Below, piece after piece: positions 1 to 64,000 of a stretch of 64,000 nt of DNA (position 1 is the stretch's first letter; the number at the start of each line of letters is the position of its first letter). The translations under genes and the position numbers were made by a program. The DNA is taken from positions 53,145 to 117,144 of the forward strand of contig CALLOA010000044.1 in the NCBI GenBank assembly GCA_938005265.1. Direction: 5' to 3'. The notes under the pieces were generated by a model, which had not been told where the DNA came from, did no database searches, and saw only the letters and a list, made by a program, of their open reading frames with translations. The DNA comes from an uncultured Granulosicoccaceae bacterium. Lineage in GTDB: Bacteria > Pseudomonadota > Gammaproteobacteria > Granulosicoccales > Granulosicoccaceae.

Positions 1-633
1 GCTTCAATGCGTGAGCATGGCTGGGGTGGTCGTATCATCGGTTTGACCGGTAGCTATCATGGCGAGTTGGCAGGCAAGACAGTGGGCTTTGTAGGGTACG
101 GGCATATCGCCGAGGCTGTGGCGCATCGGGCGCGTGCTTTTGGTCTTACACTGAAAGCCGTACGGCGTAAAAATGAAGAATGCCCGAAAGAACTCGATTG
201 GCTGGGTACTCTGGACGATCTCCCTGAATTATTGGCAAGCAGTGATTATGTGATTGTGGCCTGTGATCTTAATGAGTCAACAAAAAACCTTTTTGATGAT
301 CGGGTGCTGGCTATGATGCAGCCGACGTCGGTGCTGGTAAACGTCTCGCGTGGTGGCATTGTTGACGAAAAAGCTCTCTACGATGCGTTACAACAACGCA
401 AAATAGCTGGCGCGGTGATTGATGTCTGGTACAACTACAATGAAAAAGGAAAGCCTGAAGTTGCTCCCTTTAATTTTCCTTTTAATGAGCTTGATAACAT
501 TATAATGAGTGCGCATGAAAGTGGCTGGACAGAAAACCAGGTTAAACGACGTTGGCAGTTTATCGCTGAAAACATCCGTAGAGTTGAATCGGGTCAAGAA
601 CCACTGAATGTGGTATTCCACGGGCAGGCCTGA
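1..633 (+). CDS. NAD-binding D-2-hydroxyacid dehydrogenase, C-terminal part
   Basis: The reading frame is open to the left edge of the window, so the start lies outside and only the last 210 or so residues are present. It looks like the cofactor half of a D-isomer-specific 2-hydroxyacid dehydrogenase, which interconverts 2-oxo and 2-hydroxy acids with NAD(P)H. A Rossmann motif GFVGYGHIA is near residue 28, the family signature VNVSRGGIVDE is near residue 115, and SAHESGW near residue 170 supplies the likely catalytic histidine. The N-terminal substrate lobe is missing from view, so substrate cannot be guessed. A hairpin terminator overlaps the stop codon, so this gene probably ends its transcript. 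Confidence 0.85.
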   Translation, partial: ASMREHGWGGRIIGLTGSYHGELAGKTVGFVGYGHIAEAVAHRARAFGLTLKAVRRKNEECPKELDWLGTLDDLPELLASSDYVIVACDLNESTKNLFDDRVLAMMQPTSVLVNVSRGGIVDEKALYDALQQRKIAGAVIDVWYNYNEKGKPEVAPFNFPFNELDNIIMSAHESGWTENQVKRRWQFIAENIRRVESGQEPLNVVFHGQA

Positions 634-650
634 TAACCTGCCGTCTTTTT
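623..650 (+). terminator. Rho-independent terminator after the dehydrogenase
   Basis: GGCAGG pairs with CCTGCC across an 8-nt loop that contains the stop codon, followed by GTCTTTTT. The stem starts inside the last codons of the gene. Confidence 0.7.
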
Positions 651-717
651 CCTTTGTTAAACTGGCTTTGCTCCCTCGGACCACTGCCCGGGGTTATTTC
701 AATCTCACCGATGCAAA

Positions 718-2073
718 TTGCTGGTGCAAAATAACAATAAGTTGACAGAAGGTTCTATCCTTCGCCACCTCGTCCGACTTTCCATACCTGCATCTATGGG
801 TATGGTTTTTACCACCCTCTATAATTTGACCGATTTCTGGTTTGCAGGATTATTATCTGACGTAGCACTCGCCGGTGTGTCGATCGCCGGTAGTGTGTTC
901 TTCCTTTTGCTTTCTGTCGGTATTGGTATGCAGACAGGTACATCGGCAGTTGTCGCACCTGAGGTCGGGCAGGGAAATGATGAAACAGCAATCAGCTATG
1001 TCGACAATGCCTTGGGCCTGGGAATAGTTTTAAGCCTTTTCGTTATGTTGCTGGGTTGGTGGTTGAGTGAACCATTGGTTGCCTTTCTTGGTGCTGAAGG
1101 CGCAGTGGGGGCAATGGCACTGGAATACCTGGCAGTTGTTTTTTTTGGCGCACCGCTTTTTACACTTTCGTTTATTGGGGCTGGTGCTCTGATGGCGCAT
1201 GGTGATACGAAATCCAATCGCAACGTTCTCGTAGTTGGTTTTTTTGCTAATTTTCTGCTGAATCCCTTGCTAACTTTTACCTTCGGTCTGGGCGTTACAG
1301 GCTTGGCTTTGGCTACTGTTGTAATAAAAGGAGGGAGCGCATTTTATTTATTTTATATCCTGAAGAAAATACAGGGGCGATACAACAGACCACGCCTTGA
1401 ATTTTCACTGAGTCTTGCTTTGCTAAAGCAAGTTCTGCCGGCGAGTTTTACTATGCTGACAATTATCGTTGGCGGATTTGTAACCTTGTCTTTCATAGGA
1501 CGTTTTGGCAGTGACAACATAGCTGGCTATGCAGTGGGCTTGCGCTTGGAACAAGTGTTGTTGTTACCGGCTCTGGGATTGAACAGTGCCGTATTGGCCA
1601 TCTCGGGGCAAAATTATGGTGCTGGAAAAATGGACCGCGTTCGCGAAACGTATAAATGTGGTCTACAGGTTGGCTTGCTAATGGCGCTTGTTTTCATACC
1701 CGTCATGCTATTTCTTTCCCCATTGATGATGGGTTTCTTCAGCGATAACGAATCCATTATTGCGACAGGCACAACCTATCTCAGAATTGATGCTCTGGCC
1801 TATTACCCATACGTTGTGCTGTTTCTCGCCAATGCCAGTTTGCAAGCGATAAAACAGCCTCTGTTCCCGATGGTTCTGGGTATTGTGCGTCAACTCTTGT
1901 TGCCAGCGTCGATAAATTTCCTGTTGGTTGTAATCTACGGATTACCCATGATCTCGATATTTATCACTATTATAATTGTTGTGTTTTTCAGTTCCTTAGT
2001 TTCTCACTTCTATACGAAACGTCAATTGGCACGAAATGATTTACCGACAACCAAACATGCTACGAGCCATTAA
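718..2073 (+). CDS. MATE family efflux transporter
   Basis: A 451-residue integral membrane protein of the multidrug and toxin extrusion family, which exports organic compounds in exchange for Na+ or H+. About twelve hydrophobic segments are visible in two similar halves, and the length matches the family. The N-terminus has the family form LTEGSILRHLVRLSIPAS followed by a segment with NLTDFWFAG. The start is TTG at 718; GTG at 724 is an alternative, and an ATG at 711 is out of frame. It follows a terminator, so it probably has its own promoter. A small membrane protein gene starts 14 bp downstream and may be cotranscribed. Substrate is unknown. Confidence 0.85.
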   Translation: MLVQNNNKLTEGSILRHLVRLSIPASMGMVFTTLYNLTDFWFAGLLSDVALAGVSIAGSVFFLLLSVGIGMQTGTSAVVAPEVGQGNDETAISYVDNALGLGIVLSLFVMLLGWWLSEPLVAFLGAEGAVGAMALEYLAVVFFGAPLFTLSFIGAGALMAHGDTKSNRNVLVVGFFANFLLNPLLTFTFGLGVTGLALATVVIKGGSAFYLFYILKKIQGRYNRPRLEFSLSLALLKQVLPASFTMLTIIVGGFVTLSFIGRFGSDNIAGYAVGLRLEQVLLLPALGLNSAVLAISGQNYGAGKMDRVRETYKCGLQVGLLMALVFIPVMLFLSPLMMGFFSDNESIIATGTTYLRIDALAYYPYVVLFLANASLQAIKQPLFPMVLGIVRQLLLPASINFLLVVIYGLPMISIFITIIIVVFFSSLVSHFYTKRQLARNDLPTTKHATSH

Positions 2074-2087
2074 TGTAGTTACGGGTA

Positions 2088-2516
2088 TTGGCTATGAGAG
2101 ATCTTGTTGAACTGCAAACCGGGCAGGTGGCTTTCCTGAGTGGCCTGTTAGCCGGGTTTGCCCTTTCAATTGCTGTCCACATTCTCAGGCATGGTCTCAG
2201 GCATACAATTGCACAGATTGTGTTTTTTCTTTTGATTGGGGTGACGCTACTATTTCTTGTTTCGCTTTATGTTGATGTACGCCTTTCTATTGAGTTGGCC
2301 GGAGTGTCCGCTATTGATGACTCGATGGCCCAGATGGTTTCTTCTATTCGTGTGATTGGAACAACGAGTGCAACTTTGGCATTCGCACTGTTTATTCTCT
2401 CTATCGGTTTGCTGGGGTGGATAGCAACTCCAGCGCTTGGCATCTTGACTTCACTAAGTGCGTTAGTTTCTCTGGGCCTGCTCGCTTATGTCTGGCATGC
2501 GGTGCAGTTCCTTTAA
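2088..2516 (+). CDS. Small hypothetical membrane protein
   Basis: A 142-residue protein with about four hydrophobic segments (roughly residues 15-33, 42-62, 92-112 and 118-138) and few charged residues, so an inner-membrane protein is likely. I do not recognise a family. TTG at 2088 opens the track ORF, but ATG at 2094, two codons later, is an equally good start. It lies 14 bp after the MATE gene on the same strand and may be its partner or simply share its transcript. Confidence 0.6.
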   Translation: MAMRDLVELQTGQVAFLSGLLAGFALSIAVHILRHGLRHTIAQIVFFLLIGVTLLFLVSLYVDVRLSIELAGVSAIDDSMAQMVSSIRVIGTTSATLAFALFILSIGLLGWIATPALGILTSLSALVSLGLLAYVWHAVQFL

Positions 2517-2601
2517 TTGTATAGAGCTACCGGACTTATTTCTGGCTACTGAATTTTGTCCCCATGAAGGCGCGGGCATTAAAACTCCTTTCAGGTTTTG
2601 A

Positions 2602-3441
2602 TCATTCTGGTACTGAGATACACATTTCGTATGATGTGTACTTTCGGATATTAACTACGAGATTTTCAAACATCAGGTACTGTCCTTTGATGCCGGTTAA
2701 TACATCGTCAAGGATAGGTTCTTTATCGAAATTATGAGCTTTGACCTTGCTGGGATAGTTATTGACCGGATAACTGATATCGGTTTCCTCGTTTGAGTCA
2801 TGTAGTGTAATAGACTCTTTACCATGTTCTTTTTGTAGCTCAGTCAGAGTGTCTGTAGCCAATTGTTGCAACTCCTGCCATTGTGTTGCGAGAGCCATTT
2901 TATCTGTTTCATTTTTGAGCATGCGTTGCCATTGGGTGCGATCGCTAACAAATTCTTTAAGCCCGGTTTCTACAAAACCTGCCAGTTGGCGTCGATTCAC
3001 TGTCGCGATTGGCATGGCCTGAATCGCTCCCTGGTCAATCCAGCGCGTTGGTACCTGTGTGCCGCGGGTAATTCCGACTTTTAGTCCTGAGGTGTTTGAC
3101 AGGTAAACAACGTGTTCCTGCATACAGTTTTCTTCACCCCATTCAGGGTTGCGGCATGTGCCATTCGCAAAATGGCATTTTTCCGGGCTCATGATGCACT
3201 GATCAGTTTCAGCCAGACTCTGAAAGCAAGGGTAGCAGTAGCCTTGAGAGAAACTCTTTCTCGTCAAACGACCACAATGAAGACAAAAAATGCGCCCCGT
3301 ATGCTCGATTCTCAGCGTTTTACCCAGCAAGGGGTTGAGTTCGATCTCTTCGGGATTGCCATCTTTGAATGCCAGAAAGTATCTGACTGGCCGTTGGTTC
3401 TCGGTTCGCATCTTCTTCAGGCGTCCTGTTACTGTTCTCAT
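2602..3441 (-). CDS. DUF2797 family protein
   Basis: About 279 residues from the preferred start (MRTVTGRLKKM), which has an AGG seven bases upstream; the track start at 3474 adds eleven residues and has no visible ribosome site. It resembles the DUF2797 family of unknown function. Visible features are a zinc-binding-like cluster (CLHCGR then YCYPCF, residues 53-75 or so), further cysteines in CIMSPEKCHF and CRNPEWGEENC, and a segment VVYLSNTSGLKVGIT that resembles the core of GIY-YIG-like folds. The function is not known. It stands alone, and the next gene diverges from it. Confidence 0.7.
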   Translation of the reverse strand: MRTVTGRLKKMRTENQRPVRYFLAFKDGNPEEIELNPLLGKTLRIEHTGRIFCLHCGRLTRKSFSQGYCYPCFQSLAETDQCIMSPEKCHFANGTCRNPEWGEENCMQEHVVYLSNTSGLKVGITRGTQVPTRWIDQGAIQAMPIATVNRRQLAGFVETGLKEFVSDRTQWQRMLKNETDKMALATQWQELQQLATDTLTELQKEHGKESITLHDSNEETDISYPVNNYPSKVKAHNFDKEPILDDVLTGIKGQYLMFENLVVNIRKYTSYEMCISVPE

Positions 3442-3650
3442 GGCGTTGCCTGTTGATTGTTTTGTGTTATTCATGTCACATTTGAAAATGGAAAGCCGCA
3501 GGGAGCTAATACAGCCGTTCTGTGCTGGGGAGCCTCATTTCGAACTTTGAAATGTGAAACCTTGCCAATACGTCCTGAAAAACCGGTCGATCTGTTCAAC
3601 TCTCTCTTTATAATAGCCTGCTAAAGCAACGCAACCTATGCAGGCAGGCC

Positions 3651-5414
3651 ATGAGCCAGAAAAACAACGAATACTACATCGAAGGATTTGCCAGAAAATA
3701 CGGGCTGAACACGATGTCTCCATTGTGTGAATCCTCGCTGCGTATGCCATTACGGCTTGCCGGGTGTCTGGTTTTAGCGGGTTTGGTGAGCGCCTGTTCT
3801 GACAGTTCCTCCAGTAGCCCGGCTGGTGAAGCCGATGAGGCCGTTGTTAATACTGCGCAAGAAAATGCCGCTCCCGTAGCTTCAACCCCGCCAGCATCAG
3901 TGCCTGTCGTTGAGATGCAAGTGGCCCCGCAGCCCACTCCAGCGTCCGTGCCGATCGCTCCAGAAGGAGAATCTGCAGTTGATGAGCCAGTGGCAGTATC
4001 CGAAGTTGTCGAGCTTGAGCCAGCAACAGTTCCAGAAGAACCTCCAACCCCACCAGTGCAGGAACCTGAAATTGTTGAAACTGTAGAAGCTCCGGAACCG
4101 GTTGTAACCGAAATCCCGCCTGTTACGCCGCCGCCGGCTGACATTCCGGTCACGGATACGGCAAATCAGGCCGAGCAGGGGGATACCTCAGCGCTTGGGG
4201 CACCCACCAATGGTGTGGATGTATCGGGTGGTGATGACGATAGCCCCACACTGACCGAATCCCTGTCGTTACAAGGGCCTTTTATTCGTGATGAATCCCG
4301 GAGTGCAGGGCCGCCATCAGTTCCTCAAGGTCTGACATTACTAATGGCCTCGCACAATTATGTTGAATTCAGCTGGGCACCGTCTGCCGATGATCAATCG
4401 GTTGAAGCCTATGAAATATATCGTGATGGCGGGTTAGTATTCGAATTGCGCGGTGATACTGGTGACAGGGAATACCGCAGTTGGGTCACTACCAGTTATT
4501 TTGATTGTGATTACACGCGCTATGCTGAATGCAACACGGATAGTCCGGTCTCAGGGGGCACTCATTCCTACACAATCGTGGCTGTTGATAATGAAGGTAT
4601 GCGCTCAGCTCCCTCAGCTCCTGCAACGTTTACATTACCCGCACAACAACAGACTCAACCGGATCTCAGCGGCTACAATCTGGTGTTTGATGAAGAGTTC
4701 CGTGGAACGACGCTGGATAGGGAAAAGTGGAAAACTGTGCTGCCCTGGGGGCCGGATAGCATCATCAATGGAGAGACACAGTACTTCGTCAATATTTTCG
4801 GTCCTGATGAGCCAGTGTATGACCCGTTTGTATTCACCGGCGAAACCTTGCAAATTACCGCCATACCCACGCCTGCAAACCTGCTTTCCCGTGTCAACAA
4901 TCAGCCGTTCATGTCGGGTGTGATTACCTCGTCTGATAACTTTGAAATGACATACGGGTATACCGAGATGCGTGCAAAAGTGGCTTCGGGCGCAGGCATA
5001 CTTTCAACGTTTTATCTGTTCAACCAGGGTTTTGACAGGAATCAGCCTGAAATAGATATTATTGAATATATCGGCCAGCGATCTGACAGGGCCTTCCAGA
5101 CTTACCATTATTTCGATAGTAACCGCTCGCGTTTTTCAAACGGCGAGAGACATTCAACCCCAACCATGGAGCATATTGCTTCAACGAATCTCAGCGATGG
5201 CTTCCACACCTATTCAGTTCTATGGGAGCCGGAATTGGTGGTCTGGTACATTGATGGTATCGAAGTCCAGCGCCTGATAGGGCCACGTGTTTCTGACGAA
5301 CCGATGAACCTGATTGCGCAATTAGTGCTGGGTAGCGTCTGGATTGGTGATGCAGCGCCTTCAAGTTTCCCGGTGGTCTACGAGATTGACTACATCAAGG
5401 CCTGGCAGCAGTAA
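3651..5414 (+). CDS. Secreted GH16-family glycoside hydrolase lipoprotein with FN3 domain
   Basis: A 587-residue exported protein. The order is: lipoprotein signal peptide with lipobox LVSAC (Cys near residue 49), a 150-residue linker rich in Pro, Glu, Val and Thr, a fibronectin type III domain (about residues 218-325) and a C-terminal GH16 beta-glucanase fold (about 340-587). The GH16 active-site motif EIDIIEYIG is present near residue 470, with both catalytic glutamates in place. GH16 enzymes cleave beta-1,3/1,4 glucans such as laminarin, or galactans; which one cannot be told here. The start is uncertain: 3651 has a GGCAGG ribosome site, but ATG at 3714 or 3744 gives a more normal signal peptide. 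Confidence 0.85.
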   Translation: MSQKNNEYYIEGFARKYGLNTMSPLCESSLRMPLRLAGCLVLAGLVSACSDSSSSSPAGEADEAVVNTAQENAAPVASTPPASVPVVEMQVAPQPTPASVPIAPEGESAVDEPVAVSEVVELEPATVPEEPPTPPVQEPEIVETVEAPEPVVTEIPPVTPPPADIPVTDTANQAEQGDTSALGAPTNGVDVSGGDDDSPTLTESLSLQGPFIRDESRSAGPPSVPQGLTLLMASHNYVEFSWAPSADDQSVEAYEIYRDGGLVFELRGDTGDREYRSWVTTSYFDCDYTRYAECNTDSPVSGGTHSYTIVAVDNEGMRSAPSAPATFTLPAQQQTQPDLSGYNLVFDEEFRGTTLDREKWKTVLPWGPDSIINGETQYFVNIFGPDEPVYDPFVFTGETLQITAIPTPANLLSRVNNQPFMSGVITSSDNFEMTYGYTEMRAKVASGAGILSTFYLFNQGFDRNQPEIDIIEYIGQRSDRAFQTYHYFDSNRSRFSNGERHSTPTMEHIASTNLSDGFHTYSVLWEPELVVWYIDGIEVQRLIGPRVSDEPMNLIAQLVLGSVWIGDAAPSSFPVVYEIDYIKAWQQ

Positions 5415-5450
5415 GAACCGCAGGCAGGTTGCTTACGGCTTAAATCCCAA

Positions 5451-5483
5451 GCCCTGCAGTGGCTGTTACTTGCCACTCAGGGC
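5451..5483. terminator. Hairpin between convergent genes
   Basis: GCCCTG(C)AGTGGC pairs with GCCACTCAGGGC across an 8-nt loop, twelve pairs with one bulged C. It lies between the ends of the GH16 and EamA genes, so it may stop both transcripts. There is no good T-run on either side. Confidence 0.45.
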
Positions 5484-5485
5484 GG

Positions 5486-5533
5486 CTTTAGTCAGCACCA
5501 ATTTTAGTCAGCAGCAATTTTAGTCGGCGCCAG
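5486..5533. repeat. Three 16-bp tandem copies at the 3' end of the EamA gene
   Basis: Three consecutive copies of a TTTTAGTC(A/G)GC unit of 16 bp, with a few changes between copies. The EamA stop codon (5504-5506) falls in the middle copy, so duplication at the gene end has altered or extended the C-terminus and its downstream flank. Confidence 0.75.
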
Positions 5534-6409
5534 TAAAACCATGGCGACACCCCCGATACACATCACAGTGCCGCCAATCAGCAGTATTGATAGCTTCTCA
5601 TCGAACAGGAAAAGAGCCTGAATGGCCACCACCGGCGGCACGAGGTAAAAGAGCGCCGCCACGCGGCCAGCCTCGCCACGGCGTATTAGCCACATAAACA
5701 GGAAAACGGCACCCAGCGACAGCATAATTACGAGCCATGCCAGTGAACCCATAAACTGCCATTGCCAATCAAATTGCAGGCTTTCGAAGAGTAAAGCGAA
5801 AGGCAGCAAGGCAAGTGAGCTTGCAATAAACTGGATGGTCAGGCTCGCAATCAGAGGGGTCTCCGTGCAAAATCGTTTCTGGTACAAAGAACCCAATGTG
5901 ATGCCAAGAAGTGCCGCCACGCTGAACAGGATGCCGGTTACTGACAAGACGCCGTCAAGATTGCCTCGTTCGACAATGACCAGCAGAACTCCGGCTAATC
6001 CTAACGCAATGCCGGTAATTTTCCTGCCTGATAAAGACTCCCTTAACCAGAGCGAGGCCAGAATGACAGTCAACAGTGGCTGCAGGCCAACAATAAGGGC
6101 GCTCAAGCCCGCACCTATCCCCATTGAAATGCTGCTGAACACACCACCGAGATAGATACTTTGTAAAAGTATGCCGACCACGGCCGAGTGGGCTATTTCG
6201 GTTATTGCCAGACGCCGTGTTCGTAGTTTCCTGAACAGCAGAAGCACCAACAGCAGAATGCCAGCGGCAAATGCAAAGCGCATCGACAAGAAGCCCAAGG
6301 GCTCGGCATAGGCCAGACCGAGCTTGGAAACTGTGAACCCCGTACTCCACAGCAATACAAATATAATGGGGATGCCGGCAGCATAGGCCAGATTCTTCAG
6401 GTTATTCAT
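5504..6409 (-). CDS. EamA/DMT-family transporter
   Basis: A drug/metabolite transporter superfamily permease of 301 residues counted from MNNLKNLAYAAG at 6409. The track ORF begins at 6655, but the extra 82 residues are hydrophilic, overlap the divergent gene at 6499 and are not family-like. Ten hydrophobic segments form two EamA repeats, with typical phrases such as LLWSTGFTVSKLGLAYAEP and ALIVGLQPLLTVILA. The family exports amino acids or other small metabolites; the substrate is unknown. The 3' end lies inside a 16-bp tandem repeat. The DUF302 gene diverges 89 bp away. Confidence 0.85.
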   Translation of the reverse strand: MNNLKNLAYAAGIPIIFVLLWSTGFTVSKLGLAYAEPLGFLSMRFAFAAGILLLVLLLFRKLRTRRLAITEIAHSAVVGILLQSIYLGGVFSSISMGIGAGLSALIVGLQPLLTVILASLWLRESLSGRKITGIALGLAGVLLVIVERGNLDGVLSVTGILFSVAALLGITLGSLYQKRFCTETPLIASLTIQFIASSLALLPFALLFESLQFDWQWQFMGSLAWLVIMLSLGAVFLFMWLIRRGEAGRVAALFYLVPPVVAIQALFLFDEKLSILLIGGTVMCIGGVAMVLLAPTKIAAD

Positions 6410-6498
6410 CCCATTACGTTTTGCAGAGTGGTTGTTTTGCGAAAAGGCTGCGCAGTGTATTATGGCAGAGACTAGCAGGATAAATTTCAGGAGTTCAA

Positions 6499-6993
6499 AT
6501 GATTTCCATTCAAAGCGTAAAAAAGTCTTTTGCAAATAAACCCCTAAAGGTGCTCCGCTGGAGCGCTGTGGCTCTGTTTCTGGGCTCCCAGGCCTTTGCT
6601 GCCGACGGTATGACCGTGGTTGAAAGTAACCATAGTGTTGCTGATACCGTGACAAAACTTGCCAAGGTTTTGGAAAGTAAGGGTATGAACGTGTTTGCTC
6701 GTATTAATCATGCCGAGGGTGCCGCGAAGGCTGGTTTGGAACTGCGTCCTACTGAGGTACTGATTTTTGGTAACCCGAAAGTAGGTACGCCGCTCATGCT
6801 ATGTTCCCAGAGTATCGCTATCGACTTGCCGCAAAAAATGCTGGCCTGGGAAGATGCGGACGGGAAAGTATGGCTAGGCTACAATGCGCCTGAGTTTCTG
6901 AAGACGCGTCATGCTACGGAAGGTTGTGACGAGGTGTTCGCAAAGGTCACTGGTGCACTGGGTAACTTTGCCGCGGCAGCTGCAGCGGAGTAA
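6499..6993 (+). CDS. Periplasmic DUF302 protein
   Basis: A 164-residue protein with a signal peptide (hydrophobic stretch VALFLGSQAFAADG, cleavage after AFA) followed by one DUF302 domain. Family features seen are VTKLAKVLESKGMNVFARINHAEGA, LIFGNPKVGTPLM and the late YNAPEFL. The family is small, alpha/beta and of unknown biochemical role; it is often exported. The ribosome site CAGGAG lies 6-7 bases before ATG at 6499. A long hairpin follows the stop codon. Confidence 0.85.
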   Translation: MISIQSVKKSFANKPLKVLRWSAVALFLGSQAFAADGMTVVESNHSVADTVTKLAKVLESKGMNVFARINHAEGAAKAGLELRPTEVLIFGNPKVGTPLMLCSQSIAIDLPQKMLAWEDADGKVWLGYNAPEFLKTRHATEGCDEVFAKVTGALGNFAAAAAAE

Positions 6994-7007
6994 CTTGCGC
7001 TAAAAGT

Positions 7008-7042
7008 CTGCCAGTAAAAGCCGTTCCGGTTTTCACTGGCAG
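7008..7042 (+). terminator. Hairpin after the DUF302 gene
   Basis: CTGCCAGT AAAAG CC pairs with GG TTTT CACTGGCAG around a short loop, about 14 pairs. It is followed by CAACATTTTGTTG rather than a pure T-run. Confidence 0.55.
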
Positions 7043-7129
7043 CAACATTTTGTTGACGAGTACTTTTAATTGCAGTTGCTTTCTACTTACCAGGTCATCT
7101 TCCATGGCCAATAAACGCTTGGAAACGCT

Positions 7130-8578
7130 ATAAAACCGTCATTCAGTTTTATACACGCAGCGGATTTGCATATCGACAGCCCCATGAGAGGGTTGAGTTT
7201 GCACGAAGATGCGCCGATCGAAGAAATTCGTGGTGCGACCAGACGCGCCACAACAGCTATGGTGGACCTGGCACTGCGCGAGCAGGTGGATTTTCTCGTT
7301 ATTGCTGGCGATGTTTTTGATGGTGACTGGGATGACATAGGAACCGGGCTGTTTTTCAATCGAGAGATGTCGCGCTTGCGTGATGCAGATATTCCGGTAT
7401 ACCTCATCAGAGGTAATCATGATGCAAAATCAGTCATCACTCGAACTCTCTCCTATCCTCCCAACGTATACGAGTTCTCCACCAACAAGGCTGAAACCAT
7501 TCTTCATGAAGGCCATGAGGTGGCACTTCATGGCCGCGGTTTTCCTGAGCGACAGTTAAGTGAAAATATTGTTGCTGATTACCCTGCAGCCTGTTCCGGC
7601 AAATTCAATATAGGCTTGTTGCACACCAGTTTGGCGGGTTCTGCTGAACACGATACGTATGCACCCTGTTCTCAGGATGAGCTGGAAGGTGCGGGTTATG
7701 ACTATTGGGCGCTCGGCCACATACACCAACCCGAGATTATTTGCGAAGAGCCGTGGATTGTGTATAGCGGAAATACCCAGGGGCGGCACATAAGAGAAGC
7801 CGGTAAGCGTGGCTGCTTCATTGTTAACGTAATGCCGTCAGGTCAATCTTCCGTTGAATTTCGTGTACTTGACAGTGTCAGGTGGCAATTAATGGAGATT
7901 GAAATCACTGGCCTGAAAACGCTTGTTGAAATTCTTGATAAAGTCGATTCTGTAATCGCCCAAGAGATAGCAGAAACTCCGTTAGCGGTGCTAAGGCTTG
8001 TATTCACAGGGGTAAGCGAGCTGGCATCGAAACTGGAACGGGAGCGTGATCAGTTAAACGATGAGTGTCTATCGATCGCACAGCGCTACAATGGTGGCAA
8101 AGTCTGGGTCGAGTCAGTGCGTTTGAATGTCAGTGGCAATGTCGAATCATCAGGGAGCTTGAGTCAACATGATGACTTTGGTGCTGAAGTGCTGGCTGCA
8201 TTGCAACCATCAAAGCTTGCCACCACATTTGCCCGCGAACGCTGGAGCGTGGAAGTTGAAAAACTGCTCAAAGATCTTGGTTCAGAGCAGAGGGCTGCGA
8301 TTGAAGCTTTGTTGCCAGACTGCCAGTCGGTCATTGAAATCGAGGCTGAAACTGACGAAGCAAACGATGCGAATAATTTACAACAATCGCTTTTGTTTGA
8401 AACTGACACGTTGCCCGAACAATCATTAAATGAAGCTTTAAGTGAGATTCACCCTTTTTTGAACGAGCTGCGTAACCTGACGTTGTCTGCACTTGATTGG
8501 TCTGAATCGGATGTCAAAGGTGAAAGTGAAGTCAAGCAGTCGGATACTGACAAAACAACTGCGGCGCGCAAGTTGTGA
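7130..8578 (+). CDS. YhaO/SbcD-like DNA repair metallophosphoesterase
   Basis: Nuclease subunit of a YhaO/YhaN (SbcD/SbcC-like) complex. The track starts at TTG 7166 (470 aa), but the open frame upstream encodes SFIHAAD joined to LHIDSPMRGL, which is the universal phosphoesterase motif I with the metal-binding D-x-H. The TTG start would delete that Asp, so the true start is upstream. The frame runs back to a TAA at 7112-7114 and has no ATG, GTG or TTG; ATA at 7130, with TTGGA about six bases before it, gives an N-terminus of family-like length. Later motifs are intact: GDVFDGDWDD, RGNHDA, LLHTS and GHIH. The stop overlaps the next start (GTGA). An ATG at 7104 opens only a nine-codon peptide in another frame. 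Confidence 0.85.
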   Translation: MKPSFSFIHAADLHIDSPMRGLSLHEDAPIEEIRGATRRATTAMVDLALREQVDFLVIAGDVFDGDWDDIGTGLFFNREMSRLRDADIPVYLIRGNHDAKSVITRTLSYPPNVYEFSTNKAETILHEGHEVALHGRGFPERQLSENIVADYPAACSGKFNIGLLHTSLAGSAEHDTYAPCSQDELEGAGYDYWALGHIHQPEIICEEPWIVYSGNTQGRHIREAGKRGCFIVNVMPSGQSSVEFRVLDSVRWQLMEIEITGLKTLVEILDKVDSVIAQEIAETPLAVLRLVFTGVSELASKLERERDQLNDECLSIAQRYNGGKVWVESVRLNVSGNVESSGSLSQHDDFGAEVLAALQPSKLATTFARERWSVEVEKLLKDLGSEQRAAIEALLPDCQSVIEIEAETDEANDANNLQQSLLFETDTLPEQSLNEALSEIHPFLNELRNLTLSALDWSESDVKGESEVKQSDTDKTTAARKL

Positions 8579-11500
8579 GAATTTCAGTTCTCGATATTCC
8601 GGCATTTGGTCCGTTTACTGACTTTCGTCATGAATTTACACGAAACAGTGATACAGACTTTCATATATTTCTCGGAAATAACGAATCTGGTAAAAGTTCT
8701 TTGCTCCGGGCAATTAGCGATCTTTTGTACGGTATCCCGCAGCGCACACCAGAAAACTTCCGGCATGATTACAGAAAACTGCTGTTGCAGGCGGAGCTTT
8801 ACAATTCACGGAATGAGCGATTATCCATAAAAAGGCGAAAAGCTAAAGCAGATAATCAACTCACCACGGAAGATGGCGCTCCTTTGAGTCAGGAGCAGTT
8901 AAGCGCCTTCATGGGTAATCTCAGTCGCGACAATTTCCAGTCCTTGTTCGGTCTTGGTGCTGAGGAGCTTCAGCAGGGAAACGATCTGCTGTTGAGCACC
9001 CATGGTGCCTTAGCTGAAACAATAGCAGCTGCATCCAGCGGTAGCTTGCATTTATCCCACGCAGTTCAGTCGTTGCTGCAGCAATCCGAAAAAATATACA
9101 AACGCAATGGTAACTCGCAACTGAGGGATATCAGGAAGAACATTAAAGATTTGGAAATTCAAATGCGTACTGCTGTAACTCGTCCGCAGGCCTGGAATGA
9201 TTTAAACCAGCAACTAACAACAGTACAAAACAGACAGGAATTGATAAGGAAAGAACTTGAGGAGCTTGATCAGGCCATAAATCATACCGACAGAATGAAA
9301 CAGGGTATCGAATTAGTAGGCCAGTTGAATAGGCGCCAGAGGGAATTAGACGAATTAGGGTTGCCAGCAAAACTGGTTAGTGGTTTTGCAAAAAATCTGA
9401 CACCTTCATTAGCCAATTGGCAAACTGCAAATAACGCAAAAGCTACGGCTGAAAAACGAGTTGACAGGCTAAAGTCCGATCTCGAACAATTGGATTATCG
9501 CAAGGATGTCATTGCCGCTGAAGAGGCTATCGATCAAGTAAATGCAAATCTTAATATATATAAAGACCGGGTAGAGCAGGCTGTTGAGTTAAGACACGTT
9601 CTGTCCAGCAGGAAACTTAAGCTCGATACAGAACTAAGGAAATTCTCTGACAAGGAAGATAGTGAAGGGATAGGCGCAATTCGTCTTTCTTCTGCACAGG
9701 AATTAAATTGTTCAGAAAAGTATTCTCTCTACAGCGAATTGATAGAAGAGTCCGAGATTTTAGAAAAAGAAATAGATAGTGTCCGCGCACAGCTTCTTGA
9801 GCTGCAGAGCCAATATGCAGGAGAGAGCTCTGAGTCCGGTGAAACAGATGCTTCTGCAGGAATCAATGCAGATTTTCTGAACACACTAAATACAGGGATT
9901 GAAACGGGGCATCAACAGCTGCCTATAGCGAAAAAATTACCGTTGTTGGAAGATGAGCTAGATCGGAAAGCGACGGAACTTGATTTGTTGATATCCCGTC
10001 TGAGTATGGAAACTCGTCTTGATGATGTCCGTGGCGCGGCTGTACCACGTCGCGAAACACTGAATGAATACAGGGATAAGTTTGAGAATCAATCGCGGCA
10101 AAAAGAAAAACTACAATCTGAGTCTGTTGAGCTGGACTATGAAATCAGTAAAATTGAGACCGAGTTAGCCTCACTTCTGGGTGAGCGTGTTTTGCCAAGC
10201 CGAAAATCATTGCAAAGCGCTCGTGATTATCGTGATCAACTGTGGGGCGAATTTAACGGGACAGAAACTACTGAGTCTGGGAGTAAAAAGCAGGGGTCAA
10301 AGAATCTGGTTTCAGCTATTGACAAGGCTATCATCAGGGCAGACGGTGTTGCAGATGAACTCATTTTTAATGCTCAATTAGTTGCTGAAACTGATCAAAA
10401 AAAGGAATCTATTAAGTTACTAAAGTCCAAAAGGAGCAACGTTCAAGCACAGCAGGAGCAATTGATTGAACAAGAACAAGCCATAAAGCTTGATTGGAAA
10501 GGTGTGTGGAGTGGTATAAAAAGCAACCCGGAATCACCGGCTTCAATGCTTGACTGGTACGATGACTGGCAAAAAGCCTGTCAAGCCATGGCCGAGCTCG
10601 AAAAACAGCGTCAACTATACCAGCAACAAATATCCAGTGTTAGCGAATCATCGAAGCGTTTGTCAGCGATTCCTGGTCTCCTGCCGAGTTCAGAGACAGG
10701 CAAGGTAAACAATGAGCATGACGCCAAGTTCCTTGAAGCGCTAATCAACGCAGCAAGCAACAAGAAAAAGAAAATTGATGAGTCTCAAGGTGCAATACAG
10801 CGCACCCTGGAGCTGCAAAACCAATACAAAGAAAAATTGACCCGGTTAAATTCGGCAAAAGATAAACTGGATATTCGTTGTGTTAGTGCAGAGCAGGAAA
10901 TGGTTATCGCTTTTGCTGACATCGGTATCAACGTCAAGCGGATTTGGACTGAACACACCAAATCCGGGTATAAGGATAAAACGCCACCGTTATCGGCCAC
11001 TTCTGCTCAGCGTTTGCTAGAAGATCGTTGTAAATTGTTAGACAGTTGGGGTGAGTTTGAACGCGATGAAAAGCACTTGCAGCAACTCGACGCTCTCATT
11101 GCCGAGTACCAGAAAGAAGTCGGTAATTTAGCTGAAAAGTTCCACATCAAACAGAATCTGGACAATACCGAACTGCTCTGTAATCAGCTGGTTCAATTGC
11201 GGCGTGAGCAGCGTTCGATCTTTGAGAAACGTCAGAATCTGGAAAACGAATTTTCCAAGGATACTCGACTCTTGTCGGAATCTGCTGACGAATTGCAACG
11301 TAATTCCGACTTATTAGCGGATTTTCTTGTTATGTTCGGAGTGAATTCACCCACTGATTTGTTGGCAATGCAAAGCAAATTTGTAGAAGCTGATGGATTA
11401 ATGAATGAGATCAGAGTCATAAAGGATAATCTGTCCGTTGTGTCTGCCGCCAGTGATTTGCAGGCTTTTATCGCTGAAGTACTTTCGCATGATCCGGACA

Positions 11501-12189
11501 GGTTGGTAGCCACAGGGGCGGGCTTGAAATCGAAAAAACTGGAGTTGGTAGAAGAAAACGAGAGCCTTATTGCCAATAAAGCCCTGTTGCAAAAACAACT
11601 GGATGAAGTGCATGAAACCCATGGTAGTGGGGCCGATATCCGGCAAAATCTGGAGTTGGCACTGGTGGAGCAAAGGCAAGCAATACTCGAATTTGTGAAG
11701 ACCAGGCTGGTGGCGGATATGCTTAAACAGACGTTAGAGGATTATCGTGATAAAAATGAAGGGCCCTTAATAAACGATGCGTCCTCAATGTTTAAACGAT
11801 TGACCTGTAATATTTACGAGCGTATTGCATTGGCTTACACAGACGATGAACAGCCTTATATTAAAGGGGAGCGTGCAAATGGTGAGCAAGTACAAGTAGA
11901 TGCGATGAGTGATGGAACACGCGATCAGTTGTACCTTTCGATGCGCCTGGCTGCTTTGAAAATGCGTTTGAATGCGCACGAACCTATGCCATTGATAGTT
12001 GACGATTTGTTGATTACTTTTGATGATGTACGTACAGAAGCAGCAATGGATGTGTTGCTGGATATTTCAAATCAAACTCAAGTTATACTGTTTACTCACC
12101 ATGCAAGAGTGGCTGATGTTGCCAATAGTAAATTGTCTGAAAAAGATGTGCAGATCACCGATTTAACGGCTGCGCAAATGTCTGCCTGA
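8575..12189 (+). CDS. YhaN/SbcC-like SMC-type ATPase
   Basis: A 1204-residue coiled-coil ATPase, partner of the upstream phosphoesterase. The Walker A region is FLGNNESGKSSLLRAISDLL near residue 32, and the C-terminal Walker B region is PLIVDDLLITFDD near residue 1143, with a signature-like segment MSDGTRDQLYLSMRLAAL just before it. The long middle part is rich in Glu, Lys and Gln and predicts extended coiled coils, as in SbcC and Rad50. The start is GTG at 8575, overlapping the previous stop by four bases, so the two are translationally coupled. A role in handling DNA ends is inferred from the family. Confidence 0.88.
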   Translation: MRISVLDIPAFGPFTDFRHEFTRNSDTDFHIFLGNNESGKSSLLRAISDLLYGIPQRTPENFRHDYRKLLLQAELYNSRNERLSIKRRKAKADNQLTTEDGAPLSQEQLSAFMGNLSRDNFQSLFGLGAEELQQGNDLLLSTHGALAETIAAASSGSLHLSHAVQSLLQQSEKIYKRNGNSQLRDIRKNIKDLEIQMRTAVTRPQAWNDLNQQLTTVQNRQELIRKELEELDQAINHTDRMKQGIELVGQLNRRQRELDELGLPAKLVSGFAKNLTPSLANWQTANNAKATAEKRVDRLKSDLEQLDYRKDVIAAEEAIDQVNANLNIYKDRVEQAVELRHVLSSRKLKLDTELRKFSDKEDSEGIGAIRLSSAQELNCSEKYSLYSELIEESEILEKEIDSVRAQLLELQSQYAGESSESGETDASAGINADFLNTLNTGIETGHQQLPIAKKLPLLEDELDRKATELDLLISRLSMETRLDDVRGAAVPRRETLNEYRDKFENQSRQKEKLQSESVELDYEISKIETELASLLGERVLPSRKSLQSARDYRDQLWGEFNGTETTESGSKKQGSKNLVSAIDKAIIRADGVADELIFNAQLVAETDQKKESIKLLKSKRSNVQAQQEQLIEQEQAIKLDWKGVWSGIKSNPESPASMLDWYDDWQKACQAMAELEKQRQLYQQQISSVSESSKRLSAIPGLLPSSETGKVNNEHDAKFLEALINAASNKKKKIDESQGAIQRTLELQNQYKEKLTRLNSAKDKLDIRCVSAEQEMVIAFADIGINVKRIWTEHTKSGYKDKTPPLSATSAQRLLEDRCKLLDSWGEFERDEKHLQQLDALIAEYQKEVGNLAEKFHIKQNLDNTELLCNQLVQLRREQRSIFEKRQNLENEFSKDTRLLSESADELQRNSDLLADFLVMFGVNSPTDLLAMQSKFVEADGLMNEIRVIKDNLSVVSAASDLQAFIAEVLSHDPDRLVATGAGLKSKKLELVEENESLIANKALLQKQLDEVHETHGSGADIRQNLELALVEQRQAILEFVKTRLVADMLKQTLEDYRDKNEGPLINDASSMFKRLTCNIYERIALAYTDDEQPYIKGERANGEQVQVDAMSDGTRDQLYLSMRLAALKMRLNAHEPMPLIVDDLLITFDDVRTEAAMDVLLDISNQTQVILFTHHARVADVANSKLSEKDVQITDLTAAQMSA

Positions 12190-12272
12190 TGATACCTGTA
12201 GTAAAGAAGCAGAAAATATAAAAAAATATATATAAATCTGTCCCAATCTAATTCAACGAGGGAGTTTCCATC

Positions 12273-13019
12273 ATGAAAAAAATAGCCTTGATCACTGGCG
12301 CTGGGTCAGGTATTGGCCGTGTTTGTAGCGATGCTATGGCAAAAGCCGGTTTCCATGTGGTGCTCTGTGGCAGAAGGGAAGATGCGCTTGCCGAAACCAT
12401 TAAGATGTACGATGGCAGTGCAACTATGTCAGCTGTTTCCTGCGACATTACCGATGAAGCACAGGTTGACAACATGTTTGACCAAATCATTCAAAAACAT
12501 GGTCAGATAGATGTTGTTTTTAATAACGCCGGTAACAATGTACCGCCGCTTACTATTGATGAGTTATCGGTAGAACAATGGAAAACCGTACTTGATGTCA
12601 ATCTGCACGGTGCTTTTTTGATAGCGCGTGGGGCGTTCCGGGAAATGCGTAAGCAAACTCCGCAGGGAGGAAGAATCATTAATAATGGTTCAATCTCGGC
12701 CCATGTGCCGAGACCCGGATCTGTGCCTTATACAACGACGAAGCATGCGATTACCGGGCTGACTCGTACTCTCTCGCTGGATGGAAGACCGTTCAATATT
12801 GCCTGCGGGCAAATTGATATCGGCAATGCTGCTTCAGCGATGACGGAGCGAATGAATAGTGGTGTGCCACAGGCCGATGGCAGCATGAAGCCTGAACCCA
12901 CTATAGATGCCAATCACATCGCGAATGCCGTTGTGCAAATGGCGGATTTGCCGCTTGATGTAAATGTTCAATTTATGACAATTATGGCAACCGCTATGCC
13001 ATTTATCGGTCGAGGTTAG
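12273..13019 (+). CDS. SDR-family NAD(P)-dependent oxidoreductase
   Basis: A 248-residue classical short-chain dehydrogenase. The nucleotide motif TGAGSGIGR is at residues 8-16, NNAG is near residue 87, and the catalytic set is Ser in NNGSIS with Tyr and Lys in YTTTK near residue 153. The preceding GAGGGAG is a good ribosome site. The substrate cannot be told. It is preceded by an AT-rich stretch and followed by a repeat-rich gap, so it is probably monocistronic. Confidence 0.88.
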   Translation: MKKIALITGAGSGIGRVCSDAMAKAGFHVVLCGRREDALAETIKMYDGSATMSAVSCDITDEAQVDNMFDQIIQKHGQIDVVFNNAGNNVPPLTIDELSVEQWKTVLDVNLHGAFLIARGAFREMRKQTPQGGRIINNGSISAHVPRPGSVPYTTTKHAITGLTRTLSLDGRPFNIACGQIDIGNAASAMTERMNSGVPQADGSMKPEPTIDANHIANAVVQMADLPLDVNVQFMTIMATAMPFIGRG

Positions 13020-13106
13020 GCGATAAGTCGGCTTCTGTTGAGGCAGTGGTGGGATCAACGAGGACGGGTGTAAGAGACGAGGAATCAAGGCTTGCCTTGC
13101 AGCCGT

Positions 13107-13138
13107 AGGCATAGTGAGCATCAGGCATAGTGAGCATA
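13107..13138. repeat. Two 16-bp direct repeats
   Basis: AGGCATAGTGAGCAT occurs twice with a period of exactly 16 bp. It shares GTGAGCA with the larger array just downstream. Confidence 0.8.
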
Positions 13139-13164
13139 TAAGGAGGCGCAGTTGCAGAGGGCGC

Positions 13165-13275
13165 AGAGTTGCCGGTGAGCAGAGTTGCCGGTGAGCAGAG
13201 TTGCCGGTGAGCAGAGTTGCCGGTGAGCAAAGTTGCCGGTGAGCAAAGTTGCCGGTGAGCAAAGTTGCCGGTGAG
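13165..13275. repeat. Seven-copy 16-bp tandem repeat
   Basis: AGAGTTGCCGGTGAGC is repeated seven times; GTTGCCGGTGAG begins at 13168, 13184, 13200, 13216, 13232, 13248 and 13264. The later copies read AAAGTT instead of AGAGTT. There are no spacers, so it is not a CRISPR array. It is a candidate variable-number repeat. Confidence 0.92.
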
Positions 13276-13476
13276 TATTGGTGGGTTAATTCAGGCCAAT
13301 GCTATTTGAGCCTCAAATGCCGTTCTCACGTGTTTCACCGAGAAATAGTGATTTTGATATAAATCCTGACACAAACACCTGTGAATTACTAATATAGTAC
13401 ATACGGCACGGGATTCGCTGCTAGAATTATTTGAGTGCTACTAACAGCGCTGTGTATCTAACTGTTTGAGCTAATC

Positions 13477-15348
13477 ATGGATGCTACAAATACGTCAAAC
13501 CCGGAATACTTCCACAAGGTAGTAGACTGCCAGTACGCCTGTCCCGCCCACACGCCGGTGCCTGAATATATCAGGCTGATTGCGCGGCAGCGCTACACTG
13601 AAGCCTATCTTGTTAATTGGGAGTCCAATGTATTTCCGGGGGTGCTGGGGCGCACCTGTGATCGCCCTTGTGAGCCTGCCTGCCGCAGGGGGCGGGTTGA
13701 AAGCGAACCGGTGGCAATCTGCAGGCTAAAACGTGTGGCTGCTGATAACAAGGGTGATATAGCGCCCTACATGCCTGTCATTCCCACTGAAAAGAACGGA
13801 AAATGTATAGCTCTTATCGGAGCCGGCCCGGCTTCTTTGACTGTGGCGCGCGATCTGATGCCACTGGGCTACACAATTCATCTCTACGATGAGAATCCCA
13901 AAGCTGGCGGGTTTATGCGTAGTCAGATTCCCGCCTTTCGCTTACCCGAAACCGTGCTCGATGAGGAGGTTGATCGCATCCTGGATATGGGAGTGGATTG
14001 TCAGCTGAGTCATCGGGTCGAGAGTATGAAAGGCATTTTGGCCAAGGATTATGACGCGGTATTCGTTGGCACAGGTGCACCGCGTGGCCGTGATCTTGAC
14101 TTGCCCGGTCGCCAGGAAGCGGATGAGAATGTACACATAGGGATCAATTGGCTGGCAGATGTGGCTTTTGAACACAAGCAATCCATTGGCAAAAACGTCG
14201 TGGTGCTTGGTGGTGGTAATACCGCTATGGATTGTTGTCGAACTGCTCGAAGGCTGGGTGGTGAGGAGGTAACAATTACGGTCAGAAGTACCTTTGAGGC
14301 AATGAAGGCTTCACCCTGGGAAAAAGAAGACGCACAACGTGAGGGAATTCCTTTTTTGCCCAATCACACGCCTCTGGAATTTATCTGCGAGAATGGCAAG
14401 CTAACCGGCATGACCTTCGATGAAGTCGAGTCGGTTTATGACCGTGACGGTAATAGAAAACTCGTCTCCGCAGGCAAACCGCCGGTGTTGATCAAAGCTG
14501 ATGAGGTTCTGGTGGCAATCGGGCAGGAGGTCGCGTTTCCATGGATTGAGGATGGATGCGGTATTGAATTTGATCAATGGAATCAACCGGTAGTTGATTC
14601 CACGACCTTCCAGTCAACTAATGACAAGGTGTTTTTTGGTGGTGACGCTGCTTTTGGGCCGGAAAATGTGATTACCGCTGTGGCTCACGGCCATCAGGCT
14701 GCGGTATCCATCGATCTTTTTCTGTCGGGTCGCGATATTAAAAGCGAAAGGCCAGCACCGGGTACAAGACTCTTTAGCACCAAGATGGGAATACATGAAT
14801 GGTCCTATGACAGTCAGGTAACCGTTGACGAGCGTTTTGCTGTTCCACATCTGGACAATGAAACCGCACTGGGTGACCGGCGCGCCGAAGTCGAACTGGG
14901 TTTCGATCAGAGTACAGGTTTTGCGGAAGCGCAGCGCTGTCTTAACTGTGATGTGCAAACGGTATTTATAGAATCTAAATGTATCGAGTGTGACAGTTGT
15001 GTAGATATTTGCCCGACTGATTGCATTACGTTTACGGAAAACGGTGATGAGGACGATCTGCGTAAACGGCTTACAGCACCAGCTGAGGATCTGGAGCAGG
15101 CGTTGTACGTTAGTGAGTCGTTACAGCAAACAGGCCGTATTATGGTCAAGGATGAGAACGTCTGTCTGCACTGCGGACTATGTGCTGAGCGCTGTCCTAC
15201 TGCCGCCTGGGATATGCAGCAGTATCTGTATAGCGTTACGAAACCTGCACCGGTCATTAAAATAGACGCATCGCGCATCGGCCTGCCGATAACTGGAAAT
15301 TCGGGAAAAACCGAATCGTCAAGAACAAGCGGAGGTTTGGCTAGCTAA
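13477..15348 (+). CDS. GltD/PreT-like FAD-NAD(P) oxidoreductase with two 4Fe-4S clusters
   Basis: A 623-residue flavoprotein that probably moves electrons between the 2-oxoacid oxidoreductase encoded next door and NAD(P). The N-terminus has the cysteine pattern of glutamate synthase small subunits (CQYACPAHTPV, then GRTCDRPCEPACRRG). A FAD motif GAGPAS lies near residue 112 and an NAD(P) motif LGGGNTAMDCCRTARRLGG near residue 246. Two ferredoxin motifs end the protein: CIECDSCVDICP and CLHCGLCAERCP (about residues 505-570). The stop overlaps the next start by one base (TAATG). NAD(P)-coupling is inferred from domain content and gene order. Confidence 0.85.
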   Translation: MDATNTSNPEYFHKVVDCQYACPAHTPVPEYIRLIARQRYTEAYLVNWESNVFPGVLGRTCDRPCEPACRRGRVESEPVAICRLKRVAADNKGDIAPYMPVIPTEKNGKCIALIGAGPASLTVARDLMPLGYTIHLYDENPKAGGFMRSQIPAFRLPETVLDEEVDRILDMGVDCQLSHRVESMKGILAKDYDAVFVGTGAPRGRDLDLPGRQEADENVHIGINWLADVAFEHKQSIGKNVVVLGGGNTAMDCCRTARRLGGEEVTITVRSTFEAMKASPWEKEDAQREGIPFLPNHTPLEFICENGKLTGMTFDEVESVYDRDGNRKLVSAGKPPVLIKADEVLVAIGQEVAFPWIEDGCGIEFDQWNQPVVDSTTFQSTNDKVFFGGDAAFGPENVITAVAHGHQAAVSIDLFLSGRDIKSERPAPGTRLFSTKMGIHEWSYDSQVTVDERFAVPHLDNETALGDRRAEVELGFDQSTGFAEAQRCLNCDVQTVFIESKCIECDSCVDICPTDCITFTENGDEDDLRKRLTAPAEDLEQALYVSESLQQTGRIMVKDENVCLHCGLCAERCPTAAWDMQQYLYSVTKPAPVIKIDASRIGLPITGNSGKTESSRTSGGLAS

Positions 15349-17231
15349 TGTCAGTGCAGCAAAAAAGTAGCAGCTCGAGTAAAGCCAAGCCGGTTATTAG
15401 CTCGGTTAACGAATTTGTTATCAAGTTTGCCAACGTCAACGGTTCCGGTTCGGCAAGCGCCAATACACTATTTGCGAAGTCGATTTTCCGCTCAGGCATA
15501 CCTGTGGCTCCGCGTAATATCTTTCCGTCAAACATTCAAGGTCTGCCCACCTGGTATGAAGTCAGGGTGAGTGAGCAAGGCTATCTTGCCAAACGTGGTG
15601 GCGGTGTCGACATCATGGTGTCGGTTAATCCGCAAAGCATGATGGAAGATGTGCAGGAAGTACTGCCCGGCGGCTTTTTTGTTTACGACGATACAAAACC
15701 TCTGGATATTAGAATGTTGAGGCGGGATATTCATTACATTGGCTTACCCTTGACGGATATCACCAATCGTGAGTACGAGGATGCCCGTTTGCGGCAGCTA
15801 TTCAAAAATGTCATTTATGTGGGTGCCCTGGCTGCGCTATTGGATATCAAGCTTGATGTCATCGATAAACTGATTAGTGAGCAATTCGCGAAAAAAGAAA
15901 AATTGATAAAGCCAAACTGTGAGGCGCTACGGCTTGGTTTTGATGCGGTGCGTGAATCCCACAGCTGCCCGCTTGCTATCCGGGTTGAAGCCAGGGATCT
16001 AGTGGGCGATAAAATTATGATGACTGGCAACAGTGCCTGTGGTTTAGGGGCCGTCTATGCCGGAGCAACGGTTGCTGCCTGGTACCCGATCACGCCGTCC
16101 ACATCGGTTGCCGAGGCGTTTGAAAAGTATGCGAGCCAGTTACGCTACGACAAAGAAACCGATACCAAGCGTTATGCGGTAATACAGGCTGAAGACGAGC
16201 TGGCAGCGATGGGAATGGTTATCGGTGCTAACTGGAACGGTGCGCGTTCGTTTACTGCAACCAGTGGACCTGGTGTTTCACTGATGACTGAATTTCTTGG
16301 TCTTGCTTATTTTGCCGAAGTGCCTGCTGTACTGATCGACGTACAAAGAGCCGGGCCTTCAACGGGTATGCCCACGCGCACACAACAGGGCGACATTCTC
16401 AGTAGTGTTTATGCTTCGCATGGCGATACACGGCATGTCTGTTTGTTTCCTGCAGATCCGTTTGATTGCTTCAAATTAACCGTTGATGCGTTTGATATAG
16501 CTGAACGATTGCAAACACCCGTCATCATGTTGACCGATCTTGATGTGGGGATGAACGACTGTATGTCCAATCCGCTCGAATGGGATGATAACTATCAATA
16601 TGATAGAGGTAAGGTTCTAAGCGCTAAGGAACTTGAAGAAATAGAAAAGTTCGGGCGCTACAACGATGTTGATGGTGACAACATACCTTACAGAACCTTG
16701 CCGGGCACGCATCCTGAGAAGGGTGCTTTTTTTACGCGTGGCACGTCGCGTGATGAATTTGCCATCTACACAGAAAAAGGTGAAGCCTATCAGCGCAATA
16801 TGGAACGTTTACTGGCGAAATGGTATTCGGCACCCGATTATTTGCCGGAACCCGTGATCACGCGCTCGGGCAAATCAGCCTCAGGTGCAACTGCCAGCCA
16901 TGGTTTTATTTTCTTTGGTACATCCCGGGATGCGGTCCACGAAGCGGTAGATATTCTTCAGAATAACGGTCAAGTGATTGATATGCTGCAGCTATTGGCT
17001 GTGCCGTTTCATGATTCAGTACGTGAATTTATCAACATGCACGACCACATCTATGTTATCGAGCAAAACCGTGATGCGCAGATGCGTACAGTGCTCATGA
17101 ACGAGCTCGATTGCGACCCGTTAAAGTTACGCTCGGTATTACACTATGATGGCTCTCCGCTATCAGCCTCCGTAGTTATTGAGCGTGTAAAACCGTTGAT
17201 GAACATTGAAAATATCCAGTCATCAAACTGA
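15348..17231 (+). CDS. 2-oxoacid:acceptor oxidoreductase, fused gamma-alpha subunit
   Basis: A 627-residue subunit of a pyruvate/2-oxoglutarate-type ferredoxin oxidoreductase, which decarboxylates a 2-oxoacid to an acyl-CoA. Residues about 25-215 are the gamma (CoA-side) domain, with VNGSGSASANTLFAKSIFRSG and AKRGGGVDIMV. Residues about 230 onward are the alpha domain, with TGNSACGLGAVYAG, AWYPITPSTSVAEAF and SGPGVSLMTEFLGLAYFAEVP. The ending FHDSVREFINMHDHIYVIEQN is typical of KorA. The substrate is not fixed by sequence; 2-oxoglutarate or an aromatic or branched 2-oxoacid are the options. Confidence 0.88.
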   Translation: MSVQQKSSSSSKAKPVISSVNEFVIKFANVNGSGSASANTLFAKSIFRSGIPVAPRNIFPSNIQGLPTWYEVRVSEQGYLAKRGGGVDIMVSVNPQSMMEDVQEVLPGGFFVYDDTKPLDIRMLRRDIHYIGLPLTDITNREYEDARLRQLFKNVIYVGALAALLDIKLDVIDKLISEQFAKKEKLIKPNCEALRLGFDAVRESHSCPLAIRVEARDLVGDKIMMTGNSACGLGAVYAGATVAAWYPITPSTSVAEAFEKYASQLRYDKETDTKRYAVIQAEDELAAMGMVIGANWNGARSFTATSGPGVSLMTEFLGLAYFAEVPAVLIDVQRAGPSTGMPTRTQQGDILSSVYASHGDTRHVCLFPADPFDCFKLTVDAFDIAERLQTPVIMLTDLDVGMNDCMSNPLEWDDNYQYDRGKVLSAKELEEIEKFGRYNDVDGDNIPYRTLPGTHPEKGAFFTRGTSRDEFAIYTEKGEAYQRNMERLLAKWYSAPDYLPEPVITRSGKSASGATASHGFIFFGTSRDAVHEAVDILQNNGQVIDMLQLLAVPFHDSVREFINMHDHIYVIEQNRDAQMRTVLMNELDCDPLKLRSVLHYDGSPLSASVVIERVKPLMNIENIQSSN

Positions 17232-17287
17232 TTGTCGTCATGCAAGCGTACGCCATAATTTAACGTCAACACGATTCAAATGATCTG

Positions 17288-18340
17288 ATGAGTTACTTCA
17301 AACCCCAGTTCCGACACCCACAACTGCCCACCAATGAACGTGGCTTTACCAGAACTGCTTACGAGGGTTTGATTTCTACCTTGTGTGCCGGTTGTGGTCA
17401 CGATTCTATCAGTGCTGCTATTATCCAGGCCTGTTGGGAATTAAGCCTGGAGCCACATCGTATTGCAAAAGTGTCCGGGATAGGTTGTTCATCGAAATCA
17501 CCCACGTACTTTCTTAATAAATCGCATGGCTTCAATTCGGTGCATGGTCGTATGCCTTCGGTAGCGACCGGGGCATTCGCCGGTAATCACGATCTGAACT
17601 ACATCGGTGTGTCGGGTGATGGCGATAGCGCATCAATCGGTATGGGGCAATTCGCCCATGTGGTCAGGCGAAATCTCAACATGCTATATATGGTTGAAAA
17701 TAATGGTTGTTATGGGTTGACTAAAGGCCAGGATTCGGCAACGGCGGATGAGGGGTCCAAATCCAGAACGGGTCAGGTGAATCCATTTGAGAATATTGAT
17801 CTGGTTGGTGTTGCGCTTGAAATAGGAGCGACCTTTGTTGCAAGAAGCTTCTCTGGAGACAAACAACAGTTGGTTCCGTTGATCAAGGCTGCAATTGCCC
17901 ACAAGGGTTTTGCACTTATTGATGTGATATCTCCCTGCGTTACTTTTAATAACCACCATGGTTCCACAAAAAGCTATGACTACACCCGTGAACATGTACA
18001 AAGCGGGAATATTGTAGATTTTGTTCCTTCACGCACTGAAATTACTGCGAACTATGAGGAAGGGCAAACACACAGCGTGCAATTACACGATGGCTCTATG
18101 CTGAATCTTGCGAAAACCAAGCCTGAACATGACCCTGGCAATCTTCGGGCTGCAGTCAATGCATTGCAGGCGAGTCGAGAGGAGGGCGAAATCCTCACTG
18201 GTCTGATCTACATTGATACTGAAGAGCCAGATTTTAAAACAATGATGAAGATAGGTGAGAAACCACTTAACAGCCTGTCACAGGATGAGTTGTGCCCTGG
18301 TGGTGAGCGTCTGGAAAAAATAAATGCATCGCTGCGTTAG
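17288..18340 (+). CDS. 2-oxoacid:acceptor oxidoreductase beta subunit (TPP-binding)
   Basis: A 350-residue KorB-type subunit that carries thiamine diphosphate and a 4Fe-4S cluster. The cluster cysteines are visible as CAGCGHD, GIGCSSKS and ISPCVTFNNH. The TPP site is GDGDSASIG with ENN about 30 residues later (VENNGCYGLTKGQ). The length is normal. It starts at ATG 17288, 56 bp after the gamma-alpha gene, and completes the three-gene unit. Confidence 0.9.
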   Translation: MSYFKPQFRHPQLPTNERGFTRTAYEGLISTLCAGCGHDSISAAIIQACWELSLEPHRIAKVSGIGCSSKSPTYFLNKSHGFNSVHGRMPSVATGAFAGNHDLNYIGVSGDGDSASIGMGQFAHVVRRNLNMLYMVENNGCYGLTKGQDSATADEGSKSRTGQVNPFENIDLVGVALEIGATFVARSFSGDKQQLVPLIKAAIAHKGFALIDVISPCVTFNNHHGSTKSYDYTREHVQSGNIVDFVPSRTEITANYEEGQTHSVQLHDGSMLNLAKTKPEHDPGNLRAAVNALQASREEGEILTGLIYIDTEEPDFKTMMKIGEKPLNSLSQDELCPGGERLEKINASLR

Positions 18341-18394
18341 CAGCACCGGTTGAGGGTCTGATGGATAATAAAAATCAACATTTGCCTCGCTTTT

Positions 18395-18415
18395 CTGCCT
18401 TATATAATTAGGCAG
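18395..18415 (+). terminator. Hairpin after the oxidoreductase operon
   Basis: CTGCCT pairs with AGGCAG around TATATAATT; an outer GCCTC/GAGGC could add pairs. It lies 55 bp after the beta-subunit stop. The tail is not T-rich, so termination is uncertain. Confidence 0.35.
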
Positions 18416-18499
18416 AGGCTGGTGTTGTTATTGGTTACGTTAATTATTGTTGGTTGCGTTACTTTCATGCCTGATGGTCTGGTTTAGAATTTCACACTG

Positions 18500-19348
18500 G
18501 TGATAAATCTTCGACGTATTTCCACTGATGATGTGCAATCATTCACGGCTAATGGTTTTTTAATCGTGAATGAACTGCTGGACACCGTCTGTCTGCCTGA
18601 CCTTCATGCCACTTATGAAGATCTTTTTCAGGGGCGTTTCGAGACTGGAATCAGGCCGGATGAGGTGAACTGGCAATATGAATCAGGGAAGCCTGAACTG
18701 ACTCGTCAGATTTGCAATGGTTGGAAAGCCAGTCGCACGATTGCCAATACTGTGTTACATCCGCATATTGGAGAAGCTATTGCCAGTCTGGCTGGCTGGT
18801 CCGGCGTTCGTATCATGATTGACAATGTTTTGTGGAAGCCGCCACAGGCCAAATCTCTCGGGTTTCATCAGGATAGCGCGTTTCTTGACTGGTTTTCACC
18901 TACTGACCTTGTAACCTGCTGGATAGCGCTGGACGATACCACAGCAGAGGGCGGCACAATGGAGCTGGTTCGTGGTTCTCATCGTTGGGGTCAATCCGGG
19001 CCGAGTGGTGAATTTCATGCGCCTGACAACTACCGTCTGCCTATGCAAGATGCAGCCAAAAGAGCAGGTGTTACGCCAGATATCGTCCCTGTTGAGGTGC
19101 CGGCCGGGGGAGGTTCATTTCATCACGGGTGGACGTGGCATGGGTCCGGACAAAACCTTGGTACATCGCCTAGACGTTCATTGGTGTTACATGCCATGCG
19201 GTCCGATGTTCGTTATGTACCCGAAAATTTCCATCAAGGGATAGGGCCAATCTATAGCCGTTATAGGAAACTGTGTAGCAATGATCTGGACGAGAATCAT
19301 TTTCCAATCATTTGGAGTTGTGATGGTTACCGTACCAGCGGTATCTGA
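18500..19348 (+). CDS. Phytanoyl-CoA dioxygenase (PhyH) family protein
   Basis: A 282-residue Fe(II)/2-oxoglutarate-dependent oxygenase. The iron ligands are visible as H-x-D in LGFHQDSAFLDWF (about residue 117) and a distal His in FHHGWTWHGSG (about residue 205); RRSL following it is the likely 2-oxoglutarate anchor. The family hydroxylates many small substrates, and the actual one is unknown. The start is GTG 18500. It converges with the AsnC-domain gene, with only eight bases between them. Confidence 0.85.
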   Translation: MINLRRISTDDVQSFTANGFLIVNELLDTVCLPDLHATYEDLFQGRFETGIRPDEVNWQYESGKPELTRQICNGWKASRTIANTVLHPHIGEAIASLAGWSGVRIMIDNVLWKPPQAKSLGFHQDSAFLDWFSPTDLVTCWIALDDTTAEGGTMELVRGSHRWGQSGPSGEFHAPDNYRLPMQDAAKRAGVTPDIVPVEVPAGGGSFHHGWTWHGSGQNLGTSPRRSLVLHAMRSDVRYVPENFHQGIGPIYSRYRKLCSNDLDENHFPIIWSCDGYRTSGI

Positions 19349-19356
19349 AACGGGAA

Positions 19357-19593
19357 TCAGAAGGCCTTAAATGTAAGAGTCGTCAAGGAACGTGAAATGC
19401 CGGGGATATCCAATAATTTAGTATTGATATATTTGCCAATATCCTCGGCATCTTCAATGTAGAGTTTCATCAAAAGGTCGAAATCTCCGCTGGTTGAATA
19501 AAGTTCTGATGCGATATCACGCTCATAGATTTTGTCAGCGACGTTATAGGCTTGGCCTGGTTCACATCGGATTTGTACAAAGACACACTGCAT
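19357..19593 (-). CDS. Stand-alone Lrp/AsnC ligand-binding domain protein
   Basis: A 78-residue protein that is only the effector-binding half of an Lrp/AsnC regulator (VFVQIRCEPGQAYNVADKI, then STSGDFDLLMKLYIED and ISRSLTTLTFKAF). No helix-turn-helix is present. Such proteins form oligomers that bind amino acids and may act as sensors or modulate full-length regulators. It lies 29 bp after the flavin reductase gene on the same strand, so it probably belongs to the hydroxylase operon. Confidence 0.8.
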   Translation of the reverse strand: MQCVFVQIRCEPGQAYNVADKIYERDIASELYSTSGDFDLLMKLYIEDAEDIGKYINTKLLDIPGISRSLTTLTFKAF

Positions 19594-19622
19594 AGACTAA
19601 TATTCCTCTTGTGCCGGTAAAA

Positions 19623-20591
19623 TCAGGCAACCGGTTTTGTATTGTCGGTAATCTGACGTAATAACTGAGTCAGCTCAACTACGGATTCTTCACCCGCGCC
19701 TGCCAGGGCTTCTTTCTCCATTGCTGCACCAAGATCAAACAAATGTTGTACACGTTCATGCCCGGACTGTGTGCCTGTTACCAACCATTCGGGCTGTTTG
19801 CCCTCTTGAGTGAATTCGCAAAGGCCGTTGTCGCGAAGTGCCGCCAGAGTATCTACCAGAGCAAACTGCTCGATAAAGGTTTGTGATGCCAGTTTTTCCA
19901 GCGTGTGCGTTGCCTTGCCATGCAATGACGCCAAAACTCGCCATTCAGGTATGGATAAGCCGCTGGTTCTTACTGCAGCGTGAAAAGGCACGCTAAGCTG
20001 CCTGTAGGACCTGGATAAATTATATAAAAGTAGATCTTCCAGAGGGCTGAACCTGGTTGCCTGATTCTCATTGCTTGCTTTTGAAGCAGCCTTGTTATCA
20101 CTGGGTGTTGGCAATGGGTAGGCCGATGCGTATGAGCCGTTACTGAATACCAGGCCATCGGCTTTAGTTCGGGCCAGAGACATCACTTCACCCACAATAA
20201 TGCTATGGTCTCCACCGTCGTAAACAGCCCATTGCCGACAGTCCAGCCGGACTGCAACATTTGCGATTTTGGGTATTCCGTTCTCGTCCAGAGTGTATTC
20301 AACGGAACTGAACTTGTCTCCTCCGGCTTCGGCAAATTTATTGGACAGATGAATCTGGCTAGAGGTAAGAATGTGCACATTGAAAAAGGCGGCTGTTTCA
20401 AACACTGTTGACGAGTAAGCGTCTTTGGTCACGCTCCAGAGTATAAGAGGCGGATCAATAGAAACAGAGTTGAAACTGGATGCCGTCATACCGATTAATT
20501 CATCAGTTTCACCCTCGCGCGTGGTTATAACAGTGACTCCGGTTGCAAATGCTCCCAAGGCTTCTCTGAATTCTCTCGCATCAAATGTCAT
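19623..20591 (-). CDS. Flavin reductase fused to a MarR-like domain (C1-type reductase component)
   Basis: A 322-residue two-domain protein. Residues 1-160 are an HpaC-type flavin reductase (FREALGAFATGVTVITT, GMTASSFNSVSIDPPLILWSV), which supplies reduced flavin to a partner oxygenase. Residues about 180-315 look like a MarR winged-helix domain (LSIPEWRVLASLHGKATHTLEKLA, LVDTLAALRDNGLCEF). This is the architecture of the C1 reductase of Acinetobacter baumannii 4-hydroxyphenylacetate hydroxylase, where the MarR part senses the substrate and restrains the reductase. The HpaB-type oxygenase gene lies 30 bp upstream in the same operon. Confidence 0.85.
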   Translation of the reverse strand: MTFDAREFREALGAFATGVTVITTREGETDELIGMTASSFNSVSIDPPLILWSVTKDAYSSTVFETAAFFNVHILTSSQIHLSNKFAEAGGDKFSSVEYTLDENGIPKIANVAVRLDCRQWAVYDGGDHSIIVGEVMSLARTKADGLVFSNGSYASAYPLPTPSDNKAASKASNENQATRFSPLEDLLLYNLSRSYRQLSVPFHAAVRTSGLSIPEWRVLASLHGKATHTLEKLASQTFIEQFALVDTLAALRDNGLCEFTQEGKQPEWLVTGTQSGHERVQHLFDLGAAMEKEALAGAGEESVVELTQLLRQITDNTKPVA

Positions 20592-20621
20592 GTTTGATTT
20601 CGCCTGTGTGAATTTCCGAAG

Positions 20622-22127
20622 TTATGACTGTTGAAGCAACAGGTCCACACGGTCCATCATGTCATTCTTGTTGTACAAATCAAAGTATGCTGAATGCATA
20701 AGAATAGGCGGCCCAAAAAAGAAACGTTCATAGAGTGCCTGACGATTACCGAAACCTGAAACTGCTACATCATGTGCCAGACGGAACAAGGCAACACGAT
20801 CACGGGATTCAAGGTTAGCTACCTGGAAGTACTGTTCAACCTCTGCAGCAAGGGCATTACCAAAATCGTCTTCACAAGGCGTTGCCATTAATGAAGAAGA
20901 ACCCAGTAATTGCAGTATTTCCACCATTCGCGGATACATCTTCGGGAATAAATTGCGTGACGTATCCAGTGGGCGTCGTAACGGAATTTCAACTCCGTAC
21001 TGGTCCTTCTCTGATTGCATTTCTGCTGAATAAAGAAACGCCCGGACACTTTCCGCCATCATCATGACTTCCGAGATCATGCTTCTGACATTCAGGTCGC
21101 CATCTTTACCGGTCGCGCGAGCGATAGAGCATAGCAGGCCGACCATAAATTCGGCTTTAGCCAGTTTTCCTGCTGCTACCTGATGCGCCATGTGCACGAC
21201 CGCATTGGTTGCACCAAAGGCCTGGTTGCATAATTCAGGTTGCGCATACATAAAAACCCGCTCCCAGGGAACCAGTACGTTGTCAAATACAACTACGGCA
21301 TCCATTTCTTCATAGCGCGATGCCAGCGGGGCGTCAAAGTTTGATTTGCCATGATCATAAGTGTCGCGACAAATCATTTTGAGCCCGGGAGTTGCTATCG
21401 GTATGGCGAAGGCAAACGCAAACGGAATGTTATCTTCCGTAGCCTTTAAAACAGTGGAGGGGAAGACTTCTATCTCATCAGCCAGTGGCCCTAACGTTGC
21501 CAATAAACGTGCGCCTTTGACGACGATACCGGCATCGGTTTCTTTAACAACATGCAGTGCAACCTGTTCATTGAACTTTCCGCTGGATGCTTGTTGATGT
21601 GACGTGGACGGGTTAACCAGAGTATGCGTCAATACCTTATCGTTTTTTCTCACATAGTCGTAGAAGGCCAACATATTTTTTGCAAAATCTGCTTGCCCCT
21701 TGGTTCCTTGTGCCAGAAAATCCGATGCTGCCGCGAAAGCCATTACGGATGCATTTTTGTAATCTGGCGTGCGACCGAACATGCCATTGGACCAGGTGGC
21801 CCACTCATAGTAGGCGCGACCCCGGGCCAGTACATCTTCTCGACTGCGGGGAATCTGGAACGCCCTCGCGCAGCGCTCACCATCGGCATCGACATAAGTT
21901 ACTTTGTCGAGGTGTTCTGCTTCGTGTTGGCGATCGAGCATTGAGGCGAGGGTGCTTGCACCCCGGCTCATACCCGGTTCTGTGGTGACATCCGCAACGC
22001 GCTTTCCGCGGGTCCAGATTTCACGTTCGTCTTGCAAACCCCGGAGGTATTGAGCGCCCGTGCGTATACCTGTACCCGGCGTTGCATTTGATTTTTGCTG
22101 TTGCAAATTAGCGTTTACGTTGGCCAT
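20622..22127 (-). CDS. hpaB: HpaB-type flavin-dependent aromatic hydroxylase, oxygenase component
   Basis: A 501-residue two-component FADH2-utilising monooxygenase of the 4-hydroxyphenylacetate 3-hydroxylase family. It hydroxylates a phenolic ring using reduced flavin from the reductase encoded next. Family phrases are GRTPDYKNASVMAFAAASDF (residues about 117-136), DAPLASRYEEMDAVVVFDNV, VPWERVF and the C-terminal region with FGNRQALYERFFFG. The length fits the family. The MarR regulator is 10 bp upstream, so the regulator, oxygenase, reductase and AsnC-domain protein form one operon. 4-Hydroxyphenylacetate is the likely substrate, but related phenols are possible. Confidence 0.85.
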   Translation of the reverse strand: MANVNANLQQQKSNATPGTGIRTGAQYLRGLQDEREIWTRGKRVADVTTEPGMSRGASTLASMLDRQHEAEHLDKVTYVDADGERCARAFQIPRSREDVLARGRAYYEWATWSNGMFGRTPDYKNASVMAFAAASDFLAQGTKGQADFAKNMLAFYDYVRKNDKVLTHTLVNPSTSHQQASSGKFNEQVALHVVKETDAGIVVKGARLLATLGPLADEIEVFPSTVLKATEDNIPFAFAFAIPIATPGLKMICRDTYDHGKSNFDAPLASRYEEMDAVVVFDNVLVPWERVFMYAQPELCNQAFGATNAVVHMAHQVAAGKLAKAEFMVGLLCSIARATGKDGDLNVRSMISEVMMMAESVRAFLYSAEMQSEKDQYGVEIPLRRPLDTSRNLFPKMYPRMVEILQLLGSSSLMATPCEDDFGNALAAEVEQYFQVANLESRDRVALFRLAHDVAVSGFGNRQALYERFFFGPPILMHSAYFDLYNKNDMMDRVDLLLQQS

Positions 22128-22137
22128 GATTTGAGTC

Positions 22138-22626
22138 TCAGGCTGAAGTTTTGATTGTAGTTGTAGCGTTCTGCTCGGTGCGAATCATGGCTGCCGGTTT
22201 TCCTGATAATTTGGCCAGCGTTTTAACCATCACATCCCACTCCTGCGTTGAAACCCGAGAACGAATTTCATCGTGAATTCGGCCGACATTCGGCATGATT
22301 TTACTGCGTAATTCCCGGCCCTCGGCCGTGGTGACGATATACACTTCGCGACGATCGGTTGTGGAGCGAACGCGGGCGACTAAGTGTTTACCTTCCAGCC
22401 GATCAAGAATTCCCACCAGACTGGGAGCGGATAATAGAGTATTTCGGGATAAATCCGCTGCGGTGACCCGTTGTTCGGACCAGAGAACCCGAAGCACCCG
22501 CCATTGTTGTTCGGTCAAATTGTGTTTGGCAAAAAGGTCCCGGTACACGGGCATGATACTGTCCAGCGCACTATTCAGCAGCATCGGCAAAGACTGGTTG
22601 AAATCCGGGATATCAGTGTTTTCCAT
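22138..22626 (-). CDS. hpaR: HpaR-like MarR family regulator
   Basis: A 162-residue MarR-type repressor. It contains HNLTEQQWRVLRVLWSEQ, LSAPSLVGILDRLEGKHLVARV and the wing STTDRREVYIVTTAEG, which match HpaR of homoprotocatechuate operons closely in style. It is the first gene of the hydroxylase operon and probably represses it until a phenolic ligand binds. An imperfect palindrome sits six bases before its start codon and is the likely operator. Confidence 0.83.
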   Translation of the reverse strand: MENTDIPDFNQSLPMLLNSALDSIMPVYRDLFAKHNLTEQQWRVLRVLWSEQRVTAADLSRNTLLSAPSLVGILDRLEGKHLVARVRSTTDRREVYIVTTAEGRELRSKIMPNVGRIHDEIRSRVSTQEWDVMVKTLAKLSGKPAAMIRTEQNATTTIKTSA

Positions 22627-22631
22627 GCCAT

Positions 22632-22649
22632 TAGTTTAACTATTAACTA
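22632..22649. promoter_or_regulatory. Candidate MarR/HpaR operator
   Basis: TAGTTTAACTATTAACTA has matching ends TAGTT and AACTA in inverted orientation around an 8-bp AT-rich centre. It is placed immediately upstream of the regulator start, as expected for autorepression. Confidence 0.45.
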
Positions 22650-22911
22650 TTTATTTGTGAAGTATTAATGGTGTCAGCACTGCCAACATGGTCTATTTTC
22701 GTCATTGCCTGCATCAAACTGCGACATTTCGCACTTTTTTTGTGCGAAAGATGAATTTTCTCTGCTAGAAATGGCTCGAAATCTGGTTAGTTGTACCTTT
22801 GTAAGTGATTGATATGAGCTTCTGGATCTATTAGTCGCGCCATTTACAGGCTGGCTTGCGTTGTTCATGCGCAGTCAAGTCAAACCGGCAAAGCCGGGCA
22901 GGAGAAAAAAA

Positions 22912-24018
22912 GTGATAGTGGGTGTCCCAAAAGAAATTAAGAAGCAGGAAAATCGCGTGGGCCTGGTGCCGACTTCAGTCAAGGAATATGTCAAGAACGG
23001 CCATGAGGTGCTTGTCCAGAGTGGCGCTGGAGCTGGCATTGGCGCAAGTGATGATGTCTACAAGAATGCGGGCGCGACTCTGATTGATTCAGCTGATGAG
23101 ATATTTAAACGTGCCGAAATGATCGTCAAGGTCAAGGAGCCGCAACCCAACGAGTGGCAGCAGTTGCGTGAGGGACAAATTCTTTACACTTACCTGCATT
23201 TAGCTCCTGACCCGGATCAGACGCGTGGTTTGATAGATTCGGGTTGTACAGCCATCGCCTATGAAACTGTGACTGATCATAACGGTGGCCTGCCTTTACT
23301 TGCTCCCATGTCTGAAGTGGCTGGCCGTTTGTCAATTCAGGTAGCTGCGCAATCACTGGAAAAACACAATGGTGGTAAGGGCCTCCTGATGGGAGGGGTG
23401 CCCGGTGTAGCGCCTGCCAGGGTTGTTGTTATTGGTGGCGGCAATGTTGGAACGAATGCGGCAAAAATGGCTGTAGGTTTGGGGGCAGATGTTTCGATTC
23501 TCGATCGATCAATCGATCGCCTGCGCGAGCTGGATGATCTTTTTCAGGGGCGTGTAAAAACACTGTATTCGACCGTAGGTGCGCTGGAAGAAGAGGTGGC
23601 AGCATCTGATGTAATTATTGGTGCAGTTTTGATTCCTGGTGCGTCAGCACCCCGCCTTGTAACACGCGATATGCTTGCAAGTATCGAAGATGGTTCCGTT
23701 ATGGTTGATGTTGCTATTGATCAGGGAGGTTGTTTTGAAACGTCAAAAGCTACGACTCATGCCGAACCTACGTACGTAGTTGATGGTGTTGTTCACTACT
23801 GTGTTGCCAATATGCCGGGTGCGGTTGCGAAAACTTCAAGCTTTGCACTGAACAATGCAACACTGCAACACGGATTGGCGCTTGCCAATCAAGGGCTGGA
23901 TGCATTGGCCAATCCTCATTTGATGGAAGGTCTTAATGTGCATGCCGGTAAAATTACCAACAAGGCTGTTGCTGAGAGTCTGGGCGTTGACTACGAGCCT
24001 ATGAACAAGGTCGCCTGA
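22912..24018 (+). CDS. ald: Alanine dehydrogenase
   Basis: NAD-dependent L-alanine dehydrogenase, which interconverts alanine with pyruvate and ammonia. I set the start at GTG 22912 ([10 protein letters not shown]), not 22861: AGGAG lies seven bases before it, and the resulting 368 residues match the family. Motifs are [12 protein letters not shown] at the N-terminus, YLHLAPD with the active-site histidine near residue 95, MSEVAGRLS, and the Rossmann motif [15 protein letters not shown] near residue 173. It is monocistronic, bounded by an upstream divergent regulator and a downstream 11-bp hairpin. Confidence 0.92.
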
Positions 24019-24029
24019 TTCAATAAATG

Positions 24030-24053
24030 ACACGGGGATAAGTATCCCCGTGT
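24030..24053 (+). terminator. Perfect 11-bp hairpin after ald
   Basis: ACACGGGGATA pairs exactly with TATCCCCGTGT around an AG centre, twelve bases after the ald stop. No T-run follows, so it could also stabilise the mRNA end. Confidence 0.55.
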
Positions 24054-24206
24054 TCAGCAGTGCAATTATATGAATGTAAATATAGGAGTGTAAACTACCT
24101 TTATGCAGGCTTCGCTGTCTGTATATATTCTCGCTATCGCCTCTCTACTACCTCCTTAATGCCATCACTGACGTATTGATCTGCGCAAATCGAACTGGAG
24201 ACACAG

Positions 24207-25223
24207 GTGAAATTCTGCGTTCAATTAGCACCCTATCTACCGGACAATAGCTCTGATGGGTATCAGGTATTTAATGATGTGTTACAGCAGGCCATTACCG
24301 CAGATCGGGTAGGGTTCGAGTCTGTTTCGGTTACCGAGCATCATCTGATGAATATTTTGATGATGCCGGCACCACTGCAATTTGCGGTACAAATTGCGGC
24401 CGTGACTCAACAAGTTAAAATTCTGACTTCAGTTGCAGTCCTGCCTCTACATGACATGCGTATCTTTGCTGGAGAAGTGGCAAGCGCTGATATTTTCACC
24501 GAGGGGCGCTTGATGCTCGGTGTAGGGCGAGGCGCTTTTAAATATGAGATGGAGCGTCTGGGTGTTCCTATGGAGGAGACACAATCTCGCTTTAATGAAT
24601 CGCTGGATATACTTGGGAAACTCTTGAGTGAAGAGGATGTTGGCTGGGAGGGTGAGTACTACTCGTTTCAGCCGTTAACAATAATGCCTCGACCACTGAC
24701 ACCTGGTGGTCCGCAGATGATGATGGCAGTGATGAATCCGGAAGGCATCTACCATTGTACCCGACGAGGTTTTCATATCCAGACAACTCCATTGGCTGGT
24801 AATCACCAGCTGCTGCTTGATCAGGTCTCGGCTTTCAATCGAGCCAAAGATGAAATGGGAAGGGAGGGTGAGCATCTCAGCCTTTCTCTGTCCAGAGTTG
24901 GGCTACCCTGTAATTCAAAACAGAAAGTAGAAAGCTGTCTGAACTTAGCCGAAAGTTACTATTCTCGATTTGACAATGTCTTCACAGGCCCTGGTAAGCT
25001 TGACCGCGGTATGATTGAGTCACTACCTCGTAGCCAGTCACGATCGGAATTGGCAGAGAGTCTACTGATCTGTTCATCCGCTGAAATGGTAGACAGACTT
25101 GGCGTCTACCACGATCTCGGGCTGGATCGTTTTATTCTGAGTTGCAATTTTGGTGTGGCCCAGAACGAGGTGCTTGAGGGCTTGCAGGAGTTCGCCGAAG
25201 AGGTGGCTATACATTTTCATTAG
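24207..25223 (+). CDS. Luciferase-like flavin-dependent monooxygenase
   Basis: A 338-residue LLM-class oxidoreductase, a TIM-barrel enzyme that uses reduced FMN or F420-like flavin to oxidise small substrates. Family signs are SVTEHHLMN near residue 43, the run VAVLPLHDMRIFAGEVA, and GRLMLGVGRGAF near residue 100. ACTGGAGACAC lies just before the ATG as a ribosome site. No reductase is adjacent. The substrate is unknown. It lies 140 bp before an alpha/beta hydrolase gene on the same strand, with a 16-bp tandem repeat between them. Confidence 0.82.
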   Translation: MKFCVQLAPYLPDNSSDGYQVFNDVLQQAITADRVGFESVSVTEHHLMNILMMPAPLQFAVQIAAVTQQVKILTSVAVLPLHDMRIFAGEVASADIFTEGRLMLGVGRGAFKYEMERLGVPMEETQSRFNESLDILGKLLSEEDVGWEGEYYSFQPLTIMPRPLTPGGPQMMMAVMNPEGIYHCTRRGFHIQTTPLAGNHQLLLDQVSAFNRAKDEMGREGEHLSLSLSRVGLPCNSKQKVESCLNLAESYYSRFDNVFTGPGKLDRGMIESLPRSQSRSELAESLLICSSAEMVDRLGVYHDLGLDRFILSCNFGVAQNEVLEGLQEFAEEVAIHFH

Positions 25224-25270
25224 ACAAAACTGGAAAAATTCAAAATTCCCAGAGAATTTCTAGAGCTATC

Positions 25271-25334
25271 GCTGCAATAAAATCCTTCTGCGATAAAATC
25301 CTGCTGCAATAAAATCCCGTTGCGATAAAATCCG
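25271..25334. repeat. Four 16-bp tandem copies
   Basis: Four consecutive 16-bp units with the core TGC(A/G)ATAAAATCC. Copies 1 and 3 carry CAATA and copies 2 and 4 carry CGATA, so the present array may have arisen by doubling of a 32-bp pair. It lies directly before the hydrolase gene and may affect its expression. Confidence 0.92.
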
Positions 25335-25364
25335 GATCACGCACAACATTATCAAGTCACAATC

Positions 25365-26150
25365 ATGGCAACGGCAATCGACTGTGAATACACGATAAGT
25401 GGTAAGGGGCCCGCACTCTTTCTGATACACGGCATTGGTGCGGCGAGAGATACCTGGCGATTTGCTTTACCTGAACTCGAAAAACACTTCACCGTTGTAA
25501 CTTATGATCTCAGAGGGCACGGTAGTTCTCCTGCAGTTAGTGAAGAATTCGGTTTGCAGGAACTGGTTGCCGATCTTGAACGAGTTCGTCTAAGGGCAGG
25601 TTTTGAAAAAGCTCATTTTTCCGGTCATTCGCTCGGTGGCATGATCGGTCCCGCCTATGCACGTGCTTTCCCTGATCGCGTGTTGTCGCTAGGGCTTTTG
25701 TCTACAGCCGCTTTCCGCACGCCTGAAGACTGCCGAAAAGTTATGGCTGTAGTCAAGGCAATGGAAGAGAAAGGAATTCCACAGGTGCTGGAGACACTCG
25801 TGGATCGTTGGTACACGGACGATTTTATAACCAGTCACCCGGAAATTGTAAAACGCAGGCTTGAGCAGGTTGTAAATACCGATCCAAATGTCTTTTTAAA
25901 CGTTTTCAGAATTTACGCCGGCACCGAAATGAGCCCGTGGCTACACGAGGTGAAAGCGCCATCGCTGGTATTGACGGGTGAAAATGATGGCGGCTGTAAT
26001 CCGCGACTGAATCGACAAATCGCCAGTGCTTTACCTGATTCAAGGTTGATTGTACTTCCGCAGTACAAGCATTCAATTCTGCTCGAAGCGGGTGAAACAG
26101 TGGCGCGGGAGACAGTAAGTTTCATCCAGGACTTGAAAGCAAGGACTTAA
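25365..26150 (+). CDS. Alpha/beta hydrolase
   Basis: A 261-residue serine hydrolase of the enol-lactonase/esterase type. The oxyanion region is LFLIHGIGAARDTW (residues 18-31), the nucleophile elbow is FSGHSLGGMIG (Ser near residue 88), and YDLRGHGSS precedes it. A late ENDGGCNPRLNRQ and QYKHSILLEA supply the expected acid and histidine. PcaD-like 3-oxoadipate enol-lactonase is one possibility, but many activities share this pattern. It is probably monocistronic or coupled to the luciferase-like gene. Confidence 0.82.
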   Translation: MATAIDCEYTISGKGPALFLIHGIGAARDTWRFALPELEKHFTVVTYDLRGHGSSPAVSEEFGLQELVADLERVRLRAGFEKAHFSGHSLGGMIGPAYARAFPDRVLSLGLLSTAAFRTPEDCRKVMAVVKAMEEKGIPQVLETLVDRWYTDDFITSHPEIVKRRLEQVVNTDPNVFLNVFRIYAGTEMSPWLHEVKAPSLVLTGENDGGCNPRLNRQIASALPDSRLIVLPQYKHSILLEAGETVARETVSFIQDLKART

Positions 26151-26284
26151 AAGCAAGGGTCTGATAAAAACCAGGCACCCGTTTGCTTCACACCGCCGTG
26201 TCTGGCCGCCATGCGGATTGCTGCCTGGCATCCAATTGAGCAAAACTGTGACCATCGGCGTAGTTAGTGACTATCCAGGGTTTT

Positions 26285-26371
26285 ACCATTCTCTTATTAA
26301 AATAAGACCACTCAATTATTAAAAAAGACCATTGTATTTTTAAAAAAGACCATTCTCTTACTAAAAAAAGG
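26285..26371. repeat. Degenerate 21-22 bp tandem repeat, four copies
   Basis: ACCATT-type starts occur at 26285, 26307, 26328 and 26349, each followed by a TA-rich centre and an A-run ending in AAG. The first and fourth copies share ACCATTCTCTTA. Confidence 0.75.
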
Positions 26372-26386
26372 TTGCTCAAATCTGGG

Positions 26387-26414
26387 ATACTAGTATTATA
26401 ACTGGCATACTAGT
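26387..26414. promoter_or_regulatory. Paired ATACTAGT elements, candidate operator
   Basis: ATACTAGT occurs at 26387-26394 and 26407-26414, exactly 20 bp apart, about two helical turns. The core ACTAGT is self-complementary, and ACTAGTAT/ATACTAGT also form an inverted pair. The placement about 190 bp upstream of the TRAP operon suits a regulator-binding site. Confidence 0.4.
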
Positions 26415-26602
26415 TTGGGGGTCTGAATAGCATGATCTTTCGTCCCGCATCACTGTAACTAAGTTGTTGTAATTTATAAAAATACCGGTGCAAGCAGAAC
26501 TAGCCGGATCTTCGAACAATAAGAACATTGCCATTTTCAAGTTAAGTACTTCGCTGGCAATATACTTTTAAATAGTGCTTGGTCTTTTAACAGGAGAATT
26601 AC

Positions 26603-27583
26603 ATGTTTAAGAAACTATCAATTGTGGCAGCAGGTGTTGTTGCATCCCTTTGCTTTATAGGTTCAGCCAACGCAGCTGAAAGCTGGAGAGCCTGGAACAT
26701 TCACAACGACGGTCATCCCAATACTGCCGCCATGGACCGCTTCTCAGAGCTTGTCGATGAAGCAACCAAAGGTGAAGTAAAGGTTGAAGTGTTCCACGGT
26801 GGTGTCCTGGGTTCGCAACCTGATGCGCTCGAGCAGGTTCGCCTCGGCGCAATCGAAATAGGTAACTTCAATCTAGGCCCTATAGGCCCGATGGTTAAAG
26901 AAGCAAACCTCGTATCGCTGCCATTTATTTTCAAGAGCGTACCGCACATGTTCCGTGTACTTGAAGGCGAAGCAGGTGAAACGATCGCAGCGGCAATGGC
27001 CGAAGCCGGTGTCAAGCCTCTGGCATGGGTTGATGCGGGCGCACGCTCTTTCTATACCCAGAAGCCCATCAATACGCCTGCAGATGTTGAAGGTTTGAAG
27101 ATTCGTGTCATGAATAACGATTTGTACACATCCATGATATCCGCCATGGGTGGCAACCCGTCGCCAATGGCGTTTTCAGAAGTACAACAAGCGTTGAAAA
27201 CCGGTGTTGTTGACGGTGCGGAAAACAACTTCCCATCGTTTAAAAACGTTGGACACTATGAAGTAACTACACACTATTCTCTCAGCGAACACCTGATAAT
27301 CCCTGAGTGCATCTGTGTAAACACTGCAAAGTTTGATGCTCTGTCACCTGAACTGCAGGCTGCTGTACGTGGTGCTGCTGAAGAAGCAGCCGTGTATCAA
27401 CGTGAGCTGTGGGCGGTTCAGTCTGATCAAGCTCGCAAAGATGTCGAAGCTGCCGGTATCAAGGTTAACGAAATCGCAGACAAAGGCCCGTTCCAGGAAG
27501 CAATGGTCAAGGTGTATGATGACTATCTGGCTGCCAATCCTGATATGGCCAAATTGGTTGAAATGGCTCAGTCAACAGAGTAA
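26603..27583 (+). CDS. dctP: TRAP transporter substrate-binding protein
   Basis: A 326-residue DctP-type periplasmic receptor with a signal peptide (hydrophobic core then SANAAES, cleavage after ANA). Family features are VFHGGVLGSQPDALEQV near residue 62, and the core GLKIRVMNNDLYTSMISAMG with NPSPMAFSEVQQALKTGVVDGAENN (about residues 165-215), where Arg binds the carboxylate of the ligand. It captures an organic acid for the DctQM permease. A strong terminator separates it from dctQ, which would make the receptor more abundant than the permease. Confidence 0.9.
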   Translation: MFKKLSIVAAGVVASLCFIGSANAAESWRAWNIHNDGHPNTAAMDRFSELVDEATKGEVKVEVFHGGVLGSQPDALEQVRLGAIEIGNFNLGPIGPMVKEANLVSLPFIFKSVPHMFRVLEGEAGETIAAAMAEAGVKPLAWVDAGARSFYTQKPINTPADVEGLKIRVMNNDLYTSMISAMGGNPSPMAFSEVQQALKTGVVDGAENNFPSFKNVGHYEVTTHYSLSEHLIIPECICVNTAKFDALSPELQAAVRGAAEEAAVYQRELWAVQSDQARKDVEAAGIKVNEIADKGPFQEAMVKVYDDYLAANPDMAKLVEMAQSTE

Positions 27584-27598
27584 CCAGTACTTTCAGAT

Positions 27599-27630
27599 AA
27601 TCCTTGGGGTTTTCCCCAAGGATTTTCTTT
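27599..27630 (+). terminator. Strong Rho-independent terminator/attenuator
   Basis: AATCCTTGGGG pairs perfectly with CCCCAAGGATT around TTTT, followed by TTCTTTT. It lies 15 bp after dctP and before dctQ. Confidence 0.88.
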
Positions 27631-27819
27631 TCCGCTTATCGTTGTACCACGTTTTAAAATAATTCCTGTAAAATCAAAGAACCGGTGAGGCTGTTGGTTA
27701 TCACCGTGGCCTTCTGTGGCCTGATCCATCCTTTAAACGCATATAAATCATTTGCCCGTGCATGCCCGCATCCCCCATGTTTCAACAGGATTCGGGTGTT
27801 TTTGAATTTGGGAGACTAA

Positions 27820-28350
27820 ATGAGCAGCACTTCATCAGATTTGCCAGCGCCGCTGAAATGGCTGGATACCGTATATGATCTTCTGACACGGATCTGTTTT
27901 TTGATAGCCGGTATTGCGTTGGTTGCGATGACGGTGATGTTTGCCTGGCTGGTTTTCGGCCGCTACGTGTTGAATGATACTCCCACCTGGGTAGAGCAGG
28001 TTTCACACTTACTGCTGATGGTTATAGCCTTCTTAGGTGCAGCAGCGGGTGTTCGCCAGGATACCCATTTGTCTGTTGTGTTATTTCGAACATCGGTTCC
28101 TTCTGCCGTTAGAACGGTATTTGTGTTTATCACTGACATACTGATGGCAGGTTTTGGTGGTTTTATGTTCTGGTATGGTCTGGAACTAACCAAATTCAAA
28201 TGGAAAGCACTGATACCGTTAATTCAGTGGCCTGAAGGACTGCGCTCACTGCCACTGACAATTTGTGGTGCGCTAGTCTTTCTGTTTTCTATCGGCCATC
28301 TGATTCGCCTTTTTCTCGGGCGGGATGAGCGCCGGGATAGCATCGAATAA
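27820..28350 (+). CDS. dctQ: TRAP transporter small permease
   Basis: A 176-residue membrane protein with four hydrophobic segments (about residues 25-50, 60-80, 98-118 and 142-162). The DctQ signature region FAWLVFGRYVLNDTPTWVEQVSHLLLM and GAAAGVRQDTHLSV are present. It pairs with the large permease encoded 10 bp downstream. The start ATG at 27820 follows GGGAGAC. Confidence 0.88.
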   Translation: MSSTSSDLPAPLKWLDTVYDLLTRICFLIAGIALVAMTVMFAWLVFGRYVLNDTPTWVEQVSHLLLMVIAFLGAAAGVRQDTHLSVVLFRTSVPSAVRTVFVFITDILMAGFGGFMFWYGLELTKFKWKALIPLIQWPEGLRSLPLTICGALVFLFSIGHLIRLFLGRDERRDSIE

Positions 28351-28360
28351 GAGGCTTTCA

Positions 28361-29641
28361 ATGGGACTTCTGCTATTACTGGGTGTTTTCGCGCTTTGCG
28401 TTGTCATCGGATTGCCAGTTGCTTTTGCGCTAGGTATTTCAGCGCTCGTTGCCTTCTGGCATGAAGGATTGCCGCTACTTATCGTATTCCAGCGTATTGT
28501 GGCAGGAATCAATGTCTATTCACTGATGGCAATACCGTTTTTCATCTTTGCCGGTGAGTTGATGTTTCATGGAGGCATAGCGATTCGTCTGGTTCGTTTT
28601 GCCCAGAATGCTGTAGGTGCCGTGCGTGGTGGCCTCGGCATAGTGAATGTATTCTCTTCGATGCTTTTCGGTGGTATCTCGGGATCTGCCATAGCAGATA
28701 TATCGGCGCTGGGATCTATCCTTGTTCCTGTGATGAAAGACAAAGGGTATGACGCTGACTACGCGGTCAACGTTACGGTAACATCGTCTATCGCCGGAAT
28801 CATCATTCCACCCAGCCACAATATGATCATCTATGCGCTGGCAACCGGTGGTGCTGTATCGATATCGAAACTCTTTCTTGCCGGAGTGATTCCGGGGATT
28901 TTGATGTGTATTTGCCTGGCAGTCGCGGCTTATATTATTGCTGTAAAACGCGGATACGGCGCTGAGAAATTTCCTGGCTGGACTGTGCTACTGCTGAGTT
29001 TTTTCAGCGCCATACCCGGTCTTTTAACGGCAATAATAATTGTCGGGGGAGTTTTGTCTGGCGTATTCACCGCTACCGAATCTGGCGCATTCGGCGCCTT
29101 GTACGCGTTTGTTGTGACCTTCGTGGTTTATCGAAGTATCACCTGGGAGAATTTCAAGCTGGCGGTTACTGGAGCCGTACGCACAACTTCCATGGTCATG
29201 ATACTGATCGCTTGTGCTGGCGCCTTTGCCTATATGCTTACGTTTTTTCGGGTGCCCACGCTGACCATTGAACTTTTGACCGGTCTTACCGACAACCCAA
29301 TCCTTATTTTGTTAATGATCAATGCCGTATTGCTGATACTTGGCATGATCATGGACATGGCTGCGCTGATATTAATCTGTACTCCGATATTCCTGCCCAT
29401 TATGAACAGTCTGGGTATAGACCCGTTGCAGTTCGGTATGATTTTATTGGTAAACCTTGGGCTGGGTCTGTGCACACCACCGGTTGGATCCTGCCTTTTT
29501 GTAGGTTGCGCTGTTGGTAAACTACCTATAGAGAGTGCCGTACGAACGATATGGCCATTTTATCTGGCTATATTTGTGGCGTTGATGTTAATTACCTTCG
29601 TGCCGGCAATATCTCTGACATTACCCGGGCTGGTTGGATAG
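28361..29641 (+). CDS. dctM: TRAP transporter large permease
   Basis: The 426-residue DctM channel subunit, with about twelve hydrophobic segments. The start is set at ATG 28361 (MGLLLLLGVFALCVV), preceded by GAGG; the track start 28325 would overlap dctQ and adds twelve non-family residues. Typical features are ALVAFWHEGLPLLIVFQRIVAG near residue 27, FGGISGSAIADISALGSI near residue 103 and GLGLCTPPVGSCLFVGCAV near residue 370. It is driven by a Na+ gradient in characterised members. Confidence 0.9.
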   Translation: MGLLLLLGVFALCVVIGLPVAFALGISALVAFWHEGLPLLIVFQRIVAGINVYSLMAIPFFIFAGELMFHGGIAIRLVRFAQNAVGAVRGGLGIVNVFSSMLFGGISGSAIADISALGSILVPVMKDKGYDADYAVNVTVTSSIAGIIIPPSHNMIIYALATGGAVSISKLFLAGVIPGILMCICLAVAAYIIAVKRGYGAEKFPGWTVLLLSFFSAIPGLLTAIIIVGGVLSGVFTATESGAFGALYAFVVTFVVYRSITWENFKLAVTGAVRTTSMVMILIACAGAFAYMLTFFRVPTLTIELLTGLTDNPILILLMINAVLLILGMIMDMAALILICTPIFLPIMNSLGIDPLQFGMILLVNLGLGLCTPPVGSCLFVGCAVGKLPIESAVRTIWPFYLAIFVALMLITFVPAISLTLPGLVG

Positions 29642-29658
29642 GCAGGCAGGGCAGTTGA

Positions 29659-30864
29659 TCAGACAACGCCCATTTGCTCTAACTCCAGATAGTCGTCTTC
29701 TTCAATATCCAGCCACTCTTGCAGTACAGATCGGGTATCTGCACCCATGCCTTTTCCCAGATGATTTATTTCACCTGGCGTATCGGAAAGTTTAGGAACC
29801 ACGCCTTGCGTTTTCACAGATCCGATTCGCGGATCCTCAACTGTTGTCAAAGTATCGCGCACGGCAAATTGTTCTTCCGAGAATATATCGGCAATACTGG
29901 ATACAGGGCCACAGGGAACATCGCCATCAGCACATCGCTGAATTAAATCCTCACGAGCTAAACTGCTGGTAAATACTGTCACTACTTTGTTTACAGCATC
30001 TCTGTCTGCAAGCCGGGATTGCTTGAGGCCCCATTTCTTCTCACTTGCCAAATCTGGTTGCTGCATAACCTCTGCCAAGCGACTGAACATCTTGTCATTC
30101 GTACAGGCTATGGCGACCCACTTGCCATCTGCAGTGGGGTAATGGCTGTGGGGGCAGCTACTGTCCGTTTCTGTTCCCATTCGTTCGCGAACCATACCGG
30201 TCTTATCGTAAACAACAGCAATTTCATCCAGAAATCGAAAAATGCCATCATGCAGTGCAACATCAATAATCTGCCCCTTGCCGGTTTGATCTCGAGAACG
30301 CAAAGCTAGCATTATTCCGTAGGCGCCATATAGGCCGCTAAGGTAATCTGCGAGAGTGGTTGAACCGGGTATCAGCGGTGCTGTTTCCTGAGTACCAGTC
30401 AAATAAGTCAGGCCTGCATAAGCTTGTGCAATTCTGGCAAAGCCGGGTAAGTCTTTCTTGGGGCCATCCTGCCCGTAGGCCGAGATCCTGAGCATGATCA
30501 AGCCGGGATTGATTTTTTGTAGTTGTTCAAAACCCAATCCCCATCGCTCCAAAGTACCGGGCCGGAAATTTTCAATAACAACATCCGCTTGTTTAACCAT
30601 CCTCCTGAAAAGTTCAGCGCCTTGCTGTTGCTTTAAATCCAGCGTGATGCATTTTTTATTGCGCGCTTCATTAATCCAGAACCAGCTGTCACCGGTTTCG
30701 CTGCTGGTGCCCAGATTACGCAGCGAATCGCCGACTCCCGGTTTTTCGATTTTAATGACCTCAGCGCCGAATTCTGCCATCGAAGCCGCTGCGAATGGTG
30801 CTGCGACAAAGGTGGCGATATCCAGTACTTTGATTCCTGCAAGTGGTTTAGCGTTTTCGTTCAT
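29659..30864 (-). CDS. Class III (CaiB/BaiF) CoA-transferase
   Basis: A 401-residue family III CoA-transferase, which moves CoA from a donor such as succinyl-CoA to a carboxylic acid. Visible are GIKVLDIATFVAAPFAA at the N-terminus, IKIEKPGVGDSLR, NKKCITLDLKQQQG, and DVALHDGIFRFLDE with the likely catalytic Asp near residue 205. It shares four bases with the CoA lyase gene upstream, so the two act together. It converges with dctM. Confidence 0.87.
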   Translation of the reverse strand: MNENAKPLAGIKVLDIATFVAAPFAAASMAEFGAEVIKIEKPGVGDSLRNLGTSSETGDSWFWINEARNKKCITLDLKQQQGAELFRRMVKQADVVIENFRPGTLERWGLGFEQLQKINPGLIMLRISAYGQDGPKKDLPGFARIAQAYAGLTYLTGTQETAPLIPGSTTLADYLSGLYGAYGIMLALRSRDQTGKGQIIDVALHDGIFRFLDEIAVVYDKTGMVRERMGTETDSSCPHSHYPTADGKWVAIACTNDKMFSRLAEVMQQPDLASEKKWGLKQSRLADRDAVNKVVTVFTSSLAREDLIQRCADGDVPCGPVSSIADIFSEEQFAVRDTLTTVEDPRIGSVKTQGVVPKLSDTPGEINHLGKGMGADTRSVLQEWLDIEEDDYLELEQMGVV

Positions 30865-31760
30865 TCAGAGTTACCGCTTATTTTTAATGCAAGGGCCAGT
30901 ACTCTTCGAGCTTTTTCGACGATCGGGTAGTCTATGAAATGCCCGTCCAGCTGGATTGAGGCTGAGCCTTCACTTTCTGCTTCTTCAAAAGCTTGAATAA
31001 TTGCTGTGGCCTTTGATATTTGTTCTGGCGATGGCGAAAATGCCTGATTGCATGGGTCAATCTGTGGCGGGTAAATACACATTTTTCCTTGAAAACCGAG
31101 CTTGCGTGCACGGCTACAAGAGCGTTCAAATCCGGCTTCATCTTTTATATCAACCCATACTGAATCGATTGGTGGTTCCAGCCCCGCTGCGCGAGAAGCC
31201 ACCGCTATGGTGGTGCGAGCGTGTTCGAATTCAAACTCGTCATTCGACCAGTTCATATTTAAATCGATGGTGTAGTCTGCGGCGCCAAAGGCCAGTCGTT
31301 TGACTCGTGTTGCTGAGCTGCAAATTTCATGAATGTCGCGAAGTCCGCGTGCAGTTTCAATTATGGGTAACAGATCAATGCTGCCACAAGCCATTCCATT
31401 TTGCTTTTCCAGTTCGCCAATCATCCAGTCAGCTGCAAATAATTGCTGGCTGCTTTCAACCTTGGGAAGCATAATGCCATCGATTCCATGAGATACCATT
31501 TCATGGATGTCTGCAAAGCAGAATTCAGTGTCCATGGAATTTACACGAACGTAACCCAGGCTATGAGTTCCACTCTTACCGCGCTTATCGTGATTATTCT
31601 GTAAGGCCGCCAATACAGGCTTGCGTGAAACCTCTTTTTCACTAATGGCAACCGCATCTTCCAAATCAAGAATGACGGCATCAGCGCCAAGCTTAAAAGC
31701 CTTCTCTACTTTTCTTGGATGGTTGCCAGGAGCAAACAATAATGTTCGTAGCGCGGGCAT
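30861..31760 (-). CDS. CitE-like CoA ester lyase
   Basis: A 299-residue HpcH/HpaI/CitE-family lyase that cleaves or forms C-C bonds of 3-hydroxyacyl-CoA thioesters, such as malyl-, citramalyl- or methylmalyl-CoA. Motifs are TLLFAPGNHPRKVEKAF, AVILDLEDAVA near residue 31, VRVNSMDTEF, PIIETARGL with the Mg-binding Glu near residue 135, and FGAADYTIDLN near residue 162. The CoA-transferase gene follows with a four-base overlap. The pair could activate and then split a hydroxy-dicarboxylic acid. Confidence 0.86.
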   Translation of the reverse strand: MPALRTLLFAPGNHPRKVEKAFKLGADAVILDLEDAVAISEKEVSRKPVLAALQNNHDKRGKSGTHSLGYVRVNSMDTEFCFADIHEMVSHGIDGIMLPKVESSQQLFAADWMIGELEKQNGMACGSIDLLPIIETARGLRDIHEICSSATRVKRLAFGAADYTIDLNMNWSNDEFEFEHARTTIAVASRAAGLEPPIDSVWVDIKDEAGFERSCSRARKLGFQGKMCIYPPQIDPCNQAFSPSPEQISKATAIIQAFEEAESEGSASIQLDGHFIDYPIVEKARRVLALALKISGNSE

Positions 31761-31987
31761 TTAGACCCCCCGGTAGCATTGATTGGGGATAGTTTAGCCC
31801 AGGTGAGTGCATTCATTGAATCGTGTTCTATTAGATAGCCAAAAGTAACAACGATGAGGAAAATTACCAGCTACCGTAATCAGCAGTCTGTTCTGATGTT
31901 GGTCGAGAAAACTATGTTATGCTCGCGTAGTAGATAGTTAGTGCAATATAGTTTGGTGAGCACCATCGGTTTGATAAAGGAGATATC

Positions 31988-32917
31988 TTGAAATACTTAT
32001 CCCGTTCATTTCTATTGGTTACTTTGTTGACCGTTGCTGCATGTAGTGGTGGCGATGGGTCATCTTCTGCCAGCAACGATAATTGCCCGGGTTTTGATAA
32101 TCCTGACCAGCTTGATACGGATGGAGATGGTGAGGGAGATGCCTGCGACATTGATGATGACGGCGATGGTTTTAACGATGTTGACGATCCTGCCCCGCTT
32201 GATAGTTCAATACCCGGAGACTTCTCAACGCCCGAAGCTATTCTCAACGATCCGGCAATACAGCGCGCGTTGACTGACTCTGAGGCAGCAGGTTTTCCGG
32301 TGGCTGCTGAAACAGCGTTGAATCCACCAGATCTCACAGGGTATTACAATCGTGATGATGGTGCCGGGAACTTTCCGGCCAATAGTTCCAGTTTTGATCA
32401 GGGTCGACGTTGGGCGGGGGCTGAAACGCGATTTGACCAGGAGGCCAACACTTCTTTTAGCAGGGCAAATGTGAGCTATACGGGTTTTCAACCGGTTTCT
32501 TTTTCACTGACTAGTGGCTCTTTCATAAGGGGCGATGATAATCGCTATACGACCTATTCCCGCGGTGCATCTACCTGTACGGAAGACGGCAGCGAGTACA
32601 CTATTTTTACCGTCACTATTTCCTCAGCAGAGCTAAACCCTGTGACCGGAGATATCGAAGGCTTTCGAAGTATCAGTACTACAGTTGATGTTGAAGGCGT
32701 GTTGACCGATTCCTGCGCCGATCGTTTGACCGGTGAGCGTGAGTTAGTTGATAGTTGGAGTGTTGCTGAAGTCGATTTGATTTCCAGAGTAGAACCTTCT
32801 GACTTAATCTACATGTGCGTTGATGAAGATATCGGATATGTACCCACTGAGACCTGGACTGATAGCGGTGGCATGGCTTGTAGCTGTACCACGGACTATA
32901 TGATTAGTTGTCAGTGA
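31988..32917 (+). CDS. Lipoprotein with calcium-binding type-3 repeats
   Basis: A 309-residue exported protein. The N-terminus is a lipoprotein signal peptide with lipobox TVAAC (Cys near residue 19), then a Ser/Gly-rich spacer. Residues about 38-66 contain two aspartate-rich loops of thrombospondin type-3 style (DTDGDGEGDACD, DIDDDGDGFNDVDDPAP), which bind calcium. The remaining 240 residues are not recognised; the C-terminus has paired cysteines (CVDEDIG, CSCTTDYMISC). AAAGGAGAT precedes the ATG as ribosome site. It is monocistronic. Confidence 0.75.
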   Translation: MKYLSRSFLLVTLLTVAACSGGDGSSSASNDNCPGFDNPDQLDTDGDGEGDACDIDDDGDGFNDVDDPAPLDSSIPGDFSTPEAILNDPAIQRALTDSEAAGFPVAAETALNPPDLTGYYNRDDGAGNFPANSSSFDQGRRWAGAETRFDQEANTSFSRANVSYTGFQPVSFSLTSGSFIRGDDNRYTTYSRGASTCTEDGSEYTIFTVTISSAELNPVTGDIEGFRSISTTVDVEGVLTDSCADRLTGERELVDSWSVAEVDLISRVEPSDLIYMCVDEDIGYVPTETWTDSGGMACSCTTDYMISCQ

Positions 32918-32935
32918 GGGTTTTATGCCTGTTAT

Positions 32936-32969
32936 TTTTTAAACAAGGACAGTTTTTAAACAAGGACAG
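32936..32969. repeat. Exact 17-bp tandem duplication
   Basis: TTTTTAAACAAGGACAG occurs twice in a row, just after the lipoprotein stop codon. Confidence 0.9.
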
Positions 32970-32970
32970 A

Positions 32971-32994
32971 AGTGAGCCCGAAGATGGACTCACT
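32971..32994. terminator. Hairpin between convergent genes
   Basis: AGTGAGCCC pairs with GGACTCACT around GAAGAT, with one mismatch, followed by TTGC. It lies between the lipoprotein gene and osmC. Confidence 0.45.
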
Positions 32995-33044
32995 TTGCTA
33001 CGGGATATAAAACGATTATCTGAAAAAAATTGCAGCCTGACTGG

Positions 33045-33503
33045 TTAGCTGACAGGCTGCCAGTTCTCTTCAATCGTTGTGCCCGCTTGCTTCAACATAA
33101 TCGAAAGAGGGCAGAATTTAGCAATTTCTTCAGCAACTTTTTTAATTTCTCCCTCAGATGCGCTTCCGTCGTATTTGATATTTAAACGTATTGCCTTGAA
33201 TGGCACATCAATTTTTTCGGCAAGAGTGACACCGCGACGATCAAAGTCGCATTCGGCATCTATCTCAAGGTGACCGATATTAATGCCTAGAGAATCTGCG
33301 CATTTATGTCCGATCACATTGGTACAACCGATAAGCGCTGCTACCAGTGTTTCTGTGGGCGTAGGTCCTAAATTCGTGCCACCACGTTCGGAAGGTTCAT
33401 CAATGGTGAAGCCCACGTCGCGTACTTTTATATCCGTTTGCGAGTGGCTGGGGCTGTTGGAGCCGATCTTCATGGTGATGGTTGTTTTTTGCCTGATAGC
33501 CAT
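33045..33503 (-). CDS. OsmC family protein
   Basis: A 152-residue OsmC/Ohr-type protein. The two redox cysteines of the family are in place: LIGCTNVIGHKCADSLG (about residues 58-74) and FCPLSIMLKQAGT (about residue 130). Members reduce organic hydroperoxides in the cytoplasm; some act only on small thiol substrates. The start ATG at 33503 has no strong ribosome site. No regulator is adjacent. Confidence 0.85.
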   Translation of the reverse strand: MAIRQKTTITMKIGSNSPSHSQTDIKVRDVGFTIDEPSERGGTNLGPTPTETLVAALIGCTNVIGHKCADSLGINIGHLEIDAECDFDRRGVTLAEKIDVPFKAIRLNIKYDGSASEGEIKKVAEEIAKFCPLSIMLKQAGTTIEENWQPVS

Positions 33504-33676
33504 AGTTACTTTCTAAGGTATTGGGATTTGATTCTGAAGGTACATGTCGCGGGGAAATGTAGCTCAGCGCGTACATTGGGCGATTCATCCAGTATATTTA
33601 TAATACCAGACCGTGAAAACAGACCAAAGCCTTGTTGAATTGTTAAGGGACGGGATTGGCCGCGGGCGATCACCTC

Positions 33677-34879
33677 TTACCCTTTCAGGATAAGCGGTAC
33701 TGTACGTTCAAGAAACCAATAACACCCAACCAGACCCACTGCGATAGAAACTGGCCTGCTGATTCGTTGCTGGTACCAGCTTTTATTCCTGAACCAAAGC
33801 CCGATCAGCAACACACACAGAGCAAGAATAAAGAGTTGCCCCAGTTCAACACCAACATTAAAGGACAGTAGCGCAGCAATAAAATGTTGTGACTGCAAGC
33901 CTACCTCGGTCAACACGGATGCGAAGCCCATTCCGTGTAACAATCCAAATAGAAACACTACGACGATTCTTAGTTTCTGTAGATTTTTTAGAAAAATATT
34001 TTCAACACAAACATATACAATCGATAGTGCGATAAGTGGCTCAACGATATAAGCAGGGAAACTTAAGTAACCCAGTATGGTTAATGCCAACGTTATTGAG
34101 TGGGCCAGCGTGAAGGTTGTGACTTGTATCAGCAAGGGCTTCCAGTAAGGAGACAACAAGAACAGCCCGATGATAAAAAGTATATGGTCCAGCCCTTTTG
34201 GAATAATGTGTTGAAAACCAATCACTACGTAATTTGAAACTGTAGCTACCAAACCAATTTCAGTTGCTACGCCGAGTTGTATGGTTTCGCTGCTTTGGCC
34301 GGCGGGCAGTAGCGCTGCATAGTCAAGCTTTTCAGAGCGAGATTCGGTTCTGACGATAACTTCTCCAAATTCCTCCGGCCATTGCCAGGTGAATCCTGTC
34401 TCGTCAGCTTCGAAAGCAAAGTCGATATGTATAAACGAGTTGCGGGCGAGATCCCTATCTTCTTCGGGAGTTGTTTCAACATTCCTGATGCTCACGTCAA
34501 CTTGTCTGCCGGTATTGCTCAGGATCGATAGGGAATCGACTAACTTTTTCTGAAAATCGAAGCTTGACTCTATTAGTTCATTCGGTGCAAGTGCTCGCAA
34601 TTGCTTGTAGAGTCCGCTTTTGGGTGAATCGTCGGTATCATCGTGATCTGTTCCAATTTCCGCGATAAGGCTTTCCAGATTCACTCTAATGCGTGCTTGT
34701 GCCTCATAGTTGGCCTGGCCTACAGGTTGTTGCAGAGAGATTTCTGCAATCGATGGCCTTAGCTCATGAGCCTGTAGTTTATTAGCGAAGGCCAGACTAA
34801 GCAGACTGATTAGAATGAGTAGCAGAAAATGGCAACAAGGCTTTTGCAGAAGCGAATGTTGGTGCAGAGACTGGTGCAT
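33677..34879 (-). CDS. HupE/UreJ-family membrane protein with periplasmic N-terminal domain
   Basis: About 400 residues from ATG 34879 (MHQSLHQHSLLQ), which gives a normal signal peptide ending near LQAHELRP; the longer track start 34981 overlaps the divergent gene. After the signal peptide comes a periplasmic region of about 170 residues, then a HupE/UreJ_2 domain with about seven membrane segments. Metal-type motifs are IPKGLDHILFIIGLFLLSP and TFTLAHSITLALTI, with GLLHGMGFASVL later. The family is linked to nickel or cobalt transport; the divergent DUF4198 gene supports a metal role. Confidence 0.82.
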   Translation of the reverse strand: MHQSLHQHSLLQKPCCHFLLLILISLLSLAFANKLQAHELRPSIAEISLQQPVGQANYEAQARIRVNLESLIAEIGTDHDDTDDSPKSGLYKQLRALAPNELIESSFDFQKKLVDSLSILSNTGRQVDVSIRNVETTPEEDRDLARNSFIHIDFAFEADETGFTWQWPEEFGEVIVRTESRSEKLDYAALLPAGQSSETIQLGVATEIGLVATVSNYVVIGFQHIIPKGLDHILFIIGLFLLSPYWKPLLIQVTTFTLAHSITLALTILGYLSFPAYIVEPLIALSIVYVCVENIFLKNLQKLRIVVVFLFGLLHGMGFASVLTEVGLQSQHFIAALLSFNVGVELGQLFILALCVLLIGLWFRNKSWYQQRISRPVSIAVGLVGCYWFLERTVPLILKG

Positions 34880-34964
34880 TTGCGGCGGCTTATGTTGACA
34901 TATTAGCTGTATCACGAATTTAGGCATTGAAACTGCGACCCGATACGGGCACGATAATAATCCT

Positions 34965-35822
34965 ATGAGGTTTGTAAACATTCAATATAAAAAAAGCCCG
35001 GTGTTAACACGCATGCCCGCTTATTTTTTGCTGCTTGTACTTCTGGCTTGCACATTTCGCGTTAGCAATCTGGCAGCACATGAATTCTGGATCGAGCCGG
35101 TTGATTTTACTGTGAACAATGGCAGGAAAATCATTGCAGGATTGAAGAATGGTGAGAATTTTAAAGGCAACAGTCTTCCTTTTCTGCCATCACAATTTGA
35201 ACAGTTTACCGTTACAGATACAAGCGGCTCAATCCCTGTTAAAGGCCGTGTTGGTGATATGCCGGCGGTTAGCATAATACCGCGAGAGTCCGGCTTTACC
35301 CTATTGGCTTTCGAATCCAAAGCCAAGACACTGCGTTACGAGAAATTCAGTAAATTCGAGTCATTTGCTACGAAGGAGGGGATTGAATGGGTACTGGAAG
35401 AGCACGAACAGCAAAACTTGCCTACCAATCATATCGCTGAGGTCTATTTCCGTTACGCAAAATCGCTACTCCTGGTTGCAGCCGGCGCTGATGTCGAGCA
35501 AGCTGACGAGTATCTTGGGATGCGTCTGGAGCTTGTGTTACTCGATAATCCTTACCAGACAAGTAATTCCGGGGAGTTGACCGTTCGCTTGATATTTGAC
35601 GGCGAGCCTTTGTCAAGCGCACAGATATCCATTTTTGAGCAAAATACAGGTTTGATAGATCGCTTGAGAACAGATGATCTCGGGCTTATAAACTGGAATT
35701 TCGACTCAGGGACCTATTTACTGAACGCGGTACATGCGGTCAGGCCCTCCAAAGAGTTGGTGACACAGACGGGAGCTGTTTGGCAAACCTTGTGGGCATC
35801 TACAACGTTCTTGGTTCCTTGA
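34965..35822 (+). CDS. DUF4198 family exported protein
   Basis: A 285-residue protein (269 from the alternative ATG at 35013) with a signal peptide ending at LAAHEF. The mature part AHEFWIEPVDFTV begins with a histidine at the new N-terminus, as is usual for DUF4198 proteins thought to serve nickel or cobalt uptake. Two Ig-like beta regions follow; LTVRLIFDGEPLSSAQISIFEQ near residue 205 is typical. It diverges from the HupE-type gene, so the two probably share a control region and a metal. Confidence 0.8.
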   Translation: MRFVNIQYKKSPVLTRMPAYFLLLVLLACTFRVSNLAAHEFWIEPVDFTVNNGRKIIAGLKNGENFKGNSLPFLPSQFEQFTVTDTSGSIPVKGRVGDMPAVSIIPRESGFTLLAFESKAKTLRYEKFSKFESFATKEGIEWVLEEHEQQNLPTNHIAEVYFRYAKSLLLVAAGADVEQADEYLGMRLELVLLDNPYQTSNSGELTVRLIFDGEPLSSAQISIFEQNTGLIDRLRTDDLGLINWNFDSGTYLLNAVHAVRPSKELVTQTGAVWQTLWASTTFLVP

Positions 35823-35841
35823 ATCTTTTTCAGGGTGGAAT

Positions 35842-35903
35842 CCCGCCTTCACGGAATGACGGCACAGACACACAAACAACTGGAACGTCATTCTCGCGAA
35901 GGC
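35842..35903. repeat. REP-like inverted repeat
   Basis: GCCTTCACGGAATGAC (35845-35860) and GTCATTCTCGCGAAGGC (35887-35903) are near-complementary arms, of the common bacterial extragenic palindrome type with GTCATTC...GAAGGC ends. It lies just after the DUF4198 gene. Confidence 0.65.
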
Positions 35904-35926
35904 AAGGGCCCGTCACCCCCCCATTT

Positions 35927-35953
35927 GGCGAAGGCGGCGAAGGCGGCGAAGGC
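35927..35953. repeat. Three 9-bp tandem copies
   Basis: GGCGAAGGC repeated three times exactly, next to the REP-like element and just before the end of the old yellow enzyme gene. Confidence 0.9.
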
Positions 35954-35962
35954 AAAACAATC

Positions 35963-37111
35963 TCAGGCTTCGTTCAATTTCCTGATCTGGTCGCGCCGGT
36001 CGACGCCCCATTTGTATTGCGGAGGCCAGAGTAAGAATTCCGGGTCAGCATTAAGCTCCTGTGCAGCATGGAGAGGCCAGAAAGGGTCGTACATAATTTC
36101 CCGGCCCAGAGCAATGAGGTCGGCGCGGCCTTCGGTTAAAATGTTTTCTGCCTGCTGTGCTTCAGTAATAACCCCGACTGCCATACTTTGAAGATCTGTT
36201 TCTTGCTTGATCCGTTCGGCAAAAGGCACCTGGAAACCCGGCGTACGGGCTGAACTACCAGACAAAGGTTTGCCCTCATCATCGGTTCTAAAGCGTGGTG
36301 CGCCACTAACGCCTCCTGATGAACAATCAACCACGTCAATGCCAGCATCTCCAAGTGCTTTGGCAAGTACCACTGAGTCATCCATGCTCCAGCCACCTTC
36401 AAGACCATCAATAGCCGAGATACGAAAAAATAGTGGTATATCTACTCCCACTTCCTGACGAACGGCATTTGAGACTTCGAGAGGAAAGCGCATGCGACCT
36501 TCAAGATCACCACCATACTCGTCATTACGTACATTGGAAATGGGCGACAGGAATGAATGCATCAGGTAACCGTGAGCGCCGTGTAGTTCGATTACCTTGA
36601 AACCAATATCCACTGAACGCCGGGCAGCGACTCTGAAATCTTCCACCAGCTGTGCGATTTCGCTCTTACTTAATTCGTGAGGCTCAGGAAAGCCCGGGCC
36701 AACCGATACCGCACTTGGCCCAACGACTGGCCAGGCATCCGGATCATCACTTGAAAGTGGTTTGCCCCCTTTAAAAGGCGGGGATGTTGAAGCTTTGCGT
36801 CCAGCATGAGCGAGCTGAATACCCGCGACAACTCCCATGCTATTGATGAAATCAACACTGGGTTTGATCGCAGCAGCATGCTCATCACTCCAGATGCCCA
36901 GGCACTTGGGTGTGATACGACCGACCGGATTCACGGCAGTTGCTTCGGTGAATACAATGCCTGCCTTGCCTCTTGCGAAGGTGCTTAAATGAGCAAAATG
37001 AAACGGCTGCGCCATGCCGTTTTCAGCTGAATACATGCATAGCGGTGAAACGACGACCCGGTTTGGCAATGTTACGCCGCGAATTGTCAGTGAAGAAAAT
37101 AGCGTTGACAT
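35963..37111 (-). CDS. Old yellow enzyme family NADH:flavin oxidoreductase
   Basis: A 382-residue FMN-dependent ene-reductase of the YqjM-like class. Seen are LPNRVVVSPLCMYSAENG with the class-defining Cys near residue 25, the active-site segment IELHGAHGYLMHSFLSPISN near residue 172, NVRNDEYGGDLEGRMRFPLEV, and the C-terminal ADLIALGREIMYDPFWP. It reduces activated C=C bonds with NAD(P)H; the physiological substrate is unknown. It is 88 bp downstream of the EamA gene on the same strand. Confidence 0.88.
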   Translation of the reverse strand: MSTLFSSLTIRGVTLPNRVVVSPLCMYSAENGMAQPFHFAHLSTFARGKAGIVFTEATAVNPVGRITPKCLGIWSDEHAAAIKPSVDFINSMGVVAGIQLAHAGRKASTSPPFKGGKPLSSDDPDAWPVVGPSAVSVGPGFPEPHELSKSEIAQLVEDFRVAARRSVDIGFKVIELHGAHGYLMHSFLSPISNVRNDEYGGDLEGRMRFPLEVSNAVRQEVGVDIPLFFRISAIDGLEGGWSMDDSVVLAKALGDAGIDVVDCSSGGVSGAPRFRTDDEGKPLSGSSARTPGFQVPFAERIKQETDLQSMAVGVITEAQQAENILTEGRADLIALGREIMYDPFWPLHAAQELNADPEFLLWPPQYKWGVDRRDQIRKLNEA

Positions 37112-37199
37112 GATTAGTGGGCAATCCTGTGTTGGGTAATGAGATTGATGTGGTAGATCGGATCAAACAAATCGATTGCTCGAGTTTAACTCAAAATGA

Positions 37200-38105
37200 T
37201 TAACGACTGAGTAACAGTACCAGAATACCAACCACGATCATTGCACAGCCAAGATACTCGAGGACGCTGACTTTTTCACGAAATACTCGGGTGGTTGCTA
37301 TGAACGTGAAAATCAGCTCAATCTGGCCAAGTGCGCGTACATAGCTTGCGTTTTGTAACGTAAAAGCGGTAAACCAGCCAACTGAAGCAAGCATGCCGGT
37401 AACACCAACCCACATTGACCAACGCCAGGAGCCTAATACTCGCTTGATTTGCCCTTTCTCGACCACTGCCAGAAATATACCCATCAGAATGGTTTGCATT
37501 ATCAATGCAGAGGCAAGCGTAAATGCGGCTGCCATAATAAACGCAGGTTCTTCAAGAGCAAGAGAGGCTCCACGAAAGAAAATGACTGAGCCACCAAGCC
37601 CCAAGGCCGCCAGTAAGCCGTACGTGGTTGCAGGTTCACCCAGCCCCCGCAATATAGAACCTGGCGTTAGCTTGTTTTGACCGGCAGACAATGTCAGTAA
37701 GCCGATGGTGCCCAGCAGAATACCGAATTGCGCCATCAAACTCAGCGTGTCGCCAAGAATCAATAAACCCAGAATTGCCACAATCACAATTTCCAGTTTT
37801 GATATCACGGTAGCTACCGCAAAGCTGCGAAACGAAAACGCTTTGAGTAAAGCAACGGTTGAAATGATTTGTGTGATGCTGCCAAGCAGGCAAAACAGTA
37901 AAAAACGGTCATTAATCTGTGGTAGAGAAAAACCAAACAGTTGTACCAGTATCCACAAGTACAATAAGGCCCAAGGGAGTGCGAAGAGAAAGCGTGAGTA
38001 GGCCGCACCCTGACCACTTAGTACACCGGTTAAGTGTTTTTGCAAGGCCGAGCGTAAATTCTGGAAAAACGCCGCACAGATCGTGATGGGGATCCACAGT
38101 GGCAT
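37200..38105 (-). CDS. EamA/DMT-family transporter
   Basis: A 301-residue permease with ten hydrophobic segments. The EamA-type phrases are VATVISKLEIVIVAILGLLILGD near residue 94 and RALGQIELIFTFIATTRVFREKVSVLEYLGCAMIVVGI near residue 263. The substrate is unknown. SelO lies 56 bp upstream and the old yellow enzyme downstream, all on the minus strand; the wide gaps leave operon membership open. Confidence 0.84.
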   Translation of the reverse strand: MPLWIPITICAAFFQNLRSALQKHLTGVLSGQGAAYSRFLFALPWALLYLWILVQLFGFSLPQINDRFLLFCLLGSITQIISTVALLKAFSFRSFAVATVISKLEIVIVAILGLLILGDTLSLMAQFGILLGTIGLLTLSAGQNKLTPGSILRGLGEPATTYGLLAALGLGGSVIFFRGASLALEEPAFIMAAAFTLASALIMQTILMGIFLAVVEKGQIKRVLGSWRWSMWVGVTGMLASVGWFTAFTLQNASYVRALGQIELIFTFIATTRVFREKVSVLEYLGCAMIVVGILVLLLSR

Positions 38106-38161
38106 GGGTTCAGCTCAGGGCGTATATGATTGTGGTTCGAGGTTGCAGAGCCATCTTCGTT

Positions 38162-39787
38162 TCAGGTGCCGCAAAAGGTCATGGTAACTTCTTCATGAGA
38201 TTCCGGTGGCGTCATCAAACTGCTTCGTGTTGCTTCAGGCTGGCTGTTTGTTTGGCTGCTTGTGTTGTTGCTTGTGTTGCTGGTATCAAAGGGATGAGTG
38301 CAGCCAGTCAGCAACTCTTCGAAGGCGGTGTAGCTCTTATTATTTACTGCCTCGCTAATGGCATTTTCTATTTGGTGGTTGCGAGGAATTATGGCTGGAT
38401 TACTCAGGCGCATGGTTTCCAGCCAATCCGGTGAACCGGTGTTATCTGTTGAGCCACGCGCTGAATTAGCTGAATCTGAGCTCTCAATAAGTCTGGGCAA
38501 CCATCTATCAATCCATTGGCTGGCTTCTTCACGGTTCTCGAATAGTTGTAGCCAGTTGGTAAGTGTATCGTTAGATGGAGATGGGCAGCTGACGGATGCG
38601 TTGTCGGTGGTGCCAGCCTGTAAAGAGACTGCCATTTCATAGAGTCTGAAGAAAGTCAGGGTAAAATCCGCTTTGCCGGATTCCATCAACTCAAGCAGCT
38701 CGCTGCCAAGCAGTAAGTCATCATCCTGTTCGTTTGCCAGGCCGAGTTTACGTCGCATGCCGTTAACAAATTCTTTTTGGTAGATTGGCGGGAATGAATC
38801 GACAACAGATTGTGCCTTTTCGATAGCGGCTTCTTCGCCTGATTCATCAGTCTGTATGAGTGGTAGCAAGCACTGAGCAAGTACCGCCAGATTCCATTGT
38901 GCTGCCCGTGGCTGGTTTGAGTATGCGTAACGTCCTCCGCGATCGATGGAACTGAAGGTCTTGCCCGCCTCATAATTATCCATGAAAGCGCAGGGACCAT
39001 AGTCGATAGTCTCACCGGATACATTCATATTATCAGTGTTCATTACCCCGTGAATAAATCCCACCCATTGCCATAATGCCACCAGTTTGGCCTGTTTATA
39101 CAACACGCGTTCAAGTAAAGACACGTACGGTTCAGCCTGTTCTGCACACTCCGGATAGAAACGGCCGATGACATAGTCAGCCAGTACTTTCAGACCCTCA
39201 TTATCTCTTCTGGCGGCAAAAAACTCGAACGTGCCAACCCGTACATGGCTTCTTGCTACCCGTGTCAATACAGCGCCCGGCACAAACCCTTGCTCGCGTA
39301 TGACTTGCTCACCGGTTGTTACCGCTGCCAGAGCGCGTGTAGTCGGAATACCAAGTGCCGCCATTGATTCGCCTACAATATATTCACGCATTACGGGGCC
39401 AATCCATGCTCTGCCGTCACCACCGCGTGAGAAGGGTGTACGACCTGCGCCCTTGAGCTGCAAATCGTATTTGTGGCCATCAGTGCCCTGCAACTCCCCC
39501 AGTAAAATAGCCCTACCGTCCCCCAACTGCGGTGCCCAGCCTCCAAATTGGTGGCCAGAGTAGGCCATGGCCAGTGGTTCGGCACCGTCGGGCACGTAGT
39601 TGCCGGCCAGCATCGCCACACCGGTTTCTGATTGCAACCAGTTTGCGTCCAGATCGAGCAGGCTTGCGACGGAAGCGTTCAGCTTGATTAACTCAGGGGC
39701 CTGCACCTGCGAGGGCGCCAGTTTCTCATAGAAGCGTGGTGGTAAGGTTGCATAAGTATTGTCAAACCGATGTGCTAACGCGGTCAT
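38162..39787 (-). CDS. selO: Protein adenylyltransferase SelO (YdiU)
   Basis: A 541-residue pseudokinase-fold enzyme that transfers AMP from ATP to protein hydroxyl groups. Family motifs are YSGHQFGGWAPQLGDGRAI near residue 78, LQLKGAGRTPFSRGGDGRA near residue 109, and HGVMNTDNMNVSGETIDYGPCAFMD near residue 250, which holds the metal-binding Asn and Asp. The C-terminus is TFCGT: a Cys stands at the third residue from the end, where animal SelO carries selenocysteine. The TGA after CGT is a real stop, not a Sec codon, because the following frame is not protein-like. It lies near but is not part of the sel locus. Confidence 0.9.
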   Translation of the reverse strand: MTALAHRFDNTYATLPPRFYEKLAPSQVQAPELIKLNASVASLLDLDANWLQSETGVAMLAGNYVPDGAEPLAMAYSGHQFGGWAPQLGDGRAILLGELQGTDGHKYDLQLKGAGRTPFSRGGDGRAWIGPVMREYIVGESMAALGIPTTRALAAVTTGEQVIREQGFVPGAVLTRVARSHVRVGTFEFFAARRDNEGLKVLADYVIGRFYPECAEQAEPYVSLLERVLYKQAKLVALWQWVGFIHGVMNTDNMNVSGETIDYGPCAFMDNYEAGKTFSSIDRGGRYAYSNQPRAAQWNLAVLAQCLLPLIQTDESGEEAAIEKAQSVVDSFPPIYQKEFVNGMRRKLGLANEQDDDLLLGSELLELMESGKADFTLTFFRLYEMAVSLQAGTTDNASVSCPSPSNDTLTNWLQLFENREEASQWIDRWLPRLIESSDSANSARGSTDNTGSPDWLETMRLSNPAIIPRNHQIENAISEAVNNKSYTAFEELLTGCTHPFDTSNTSNNTSSQTNSQPEATRSSLMTPPESHEEVTMTFCGT

Positions 39788-39839
39788 TTTTGCCTGCTGA
39801 AATTCGTGTATGAGAATTTAAAGTGACAGCTTTTTGCGT

Positions 39840-40334
39840 TTAGCTATCCAACTTTTGATTGCCGGCCATATTGATGGCAAACATTACTATGCCGAGCACC
39901 AGAATGGATGCAGCTGAATAGAAAAGTCTGCCGCCATCACTTTTACCCTCATGCAATACTTCTATCCCCAGTGGCGTAAAAAGGTGAAAAAATACAGCAC
40001 CTGTCATGAGCATTGCCGCCATTAGTCCACCGATCGCATGCCACTTCGCACGAATACCACCGTACTGTCTGTTGCTCAGTTTGCGAAATAAGATAATGAT
40101 GGCAGGACTTAGTAGAACAATGCAGGTTACAAGTTCGGCAACACCGATAACGTATGAACCAAAACTGCTGAATAAAGACCCCAGTGGAACTGCAATAGTA
40201 TCGGACATCCACTTTCCTATAGTGCCGAAAATATGTTTCGTGTCCGGATGCAGGGTGAACTTGTAAGGCAACGAAGCCAGGAAAACCCAACAAATCCAAA
40301 GTGCTGATATCCAGCTAAACGCGGCTTTAATCAT
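39840..40334 (-). CDS. DoxX-like small membrane protein
   Basis: A 164-residue protein with four hydrophobic segments (about residues 7-25, 54-82, 103-122 and 138-157). The arrangement, with VIGVAELVTCIVLLSP and FHLFTPLGIEV, resembles DoxX/DUF-type four-helix membrane proteins, but the match is loose. The function is unknown. It lies 52 bp upstream of selO on the same strand. Confidence 0.6.
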   Translation of the reverse strand: MIKAAFSWISALWICWVFLASLPYKFTLHPDTKHIFGTIGKWMSDTIAVPLGSLFSSFGSYVIGVAELVTCIVLLSPAIIILFRKLSNRQYGGIRAKWHAIGGLMAAMLMTGAVFFHLFTPLGIEVLHEGKSDGGRLFYSAASILVLGIVMFAINMAGNQKLDS

Positions 40335-40495
40335 AGGATCACCATTGCATCCATGTCAGAAATTAAATAAGTAGAAATATCTATCCCTAACAACAATAGC
40401 AGAATACATCAAGCGAAGGAGTGGCCAAATTTGGCAGAATGGGTGAGTGTATTGAACCGCCAGGAGTTTTAGCCCGGCTTGATGAAAGATCTCAG

Positions 40496-40514
40496 CTGGA
40501 TTTTAACAATCCAG
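40496..40514 (-). terminator. Hairpin after the tRNA-Sec gene
   Basis: CTGGATT pairs exactly with AATCCAG around a 5-nt loop, six bases beyond the tRNA 3' end in the direction of its transcription. The tail is only weakly T-rich. Confidence 0.5.
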
Positions 40515-40519
40515 AGCGA

Positions 40520-40617
40520 TGGCGGAAGAGCGCAGGAGTCGAACCTACCAAACTGGGTATTCGCCAATCTCAACGGGTTTGAAGCCCGCGTGGGCCACCG
40601 GGCCACAATCCTCTTCC
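40520..40617 (-). tRNA. selC: tRNA-Sec (anticodon UCA)
   Basis: Read on the minus strand, it begins GGAAGAGGATTGTGG and ends CTCTTCCGCCA, with the CCA encoded. The anticodon loop is CTTCAAA with anticodon TCA at 40580-40582, in a CGGG/CCCG stem. The T-arm is GTAGG TTCGACT CCTGC. The variable region is long and can form a GATTGG/CCAGTT helix. The whole is 98 nt, the size of bacterial tRNA-Sec and larger than a normal tRNA; the start and end match the style of E. coli selC. The eighth acceptor pair would be G-G by this alignment. selA and selB are 3 kb away, beyond an IS element. Confidence 0.95.
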
Positions 40618-40867
40618 AGAACTACTCAATAGATATACTCGATTCAAACTCAATTCAAGCAAGCAACGGCGATCTTGACCCTAATAGTACTGTAAAGACT
40701 CTACTGACAACAGTCATCCTGGCGCGGTTTGTACATCTTCCGCATTGCAAAAGGCTGAAAATGGCTAAATGGCCGGATTCTACCGTTTTCTTAAGGTATG
40801 CCTGTTGAACCGGCCGTTGCGGGCGATTACTACGCATAAAAACACGCTCGTACAGCGAGCGGGCAAA

Positions 40868-40894
40868 TGGAGTTCCCCCGGTTTGGTAGACACC
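40868..40894. repeat. IS3 left terminal inverted repeat
   Basis: Begins TGGAGTTCCCCCGG and runs to GACACC; complementary to the right end with a few mismatches. Confidence 0.9.
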
Positions 40895-40928
40895 TCAATA
40901 TGAGTGATAATGCTCCTAGAGGTGCCTC

Positions 40929-41237
40929 ATGGCAAAACGCAAGACACGTAGAGAACGTAGATCATTTACTGACGAGTACAAGCAGCAGGTGCTTGAGTTG
41001 ATTCGTGCTGGTGACAAATCGGTATCGCAGATCTGTCGTGATCTGGATTTGACAGAATCAACGGTTCGTCGCTGGATGACACTTGATCAGGAATCAAACG
41101 GAACAATGAAGCAGAACAGTCTGTCTGAGACCGATCAGCAAGAGCTGGAACGGTTACGTGCTGAGAACAAACGCTTGAAAACAGAGCGTGAAATATTAAA
41201 AAAAGCGACGGCCTTCTTTGCCAGAGAATCGAACTGA
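40929..41237 (+). CDS. IS3-family transposase OrfA
   Basis: A 102-residue protein with an N-terminal helix-turn-helix (RRSFTDEYKQQVLELI, VSQICRDLDLTESTVRRWM) and a C-terminal leucine-zipper-like coiled coil (ELERLRAENKRLKTEREILKKA). It binds the IS ends. A run of seven A residues at 41198-41204 near its end is the likely -1 frameshift site that joins it to OrfB. Confidence 0.93.
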   Translation: MAKRKTRRERRSFTDEYKQQVLELIRAGDKSVSQICRDLDLTESTVRRWMTLDQESNGTMKQNSLSETDQQELERLRAENKRLKTEREILKKATAFFARESN

Positions 41238-41275
41238 AGTTCGAGTTTGTATCGGTAGAGAAGGCCTATTTCACG

Positions 41276-42109
41276 GTGACAGACCTTTGCAAGGTGCTGG
41301 GGATTTCGACCTCTGGCTATTACGCCTGGCTCAAACGCACACCCAGCAAGCGTCAGCTTGAAGACGACAAACTATTGGGGCTCATCAAACCCATTTTCGA
41401 AGCTAGCAGACAGACATATGGCAGCCCTCGGGTTCACGACGCGCTCAGAGATCTTGGTCATCAGGTGGCGGAAAAACGGGTTGCCAGACTTATGCAGGAA
41501 AACGGCCTTGTCGTGCTCTCCAGGCGTAGTTGGCGATGTGTCACCACTCAATCAGATCCTAGCCATGGGGTAGCGGCCAATGAGCTGGACCGCGATTTCA
41601 ATGCTACTAGCGTTAATGAGAAATGGGTGACTGATGTGACCTTCGTGCCGACTGATGAAGGCTGGTTGTATTTGGCATCAATGATCGATCTTTATAACCG
41701 TGAAGTGGTCGGTTGGGCAATGAGCGATACCAACGACACCAAGCTGACATTGAAGGCGCTCGACATGGCATTGGAATCTAGAAATCCGCCCAAAGGTCTT
41801 ATCCAGCACTCAGATCGAGGCAGTAACTACACGGCAAACGATTACCGCCAGGCGCTAACAGATCGCGGTATAAAAGTGAGCATGAGCCGCAAGGGTAATT
41901 GTTGGGATAACGCCGTTGCAGAGAGCTTCTTTGCTACTATCAAGAAGGAACTTATCCACCGGTTCAGATTTTCAACACGTAGAGAAGCTGCAGCGGCAAT
42001 ATTCGAATATATTGAAGCATTCTATAACCGTGTGCGTAAGCATTCGAAACTTGGTTACAGCAGCCCTGTAGAATTCAGAACAAATAATCAAGCTGCTAAC
42101 GCAGCATAA
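41276..42109 (+). CDS. IS3-family transposase OrfB (DDE integrase domain)
   Basis: A 277-residue catalytic part with the rve/DDE fold: the first Asp is in KWVTDVTF near residue 120, the second in LIQHSDRGSNYT near residue 181, and the Glu in DNAVAESFFATIKKEL near residue 216. GTG at 41276 opens the track ORF, but the same frame is open back through the OrfA A-run and reads into typical OrfB N-terminal sequence (FEFVSVEKAYFTVTDLCK). So the working enzyme is probably an OrfAB fusion made by -1 frameshifting. Confidence 0.93.
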   Translation: MTDLCKVLGISTSGYYAWLKRTPSKRQLEDDKLLGLIKPIFEASRQTYGSPRVHDALRDLGHQVAEKRVARLMQENGLVVLSRRSWRCVTTQSDPSHGVAANELDRDFNATSVNEKWVTDVTFVPTDEGWLYLASMIDLYNREVVGWAMSDTNDTKLTLKALDMALESRNPPKGLIQHSDRGSNYTANDYRQALTDRGIKVSMSRKGNCWDNAVAESFFATIKKELIHRFRFSTRREAAAAIFEYIEAFYNRVRKHSKLGYSSPVEFRTNNQAANAA

Positions 42110-42113
42110 CGTC

Positions 42114-42140
42114 GGTGTCCACTAAAGCGGGGGAACTCCA
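42114..42140. repeat. IS3 right terminal inverted repeat
   Basis: Ends in GGGGGAACTCCA; the inverse of the left end. Confidence 0.9.
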
Positions 42141-42302
42141 AAACAGGGCCAGGTGTTTATCCCGTTAGTTTGTCAAAGTCATCAATAATTCAGCTTTACA
42201 GCTATTACGACTGCTATTTTATCGTAAGGTTTCCTGTAACAGAGAGTGTTAAAAAAGCTAAAATACCGATGTACGCCAACTAACTAGGTAACAGGTGAAT
42301 CC

Positions 42303-43499
42303 ATGGTGAGAATTGCAGATCTGCATCCTGCAGGGCGTAAAGGGGCGGAAGCGCTTGAATGCCCCAGCTTTCCCGGCTTGCAGCCCGCACAACCGGTGGC
42401 ACGCGAGAATCGCAAGCTTGCACTGGTGTCCAGCGCAGGTTTGATACGGCGTGGCGACGCACCATTTCGAGGCGGTGACGCCGGTTACAGGGTGTTGGAT
42501 AAATCGGTGGCCAATGAGGATGTTCTGCTCAGTCACGTATCGGTTAATTTTGATCGCAGCGCAGCAGTTAGAAATATTGAATCGATCATGCCGCGTACTA
42601 CGGCACAACAGTTGGTTAAGCAGGGTCTGATAGGTGCTGTAGCAGAGGAACATTATTCGTTTATGGGGGCGACTGACCCTAAAATGATGGAAGAAGAGGC
42701 GGGTGACGCCGCTGATCGGATGTTGGCGGAAGGCGTCAACTTGGCTATTTTATTACCCGTTTGACCCAACTGTACGCGCGCCGTGAGCGTGCTCGCAGTT
42801 TATCTGGAAAAAAAGGGTATTTCGACAATTGTTATCGGCTCGATACGCCTTCATCTGGAAAAAGTAAAACCACCGCGGGCTCTTTGGGTTCCGTTTGAAT
42901 TAGGCAGGCCGCTGGGAGGCTGGATTACAGGTGAGGACAGCAATAAAGTAGATGGCGCAGATGGTGGCTTCCAGTTAAAGGTCATGAGTGCAGCGTTATC
43001 ATTGCTGGAAAAACCGGCAAACGAGCCTGTTCTTGTTGATTTCGAACTTGAGGATCCTTCATGCAATATCGATAAGACTTGGCAGGCACCCGCAATGTCA
43101 GCGTGCAAAACAGTGACTGATGAGGTGCGCTACCTCTATGGTGACTGGCAGGAATGGCAACATAAAAATGGCACGAAAACCGGACTTTCGGGCATGGAAA
43201 TATCGGCAGCGGTTGATTTCGTGGAGCGCTTCGGTTCGGCAGACCCCGCAAGTAATCCCAATGGAGAAATGTCTGATACGTTGCGTTTTCGCTTTTGCGT
43301 TGATGATATAAAAACCTTCTACCTGGAAGCTGCCATGAACCGTGGTCTACCGGATAGTCAGCAACTTGGCCAATGGCTCTGGAACGAGTGTCAATTTGGG
43401 GCATTGCTGCGACAACGACGAATAGAGAATAGAGAACATGAGAACGATCGCCTTAAACTGGTGTATGAAAAGTTCTTGGTACCGGGTGCCTGGCAATAG
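42303..43499 (+). CDS. GrdB/PrdB-like selenoprotein (in-frame UGA = selenocysteine)
   Basis: The track shows two ORFs (42303-42764 and 42783-43499) in the same frame, split by TGA at 42762-42764. Reading it as Sec gives one 398-residue protein with Sec154 in LLPV-U-PNCTRAVS, a U-x-x-C redox motif. The part before the UGA is like the selenoprotein B subunits of glycine/betaine/sarcosine/D-proline reductases (ALVSSAGLIRRGDAPF, EEHYSFMG), and the part after continues the same fold (LAVYLEKKGISTIVIGS, then ALWVPFELGRPLG). A SECIS-like hairpin starts 3 nt after UGA. tRNA-Sec, selA and selB are neighbours. ATG 42303 has AGGTG upstream. The exact reaction is unknown; no other reductase subunit is encoded nearby. 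Confidence 0.92.
42765..42800 (+). promoter_or_regulatory. Candidate bacterial SECIS element
   Basis: Within the coding mRNA directly after UGA: AACTG (42768-42772) pairs with CAGTT (42796-42800); after a TA/CTCG internal loop, CGCGC (42775-42779) pairs with GCGTG (42787-42791), closing a 7-nt loop GCCGTGA that contains GU. Position and size match elements that bind SelB. Folded by eye only. Confidence 0.75.
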
Positions 43500-43582
43500 C
43501 TTGGCTTGCCCTGGTTTAAGCCCGTTTTTTAAACGTGTTACAAACGGTGTGTCAAGCAATCGCAGTGATTGGCTGATCTCTC

Positions 43583-45031
43583 GTGTCTAGAGTTAATTTG
43601 CATCCAAGCCATATACCGTCGCTGGACAAATTGCTGGGTCAAGCGCCTGCGGGTTTTTTGATTGAACGACTGGGTCGGGACTTTAGTGTGACACTTTATC
43701 GTGATGCGATAAGCGCTTGTCGCGCCGACATGTTGTCTGAAAGCTGTGACTCGAAACAGGTGGTCGCACCACAGGAATTTGAAAGTGCTGACGACGCGGC
43801 AACACATGTTGCGGCTATCATTCATAAACACGCAACGCAAGCCTGCGACTCCATGCTTGCTAGCTCATTAAAGCCGGTATTCAATCTGACCGGTACAGTC
43901 CTGCATACCAATCTTGGGCGTGCGCCTTTGCCGCAGGCCTGTATAGATTCGATGGTTAAGGTATCACGTGGTGCCAGCACGCTGGAATTTGACATAGAAG
44001 CAGGCCGGCGCGGTGATCGAGATTCTCATGTCGAAGAATGGCTTTGCCGTTTAACGGGTGCGGAGGCCGCTACGGTTGTTAACAACAATGCTGCAGCGGT
44101 TTTGTTAACACTGAATACGGTGGCTTCGCAGAAATCAGTCGCTGTGTCACGCGGCGAGCTGGTAGAAATTGGTGGCAGTTTCAGAGTGCCGGCGATCATG
44201 AAAAAGGCCGGTTGTCATCTGGCCGAGGTGGGTACCACCAACCGTACACACGAGCATGACTATCTGTCAGCCATCGAGGAAGGTGCGATTGCGGTAATGA
44301 AAGTACACACCAGCAATTATCGCATTGAAGGTTTTACCAAAAGTGTTTCCGATGCCGAATTGGCGTCACTTGCACATGAGCGAGATTGTGTCTTTATCAA
44401 TGATCTGGGAAGTGGCGCTCTGGTCGATCTGTCTCGTTTCGGTTTACCGGCTGAGCCAACAGTGCGGGATGCGATACAAGAGGGTGCGGACATCGTTACT
44501 TTTAGCGGGGATAAGCTGCTGGGTGGTCCGCAATGTGGGTTGATCGTTGGAAAAGCTGAACAGATCGCTGCCATTAGAGCCAATCCTATGAAGCGCGCCT
44601 TACGCTGCGATAAAATGACACTCGCCGCTTTGGAAACTCTTCTTAAGTTGTATGCTAATCCTGAGCAATTGGCACAGCAAATACCCTCACTACGCCTGTT
44701 ATCACGAAAACCGCAACACATGCAGGAGACAGCTGATTCCTTGCATCAACACTTGATTAAATTTTTTAACAGCAACATCACGGTAGCGACAACTGATTGT
44801 CAAAGTCAGGTAGGCAGCGGTGCACTGCCGGTTGAGTCCTTGCCGAGTCTTTGTCTGGTGTTATCACCTGCCGGTTCGCTGTCCGTTTCGAATATGGCTG
44901 CCCGCTTGAGAGAACTATCTGTGCCGGTGATTGGTCGCATTAACAAGAACTCGTTAATTCTTGATCTGCGCTGCCTGGAACATGATGACACAGCAGCATT
45001 TATTGCCAATCTTGAATCGGGTGGGAGCTGA
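43583..45031 (+). CDS. selA: L-seryl-tRNA(Sec) selenium transferase
   Basis: A 482-residue PLP enzyme that converts Ser-tRNA(Sec) to Sec-tRNA(Sec) with selenophosphate. Visible are the N-terminal tRNA-binding region (LHPSHIPSLDKLLG), FNLTGTVLHTNLGRAPLPQ near residue 104, VVNNNAAAVLLTLN, and the PLP-lysine site TFSGDKLLGGPQCGLIVG near residue 312. The length is slightly above the E. coli protein. The start is GTG 43583, 83 bp after the selenoprotein gene; selB starts 2 bp after the stop. Confidence 0.95.
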   Translation: MSRVNLHPSHIPSLDKLLGQAPAGFLIERLGRDFSVTLYRDAISACRADMLSESCDSKQVVAPQEFESADDAATHVAAIIHKHATQACDSMLASSLKPVFNLTGTVLHTNLGRAPLPQACIDSMVKVSRGASTLEFDIEAGRRGDRDSHVEEWLCRLTGAEAATVVNNNAAAVLLTLNTVASQKSVAVSRGELVEIGGSFRVPAIMKKAGCHLAEVGTTNRTHEHDYLSAIEEGAIAVMKVHTSNYRIEGFTKSVSDAELASLAHERDCVFINDLGSGALVDLSRFGLPAEPTVRDAIQEGADIVTFSGDKLLGGPQCGLIVGKAEQIAAIRANPMKRALRCDKMTLAALETLLKLYANPEQLAQQIPSLRLLSRKPQHMQETADSLHQHLIKFFNSNITVATTDCQSQVGSGALPVESLPSLCLVLSPAGSLSVSNMAARLRELSVPVIGRINKNSLILDLRCLEHDDTAAFIANLESGGS

Positions 45032-45033
45032 CC

Positions 45034-46959
45034 ATGTTGTTGGCCACGGCTGGTCATGTTGATCATGGCAAGACTACTCTGATAAAGGCGCTGACCGGTG
45101 TTGAAACTGACCGGCTGAAAGAAGAAAAGGCCAGGGGTTTATCGATAGACCTGGGGTTTGCCTATATTGACGCACCTGATGGTCAGTCTATCGGGTTTAT
45201 AGATGTCCCTGGCCATGAAAAGTTTATTCGCAATATGGCGGCGGGGATTGGTGCTATTGATCTGGCTTTGCTTATTGTTGCCGCTGATGATGGTGTTATG
45301 CCACAGACCCGCGAGCACGCAACCATATTGGGCTTGTATGGTATCAATCAATGTATGGTTATCATCACGCGGACTGATCTTGTTGATGATATTCAGGCTG
45401 ATGCAGCAGCGGAAGCAGCCGAAGTACTCGTAAAACAACACGGCATCAACGCTCTGGCTACACATCGGGTTTCCAGCGTTACGGGCTCTGGAATAGATGC
45501 TTTGAAAAAGGATCTGTTTGAATACACGGCGGGCTCGACCAAAGCCAGGTCTGAGGCGCAGGCAGATGTCTGTTTCAGGCTAGCAGTTGACCGATCATTT
45601 ACAGTTCCCGGAGCCGGGACCATAACAACGGGCACAGTCTACAGCGGTCATGCCGGTTTGACTGATGCTCTTCAACATTTACCCAGCCAGCAATCGTTAC
45701 GGTTGAAAGCACTGCACATCAATGGCAGAAAGTCTGATGAGTCCGCTATTGTGCGGCGTGGTCACCGCGTGTCTTTCAATGTTGCAAATCTTGGTGCTTC
45801 GGAAATACTTCGTGGTGACTGGATTACCAGCAATGAACAGTCCGTCTTGACTGAGTGCATTGATATAGAACTCAGTTTACTGCCTGATGAGATCACGCGC
45901 TTGAAGCACTGGAGCAGTGTGCATGTACATTTTGCAGCAAGCAGTCTTACGGCTCGTGTATCGCTTTATGAGCACCGTCATCTGGAACCCGGGCAAACTG
46001 CAATGGCACAGTTGGTTTTGTCCAGGCCGGTTCATACAGTTTTTGGTGATCGGCTTGTACTTCGAGACTCGGCTGCATCCCGAACGATTGGTGGTGGTTT
46101 GGTTGTTGAACCGTATTCTCAGCGGCAAAGAAGCTATCGCAGAAATCGTGTAGATACACTTTTGGCGCAAAATAGTAGCGACCCGGTAACTGCCATGAGA
46201 AGGTTGCTTGAGATTTCCAGCAAGGGAGTCAAGGCTGCGGATTTCCGGCAAGGGCGAAACCTGAAGGCCACAATATTCAGCCAGATATTGGGAACGCTGG
46301 ATGTTGTCAGTACGGCCACAGAGCTACGTGATTCATCCGTCGAGGATGAGCTGCTATTTGCAAAGCATGAGCTGGAACTGGTCTGTGAATCGCTGCGCGT
46401 ATCCATATCGGACTATCATCGTCAGCATCCCGAAGAAGCCGGTATGCCGCAAAACGAATTACTTGGTGCGAAGTCGAATGTTGTCAGCAGTACAAGTGTC
46501 GCGCTGGGAATGATGCTGCAGCGCCGTGAGTTGGCACGTAGCGGCAACCGTATAAAGCTTGTGGACTTTGTGCCCAAGCTGGACACTCACTCGGCTGCGC
46601 TGTTGGACAAGATCTATGTGGATATTGGGCCACAGGTTACAAAGCCCCCATCGTTGTCGGCACTGGAAGAAAGTACCGGCCTTAAGCTCAAGGAACTAAA
46701 TGAACAGGTGAAGCCGCTGGTTAAAGCCGGATATCTTGTTCCTGTTTCCAGAAACCGTGTCTATCATCCGCAAGCCTTGCAGTCGTTGGTTTCTCTCGCG
46801 CAGACGTTACACGAAGAACAAAGTGAGACTGGGTTTGATGCTAAAACGTTTCGAGACCGTGCCGGCATTGGTAGAAATATCACAATAGAAGTTCTTGAAT
46901 ACCTTGATGCCGCTGGTTATACGCGCAGAATTGGTGATCGGCGGTTTTATAATCCGTGA
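45034..46959 (+). CDS. selB: Selenocysteine-specific elongation factor
   Basis: A 641-residue GTPase that brings Sec-tRNA(Sec) to a UGA marked by a SECIS hairpin. GTPase motifs are GHVDHGKTTLIKAL (residues 7-20), DVPGHEKF near residue 57 and TRTDLV near residue 109 in the G4 position, where TKAD or NKAD is usual. Beta-barrel domains follow (VPGAGTITTGTV near residue 190), and the C-terminal 270 residues are winged helices that bind the SECIS RNA. ATG 45034 is 2 bp after selA. It converges with the metal transporter operon. Confidence 0.95.
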   Translation: MLLATAGHVDHGKTTLIKALTGVETDRLKEEKARGLSIDLGFAYIDAPDGQSIGFIDVPGHEKFIRNMAAGIGAIDLALLIVAADDGVMPQTREHATILGLYGINQCMVIITRTDLVDDIQADAAAEAAEVLVKQHGINALATHRVSSVTGSGIDALKKDLFEYTAGSTKARSEAQADVCFRLAVDRSFTVPGAGTITTGTVYSGHAGLTDALQHLPSQQSLRLKALHINGRKSDESAIVRRGHRVSFNVANLGASEILRGDWITSNEQSVLTECIDIELSLLPDEITRLKHWSSVHVHFAASSLTARVSLYEHRHLEPGQTAMAQLVLSRPVHTVFGDRLVLRDSAASRTIGGGLVVEPYSQRQRSYRRNRVDTLLAQNSSDPVTAMRRLLEISSKGVKAADFRQGRNLKATIFSQILGTLDVVSTATELRDSSVEDELLFAKHELELVCESLRVSISDYHRQHPEEAGMPQNELLGAKSNVVSSTSVALGMMLQRRELARSGNRIKLVDFVPKLDTHSAALLDKIYVDIGPQVTKPPSLSALEESTGLKLKELNEQVKPLVKAGYLVPVSRNRVYHPQALQSLVSLAQTLHEEQSETGFDAKTFRDRAGIGRNITIEVLEYLDAAGYTRRIGDRRFYNP

Positions 46960-46993
46960 CTTTTTGTAGCTGTTTCGTGGCACTCTGAAAGGT

Positions 46994-47845
46994 TTATTTC
47001 ATATCGATCGCAATGTTTTTGGACTTTTGCTTAAGAACTCCACGTTTAGGCGCGAATAGAAAAGCTACTATGAAGGCCAACGACATCAATACAACAATCG
47101 TCGGTGCTGTTGCACTGTTTAGATGATAACTCAGGATAACGCCTGTAAATGTGCAGAAAAGCGCGATTAGTATAGCGATCAAGAGCATTTGGTCAAAGCG
47201 GTCAGTGAGCAAGAAAGCAATAGCTCCCGGCGCAATTAGCACTGCAATGACCAGAATAATACCCACTGCTTTCATCGACGCGACTATCACCATTGATAAC
47301 ATGACAAGTAGCAGGTAGTGCAAGAAGCGTGTATTGATGCCAATGATTCTGGCTTGTTGGGGGTCAAATGCGAACAGCATGATGTCGCGGCTTCTTATCA
47401 GAAATATCGTTAACACCAAGGCTGTTACAGTCCCTGTTTCCAATACGTCCTGCCAGCTTACGCCCAGGATGTTACCAAAAAGAATCTCATCCAGATGCAG
47501 GTTGGTGTGAACGTAGTTGAAGAGAATTAGCCCCAGGGCAAACATGCCGCTGAATACAACCCCCATTACCGTATCTTCTTTTAAGCGACTGTTCTGGTCC
47601 AGAAATCCGGTCGCAATGGCGCAAAAAAGACCTGCGACAAATGCGCCGATTGCTGCGGGAATGCCTAATAGAAAAGCGATAACAATTCCGGGTAACACAG
47701 CGTGTGATACAGCATCACCCATCAGGGACCAGCCCTTTAATACCAGAAGGCAGGACATGGTTGCCGCAGGTATGGAAACCAGTAGACCGATAATCAGAGC
47801 CTGTTGCATGAACTCAAAGCCCAATGGTTCCAGTAACCAGTTCAT
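46994..47845 (-). CDS. Metal ABC transporter permease (ABC-3 family), second
   Basis: A 283-residue membrane protein with about eight hydrophobic segments. ABC-3-type phrases are LKGWSLMGDAVSHAVLPGIVIAF near residue 36 and RIIGINTRFLHYLLLVMLSMVIVASMKAVG near residue 162. It overlaps the first permease gene by four bases. Manganese or iron is the likely cargo because the operon diverges from mntR. Confidence 0.87.
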   Translation of the reverse strand: MNWLLEPLGFEFMQQALIIGLLVSIPAATMSCLLVLKGWSLMGDAVSHAVLPGIVIAFLLGIPAAIGAFVAGLFCAIATGFLDQNSRLKEDTVMGVVFSGMFALGLILFNYVHTNLHLDEILFGNILGVSWQDVLETGTVTALVLTIFLIRSRDIMLFAFDPQQARIIGINTRFLHYLLLVMLSMVIVASMKAVGIILVIAVLIAPGAIAFLLTDRFDQMLLIAILIALFCTFTGVILSYHLNSATAPTIVVLMSLAFIVAFLFAPKRGVLKQKSKNIAIDMK

Positions 47846-48735
47846 GAGCCACTTGTTCGCTCGGCTAAATTCGTGTGTTGTAGTTCAGCTACTTTTTTTC
47901 TTGTTTGATGTTTGCTCGCCAGTAAGCCGTGTTTGGGTGCAAGTAAAAATACAAACAGAAATATTATGGTTTGCATAACCACAATAACCCCACCTGTTGC
48001 GCCATCAAGGAAGTAGCTGATGTATGCACCTAGTGACCCGGTTATGCTTCCTATGGCAAGACTTAAGATGATCAGGCGAGAAAACCGGTCCGTTAGCAGG
48101 TATGCTGTTGCTCCCGGCGTTACAACCATTGCGATAACCAGAAACGCGCCGACGGTCTGCAGCGCAGCTACTGTAGATGCGCTTAGCAAGGTAAAAAAGA
48201 GCAGTTTGATTTTGTTGGGTGACAGGCCAATTGATCGTGCATGTGATTCATCAAAGAAGACAATCATAATATCTTTCCAGAAGATGCTCAGTAGCAAAAG
48301 AGAAATCCCGGCTATCAAAACCAGTTGGAGCGAATCAATGGGACTGATCGATAGAATATTTCCGAATATGATTGTGTCGACATCAACGGATGTTGGCGAG
48401 AGTGATACCAGGAATAAGCCGAATCCGAAAAAACCCGTGAAAATCAGCCCGATGACAGCGTCTGTTCGTAGCGTTGATCGTTGACTGATGAATAACATGG
48501 CGCCTGCAGCTAAGGCCCCCGATATAAATGCTCCGAATGCATAGGGCAGGCCAATCATGTAGGCGAGGGCGACCCCGGGGACTACTGAGTGAGACAAAGC
48601 ATCACCGATCAATGACCAACCTTTCAACATCAGGTAAGCAGATAGAAAGCCGCACACGGCACCGACAAGGCCACTGGCCCAGATGGCGGTAGTCATATAC
48701 TGATAGGCAAATGGCTCTAGCAGGGTTTCTATCAT
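47842..48735 (-). CDS. Metal ABC transporter permease (ABC-3 family), first
   Basis: A 297-residue permease, paralogous to the next gene: [23 protein letters not shown] near residue 37 and [31 protein letters not shown] near residue 176. The C-terminal tail is hydrophilic ([13 protein letters not shown]). It overlaps its neighbours on both sides by four bases, so the operon is translationally coupled. Confidence 0.87.
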
Positions 48736-49778
48736 GGCAAATTGCTTCCACCGGGTTCGGATGCTTTGCCGGGATCTTGTTTGCTTTTGGAATTGTGGTC
48801 TTCGTCATAGATGACAACGGGTCTTTCGTCATCGGTTATAACAGTTACACGTCTGGCGTCATCATCTTCATGCAATTCGTCACCACCGAGAACGTGTAAG
48901 CGCAAGCTGCCTCCAAAGGCACGTTGCAGATTCTCCCTGGTAAATACGGATTCAGTTTCACCATAATCGAGTACTGTTCTATTGATGAGGATGACCTGAT
49001 CACAGAATTGAGGAACACTGCCCAGGTTGTGAGTTGAAACAAGGATTACATGGCCGGTGGCTCGCAACTCGCGTAATAGCTCGATGATTGCGTCTTCACT
49101 TTGTACGTCAACACCAGTGAAAGGTTCGTCCAATAAAATAGCGCACGCTTCCTGAGCGATAGCACGGGCCAGGAATACCCGTTTTTTCTGGCCACCTGAT
49201 AGCTCACCGATCTGGCGTGCTCGGTAGTGCTGCATGTTGACCCGTCGCAGGGCCTCATCTACTTTTTGGTGATCGGTTCGCGATGGGCGGCGCAAAAAAC
49301 CCATGTGACCATAGCGCCCCATCATGACGACATCTTCTACTAATACCGGGAAATTCCAGTCAACCTCTTCATTTTGTGGAACGTAAGCAACGTGATTTTT
49401 AGCCAATGATTTACCGGCTGCTTGCCCTAGTATGGTTACTGAGCCTTGCGATAAATGTTCGAAGCCCATCAACGCTTTGAACAGAGTTGATTTACCAGAG
49501 CCATTCACACCTACCAAAGCACAAATACTGGCAACGGGAACCTCGAAGTTGGCGTTTTCAAGCCCGATATTGCCATTACGATAGATGACTGTAACGTTTT
49601 CCGCACTGATGCCGGAATAGCCTGAATGCTCGCCGGAATCACGCTGAAGAATCCGAATTTTTGCCCTTTCCGCTGGGCTGTCAATAACCACCTCGCCACT
49701 TTCAGGTAGAGCGTATGCTCCAGTGGTGTCGGCTAGCGGGTTTTCCATGTCAGATGGTTTTTCCATGCCAGATATCAA
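48732..49778 (-). CDS. Metal ABC transporter ATP-binding protein
   Basis: A 348-residue ATPase: Walker [10 protein letters not shown] near residue 89, ABC signature [14 protein letters not shown] near residue 187, Walker [13 protein letters not shown] near residue 206, and a switch His in VSTHNLG. It is longer than usual: about 58 extra residues precede the ABC domain, and an acidic, His-containing tail of about 50 residues follows ([20 protein letters not shown]). The tail could bind metal, which is speculation. Gene overlaps of four bases on each side. Confidence 0.87.
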
Positions 49779-50752
49779 TCCTGCGTGGATAATCCGGTTA
49801 CTATCGTGCGGGTTGTTACTGTTAATAAATCAAGGTAGGTGGGAACCGGGCCATCTACTTTACTTAATGAATCTACATACAATACACCTGCATAGCGTGC
49901 GTCTGTCTCACGCGCGATTTGTTCGGCAGATTTTGCGGAAACAGTGCTTTCACTGAAGACTGCCGGTATATTATTTTCTCGTACCACATCAATAACATTT
50001 CTAACTTGTGATGGCGTGCCCTGCTGATCCGCATTGATGGGCCAGATGTAAAGCTCATTTAGACCGAAATCCCGTGCGAGATAACTAAACGCACCCTCAC
50101 TGGTCACCAGCCAGCGTGATTCTTCCGGTATACCTGCAAGCGCCTCGCGTACGGGGCCTGCAACTTCGTTAATCTGTTGCTTGTACCGTTTTGCGTTTGA
50201 TTGATACAACGATTGGTTTTCCGGATCAGCATTAGTCAGGGCTTTGGCTATATTGTCAACGTATATCAGGGCGTCTTTAGGGCTCATCCAGGCGTGCGGA
50301 TTGGGCCTGCCGCTATATGAGCCAGAGCCTATATCTATGGGGACTATTCCTTCGGTCACTGTATAACCGGGTACGCCATCCAGCTGCTGCAGAAATTTTT
50401 CAAACCAGACTTCAAGGCCCATTCCGTTCCATAACACCAGATCCACGTTTTCCGCTTGCGCTATATCTTTTGGCGTGGGTTGGTAGTTGTGAATTTCAGC
50501 TCCAGGTTTTGTTATCGAGACAACGGTAGCAGCGTCACCTGCCACATTTCTCGCCATGTCAGCAATTACGGTGAATGTTGTAATGACTTTGAGCTTGTTG
50601 TTATCGCCATTAGCCGGGTCTTGTTCCTGGCCTTTATCGCAGGCACTGATAAAAACCGAAATCAGCAGAATCAACAGAAAGGATTTCAGTGGTAAAAACC
50701 GATTCGCCAGAAGCTTCGCCAGCAGGATGTAAGTAAGTTTCAATCTTGGCAA
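49775..50752 (-). CDS. Metal ABC transporter substrate-binding protein (SitA/MntC type)
   Basis: A 325-residue exported receptor of the Mn/Fe/Zn cluster-9 family. The signal region ends with a lipobox-like ISACDKG. Metal ligands expected for the Mn/Fe-type group are seen: His in [13 protein letters not shown] near residue 87, His in [11 protein letters not shown] near residue 153, Glu in FSESTVS and Asp in YVDSLSK. No His-rich loop of the zinc-specific ZnuA type is present, which favours manganese or iron. First gene of the operon, divergent from mntR. Confidence 0.87.
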
Positions 50753-50789
50753 CGTGAAGAGATCCGGTTTGCGAGATATAGTAGAAAAG

Positions 50790-50803
50790 TTAGCCTATGC
50801 TAA
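50790..50803. promoter_or_regulatory. Candidate MntR box
   Basis: TTAGCCTATGCTAA is a palindrome (TTAGC/GCTAA around CTAT) that resembles enterobacterial MntR operators with AGC..(G)GCT arms. It lies in the gap between the metal ABC operon and mntR. Confidence 0.6.
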
Positions 50804-50921
50804 GTTTATTACATTTGGCATATAATATAAACTGGTAGAGTATTAGTGGCGGCAGTCAGGTGTTGCATTGCCAGGTGCAGGCAAGACCGGTTCCGTTGTA
50901 TTTTCGGGAGTTTCAAAAACC

Positions 50922-51380
50922 ATGAAACAGGCAATTACACGGAGGCAGCTGCAGCCTCCGAACAAGCAGGCTGCTGTTTTTCAACACGTCAGACGTGCTC
51001 ATCAGATGGAAGCAACAGAAGATTATGTCGAATTAATTGATGATCTTATTGCCTGTGAAGGTGAAGCCAGGCTGGTTGACATGGCGCGGCATCTGGGTGT
51101 CAGCCAGCCTACGGTGAGTAAAACACTGGCACGCTTGCAGCGTGAAGGCTACGTCAATAGCCAGCCATATCGCTCAATATTTTTGACACCAAAGGGAAAA
51201 AAACTTGCTATTTCCAGCCGCAAGCGCCACGACATTGTCTTTAAATTTTTGATCGCAATGGGGGTGTCAGAGGCCACGGCCAAACGGGATTCTGAAGGCC
51301 TGGAACATCATGCCTCGGCCGAAACTCTGCACGCATTCAATAATTTTATTGAGTCCCGTAGTCGTACGGCTTCAGGTTGA
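50922..51380 (+). CDS. mntR: Manganese-responsive regulator MntR
   Basis: A DtxR/MntR-family repressor of 152 residues from ATG 50922; the TTG at 50868 in the track would add 18 residues with no family similarity. The helix-turn-helix is ARLVDMARHLGVSQPTVSKTLARLQREGYV. Metal-site residues lie in TEDYVELIDDLI, SRKRHDIVFKFL and RDSEGLEHHAS. The overall pattern and size match E. coli MntR. It probably represses the divergent ABC operon when manganese is plentiful. Confidence 0.9.
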   Translation: MKQAITRRQLQPPNKQAAVFQHVRRAHQMEATEDYVELIDDLIACEGEARLVDMARHLGVSQPTVSKTLARLQREGYVNSQPYRSIFLTPKGKKLAISSRKRHDIVFKFLIAMGVSEATAKRDSEGLEHHASAETLHAFNNFIESRSRTASG

Positions 51381-51482
51381 AAAGTGATTGCGGTATCTTG
51401 CTGTAAAACCGTATTTCGAATGCCTCCCGTAGACAGATTCGTCCACTGACACCTCTTGGTGGGCCGCAAGGGTAGTAAGTAA

Positions 51483-51554
51483 GACACATGCCTGTGCGTT
51501 CTAGAAATTCGACCTGATTCTGTGAATCAGTTTGCGTTCTAATGTGTCGTTTTC
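51483..51554 (+). terminator. Nested inverted repeat, possible terminator or structured RNA
   Basis: Outer arms GACACAT (51483-51489) and ATGTGTC (51542-51548) enclose an inner hairpin CTGATT/AATCAG (51514-51530) and two copies of TGCGTTCTA. GTTTTC follows the outer arm. It is about 100 bp after mntR, so it may end that transcript. Confidence 0.4.
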
Positions 51555-51792
51555 CCGGTAGGTATGGCGGTGCTTATAGGCCTTGTGGCGGGCACGGTTC
51601 CCTTGTCGTCCTGAATACAATCAAAGCGGTTTGCAAGCCTGTTTTCAATGTTAAACTGCAAGTGTTGCGGCTAAGGTTGTCTCGCATGCATTATTTGCCC
51701 ACCCGGGCCGTGGTCTGGTGATTATGGTGTGCAGCTTATTCTGAAGGGTACACTCATTGGTGTCGCCAGGTAGCAAGATAAGAAAAATATAG

Positions 51793-51807
51793 TCAGGCCT
51801 GGCCTGA
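51793..51807. promoter_or_regulatory. Palindrome TCAGGCCTGGCCTGA, candidate operator
   Basis: Seven-base perfect arms around one T, 35 bp before the receptor ATG and just after a -10-like TATAGT. Suits repressor binding at the promoter. Confidence 0.45.
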
Positions 51808-51842
51808 ATTCAATTAGCTCAAATAGTTAAGGTGAGGATTAA

Positions 51843-53021
51843 ATGAAAAAATTATTGCTAGCTATCGCTGCCAGCGCCTGTGCGACGGTTGCATCAGCTG
51901 AAGATATAAAAATCGGTGTCGTACTCGGGTTTACAGGGCCTATTGAATCCCTGACACCGGCCATGGGTGCCAGTGCCGAGCTGGCCATGAAAGAAGTGAC
52001 CGAGTCCGGCAAATTGCTGGACGGCTCAAAAGTCGAATCAGTACGCGGTGATTCGACCTGTGTAGATTCGGCGGCAGCCACAGCTGCAGCTGAAAGGCTG
52101 ATTACCTCCGATAAAGTCAGTGCCATAATGGGTGCGGATTGTTCTGGTGTAACCGGAGCAATTTTGCAAAATGTCGCTCGCCCGAATGGTGTAGTGATGG
52201 TTTCGCCATCTGCTACCTCTCCTGCATTGTCAACTGCAGAAGATGACGATCTGTTTTTTCGAACAGCGCCTTCTGATGCCCGTCAGGGTCAGGTAATCGC
52301 TGACATCCTGAACGACAAAGGCATCAAGTCTGTTGCCATGACCTACACCAATAACGACTATGGTAAAGGTCTTGCCGACAGCATTCAGTCCAATTTCGAA
52401 GCCAGTGGTGGTGAGATCACCATTTCTGCGGCTCACGAAGATGGCAAAGGTGATTACTCTGCTGAAGTAGGTGCTTTGGCCCAGGCAGGTGGTGAGGTGC
52501 TGATCGTTGCAGGCTACCTTGATCAAGGTGGTAAAGGTGTCATTCAGGCATCACTCGATACAGGTGCTTTTGACACTTTCGTATTGCCGGACGGCATGAT
52601 CGGGGACTCATTGCCGGTTGCCATTGGCGATGATCTGAATGGTTCTTTTGGTACCGTACCCGGTACTGATAGTCAGGGTGCAGAAATTTTTGACAAACTG
52701 GCTAAAGATGCCGGTATCACACCTGATGCATTTTCTGGTGAATCTTACGATGCTGCAGCGCTGATTATGCTGGCGATGCAGGCGGCTGGTTCCACAAGTA
52801 GTGCGGATTTCAAAGCCAAGGTAATGGAAGTTGCCAACGCACCGGGTGAAGAGATTCTGCCGGGTGAATTAGGAAAGGCGCTGGAAATACTTGCTGGCGG
52901 TGGTGAGATTGACTATGTCGGTGCAACCGCTGTTGAATTGGTAGGTTCTGGTGAAAGTGCTGGTAACTACCGTGAAATTCTGGTGGAAGATGGTAAAAAC
53001 ACCACTGCTAAATTCCGCTAA
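51843..53021 (+). CDS. Liv-type ABC transporter substrate-binding protein, cluster 1
   Basis: A 392-residue periplasmic receptor of the branched-chain amino acid/amide group, with a signal peptide (LLLAIAASACATVASAEDIK, cleavage after ASA). The mature N-terminus IKIGVVLGFTGPIESLTPAMG is typical, followed by VRGDSTCVDSAAATAAAERL and VVMVSPSATSP. The ligand is unknown; this class binds amino acids, amides, urea and others. A 9-bp hairpin between it and the ATPase gene may raise its level over the rest. Confidence 0.88.
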   Translation: MKKLLLAIAASACATVASAEDIKIGVVLGFTGPIESLTPAMGASAELAMKEVTESGKLLDGSKVESVRGDSTCVDSAAATAAAERLITSDKVSAIMGADCSGVTGAILQNVARPNGVVMVSPSATSPALSTAEDDDLFFRTAPSDARQGQVIADILNDKGIKSVAMTYTNNDYGKGLADSIQSNFEASGGEITISAAHEDGKGDYSAEVGALAQAGGEVLIVAGYLDQGGKGVIQASLDTGAFDTFVLPDGMIGDSLPVAIGDDLNGSFGTVPGTDSQGAEIFDKLAKDAGITPDAFSGESYDAAALIMLAMQAAGSTSSADFKAKVMEVANAPGEEILPGELGKALEILAGGGEIDYVGATAVELVGSGESAGNYREILVEDGKNTTAKFR

Positions 53022-53055
53022 ACCAAATCTTACTAAGAAAATTTAAGATGTAATT

Positions 53056-53083
53056 GCAAGCCGGTGGTTTTCTGCCGGCTTGC
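53056..53083 (+). terminator. Hairpin after receptor gene, cluster 1
   Basis: GCAAGCCGG pairs exactly with CCGGCTTGC around ten bases. It is followed by TGCTTTGC, so it is more likely a partial attenuator or mRNA-stabilising hairpin than a full terminator. Confidence 0.5.
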
Positions 53084-53143
53084 TGCTTTGCAGACTCCCA
53101 ACCGTTTCACTATTCTTTAACCGGATTGTCAACGATACAGGCG

Positions 53144-53944
53144 ATGATTAGAGTCGAGGAGTTACACAAGCACTTTGGTGGATTGCGCGCGGTAGATGGC
53201 GCTACGCTTGAAATCAAAAGCGGTACGGTAACTGGCCTGATAGGGCCAAATGGTGCGGGCAAATCTACACTGTTTAATGTTATTGCTGGTCTTTATCCGC
53301 CCACATCAGGTCGAGTGCTGCTTGATAATGAGGATATTACCGGGCTTTCTCCCCACGAGCTCTTCCATCAGGGATTGCTCAGAACCTTCCAGATAGCTCA
53401 CGAATTTTCAACTCTCAGTGTCCGGGAAAACCTGATGATGGTGCCTGGCAGCCAGTCTGGTGAAAAACTGATGGACGCGTGGTTGAAGCCGGGGCGTGTT
53501 CGTGAGGAAGAAAGACTCATCGGCGAAAAGGCGGATGAGGTTATTGAATTTCTGCAAATATCCCACCTTACCCATGAGTTAGCCGGCAATCTTTCCGGTG
53601 GGCAAAAGAAACTGCTGGAGCTGGGTCGAACCATGATGGTCGATGCGCGAGTGGTATTTCTGGATGAAGTGGGGGCTGGCGTCAATCGTACTCTGCTGAA
53701 TACGATTGGTGATGCGATTCAGAGACTGAATGTGGAGCGGGGCTACACGTTCTGCATGATAGAACACGATATGGAGTTTATATCGCGTCTTTGCGATCCG
53801 GTGATCTGCATGGCTGAAGGCCGGGTGCTTGCTCAGGGCACTGCGGATGAAGTTAAAAATAACGAAGAAGTGATCGAGGCCTATCTGGGAACCGGCTTGA
53901 AGAACAAACGTGACCAGGCCAACGCCGGTGCGGGGGCCCGATGA
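53144..53944 (+). CDS. Liv-type ABC ATP-binding protein (LivG-like), cluster 1
   Basis: A 266-residue ATPase from ATG 53144 (MIRVEELHKHFGG); the track start 53054 adds 30 residues that include the hairpin region. Walker A is GPNGAGKST, the signature is LSGGQKKLLELGRTMM and Walker B is VVFLDEVGAGVN; this last reads EVGAGV where EPxAG is usual. It overlaps the LivF-like gene by four bases. Confidence 0.88.
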   Translation: MIRVEELHKHFGGLRAVDGATLEIKSGTVTGLIGPNGAGKSTLFNVIAGLYPPTSGRVLLDNEDITGLSPHELFHQGLLRTFQIAHEFSTLSVRENLMMVPGSQSGEKLMDAWLKPGRVREEERLIGEKADEVIEFLQISHLTHELAGNLSGGQKKLLELGRTMMVDARVVFLDEVGAGVNRTLLNTIGDAIQRLNVERGYTFCMIEHDMEFISRLCDPVICMAEGRVLAQGTADEVKNNEEVIEAYLGTGLKNKRDQANAGAGAR

Positions 53945-54645
53945 AATTTCTTATTGGCGAAAGTATGACTGGTGGCTACGGTGGTGCTGATATCATCACC
54001 GATTGCACCATTGGTGTTGACCAGGGTGAGATTGCTGTCGTAGTGGGGCCCAATGGCGCTGGTAAGTCCACTGCAATGAAGGCTGTTTTCGGCATGCTTT
54101 CCTTGCGTGAAGGACGCGTAGTGCTGGATGGCGAGGAAATAACCTCACTGTCACCGCAGGCAAGGGTACACAAAGGTATGGGGTTTGTGCCGCAAACCAA
54201 CAATGTGTTTACCACCATGACGGTCCAGGAAAATCTTGAAATGGGTGCCTTTATTCGCGAAGACTCGATCAACGCAACGATGGAGCAGGTGTTCGAACTG
54301 TTTCCAGTGCTGGGCGAAAAGCGAAAACAGGCAGCCGGGGAATTATCGGGTGGGCAGCGCCAGCAGGTAGCGGTGGGCCGGGCGCTTATGACTCAACCCA
54401 AAGTTCTGATGCTTGATGAACCGACTGCCGGCGTGTCACCCATAGTCATGGATGAACTTTTTGATCGTATTATAGAAATTGCCAAAACCGGCATTGCCAT
54501 TCTGATGGTTGAACAAAACGCCAAGCAAGCACTCGATATTGCGGATCGTGGTTACGTGCTGGTGCAGGGTGGCAATCGATACACTGATACCGGCGAGGCC
54601 TTGTTGGCTAATCCCGAGGTTCGCCGCGCATTTCTGGGTGGCTAA
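53941..54645 (+). CDS. Liv-type ABC ATP-binding protein (LivF-like), cluster 1
   Basis: A 234-residue ATPase: Walker A GPNGAGKST near residue 35, signature LSGGQRQQVAVGRALM near residue 137, Walker B VLMLDEPTAGVSP near residue 157, and the LivF-type VPQTNNVFTTMTVQENLEMG. It pairs with the LivG-like subunit. Confidence 0.9.
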   Translation: MKFLIGESMTGGYGGADIITDCTIGVDQGEIAVVVGPNGAGKSTAMKAVFGMLSLREGRVVLDGEEITSLSPQARVHKGMGFVPQTNNVFTTMTVQENLEMGAFIREDSINATMEQVFELFPVLGEKRKQAAGELSGGQRQQVAVGRALMTQPKVLMLDEPTAGVSPIVMDELFDRIIEIAKTGIAILMVEQNAKQALDIADRGYVLVQGGNRYTDTGEALLANPEVRRAFLGG

Positions 54646-54690
54646 GCGGCAAAACTGCAAGTACTGATATTCGAGCACACGAGTCGATTT

Positions 54691-55701
54691 ATGGAACTTC
54701 TAAACCCACTGGCTTTGCTTGGAAACTTCCTGATTATTCCAGGCCTGACTTATGGTTGCCAGTTGGCATTGGGCGCGTTGGGAGTCACGCTAATATACGG
54801 CATCCTGCGATTCTCCAATTTTGCCCATGGCGAAACTATGGCGCTCGGCACCATGGCAACCTTGCTGGTTACATTGTGGTTGCAAAGTGCCGGAATATCT
54901 TTGGGTCCACTGCCAACGGCGTTGTTGGCCCTACCGGTCGGTATTGCCATCTGCATTTTTTTTACTCTGGCGACGGACCGTCTTGTTTATCGTTTCTATC
55001 GTCGTCAAAAATCAACACCGGTTATATTCCTGATCGCATCCCTCGGCGTCATGTTTTTATATAACGGCTTGATTCGTTTTATCGTCGGCCCGGGCGACAG
55101 GATTTTCACGGATGGTGAACGTTTCATATTCACAGCGCGCGAATTCAAGGAAATGACAGGCTTGCGTGAGGGAATGGCCTTTAAAACAACTCAGGGCATT
55201 ACTATCGTGGTGACGATTGTAATCGTAGCCCTGCTGTTCTGGTTCCTCACCCGAACCCGAACCGGTAAATCCATGCGTGCCTATTCAGACAATGAAGACC
55301 TGGCCTTGCTATCCGGTATCAGCCCGGACAAGGTCGTCATGGTTGCCTGGATTCTGACTGCGGTGCTGGCGACCATTGCCGGTACTTTGTATGGTCTCGA
55401 CAAAAGCTTTAAACCGTTTACTTACCTGCAGATACTATTACCGATATTTGCTGCGGCCATAGTCGGCGGTCTGGGTAGCCCTCTGGGTGCAATCGCAGGA
55501 GGTTTTGTAATTGCATTTTCAGAAGTTGCCTTGACCTTTGCCTACAAACGGGTGCTGGGTTACTTGTTGCCCGAAGGTCAAATGCCTGAGGGTTTGGTGC
55601 AGCTGTTGTCTACTGATTATAAATTCGCAGTATCGTTTGCCATACTGGTTATTGTGCTGCTTGTCAGGCCAACCGGAATATTCAGGGGGCAGACCATCTG
55701 A
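54691..55701 (+). CDS. Liv-type ABC permease (LivH-like), cluster 1
   Basis: A 336-residue membrane protein with about eight hydrophobic segments and the LivH-type loop GILRFSNFAHGETMALG near residue 37. The ATPase-coupling segment is MRAYSDNEDLALLSGISPDKV near residue 194. A hydrophilic insertion is seen around residues 130-165. It overlaps the next gene by one base. Confidence 0.88.
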   Translation: MELLNPLALLGNFLIIPGLTYGCQLALGALGVTLIYGILRFSNFAHGETMALGTMATLLVTLWLQSAGISLGPLPTALLALPVGIAICIFFTLATDRLVYRFYRRQKSTPVIFLIASLGVMFLYNGLIRFIVGPGDRIFTDGERFIFTAREFKEMTGLREGMAFKTTQGITIVVTIVIVALLFWFLTRTRTGKSMRAYSDNEDLALLSGISPDKVVMVAWILTAVLATIAGTLYGLDKSFKPFTYLQILLPIFAAAIVGGLGSPLGAIAGGFVIAFSEVALTFAYKRVLGYLLPEGQMPEGLVQLLSTDYKFAVSFAILVIVLLVRPTGIFRGQTI

Positions 55702-57005
55702 TGCGAAATTTATTGTTGTTTCTATTGATGGCTGCCTTGTTTGCGGCCGTAGGGTTCGGGCAGAGCTGGTCGTTGTCACTGGCTATACTGAATCTGTGCC
55801 TGATCTCCGCAGTGATGTCTCTGGGTGTCAATATCCAATGGGGATATGCCGGGTTACTCAACGTCGGCATCATGGGTTTTGTTGCTCTTGGAGGCTTGGC
55901 TGCCGTACTTGTTTCGATGCCTCCAGTTACAGACGCCATCAATGCTGGTGGTGGCGGGGTGGCAATAAGTGCTTTGATCATGTTGGCAACGTTTGCTGTC
56001 ATGTATATGGCAAACAAACACTTTCATTTTTTTGGTCGAAAATTACTGGTAGCAGTGATTGGCGTAGCGGGATTGATGTTTGCGCGGCACTTTTTCGGCC
56101 CCGCAACAGACGCAATAGAATCGGTTGACCCTGCAGGTACTGGTAACCTCGGAGGCCTGGGTTTGCCAATTATCGTTTCCTGGGTAGTGGGCGGTTTTTT
56201 TGCAGCCGCAGCTGCCTGGGCCGTAGGTAAGATTTCTTTGGGACTACGCTCCGACTACCTGGCTATTGCTACTCTGGGTATATCGGAAATCATTGTTGCT
56301 GTACTGAAGTACGAAGACTGGCTGACCCGTGGTGTTAAAAACGTTTCCGGTTTGCCGCGTCCCGTGCCGTATGAAGTTAATCTTCAGAAAGAAACCTGGG
56401 TTATAGAATTTGCAGCCAAACACGGCTTTACCGTTCAGGAAGTCTCGTCGCTGATTGTAAAGGGTTCCTATGCCCTGTTATTCACCATCGTGCTGTTGAT
56501 TGTTTTGTACTTGAGCGAAAAAGCACTCCGGTCTCCCTGGGGTCGTATGATGCGCGCCATCCGTGACAATGAAGTGGCGGCAGAGGCCATGGGTAAAGAT
56601 GTTAAAGGGCGACACCTGCAGGTGTTTATATTGGGGTCTGCCGTTATCGGTGTTGCCGGCGCGATGCTGACCACGCTGGATGGCCAGTTTACTCCAGCGT
56701 CCTATCAGCCGTTGAGATTCACGTTTCTGATTTGGGTCATGGTGATCGTTGGTGGCTCCGGTAACAACTGGGGTGCAGTGTTGGGTGGTTTCGTTATCTG
56801 GTTTTTCTGGATAGAAGCCGAGCCTATCGGATTGTGGCTTATGGAATTCATTACATCAGGCATGGCCGAAGATAGTGCCTTGCGTATTCATCTTATAAAG
56901 AGTGCTGCCCATATGAGATTGATGACTATGGGGTTGGTGTTATTGCTTGTGTTAAGGTTCACCCCACGAGGTCTGATACCGGAACGAGGTTACGGCAGGC
57001 GTTAA
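55701..57005 (+). CDS. Liv-type ABC permease (LivM-like), cluster 1
   Basis: A 434-residue permease, longer than most LivM proteins. It has [21 protein letters not shown] near residue 49, [17 protein letters not shown] near residue 182 and the coupling segment [18 protein letters not shown] near residue 287. Extra length comes from a membrane region around residues 85-155 and a loop near 215-250. It completes the first importer, which ends 32 bp before frmA. Confidence 0.87.
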
Positions 57006-57008
57006 ACG

Positions 57009-57022
57009 AATATTTAAATATT
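57009..57022. promoter_or_regulatory. Perfect 14-bp palindrome before frmA
   Basis: AATATTTAAATATT is fully self-complementary and lies directly before the GAGGAG ribosome site of frmA. It could be an operator or a promoter -10 region. Confidence 0.4.
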
Positions 57023-57037
57023 GAGGAGACTCAAGCC

Positions 57038-58147
57038 ATGAAAACCCGGGCAGCAGTGGCGTTTGAAGCCGGCAAACCGTTGGAAATTGTTGAAGTAGAT
57101 CTGGAGGGGCCGAAAAAGGGCGAAGTCCTGGTCGAGCTGAAAGCCACAGGCATTTGTCATACGGATGAATTTACCTTGTCGGGTGCTGATCCGGAAGGTG
57201 CTTTCCCGGCAATACTGGGTCACGAAGGCGCAGGCATTGTGTTGGAAGTAGGCGAAGGAGTAACAAGCCTTGAGCCGGGCGATCATGTCATACCTCTATA
57301 CACTGCGGAGTGTCGTGAATGCGAGTACTGCCTGCACCCGAAGACCAACCTTTGCCAGGCGGTACGTGCCACTCAGGGACAAGGCGTGATGCCAGATGGC
57401 ACCTCACGGTTTTCCTACAAGGGGCAGAAAATACTGCATTACATGGGTTGTTCTACTTTTTCGAACCACACCGTTTTGCCTGAGGTATCACTGGCTAAAG
57501 TCAGGAAAGATGCCCCGTTTGACAAAATATGCTACATCGGATGCGGAGTCACCACAGGCATAGGGGCTGTCATGTTTACCGCAAAGGTTGAGCCGAATTC
57601 AACCGCCGTCGTGTTTGGTCTGGGTGGTATCGGCCTCAATGTGATTCAGGGATTGCGAATGATTGGTGCACGCCAGATCGTCGGCGTCGATATGAATCCA
57701 GCGAAAGAGGCGGTTGGCAGGACATTTGGCATGACAGATTTCGTAAATCCAAAAGGTCATGGTGATAACCTGGTGGATCATCTGGTCGAATTAACCGGTG
57801 GTGGTGCTGACTATTCGTTTGAGTGCATTGGCAACGTAGAGGTTATGCGTGCAGCACTTGAATGCTGCCATAAAGGATGGGGTGAGAGCATCATAATCGG
57901 TGTTGCTGGAGCCGGTCAGGAAATCAAGACAAGACCCTTTCAGCTGGTTACCGGCCGCTCATGGCGTGGCACTGCATTTGGTGGAGCCAGGGGCCGCACC
58001 GATGTACCGAAAATTGTTGATATGTATATGGAAGGCCGTATCGATATAGATAATCTGATCACGCATACCATGCCGCTGGAAGATATAAACAAAGGCTTCG
58101 ATCTGATGCATGCCGGTGAGAGCATACGTTCCGTGGTGATCTACTAG
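57038..58147 (+). CDS. frmA: S-(hydroxymethyl)glutathione dehydrogenase (class III alcohol dehydrogenase)
   Basis: A 369-residue zinc enzyme that oxidises the glutathione-formaldehyde adduct with NAD+. Catalytic zinc ligands are in TGICHTDEF and GHEGAGIV; the structural zinc is held by [15 protein letters not shown] near residue 92. The cofactor motif is [14 protein letters not shown] near residue 192, and [10 protein letters not shown] is present. The length matches the family. frmB follows 16 bp later, giving a formaldehyde-to-formate pathway. Confidence 0.95.
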
Positions 58148-58163
58148 CAGGAGCGTTTGCAGT

Positions 58164-58997
58164 ATGGCATTACAAACAGAATCCTCCTGGGCAAGTCATG
58201 GTGGCAGGCTCTCCGTGCACACGCACGACAGTGAAACGCTCCAATGCCCGATGACATTTGGTGTGTTCGTACCACCCCAAGCGAGCCAGGGTGCGGTTCC
58301 AGTTATCTGGTATCTATCCGGTTTGACTTGTACCTGGGCGAATGTCATGGAGAAGTCAGGCTTGCAGCGCGCGGCTGCCGAACTCGGTGTAGTCGTTGTT
58401 GCGCCTGATACCAGCCCGCGAGGTGATCATGTCGCCAACGATGAGGCCTATGATTTGGGCCAGGGGGCGGGTTTCTATCTAACAGCAACACAACAGCCCT
58501 GGGCCCCGCATTTCGCTATGGACCGCTACATTACTGAGGAGCTGTCGACGTTGGTTGCAGCGGAGTTTCCTGTGGATATGGCCCGTCAGGGCATCACAGG
58601 GCATTCCATGGGTGGCCACGGTGCGCTGACACTTCATCTGAAACATCCGGACGTATTTCGTTCGGTTTCTGCTTTTTCTCCCATCGTGTCACCGTCCAAT
58701 GTTCCCTGGGGCCAGAAGGCTTTTACCAACTACCTTGGCGCTGACCGGCAAGCATGGCAACAATATGACGCAACCTCGCTGGTGATGAATGCGCCTTCTG
58801 CGGCAAAAATACTTATCGATACGGGGGACGCGGATCAGTTTTATGATGAGCATCTGGAGCCTTCTGCCTTTCTCAAAGCGTGCAAGGATGCAGGGCAGGC
58901 TGTCGAGTACAGAAAACAACCCGGCTATGACCATTCTTACTACTTCGTAGCAAGCTTTATTGCCGATCACCTGGCCCATCATGCTGCTGTGCTGTAG
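58164..58997 (+). CDS. frmB: S-formylglutathione hydrolase
   Basis: A 277-residue esterase-D-type hydrolase that releases formate and glutathione from S-formylglutathione. Seen are YLSGLTCTWANVMEKSG near residue 49, APDTSPRG near residue 79, the nucleophile elbow GHSMGGHGAL with Ser near residue 147, and PGYDHSYYF with the catalytic His near residue 257. It works directly after frmA. Confidence 0.94.
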   Translation: MALQTESSWASHGGRLSVHTHDSETLQCPMTFGVFVPPQASQGAVPVIWYLSGLTCTWANVMEKSGLQRAAAELGVVVVAPDTSPRGDHVANDEAYDLGQGAGFYLTATQQPWAPHFAMDRYITEELSTLVAAEFPVDMARQGITGHSMGGHGALTLHLKHPDVFRSVSAFSPIVSPSNVPWGQKAFTNYLGADRQAWQQYDATSLVMNAPSAAKILIDTGDADQFYDEHLEPSAFLKACKDAGQAVEYRKQPGYDHSYYFVASFIADHLAHHAAVL

Positions 58998-59015
58998 TGT
59001 TCTTATGTGAACTGT

Positions 59016-59043
59016 GCCTGCCAAATTGCGGTTAGCGGCAGGC
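59016..59043 (+). terminator. Hairpin after frmB
   Basis: GCCTGCC pairs exactly with GGCAGGC around 14 bases, 18 bp after the stop. No T-run follows. Confidence 0.4.
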
Positions 59044-59139
59044 CACTGGCGGTAGCTGTCGCTAAATTCCGCCTCACACCCATTGTCTGATGCCCGTCTT
59101 GCAGTATTATGGAAGGGTAATTACCTGGAGGCTACATAA

Positions 59140-60366
59140 GTGAATACAAGAAAACACATACACAATACGACCAACATCCTGCGCGCCAGTGCTCTTTCGG
59201 CTGCCATCGCGCTAAGTGGTTTTACGCCCTTGGCTCAGGCTCAGGATGATTCTGTCAAAATAGGCTTCGTGACCACATTGACCACTGGTGGCGCAGTGAT
59301 CGGTAATGATATGAAGAATGCTGTTGAGCTGGCACTCGAGCATCTTGATAACACTGCCGGTGGAAAGAAACTCGAAGTACTATTTGAGGATGATCAATTT
59401 AAACCTGAAATTGGCAAGCAGGTAACTGACAAGCTGGTCAAACAGGATGACGTCGATTTTGTTGCAGGTTTTATCTGGTCACACGTTCTCATGGCATCAT
59501 TCAAATCGGTAGTAAATGCTGACAAGATTCTCATCAGTGCCAATGCCGGGCCGTCACCGATAGCGGGCAAGTTGTGTAATGAAAATTTCTTTTCAACTTC
59601 ATGGCAGAACAATCAGACACCGATGGCAATGGGGCAATTGCTAAATGATAAAGGTGTCAACTCTCTTTACATCATGGCGCCTAACTATGCTGCTGGTAAA
59701 GATATGGTGGCGGGAGTTGAGAGTGTTTTTGAAGGTGAGATAAAAGGCAAAGACCTGACCAAATGGGGTGCTGATGCACAGCTGGATTTCTCCGCGGAAT
59801 TGGCCAAGGCAAAAGCATCTGGTGCTGAAGGTATTTTCATTTTCTATCCCGGTAAGGCTGCTGGTGCATTCATCAAGCAATACACACAGGCCGGTTTGCA
59901 GGATTCACTGCCACTGTACACCGTATTCACTGTTGATGCTCTTTCATTGCCCAAGCTGCAAGAGGCTGGCCTTGACGGTGTTATGGGTTCCGAGAACACC
60001 CAGTTCTGGGGGCCGGATCTTGATAACGAAACCAACAAGAAATTTGTCTCGTCCTTCAAAGAAAAGTACGGTACCTACCCGTCATTTTATGCAGCGCAAT
60101 CCTATGATGCTATTAACCTTATTGCCGCGGCTGTTGAAGCGACAGGTGGAGATACCAGCGACACCGCAGCATTGCGCGCAGAAATGGAGAAAGCCAACTT
60201 TGATTCAGTCAGGGGTGCTTTCAGCTATGGCAACAACCATATGCCTATCCAGAACTTTTATAGTCGCAAGGTCGTCGCTGATGCTGATGGCAACTGGACC
60301 ACGACTATCAGTTCTACGGTAATGGAAAATCACCAGGATCCCTTTGCTGGTGAGTGCAAACTGTAA
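59140..60366 (+). CDS. Liv-type ABC transporter substrate-binding protein, cluster 2
   Basis: A 408-residue receptor with a long signal peptide (SALSAAIALSGFTPLAQAQDD, cleavage after AQA) and the mature start VKIGFVTTLTTGGAVIGNDM. ANAGPSPIAGKLCNENFFSTSWQNNQTP is typical of the group with amide or aromatic ligands. The start is GTG 59140 behind CTGGAGG. The ligand differs from that of the cluster 1 receptor, as the proteins are only distantly similar. A palindrome GGTAATTACC lies at 59116-59125 in its leader. Confidence 0.88.
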   Translation: MNTRKHIHNTTNILRASALSAAIALSGFTPLAQAQDDSVKIGFVTTLTTGGAVIGNDMKNAVELALEHLDNTAGGKKLEVLFEDDQFKPEIGKQVTDKLVKQDDVDFVAGFIWSHVLMASFKSVVNADKILISANAGPSPIAGKLCNENFFSTSWQNNQTPMAMGQLLNDKGVNSLYIMAPNYAAGKDMVAGVESVFEGEIKGKDLTKWGADAQLDFSAELAKAKASGAEGIFIFYPGKAAGAFIKQYTQAGLQDSLPLYTVFTVDALSLPKLQEAGLDGVMGSENTQFWGPDLDNETNKKFVSSFKEKYGTYPSFYAAQSYDAINLIAAAVEATGGDTSDTAALRAEMEKANFDSVRGAFSYGNNHMPIQNFYSRKVVADADGNWTTTISSTVMENHQDPFAGECKL

Positions 60367-60424
60367 GTTTGCCGTCCCATGCTGATACAGGTTAACGCCC
60401 GTATCCGTTAGCAAGAATTAAACT

Positions 60425-61345
60425 ATGGACTACAGCATCCTTGTCGCACAGGCAATAAACGGCTTGCAACTCGGGGTGCTGTTATTTCTGCTGGCATCCG
60501 GTCTGACGCTGACATTCGGCATCATGGATCTGGTTAATCTGTCCCACGCGTCCTTTTATATGTTGGGCGCGTTTATTTGTGCATCACTCACGCTATGGAC
60601 AGGTTCCTTTCTGCTTTCGCTTGTGCTCGCCATTGTTCTGACCGGGCTTGCCGCTCTGGTCATAGAGCTAGGTCTGGTCAGGCGCCTCTATACGTTACCG
60701 CACCTCGATCAGGTTTTAGCCACCTTCGGCATGATTCTGTGCCTGGATACACTGGTACATATCTTCTGGGGGCCCGCTGGTATTGTCATGCCGTTACCCG
60801 CATGGCTGAACGGGCAAATCAACATTGGTGAGATTGTATTACCGGTTTATCGGCTTATGATTATTGCCGTCGGTCTGCTGGTAGCGGTTCTGCTTTATGT
60901 TCTCGTTTCGCACACTCGCACCGGAATGCTGATTCGCGCCGGTGCGTCAAACCGTACCATGGTTTCTGCGCTAGGCGTGGATATCAAATTACTCTTCAGT
61001 GGTGTCTTTGTTGCCGGGTCAGTCTGTGCAGGTTTGGCCGGAATGATGATCGCTCCGATTACCGAAGCATCAATCGGCATGGGTAATGAAATTATCATTA
61101 CAGCGTTTGTTGTTGTAATCATCGGTGGTATTGGTTCGATCAAAGGCGCATTTGTGGCAGCTTTGCTGATAGGTATGATTGATACACTGGGTCGCGCTTA
61201 TCTGGATACCGTGTTTGCCGCATTTATGGATACAGAAACCGCCGAGACTGCTGCACCGGCTATTTCAGCCATGCTTATTTACCTGTTGATGGCTGTCATC
61301 CTTGCTGTTCGCCCGCAAGGACTGTTTCCACCACGATTACGTTAG
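60425..61345 (+). CDS. Liv-type ABC permease (LivH-like), cluster 2
   Basis: A 306-residue membrane protein with about eight hydrophobic segments: LLFLLASGLTLTFGIMDLVNLSHASFYMLG near residue 18 is the LivH hallmark, and IRAGASNRTMVSALGVDIKLL near residue 170 is the coupling segment. It ends 14 bp before the likely LivM start. Confidence 0.9.
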   Translation: MDYSILVAQAINGLQLGVLLFLLASGLTLTFGIMDLVNLSHASFYMLGAFICASLTLWTGSFLLSLVLAIVLTGLAALVIELGLVRRLYTLPHLDQVLATFGMILCLDTLVHIFWGPAGIVMPLPAWLNGQINIGEIVLPVYRLMIIAVGLLVAVLLYVLVSHTRTGMLIRAGASNRTMVSALGVDIKLLFSGVFVAGSVCAGLAGMMIAPITEASIGMGNEIIITAFVVVIIGGIGSIKGAFVAALLIGMIDTLGRAYLDTVFAAFMDTETAETAAPAISAMLIYLLMAVILAVRPQGLFPPRLR

Positions 61346-61358
61346 GTATCGTGTACGT

Positions 61359-62504
61359 GTGGACAATGCATTGAACAGGTCAGAACAAAGCAAGCTGGCA
61401 CATCATAAGTGTCGCAGTTTTTACCGCCGTCACCGCGGTAGCGTGCTGCCCGGTATGATAAATCTGCTGGTGCTTGTTGCTTTGGGCGCACTGCCTGTGA
61501 TTGCTTATCTTGACGGTCAGATATTCTGGCTTGATGTGGCCACACGCCTTGTAATTCTCGCCATTGCTGCCGTGTCATTAAATCTGGTGCTGGGGTTTTG
61601 TGGCCTCGCATCTTTCGGGCATGCAGCATTTATCGGTATTGGTGCCTATGCGGTAGGCATTCCGGTCTATCACGAAACCTACGGTGGCTTTGAGATGATT
61701 GCCGGCTATTCCGGATGGTGGCACCTTGCTTTGGCAATTGCTGTTTCGGCTCTGTTTGCTCTGGTAACCGGAGCTATCAGTCTGCGTACCCGTGGTGTGC
61801 ATTTCATAATGATTACCATGGCGTTCAGTCAGATGATGTATTACACGCTGGTATCTCTGCAGGAGTACGGTGCTGATGATGGTCTGAGCATTGATCTGCG
61901 TTCTGAATTACCTTTGCTGAATCTTGATGATCCACTCCATCTTTTCGGATTATGTTTTGCGTCCTTGCTGGGTGCTTTGTTATTAAGCTGGACACTGGTG
62001 CGCTCTCGCTTTGGAAAAGTACTGGTGGCTGCTCGTAGCAATGAGCCACGGCTAAAGTCATTGGGTGTGGAGACCTATCGCTACCAGCTGGTCGCCTATG
62101 TGATATCAGGTGCCATGTGCGGCTACGCCGGTGCACTGATGGCAAATTTTACTGTGTTTATATCGCCCAGTATGGTCGAATGGTCACGCTCTGGTGAGTT
62201 GATATTCATGGTGGTGTTCGGTGGGTCAGCTTATCTGTTTGGGCCGGTTATTGGCACAGCTGCATTTATTTTACTTGAGTATTTTCTCTCGCGATTTACC
62301 GTTTATTGGCACTTGCCTTTCGGGATTTTGCTGATATTGGTCGTGTTGTTTTTACGTGGTGGAGTAAGCGGATCCATCGCCCGGCTGTTTTCTAAACGTT
62401 CTGCAGTATCCAATTCAGTATCGGTAAATTCCACATCAGTAGCAGAGGGCAGCGCCCCTGCTATACAGGGTTCCTCCCAAGCCCGTGGCGAGGATACGCC
62501 ATGA
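61359..62504 (+). CDS. Liv-type ABC permease (LivM-like), cluster 2
   Basis: A permease of about 381 residues from GTG 61359; the track start 61302 overlaps LivH and is less likely, and ATG 61455 (MINLLVLVALGALPV) is another option. It contains VSLNLVLGFCGLASFGHAAFIGIGAYA, VHFIMITMAFSQMMYY and the coupling segment VAARSNEPRLKSLGVETYRY. The C-terminal tail of about 35 residues is Ser-rich and hydrophilic. It overlaps the LivG-like gene by four bases. Confidence 0.87.
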   Translation: MDNALNRSEQSKLAHHKCRSFYRRHRGSVLPGMINLLVLVALGALPVIAYLDGQIFWLDVATRLVILAIAAVSLNLVLGFCGLASFGHAAFIGIGAYAVGIPVYHETYGGFEMIAGYSGWWHLALAIAVSALFALVTGAISLRTRGVHFIMITMAFSQMMYYTLVSLQEYGADDGLSIDLRSELPLLNLDDPLHLFGLCFASLLGALLLSWTLVRSRFGKVLVAARSNEPRLKSLGVETYRYQLVAYVISGAMCGYAGALMANFTVFISPSMVEWSRSGELIFMVVFGGSAYLFGPVIGTAAFILLEYFLSRFTVYWHLPFGILLILVVLFLRGGVSGSIARLFSKRSAVSNSVSVNSTSVAEGSAPAIQGSSQARGEDTP

Positions 62505-63250
62505 GTGCTGAGTGTATGCTGGAAACACGTAGTTTGTGTAAACGCTTCGGTGGTGTATCAGCAACTGATGACGTGAGTTTGTGCATATACGCGGGAGAAG
62601 TGCATGCCCTTATCGGTCCTAATGGTGCCGGTAAAACAACATTGATATCGCAGTTGTCGGGGCTACTCAGAAGTGATAGTGGCAAAATATTTTTCAGCGG
62701 TGAGGATGTAAGCAGGAAATCAGCGGCGGCTCTTGCCCAGCTAGGGCTTGCACGCTCGTTCCAGATCACCTCGGTATTCCAGGAGCTGACAGTCATTGAA
62801 AATGTGGCCATCGCAGTGCAGGTGACTCTTGGTTCTTCTTTTCGGTTTCTCGGAAACGCTGCTAAAGATCCGGCTATTCTGGGCCCGGCTACAGAGGTAT
62901 TAAAGCGTACCGGTCTTGCAGACAAGAGCAGCGTGTTGGCAAGTCGTATATCGCACGGGGAACGGCGGCAACTGGAAATTGCAATGGCGCTCGCAACAGA
63001 GCCGAAGATGTTGTTGCTTGATGAGCCGATGGCAGGGATGGGCCAGGCTGAATCGAACGATATGATTACCTTACTGGCGAGTCTGAAGGGTGATAAAACC
63101 ATGCTGCTCGTCGAGCATGACATGGACACTGTTTTCACATTGGCTGACAGAATATCGGTACTGGTGTACGGCCGCGTGATTGCAACCGGCAGTCCCGAGG
63201 AAATCCGTGCTAACCGTGAGGTTCAGCAAGCGTATCTTGGTGATGACTGA
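62501..63250 (+). CDS. Liv-type ABC ATP-binding protein (LivG-like), cluster 2
   Basis: A 249-residue ATPase: Walker A GPNGAGKTT near residue 39, LARSFQITSVFQELTVIENVAIA, signature SHGERRQLEIAMALA near residue 148 and Walker B MLLLDEPMAGMG near residue 168. Order here is H-M-G-F, unlike cluster 1 (G-F-H-M). Confidence 0.9.
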   Translation: MSAECMLETRSLCKRFGGVSATDDVSLCIYAGEVHALIGPNGAGKTTLISQLSGLLRSDSGKIFFSGEDVSRKSAAALAQLGLARSFQITSVFQELTVIENVAIAVQVTLGSSFRFLGNAAKDPAILGPATEVLKRTGLADKSSVLASRISHGERRQLEIAMALATEPKMLLLDEPMAGMGQAESNDMITLLASLKGDKTMLLVEHDMDTVFTLADRISVLVYGRVIATGSPEEIRANREVQQAYLGDD

Positions 63251-63261
63251 CAGGATGAATA

Positions 63262-63987
63262 TTGTTGGCCATGCTTGAAGTTAAAGACATTTCAACTTAC
63301 TACGGTGATGCCCGAGCCCTGTTCGGAGTGAGTTTGACCATACAGCAGGGTGAAGTTGTTACGCTACTTGGTCGTAACGGCATGGGTAAAACCACAACAA
63401 TCCACTCGATTATGGGTATTACACCTGCCAGCAGCGGTGAAATCCTGTTTAGAGGAAACCATACCCGCAGCATGCCGAGTTATCGAATATCACAGCTGGG
63501 TCTTGGTCTGGTGCCAGAGGGCAGGCAGATATTTCCCAATCTGACTGTGCGAGAGAATTTGCTGGCCACAGCCCGCACGTCCGGGACTCACGGTGGTGAT
63601 TCGGTTGGAGAGGACTGGACCTATGAGCGAGTGGTGCAACTCTTTCCCATGCTTGCGGAGCGTGCAGGTTTTATGGGCAATTTGCTCTCTGGCGGGGAAC
63701 AACAGATGCTGGCGATTGGCCGGGCACTATTAACCAACCCGGATCTTTTGCTGCTTGACGACGCTACTGAAGGTCTTGCACCTTTGATCAGGGAGCAGAT
63801 ATGGGAATCACTGGCATCCCTTAAACGCGAAGGGATTTCCATGCTGGTGGTAGATAAAAATGTAAAAGACCTTTTGCCGCTGGCTGATCGACACTATATC
63901 GTTGAATCCGGTCACGTTGTCTGGAGCGGCAGTTCTCAGGAATTAATCGTTAATCCGGATTTGCAGAGCCGATATCTGGGTGTGTGA
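63262..63987 (+). CDS. Liv-type ABC ATP-binding protein (LivF-like), cluster 2
   Basis: A 241-residue ATPase: Walker A GRNGMGKTT near residue 38, GLGLVPEGRQIFPNLTVRENLLATA near residue 77, signature LSGGEQQMLAIGRALL near residue 143 and Walker B LLLLDDATEGLAP near residue 163, where the usual Glu after LLD is Asp-Ala. TTG 63262 has AGGA six bases upstream; ATG 63271 is an alternative. It is complete, ending 13 bp before the window edge. Confidence 0.9.
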   Translation: MLAMLEVKDISTYYGDARALFGVSLTIQQGEVVTLLGRNGMGKTTTIHSIMGITPASSGEILFRGNHTRSMPSYRISQLGLGLVPEGRQIFPNLTVRENLLATARTSGTHGGDSVGEDWTYERVVQLFPMLAERAGFMGNLLSGGEQQMLAIGRALLTNPDLLLLDDATEGLAPLIREQIWESLASLKREGISMLVVDKNVKDLLPLADRHYIVESGHVVWSGSSQELIVNPDLQSRYLGV

Positions 63988-64000
63988 GACATGATTTATA

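Follow-up and report, generated by a model that had tools for sequence, protein, structure and literature searches.

Where does translation of the YhaO-type nuclease gene of this uncultured Granulosicoccaceae bacterium begin? In the window, which is the whole stretch of 64,000 nucleotides analysed, the frame of this gene spans 7115-8575 without a stop, its 487 codons being intact. A base-by-base check reveals no ATG, GTG or TTG in this frame from the TAA at 7112-7114 to TTG 7166. For this reason, a mechanical open reading frame finder picks TTG 7166 as the start and yields 470 amino acids (aa). The coordinates of the locus are collected in Table 1.

The gene pair and its missing canonical start

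Pfam recognizes Metallophos (PF00149, E 3e-14) in the YhaO-type protein and AAA_27 (PF13514, E 5e-53) in the product of the adjacent gene. The former scores 52.3 bits against the NCBIfam SbcD model TIGR00619, below the curated cut-off of 77.65, and it is accordingly termed YhaO-type and not SbcD proper. The metallophosphoesterase motifs DxH, GDxxD, GNHD, H and GHxH are all kept and occupy invariant columns of the alignment of order members (alignment A1). Judged by these domains and motifs, the gene pair is a YhaO-YhaN operon of the Mre11-Rad50/SbcD-SbcC kind with an intact yhaO.

At the amino acid level, TTG 7166 is not acceptable as the true start. It would remove the residues S-F-S-F-I-H-A-A-D, i.e. 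the first strand together with the metal ligand D12, and both D12 and H14 of the DxH motif are invariant across the 12 order members of alignment A1. As TTG 7166 lies past an invariant metal ligand, it cannot start a working nuclease, and the true start is to be sought upstream. In PDB matches, the N-terminal region also lines up with the DxH of Mre11 proteins of known structure; in the Mre11 structure 1ii7 the first residue falls just ahead of this motif. The coding signal of the frame begins at 7124.

Downstream of the TAA the codons are ACG 7115, CTT 7118, GGA, AAC, GCT, ATA 7130, AAA and CCG, followed by TCA, TTC, AGT, TTT 7148, ATA, CAC, GCA, GCG, GAT 7163 and TTG 7166. The preliminary description had placed the metal-binding motif SFIHAAD-LHID upstream of TTG 7166, had limited the possible starts after TAA 7112 to ATA, CTT and ACG, and had pointed to a TTGGA ahead of AUA 7130. 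The base check confirms all three points, the first together with the invariant DxH, and locates the TTGGA at 7119-7123.

Table 1. Features of the yhaO-type locus (window coordinates)
Feature	Coordinates	Strand	Remarks
Short open reading frame ATG..TAA (MANKRLETL*)	7104..7133	+	9 codons; AGGT 8 nt upstream; stop TAA 7131-7133
TAA stop in yhaO frame	7112..7114	+	Bounds the start on the upstream side
TTGGA, weak Shine-Dalgarno-like GGA	7119..7123	+	6 nt before AUA; -3.3 kcal/mol with anti-Shine-Dalgarno
Perfect 8-bp inverted repeat TATAAAAC-9 nt-GTTTTATA	7129..7153	+	Spans AUA; weak hairpin, -4.2 kcal/mol
Putative AUA start codon	7130..7132	+	-6 from F of FIH, in homolog start zone
yhaO/SbcD-like (Mre11-family) nuclease gene	7130..8578	+	482 aa from putative AUA start; stop TGA 8576-8578
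DxH, first metal-binding motif (D-L-H)	7163..7171	+	Contains TTG 7166, first canonical start codon
YhaN-like partner (AAA_27, SMC-like ATPase) gene	8575..12189	+	GTG start overlaps yhaO stop as GTGA

Homolog start positions and the proposed AUA initiation

The alignment of the start region in relatives, a check put forward in the preliminary description, shows that homologs mostly start at -2 to -6, and AUA 7130 stands at -6. The homolog set consists of order members and 80 sequences from GTDB genomes, scored by the FIH motif pattern; a few loci are not scorable by this pattern, and L017 among them visibly has ATG. In 101 of the 102 other homologs whose N-terminus could be resolved, a canonical start lies no more than 12 codons from the FIH motif, and in 98 of these 101 the nearest one is 2-6 codons before the F. 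In the L010 gene the sole canonical start is a GTG 20 codons before FIH. The window gene is the only one among the 103 YhaO-type homologs examined that has no in-frame canonical start before the motif.

ATA 7130 aligns with the ATG of L012 and L016 (MNSPFRFVH, compared with IKPSFSFIH of the window gene) and is the sole near-cognate codon in the homolog start zone. By our estimate, based on 7 of 61 codons per position, chance alone would place a near-cognate codon in this five-codon zone in roughly one case out of two; the position of ATA 7130 is thus fitting but is not proof. ACG 7115 and CTT 7118 are less likely starts: they are 10-11 codons before the motif and have a Shine-Dalgarno energy of -1.5 kcal/mol. 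Homolog start positions favour AUA 7130, one of the options given in the preliminary description, over these two codons.

We propose, at about an even chance and as the most likely of the readings considered, that yhaO translation starts directly at AUA 7130, a rare and weak near-cognate start of a known kind. Ribosomes would initiate at this codon, the initiator fMet-tRNA reading it to give fMet-KPSFSFIHAADLHIDSP, and the N-terminus of the product is predicted to be Met-KPSFSFIHAADLHIDSPMR. As with infC, pcnB and ccpN, IF3 proofreading would limit the output of yhaO and hold it at a low level. Ribosomes that terminate at the overlapping UAA of the short 7104 open reading frame might add to initiation at AUA 7130.

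With an assumed standard anti-Shine-Dalgarno sequence, the Shine-Dalgarno energy at AUA 7130 is close to the median of yhaO homologs (-3.3 versus -3.8 kcal/mol), whereas for the near-cognate infC starts of the order, where tested, it lies between -6.1 and -9.8 kcal/mol. The Shine-Dalgarno of AUA 7130 is therefore ordinary for yhaO and weak for a near-cognate start.

The AUA start is not conserved, and every other resolved yhaO homolog has ATG, GTG or TTG. Close relatives in which conservation of the AUA could be followed were not found in the bacterium's own genome, its genus, family or order, GTDB, or the genome and viral contig collections, nor is there a second yhaO copy in its own genome. 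The nearest YhaO-type protein is 47% identical within the order and about 50% identical in GTDB. A base error in the assembly, or a consensus mixed from several strains, could be concealing a canonical start. Either a single substitution at 7130-7132 or the loss of one base from the stretch between ATG 7104 and 7130 would suffice to hide an ordinary ATG, and ATG 7104 is preceded by an AGGT Shine-Dalgarno of its own. No second sequence of the species was found in the collections searched, and the AUA reading, unproven, rests on one assembly, which is fragmented into 212 contigs. On the other hand, the start region has no long homopolymer, and joining ATG 7104 to the frame would put a 15-residue leader before FIH, which is almost absent among homologs. 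Nor does the window show other signs of broken frames; its 57 coding frames have no unexplained break, the exception being the orfA/orfB overlap of an IS3-type element. A hidden canonical start is on balance somewhat unlikely, but it is an alternative to be taken seriously.

A search of the other window genes for a domain or clear coding signal before the first canonical start gave none except the IS3-type orfB at 41192. The insertion element occupies 40929-42109, and its orfA (40929-41237) overlaps orfB (41192-42106). Overlapping orfA and orfB with a frameshift are the usual IS3-type arrangement.

The start codon may also have been lost by recent mutation, with yhaO poorly expressed or silent in this strain and decaying. 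The AUA is unique to this genome and is preceded by a weak Shine-Dalgarno, and the same-genus genome G002 (95% complete) has no yhaO match, so members of the genus can probably do without the gene. We nevertheless consider decay rather unlikely, as the 487-codon frame is unbroken, every catalytic motif is retained and the partner gene is intact.

The short open reading frame and the upstream region

The UAA of the 7104 open reading frame overlaps the putative AUA start as AUAA (7130-7133). Ribosomes could begin at ATG 7104, translate MANKRLETL, terminate at UAA 7131 and restart on the overlapping AUA. The stop/start overlap and the AGGT ahead of ATG 7104 are consistent with such termination-reinitiation, and the next junction in the operon, between yhaO and yhaN, is likewise a 4-nt overlap, GTGA. 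The AUAA overlap is, however, not improbable in itself, as it follows from ATA then A plus any upstream ATG. In addition, when AUGA was changed to AUAA in Escherichia coli, there was no downstream reading without a Shine-Dalgarno (PMC9955659). Coupling can accordingly at most assist AUA 7130, and as the route by which yhaO is translated it appears very unlikely.

The preliminary description also considered a -1 shift from the ATG 7104 peptide, and this was not borne out. The frames of the 7104 open reading frame and yhaO are related correctly for a -1 shift, but the sequence ATG GCC AAT AAA CGC TTG GAA ACG CTA TAA (7104-7133) contains no canonical slippery heptamer of the form X XXY YYZ. The frameshift product would carry the same atypical 15-residue leader, and the start region folds no better than shuffled sequences (z 0.50). 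A programmed frameshift can be set aside as extremely improbable.

The inverted repeat that spans the AUA is possibly a chance occurrence. The window holds 26 perfect 8-bp inverted repeats of such kind, and with this number and the folding result nothing is built on the repeat at 7129-7153.

A scan for promoters and terminators gave nothing over threshold. Visual inspection shows an imperfect 16-bp inverted repeat, CTGCCAGTAAAAGCCG/CGGTTTTCACTGGCAG, which was not called by the scan, at ~7008-7042 in the gap between the upstream DUF302 gene and yhaO. It is probably a terminator, and this terminator-like stem implies that yhaO probably has its own promoter; among the candidate yhaO promoters none was convincing. 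The DUF302 gene (6499-6993) encodes a small secreted-type protein. Of an NCBIfam model that bears the name CrcB, it matches the C-terminal half only, and this below the cut-off, so an automatic naming as a fluoride channel would mislead.

Leaderless initiation was considered for the window yhaO and rejected, as no -10-like box is rightly spaced from ATG 7104 or ATA 7130. In the sister genus g4 (L006, L007, L009, L011, L012, L016, L025, L026, L031), a TATCCT, TATACT or TATTCT box is present ~7-10 nt before the yhaO ATG. These sequences suggest that the yhaO mRNAs of this genus are leaderless or nearly so. In L010 and L028, TATCCT lies 6 nt upstream of a GTG, and a start at this GTG lengthens the protein by about 20 residues.

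Probable near-cognate starts in the order, and known systems

The AUAA overlap and the near-cognate infC starts of the order provide context that was absent from the preliminary description. In the window's own genome the infC start codon appears to be ATT, as judged from the bases that precede the conserved IF3 N-terminus. It appears to be ATA in L163 and L170, ATC in L174, and mostly ATT in other order members; the start codon thus seems to vary within the order (loci L163, L170, L174, L176), with AUA in two genomes and AUC in one. Given the two apparent ATA starts, it is very probable that members of the order do initiate at AUA.

A different near-cognate codon is found in the SbcD genes of SbcCD-type operons in the sister genus g3, where CTG is the sole possible start in all six species. 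The loci, L132-L137 (genomes G031, G027, G011, G013, G025 and G019), are 59-100% identical to the L021 query. In each, CTG directly precedes R/K-F-I-H-T-S-D-W-H (RFIHTSDWHLG), with an in-frame stop shortly upstream. Shine-Dalgarno-like AAAGGG, GGAG or AAGAG sequences have energies of -4.2 to -6.1 kcal/mol, and the CTG is kept in all six loci although the more distant species have diverged in the DNA ahead of it. In the L021 SbcD the next canonical start, a TTG, is again behind the metal ligands, and start callers would truncate this protein likewise. A literature search found no report of an SbcD with a CUG start. The CUG-start SbcD of the sister genus is better supported than the AUA-start yhaO. 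Perhaps the Mre11/SbcD-family nucleases of the order are throttled by near-cognate starts, AUA in yhaO and a conserved CUG in SbcD, such that output is low and follows IF3 levels; we regard this as speculative and improbable.

If AUA initiation at yhaO is real, a DNA-repair nuclease joins the few bacterial genes known to start naturally with AUA. The locus also illustrates that start-codon callers limited to ATG, GTG and TTG can cut off catalytic residues, since TTG 7166 is inside a metal-binding motif; the CUG-start SbcD presents the same pitfall in six species.

The organization of the gene pair is that of YhaO-YhaN, SbcD-SbcC and Mre11-Rad50, where a metallophosphoesterase nuclease gene is likewise followed by an SMC-like ATPase gene. 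With respect to the start codon, the nearest comparison is infC, likewise a chromosomal gene with an AUU, AUC or AUA start and found in the same order. Unlike that of yhaO, the near-cognate start of infC is conserved in kind, and the Shine-Dalgarno ahead of it is strong (-6 to -10 kcal/mol). In E. coli the infC near-cognate start is autoregulated by the gene's own product.

In Staphylococcus aureus, the AUA starts of infC, ccpN and citZ have been mapped (PMC13009471). In poor medium, output from the ccpN and citZ starts is about 10% of that from AUG; in rich medium, ccpN reaches up to 30% (PMC13009471). In ccpN of S. aureus and Bacillus subtilis and in S. aureus citZ, as proposed for yhaO, AUA is a natural chromosomal start, and it lowers output (PMC13009471). 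The ccpN and citZ starts were demonstrated by ribosome profiling and reporters, and the published AUA-start genes carry extended Shine-Dalgarnos (PMC13009471), whereas the yhaO AUA is read from sequence and has a weak one. E. coli pcnB has an experimentally proven AUU start (Binns and Masters, 2002, as cited in PMC13009471). It offers a further parallel, a nucleic-acid enzyme held back by an inefficient start codon, as proposed for yhaO, although its codon is AUU and not AUA.

What the first reader, a model, noticed from the sequence alone, without database searches (positions are those of the whole stretch)
42303..43499. Selenoprotein split by the ORF track: GrdB/PrdB-like protein with Sec at UGA 42762
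Seen: two adjacent ORFs in the same frame, parted by one TGA, join into a continuous fold with U-P-N-C at the junction. The spacer codons are coding-like, and the second half has no ribosome site of its own before its GTG. Known: glycine, betaine, sarcosine and D-proline reductases use a Sec-containing B subunit, mostly in strict anaerobes. Inference: this organism makes a stand-alone relative, with no GrdA, GrdC/D or PrdA partner gene in the window, so its reaction may be new.
Basis: partly seen in the sequence, partly recalled or inferred. Interest (0 to 1): 0.9.

Follow-up and report, generated by a model that had tools for sequence, protein, structure and literature searches.

The report
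Selenoprotein gene beside selenocysteine machinery
A marine bacterium carries a gene split by a UGA that is read not as a stop but as selenocysteine; it is a lone, enlarged cousin of the clostridial proline and glycine reductases and sits directly beside the genes that make selenocysteine, but its substrate is unknown.

Summary
The two ORFs at 42303-43499 are one 398-codon gene with Sec at UGA 42762-42764 (U154-P-N-C). All 80 relatives fetched from public genomes have TGA there. Of 35 further alphaproteobacterial matches, 32 have TGA and 3 have Cys. Clostridial-type PrdB aligns its own Sec (U151) to the same column. A hairpin 14-30 nt after the start of the UGA shows near-fixed synonymous codons and covariation, as expected of a SECIS.

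It is not a PrdB or GrdB. It scores 79 bits against PrdB's cutoff of 300, carries a C-terminal extension of about 160 residues, forms its own well-supported clade, and the genome has no pyruvoyl partner (GrdE/PrdA) or GrdA. Marine Sec 'PrdB' genes have been counted since 2005, so the kind is known. What is new is the separation from true PrdB, the SECIS evidence, the Sec-cassette linkage, and a weak lead: a haloacid dehalogenase next door in 5 loci.

Most likely it is a thiol-dependent Sec/Cys reductase without a pyruvoyl cofactor; the substrate remains open.

The parts
42303..43499 (+). Sec-containing PrdB/GrdB-superfamily gene, 398 codons, read through one UGA
42762..42764 (+). UGA codon for selenocysteine 154 (motif U-P-N-C, UxxC)
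   Evidence: TGA in 80/80 relatives; aligns with Sec151 of PrdB and Cys of Cys homologues
42776..42792 (+). SECIS-like hairpin, 6-bp stem, apical loop CGUGA at 42782-42786
   Evidence: fold; near-fixed synonymous codons 158-161 only here; 94% of cells paired, covariation score reached by 0 of 500 shuffles
42293..42298 (+). AGGTGA ribosome-binding site of the whole gene
   Evidence: sequence
43583..45031 (+). selA, L-seryl-tRNA(Sec) selenium transferase, 83 bp downstream, same strand
   Evidence: TIGR00474 E=1.5e-171, over cut-off
45034..46959 (+). selB, Sec-specific elongation factor
   Evidence: TIGR00475 E=1.2e-103, over cut-off
40524..40617 (-). selC, tRNA-Sec (anticodon TCA)
   Evidence: ARAGORN; Rfam RF01852 63.3 bits
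40868..42140 (+). IS3-like insertion element (two transposase ORFs 40929-41237 and 41276-42109) lying between tRNA-Sec and the selenoprotein gene; not part of the system
   Evidence: 27-bp inverted repeats at its ends, 89%; absent at the same place in a congener, L039

Best explanation
UGA 42762 is decoded as selenocysteine by the SelA, SelB and tRNA-Sec encoded on either side, guided by a hairpin just downstream (strongly shown by comparison, not by experiment). The product is a stand-alone member of the PrdB/GrdB superfamily: a PrdB-like core of about 240 residues with the U-x-x-C active-site motif, plus a C-terminal extension of about 160 residues not found in PrdB (shown). It most likely works as a thiol-driven reductase. 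The Sec154 selenolate attacks an electrophilic carbon or heteroatom of a small substrate, Cys157 resolves the adduct as a selenenylsulfide, and a cellular dithiol or glutathione regenerates it (inferred from the motif and from the PrdB, GrdB and FarB precedents). It does so without a pyruvoyl Schiff-base partner, so an amino-acid substrate of the PrdB/GrdB sort is unlikely (inferred). The gene travels with, or is maintained together with, the Sec machinery in this family of bacteria (linkage shown, cause inferred).
For: Sec: 80/80 relatives with TGA; 32 TGA and 3 Cys in an independent alphaproteobacterial draw; Sec column shared with PrdB of Peptoclostridium and Ligilactobacillus and with Cys homologues. 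SECIS: codons 158-161 have a top-codon share of 0.84-0.96 against at most 0.70 at the other 56 of 60 conserved columns; stem pairs 94% formed, covariation score and doubly changed cells reached by 0/500 shuffles, one pair GC/UA/AU. Machinery: selA, selB, tRNA-Sec, selD elsewhere in the genome. Linkage: selA, selB or selD in the flank of 42 of 110 loci, immediately next in 35; selA present in exactly the 16 of 57 kin genomes that have the gene. Own clade: 49 rows, support 99/98, apart from PrdB and the short Cys relatives. No PF09338 or PF04723 in this genome or three relatives, while the controls ring. Mechanistic precedents: PMC10298544, FarB in PMC10838667.
Against: No expression, 75Se or mass-spectrometry data. 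No substrate evidence. The genome assembly is about 91% complete, so partner absence is not absolute. The co-occurrence is within one bacterial family, so its 16 genomes are not independent events. No solved structure resembles the confident model, so active-site geometry could not be checked.
Confidence: 0.65

Rival explanations
1. It is a true D-proline (or glycine-type) reductase B subunit, as the marine metagenome surveys named it, and its pyruvoyl partner is simply unlinked or missing from the assembly.
For: TIGR04483 PrdB is the best family hit, E=3.7e-22; UxxC shared; Sec column aligns; surveys filed such genes as PrdB.
Against: 78.9 bits against a cut-off of 300; extra C-terminal extension and separate clade; no PF09338 or GrdA in this genome or three relatives, although the same searches find them in Peptoclostridium; no such partner noticed among recurrent neighbours of 110 loci.
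Confidence: 0.1
2. It is a Sec-dependent dehalogenating or C-X cleaving enzyme, working with a hydrolytic haloacid dehalogenase or glutathione transferase in some hosts.
For: 5 of the 6 HAD type-II haloacid dehalogenases among 1065 neighbour ORFs lie within 50 bp on the same strand, in three or four lineages and both orders (TIGR01428 over cut-off in L106 and L108); glutathione transferase-like gene 41 bp upstream in L054 and an apparent one in three more loci (by sequence reading only); FarB, a GrdB relative, is the proposed fluoroacetate reductase.
Against: Found after looking (post hoc); L064 and L074 are close kin; none in 35 further alphaproteobacterial loci; no such gene next to the window copy; HAD enzymes have many substrates.
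Confidence: 0.15
3. It is a general thiol-disulfide or peroxide-type redox protein (UxxC used as in thioredoxin-like selenoproteins), serving selenium or redox homeostasis, which would explain linkage to selA/selB/selD.
For: UxxC/CxxC motif conserved in Sec and Cys forms; selA/B/D are the only widely recurrent neighbours.
Against: Not a thioredoxin fold by family search or Foldseek; the superfamily's known members cleave C-N or (proposed) C-F bonds; linkage to sel genes is also seen for ordinary selenoenzymes such as FdhA (PMC5029168).
Confidence: 0.2
4. The TGA is a nonsense mutation or sequencing error in an ordinary Cys gene.
For: None beyond the split ORF.
Against: TGA at the same codon in 80/80 relatives and in the paralogue of the same genome; SECIS signature.
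Confidence: 0.01

Closest known systems
D-proline reductase PrdB (TIGR04483)
   Same: About 240-residue core, Sec in UxxC at the aligned position (U151), shared H78, D84, R192 and other residues
   Different: Window protein has about 160 extra C-terminal residues, 25-26% identity, score 79 against cut-off 300, no PrdA/PrdC/PrdD neighbours, U-P-N-C instead of U-G-T-C
Glycine/sarcosine/betaine reductase GrdB, GrdF, GrdH (PF07355)
   Same: Weak match over residues 17-150 to the C-terminal part of the GRDB model; Sec in UxxC
   Different: Lacks the long N-terminal part of GrdB and the third Cys of GrdB's UxxCxxC (A160 here); no GrdE or GrdA
Marine 'PrdB' selenoproteins of the Sargasso Sea and GOS surveys
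   Same: UxxC selenoproteins related to PrdB, abundant in surface ocean (42 and 235 genes); probably the same family
   Different: Named proline reductase only by similarity; the sequences were not compared here one by one
FarB, proposed fluoroacetate reductase of Cloacibacillus (PMC10838667)
   Same: Sec GrdB-superfamily protein recruited to a new electrophile
   Different: FarB has a FarE (GrdE-like) partner in its operon; window gene has none
Pseudomonad selAB-fdhA Sec cassettes (PMC5029168)
   Same: One selenoprotein gene tied to the Sec-decoding genes
   Different: Here the linked selenoprotein is PrdB-like, not formate dehydrogenase

Membership tests
Selenoprotein (bacterial, UGA-decoded) | In-frame UGA at a position held by Sec or Cys in homologues | tested here: met
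   80/80 TGA; Cys in three full-length and several short homologues; Sec in PrdB
Selenoprotein (bacterial, UGA-decoded) | SECIS hairpin just downstream, small apical loop with G | tested here: met
   loop criterion from PMC1088965. No Rfam SECIS family matched
Selenoprotein (bacterial, UGA-decoded) | Host has selA, selB, selC, selD | tested here: met
Selenoprotein (bacterial, UGA-decoded) | Sec present in the protein | not testable with these tools
   needs 75Se labelling or mass spectrometry
D-proline reductase PrdB | Equivalog score over 300 bits to TIGR04483 | tested here: not met
   78.9 bits
D-proline reductase PrdB | Pyruvoyl-bearing PrdA (PF09338) in the genome | tested here: not met
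   none in G000, G002, G013, G023; controls ring
D-proline reductase PrdB | Groups with PrdB in a tree | tested here: not met
   separate clades, 100/100 and 99/98
D-proline reductase PrdB | Sec in UxxC of the core domain | tested here: met
D-proline reductase PrdB | Reduces D-proline to 5-aminovalerate | not testable with these tools
   needs a biochemical assay
Glycine/sarcosine/betaine reductase protein B | GrdE partner and GrdA in the genome | tested here: not met
Glycine/sarcosine/betaine reductase protein B | UxxCxxC motif | tested here: not met
   U154-P-N-C157-T-R-A160; A160 invariant in 41 sequences; motif from PMC13188914
GRDB superfamily (PF07355) | Score over Pfam gathering threshold | tested here: met
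   22.2 against 22 for the whole protein, 25.9 for the first half; all 8 members of A1 match at E<=0.01

The most novel reading that the evidence does not exclude
A pyruvoyl-free, Sec-dependent reductive C-X (for example C-halogen) cleaving enzyme, spread through marine and soil Proteobacteria and some Chloroflexota and Thermodesulfobacteriota, which is a main reason why its hosts keep the selenocysteine code.
Probability: 0.12. Interest if true: 0.8.

Novelty: new variant of a known kind. Interest (0 to 1): 0.5.

Why it matters
Genes of this sort are among the most abundant selenoproteins counted in the surface ocean, yet they carry the name of a clostridial enzyme whose cofactor partner their genomes lack. 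Separating them from true PrdB shows that an abundant ocean selenoprotein has no known reaction. Because the gene sits in the Sec cassette and co-occurs with selA without exception in this family, finding its substrate would help answer why these bacteria keep selenocysteine. The question becomes directly testable with one purified protein and its U154C/U154S forms.

Tried and rejected
Nonsense mutation or assembly error: rejected by 80/80 TGA and the SECIS signature. True PrdB or GrdB: rejected as membership. Sole selenoprotein of the genome: rejected, since a second PrdB-like Sec gene and a SelW-like Sec gene exist; all listed formate dehydrogenase matches in this genome lack an in-frame TGA. 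Rfam SECIS models: no match, taken as lack of a model. Solved structures: none by sequence and no Foldseek match at E<=0.001 despite a model with pLDDT 92 and pTM 0.91. A constant operon partner other than sel genes: none; several classes recur only 3-5 times. The HAD link did not extend to 35 more alphaproteobacterial loci. One pair-count call failed for a bad symbol. One genome search failed for a wrong handle.

Full report
What is there. Reading TGA as selenocysteine, window 42303-43499 (+) is one open frame of 398 residues with U154 in V-U-P-N-C. An AGGTGA site lies four bases before the ATG, none lies before the internal GTG, and both halves look coding in that frame only.

Is the UGA selenocysteine? 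The genome of the window (4.9 Mb, 91% complete; its nearest named relatives are marine Granulosicoccaceae, Gammaproteobacteria) and its kin hold many relatives, each with one in-frame TGA at the same place. A scan of public genomes with the Sec position masked by X, hence neutral between Sec and Cys, returned 441 loci. The best 80 were fetched and all 80 have TGA at that codon. A separate even draw of 385 alphaproteobacterial genomes gave 35 full-length matches: 32 with a TGA and 3 with none; the motif of those three is C-P-N-C. Annotated PrdB genes from Peptoclostridium acidaminophilum and Ligilactobacillus salivarius have their own in-frame TGA (U151), and it falls in the same alignment column. 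Short alphaproteobacterial homologues have Cys there.

SECIS. Nine to 21 bases after the end of the UGA, codons 158-161 (Thr-Arg-Ala-Val) use one synonymous codon in 84-96% of 82 sequences, while no other of 60 conserved columns exceeds 70%. The constraint is on RNA, not protein. The stem at 42776-42781 / 42787-42792 closes a five-base loop CGUGA. In 35 distinct sequences 94% of cells pair, the covariation score and the doubly changed cells are reached by none of 500 shuffles, and one pair occurs as GC, UA and AU. A small apical loop with a G is the published mark of bacterial SECIS elements (PMC1088965). Two of the Cys forms were folded: their codons there differ and the folds are weaker.

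Surroundings. Directly downstream on the same strand are selA (43583-45031) and selB (45034-46959). Upstream on the other strand is tRNA-Sec (40524-40617). Between tRNA-Sec and the gene sits an IS3-like element, 40868-42140, with 27-bp inverted repeats. In a congener (L039) the tRNA-Sec is only about 150 bp from the gene, so the element was inserted into a compact Sec cassette. selD is elsewhere in the genome. Across 110 loci, selA, selB or selD lies in the flank of 42 and immediately next in 35; no other gene family recurs so widely. Of 57 kin genomes, selA occurs in exactly the 16 that have the selAB-linked gene. These 16 are related, so this is strong association rather than 16 independent events. 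The genome also holds a second, diverged Sec copy and a SelW-like Sec gene, so this is not its only selenoprotein.

What family. Pfam GRDB matches at threshold and NCBIfam PrdB matches at E=3.7e-22 but with 79 bits against a cut-off of 300. The alignment shows a PrdB-like core followed by about 160 residues that PrdB (237-242 residues) lacks. In a tree of 59 proteins the 400-residue family forms one clade (99/98), apart from PrdB (100/100) and from the short Cys homologues (100/100); the full-length Cys forms nest inside the Sec clade, which points to Sec-to-Cys replacement there (the joining of the two long outer branches is not to be trusted). Neither the pyruvoyl partner family (PF09338) nor GrdA (PF04723) is found in this genome or three relatives, while the same searches find them in Peptoclostridium. 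It is a member of the PrdB/GrdB superfamily but not a PrdB or a GrdB. A confident structure prediction (pLDDT 92, pTM 0.91) has no significant match among solved structures, and no PDB chain is found by sequence.

How it most likely works. Shown: a conserved U/C-x-x-C pair in the core, with H78, D84, E169 and R192 invariant even to PrdB. Known from the superfamily: in PrdB and GrdB the selenolate is thought to attack a substrate held by a pyruvoyl Schiff base, giving a Se-C bond that a thiolate breaks to a selenenylsulfide (PMC10298544); in FarB the target is proposed to be a C-F bond (PMC10838667). Inferred: without a pyruvoyl partner, the window protein must bind its electrophile directly, perhaps with help of the C-terminal extension, and is recycled by cellular thiols. 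A lead to the substrate is that five of six haloacid dehalogenases (TIGR01428) among 1065 neighbour ORFs are within 50 bp on the same strand, in soil Alphaproteobacteria, Hyphomicrobiales, Desulfobulbaceae and Desulfobacteraceae (nominal P 7e-8, post hoc and not fully independent). This did not extend to 35 more loci, so it is a lead and no more.

Known or new. Sec-containing 'PrdB' genes with UxxC were reported from the Sargasso Sea (42 genes, PMC1088965) and the Global Ocean Sampling (235 Sec and 110 Cys, PMC2398784). They are probably this family, though the sequences were not compared here. The papers found count them as proline reductase; none found describes the lineage as distinct, its C-terminal extension, or its linkage to selAB (only open-access text was searched). 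Hence 'new variant of a known kind': the gene is no surprise to a selenoprotein specialist, but the naming in use is not supported and the reaction is open.

Noticed in passing
window 40868-42140: IS3-like element with 27-bp inverted repeats, one copy in the assembly, inserted between tRNA-Sec and the selenoprotein gene; absent at this place in the congener L039.
   Followed up: yes
G000:C203:10541-11716 (L028, L003): Second Sec PrdB-like gene (U-P-F-C) in the same genome, about 32% identical, beside a GMC-type oxidoreductase and close to a proline/betaine-type ABC transporter; not linked to sel genes.
   Followed up: partly
G000:C126:5134-5346: SelW-like (Rdx) gene with an in-frame TGA: a further likely selenoprotein of this genome. 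Two relatives (G001, G019) have the TGA form but no selA was found in their assemblies.
   Followed up: partly
window 38162-39787: A SelO-like protein adenylyltransferase gene lies 2.5 kb from the Sec cluster, also near it in L039; in a Roseomonas plasmid (L118) SelO is the direct neighbour of a Cys-type short relative.
   Followed up: partly
G000:C32:119215-120162 (L035): SelD lies in an open frame of 789 residues, so it is probably fused to another domain, as in the SelD-like neighbours of about 730 residues in other loci.
   Followed up: no
L064, L074, L094, L106, L108: Type II haloacid dehalogenase genes within 50 bp and on the same strand as the Sec gene, upstream or downstream.
   Followed up: partly
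L109, L110, L111, L115, L163: Long upstream frames of about 357 residues in high-GC alphaproteobacterial contigs, overlapping the Sec gene by 3 bases in some; composition looks like spurious antisense frames, not checked.
   Followed up: no
L181 (G480:C4:226389-227573): Relative with one TGA and one further TAG inside the frame: a decayed copy, an assembly error, or something odder.
   Followed up: no
window 13477-18340: Cluster of a glutamate-synthase-like/dihydropyrimidine-dehydrogenase-like oxidoreductase with 2-oxoacid:ferredoxin oxidoreductase-like genes.
   Followed up: no
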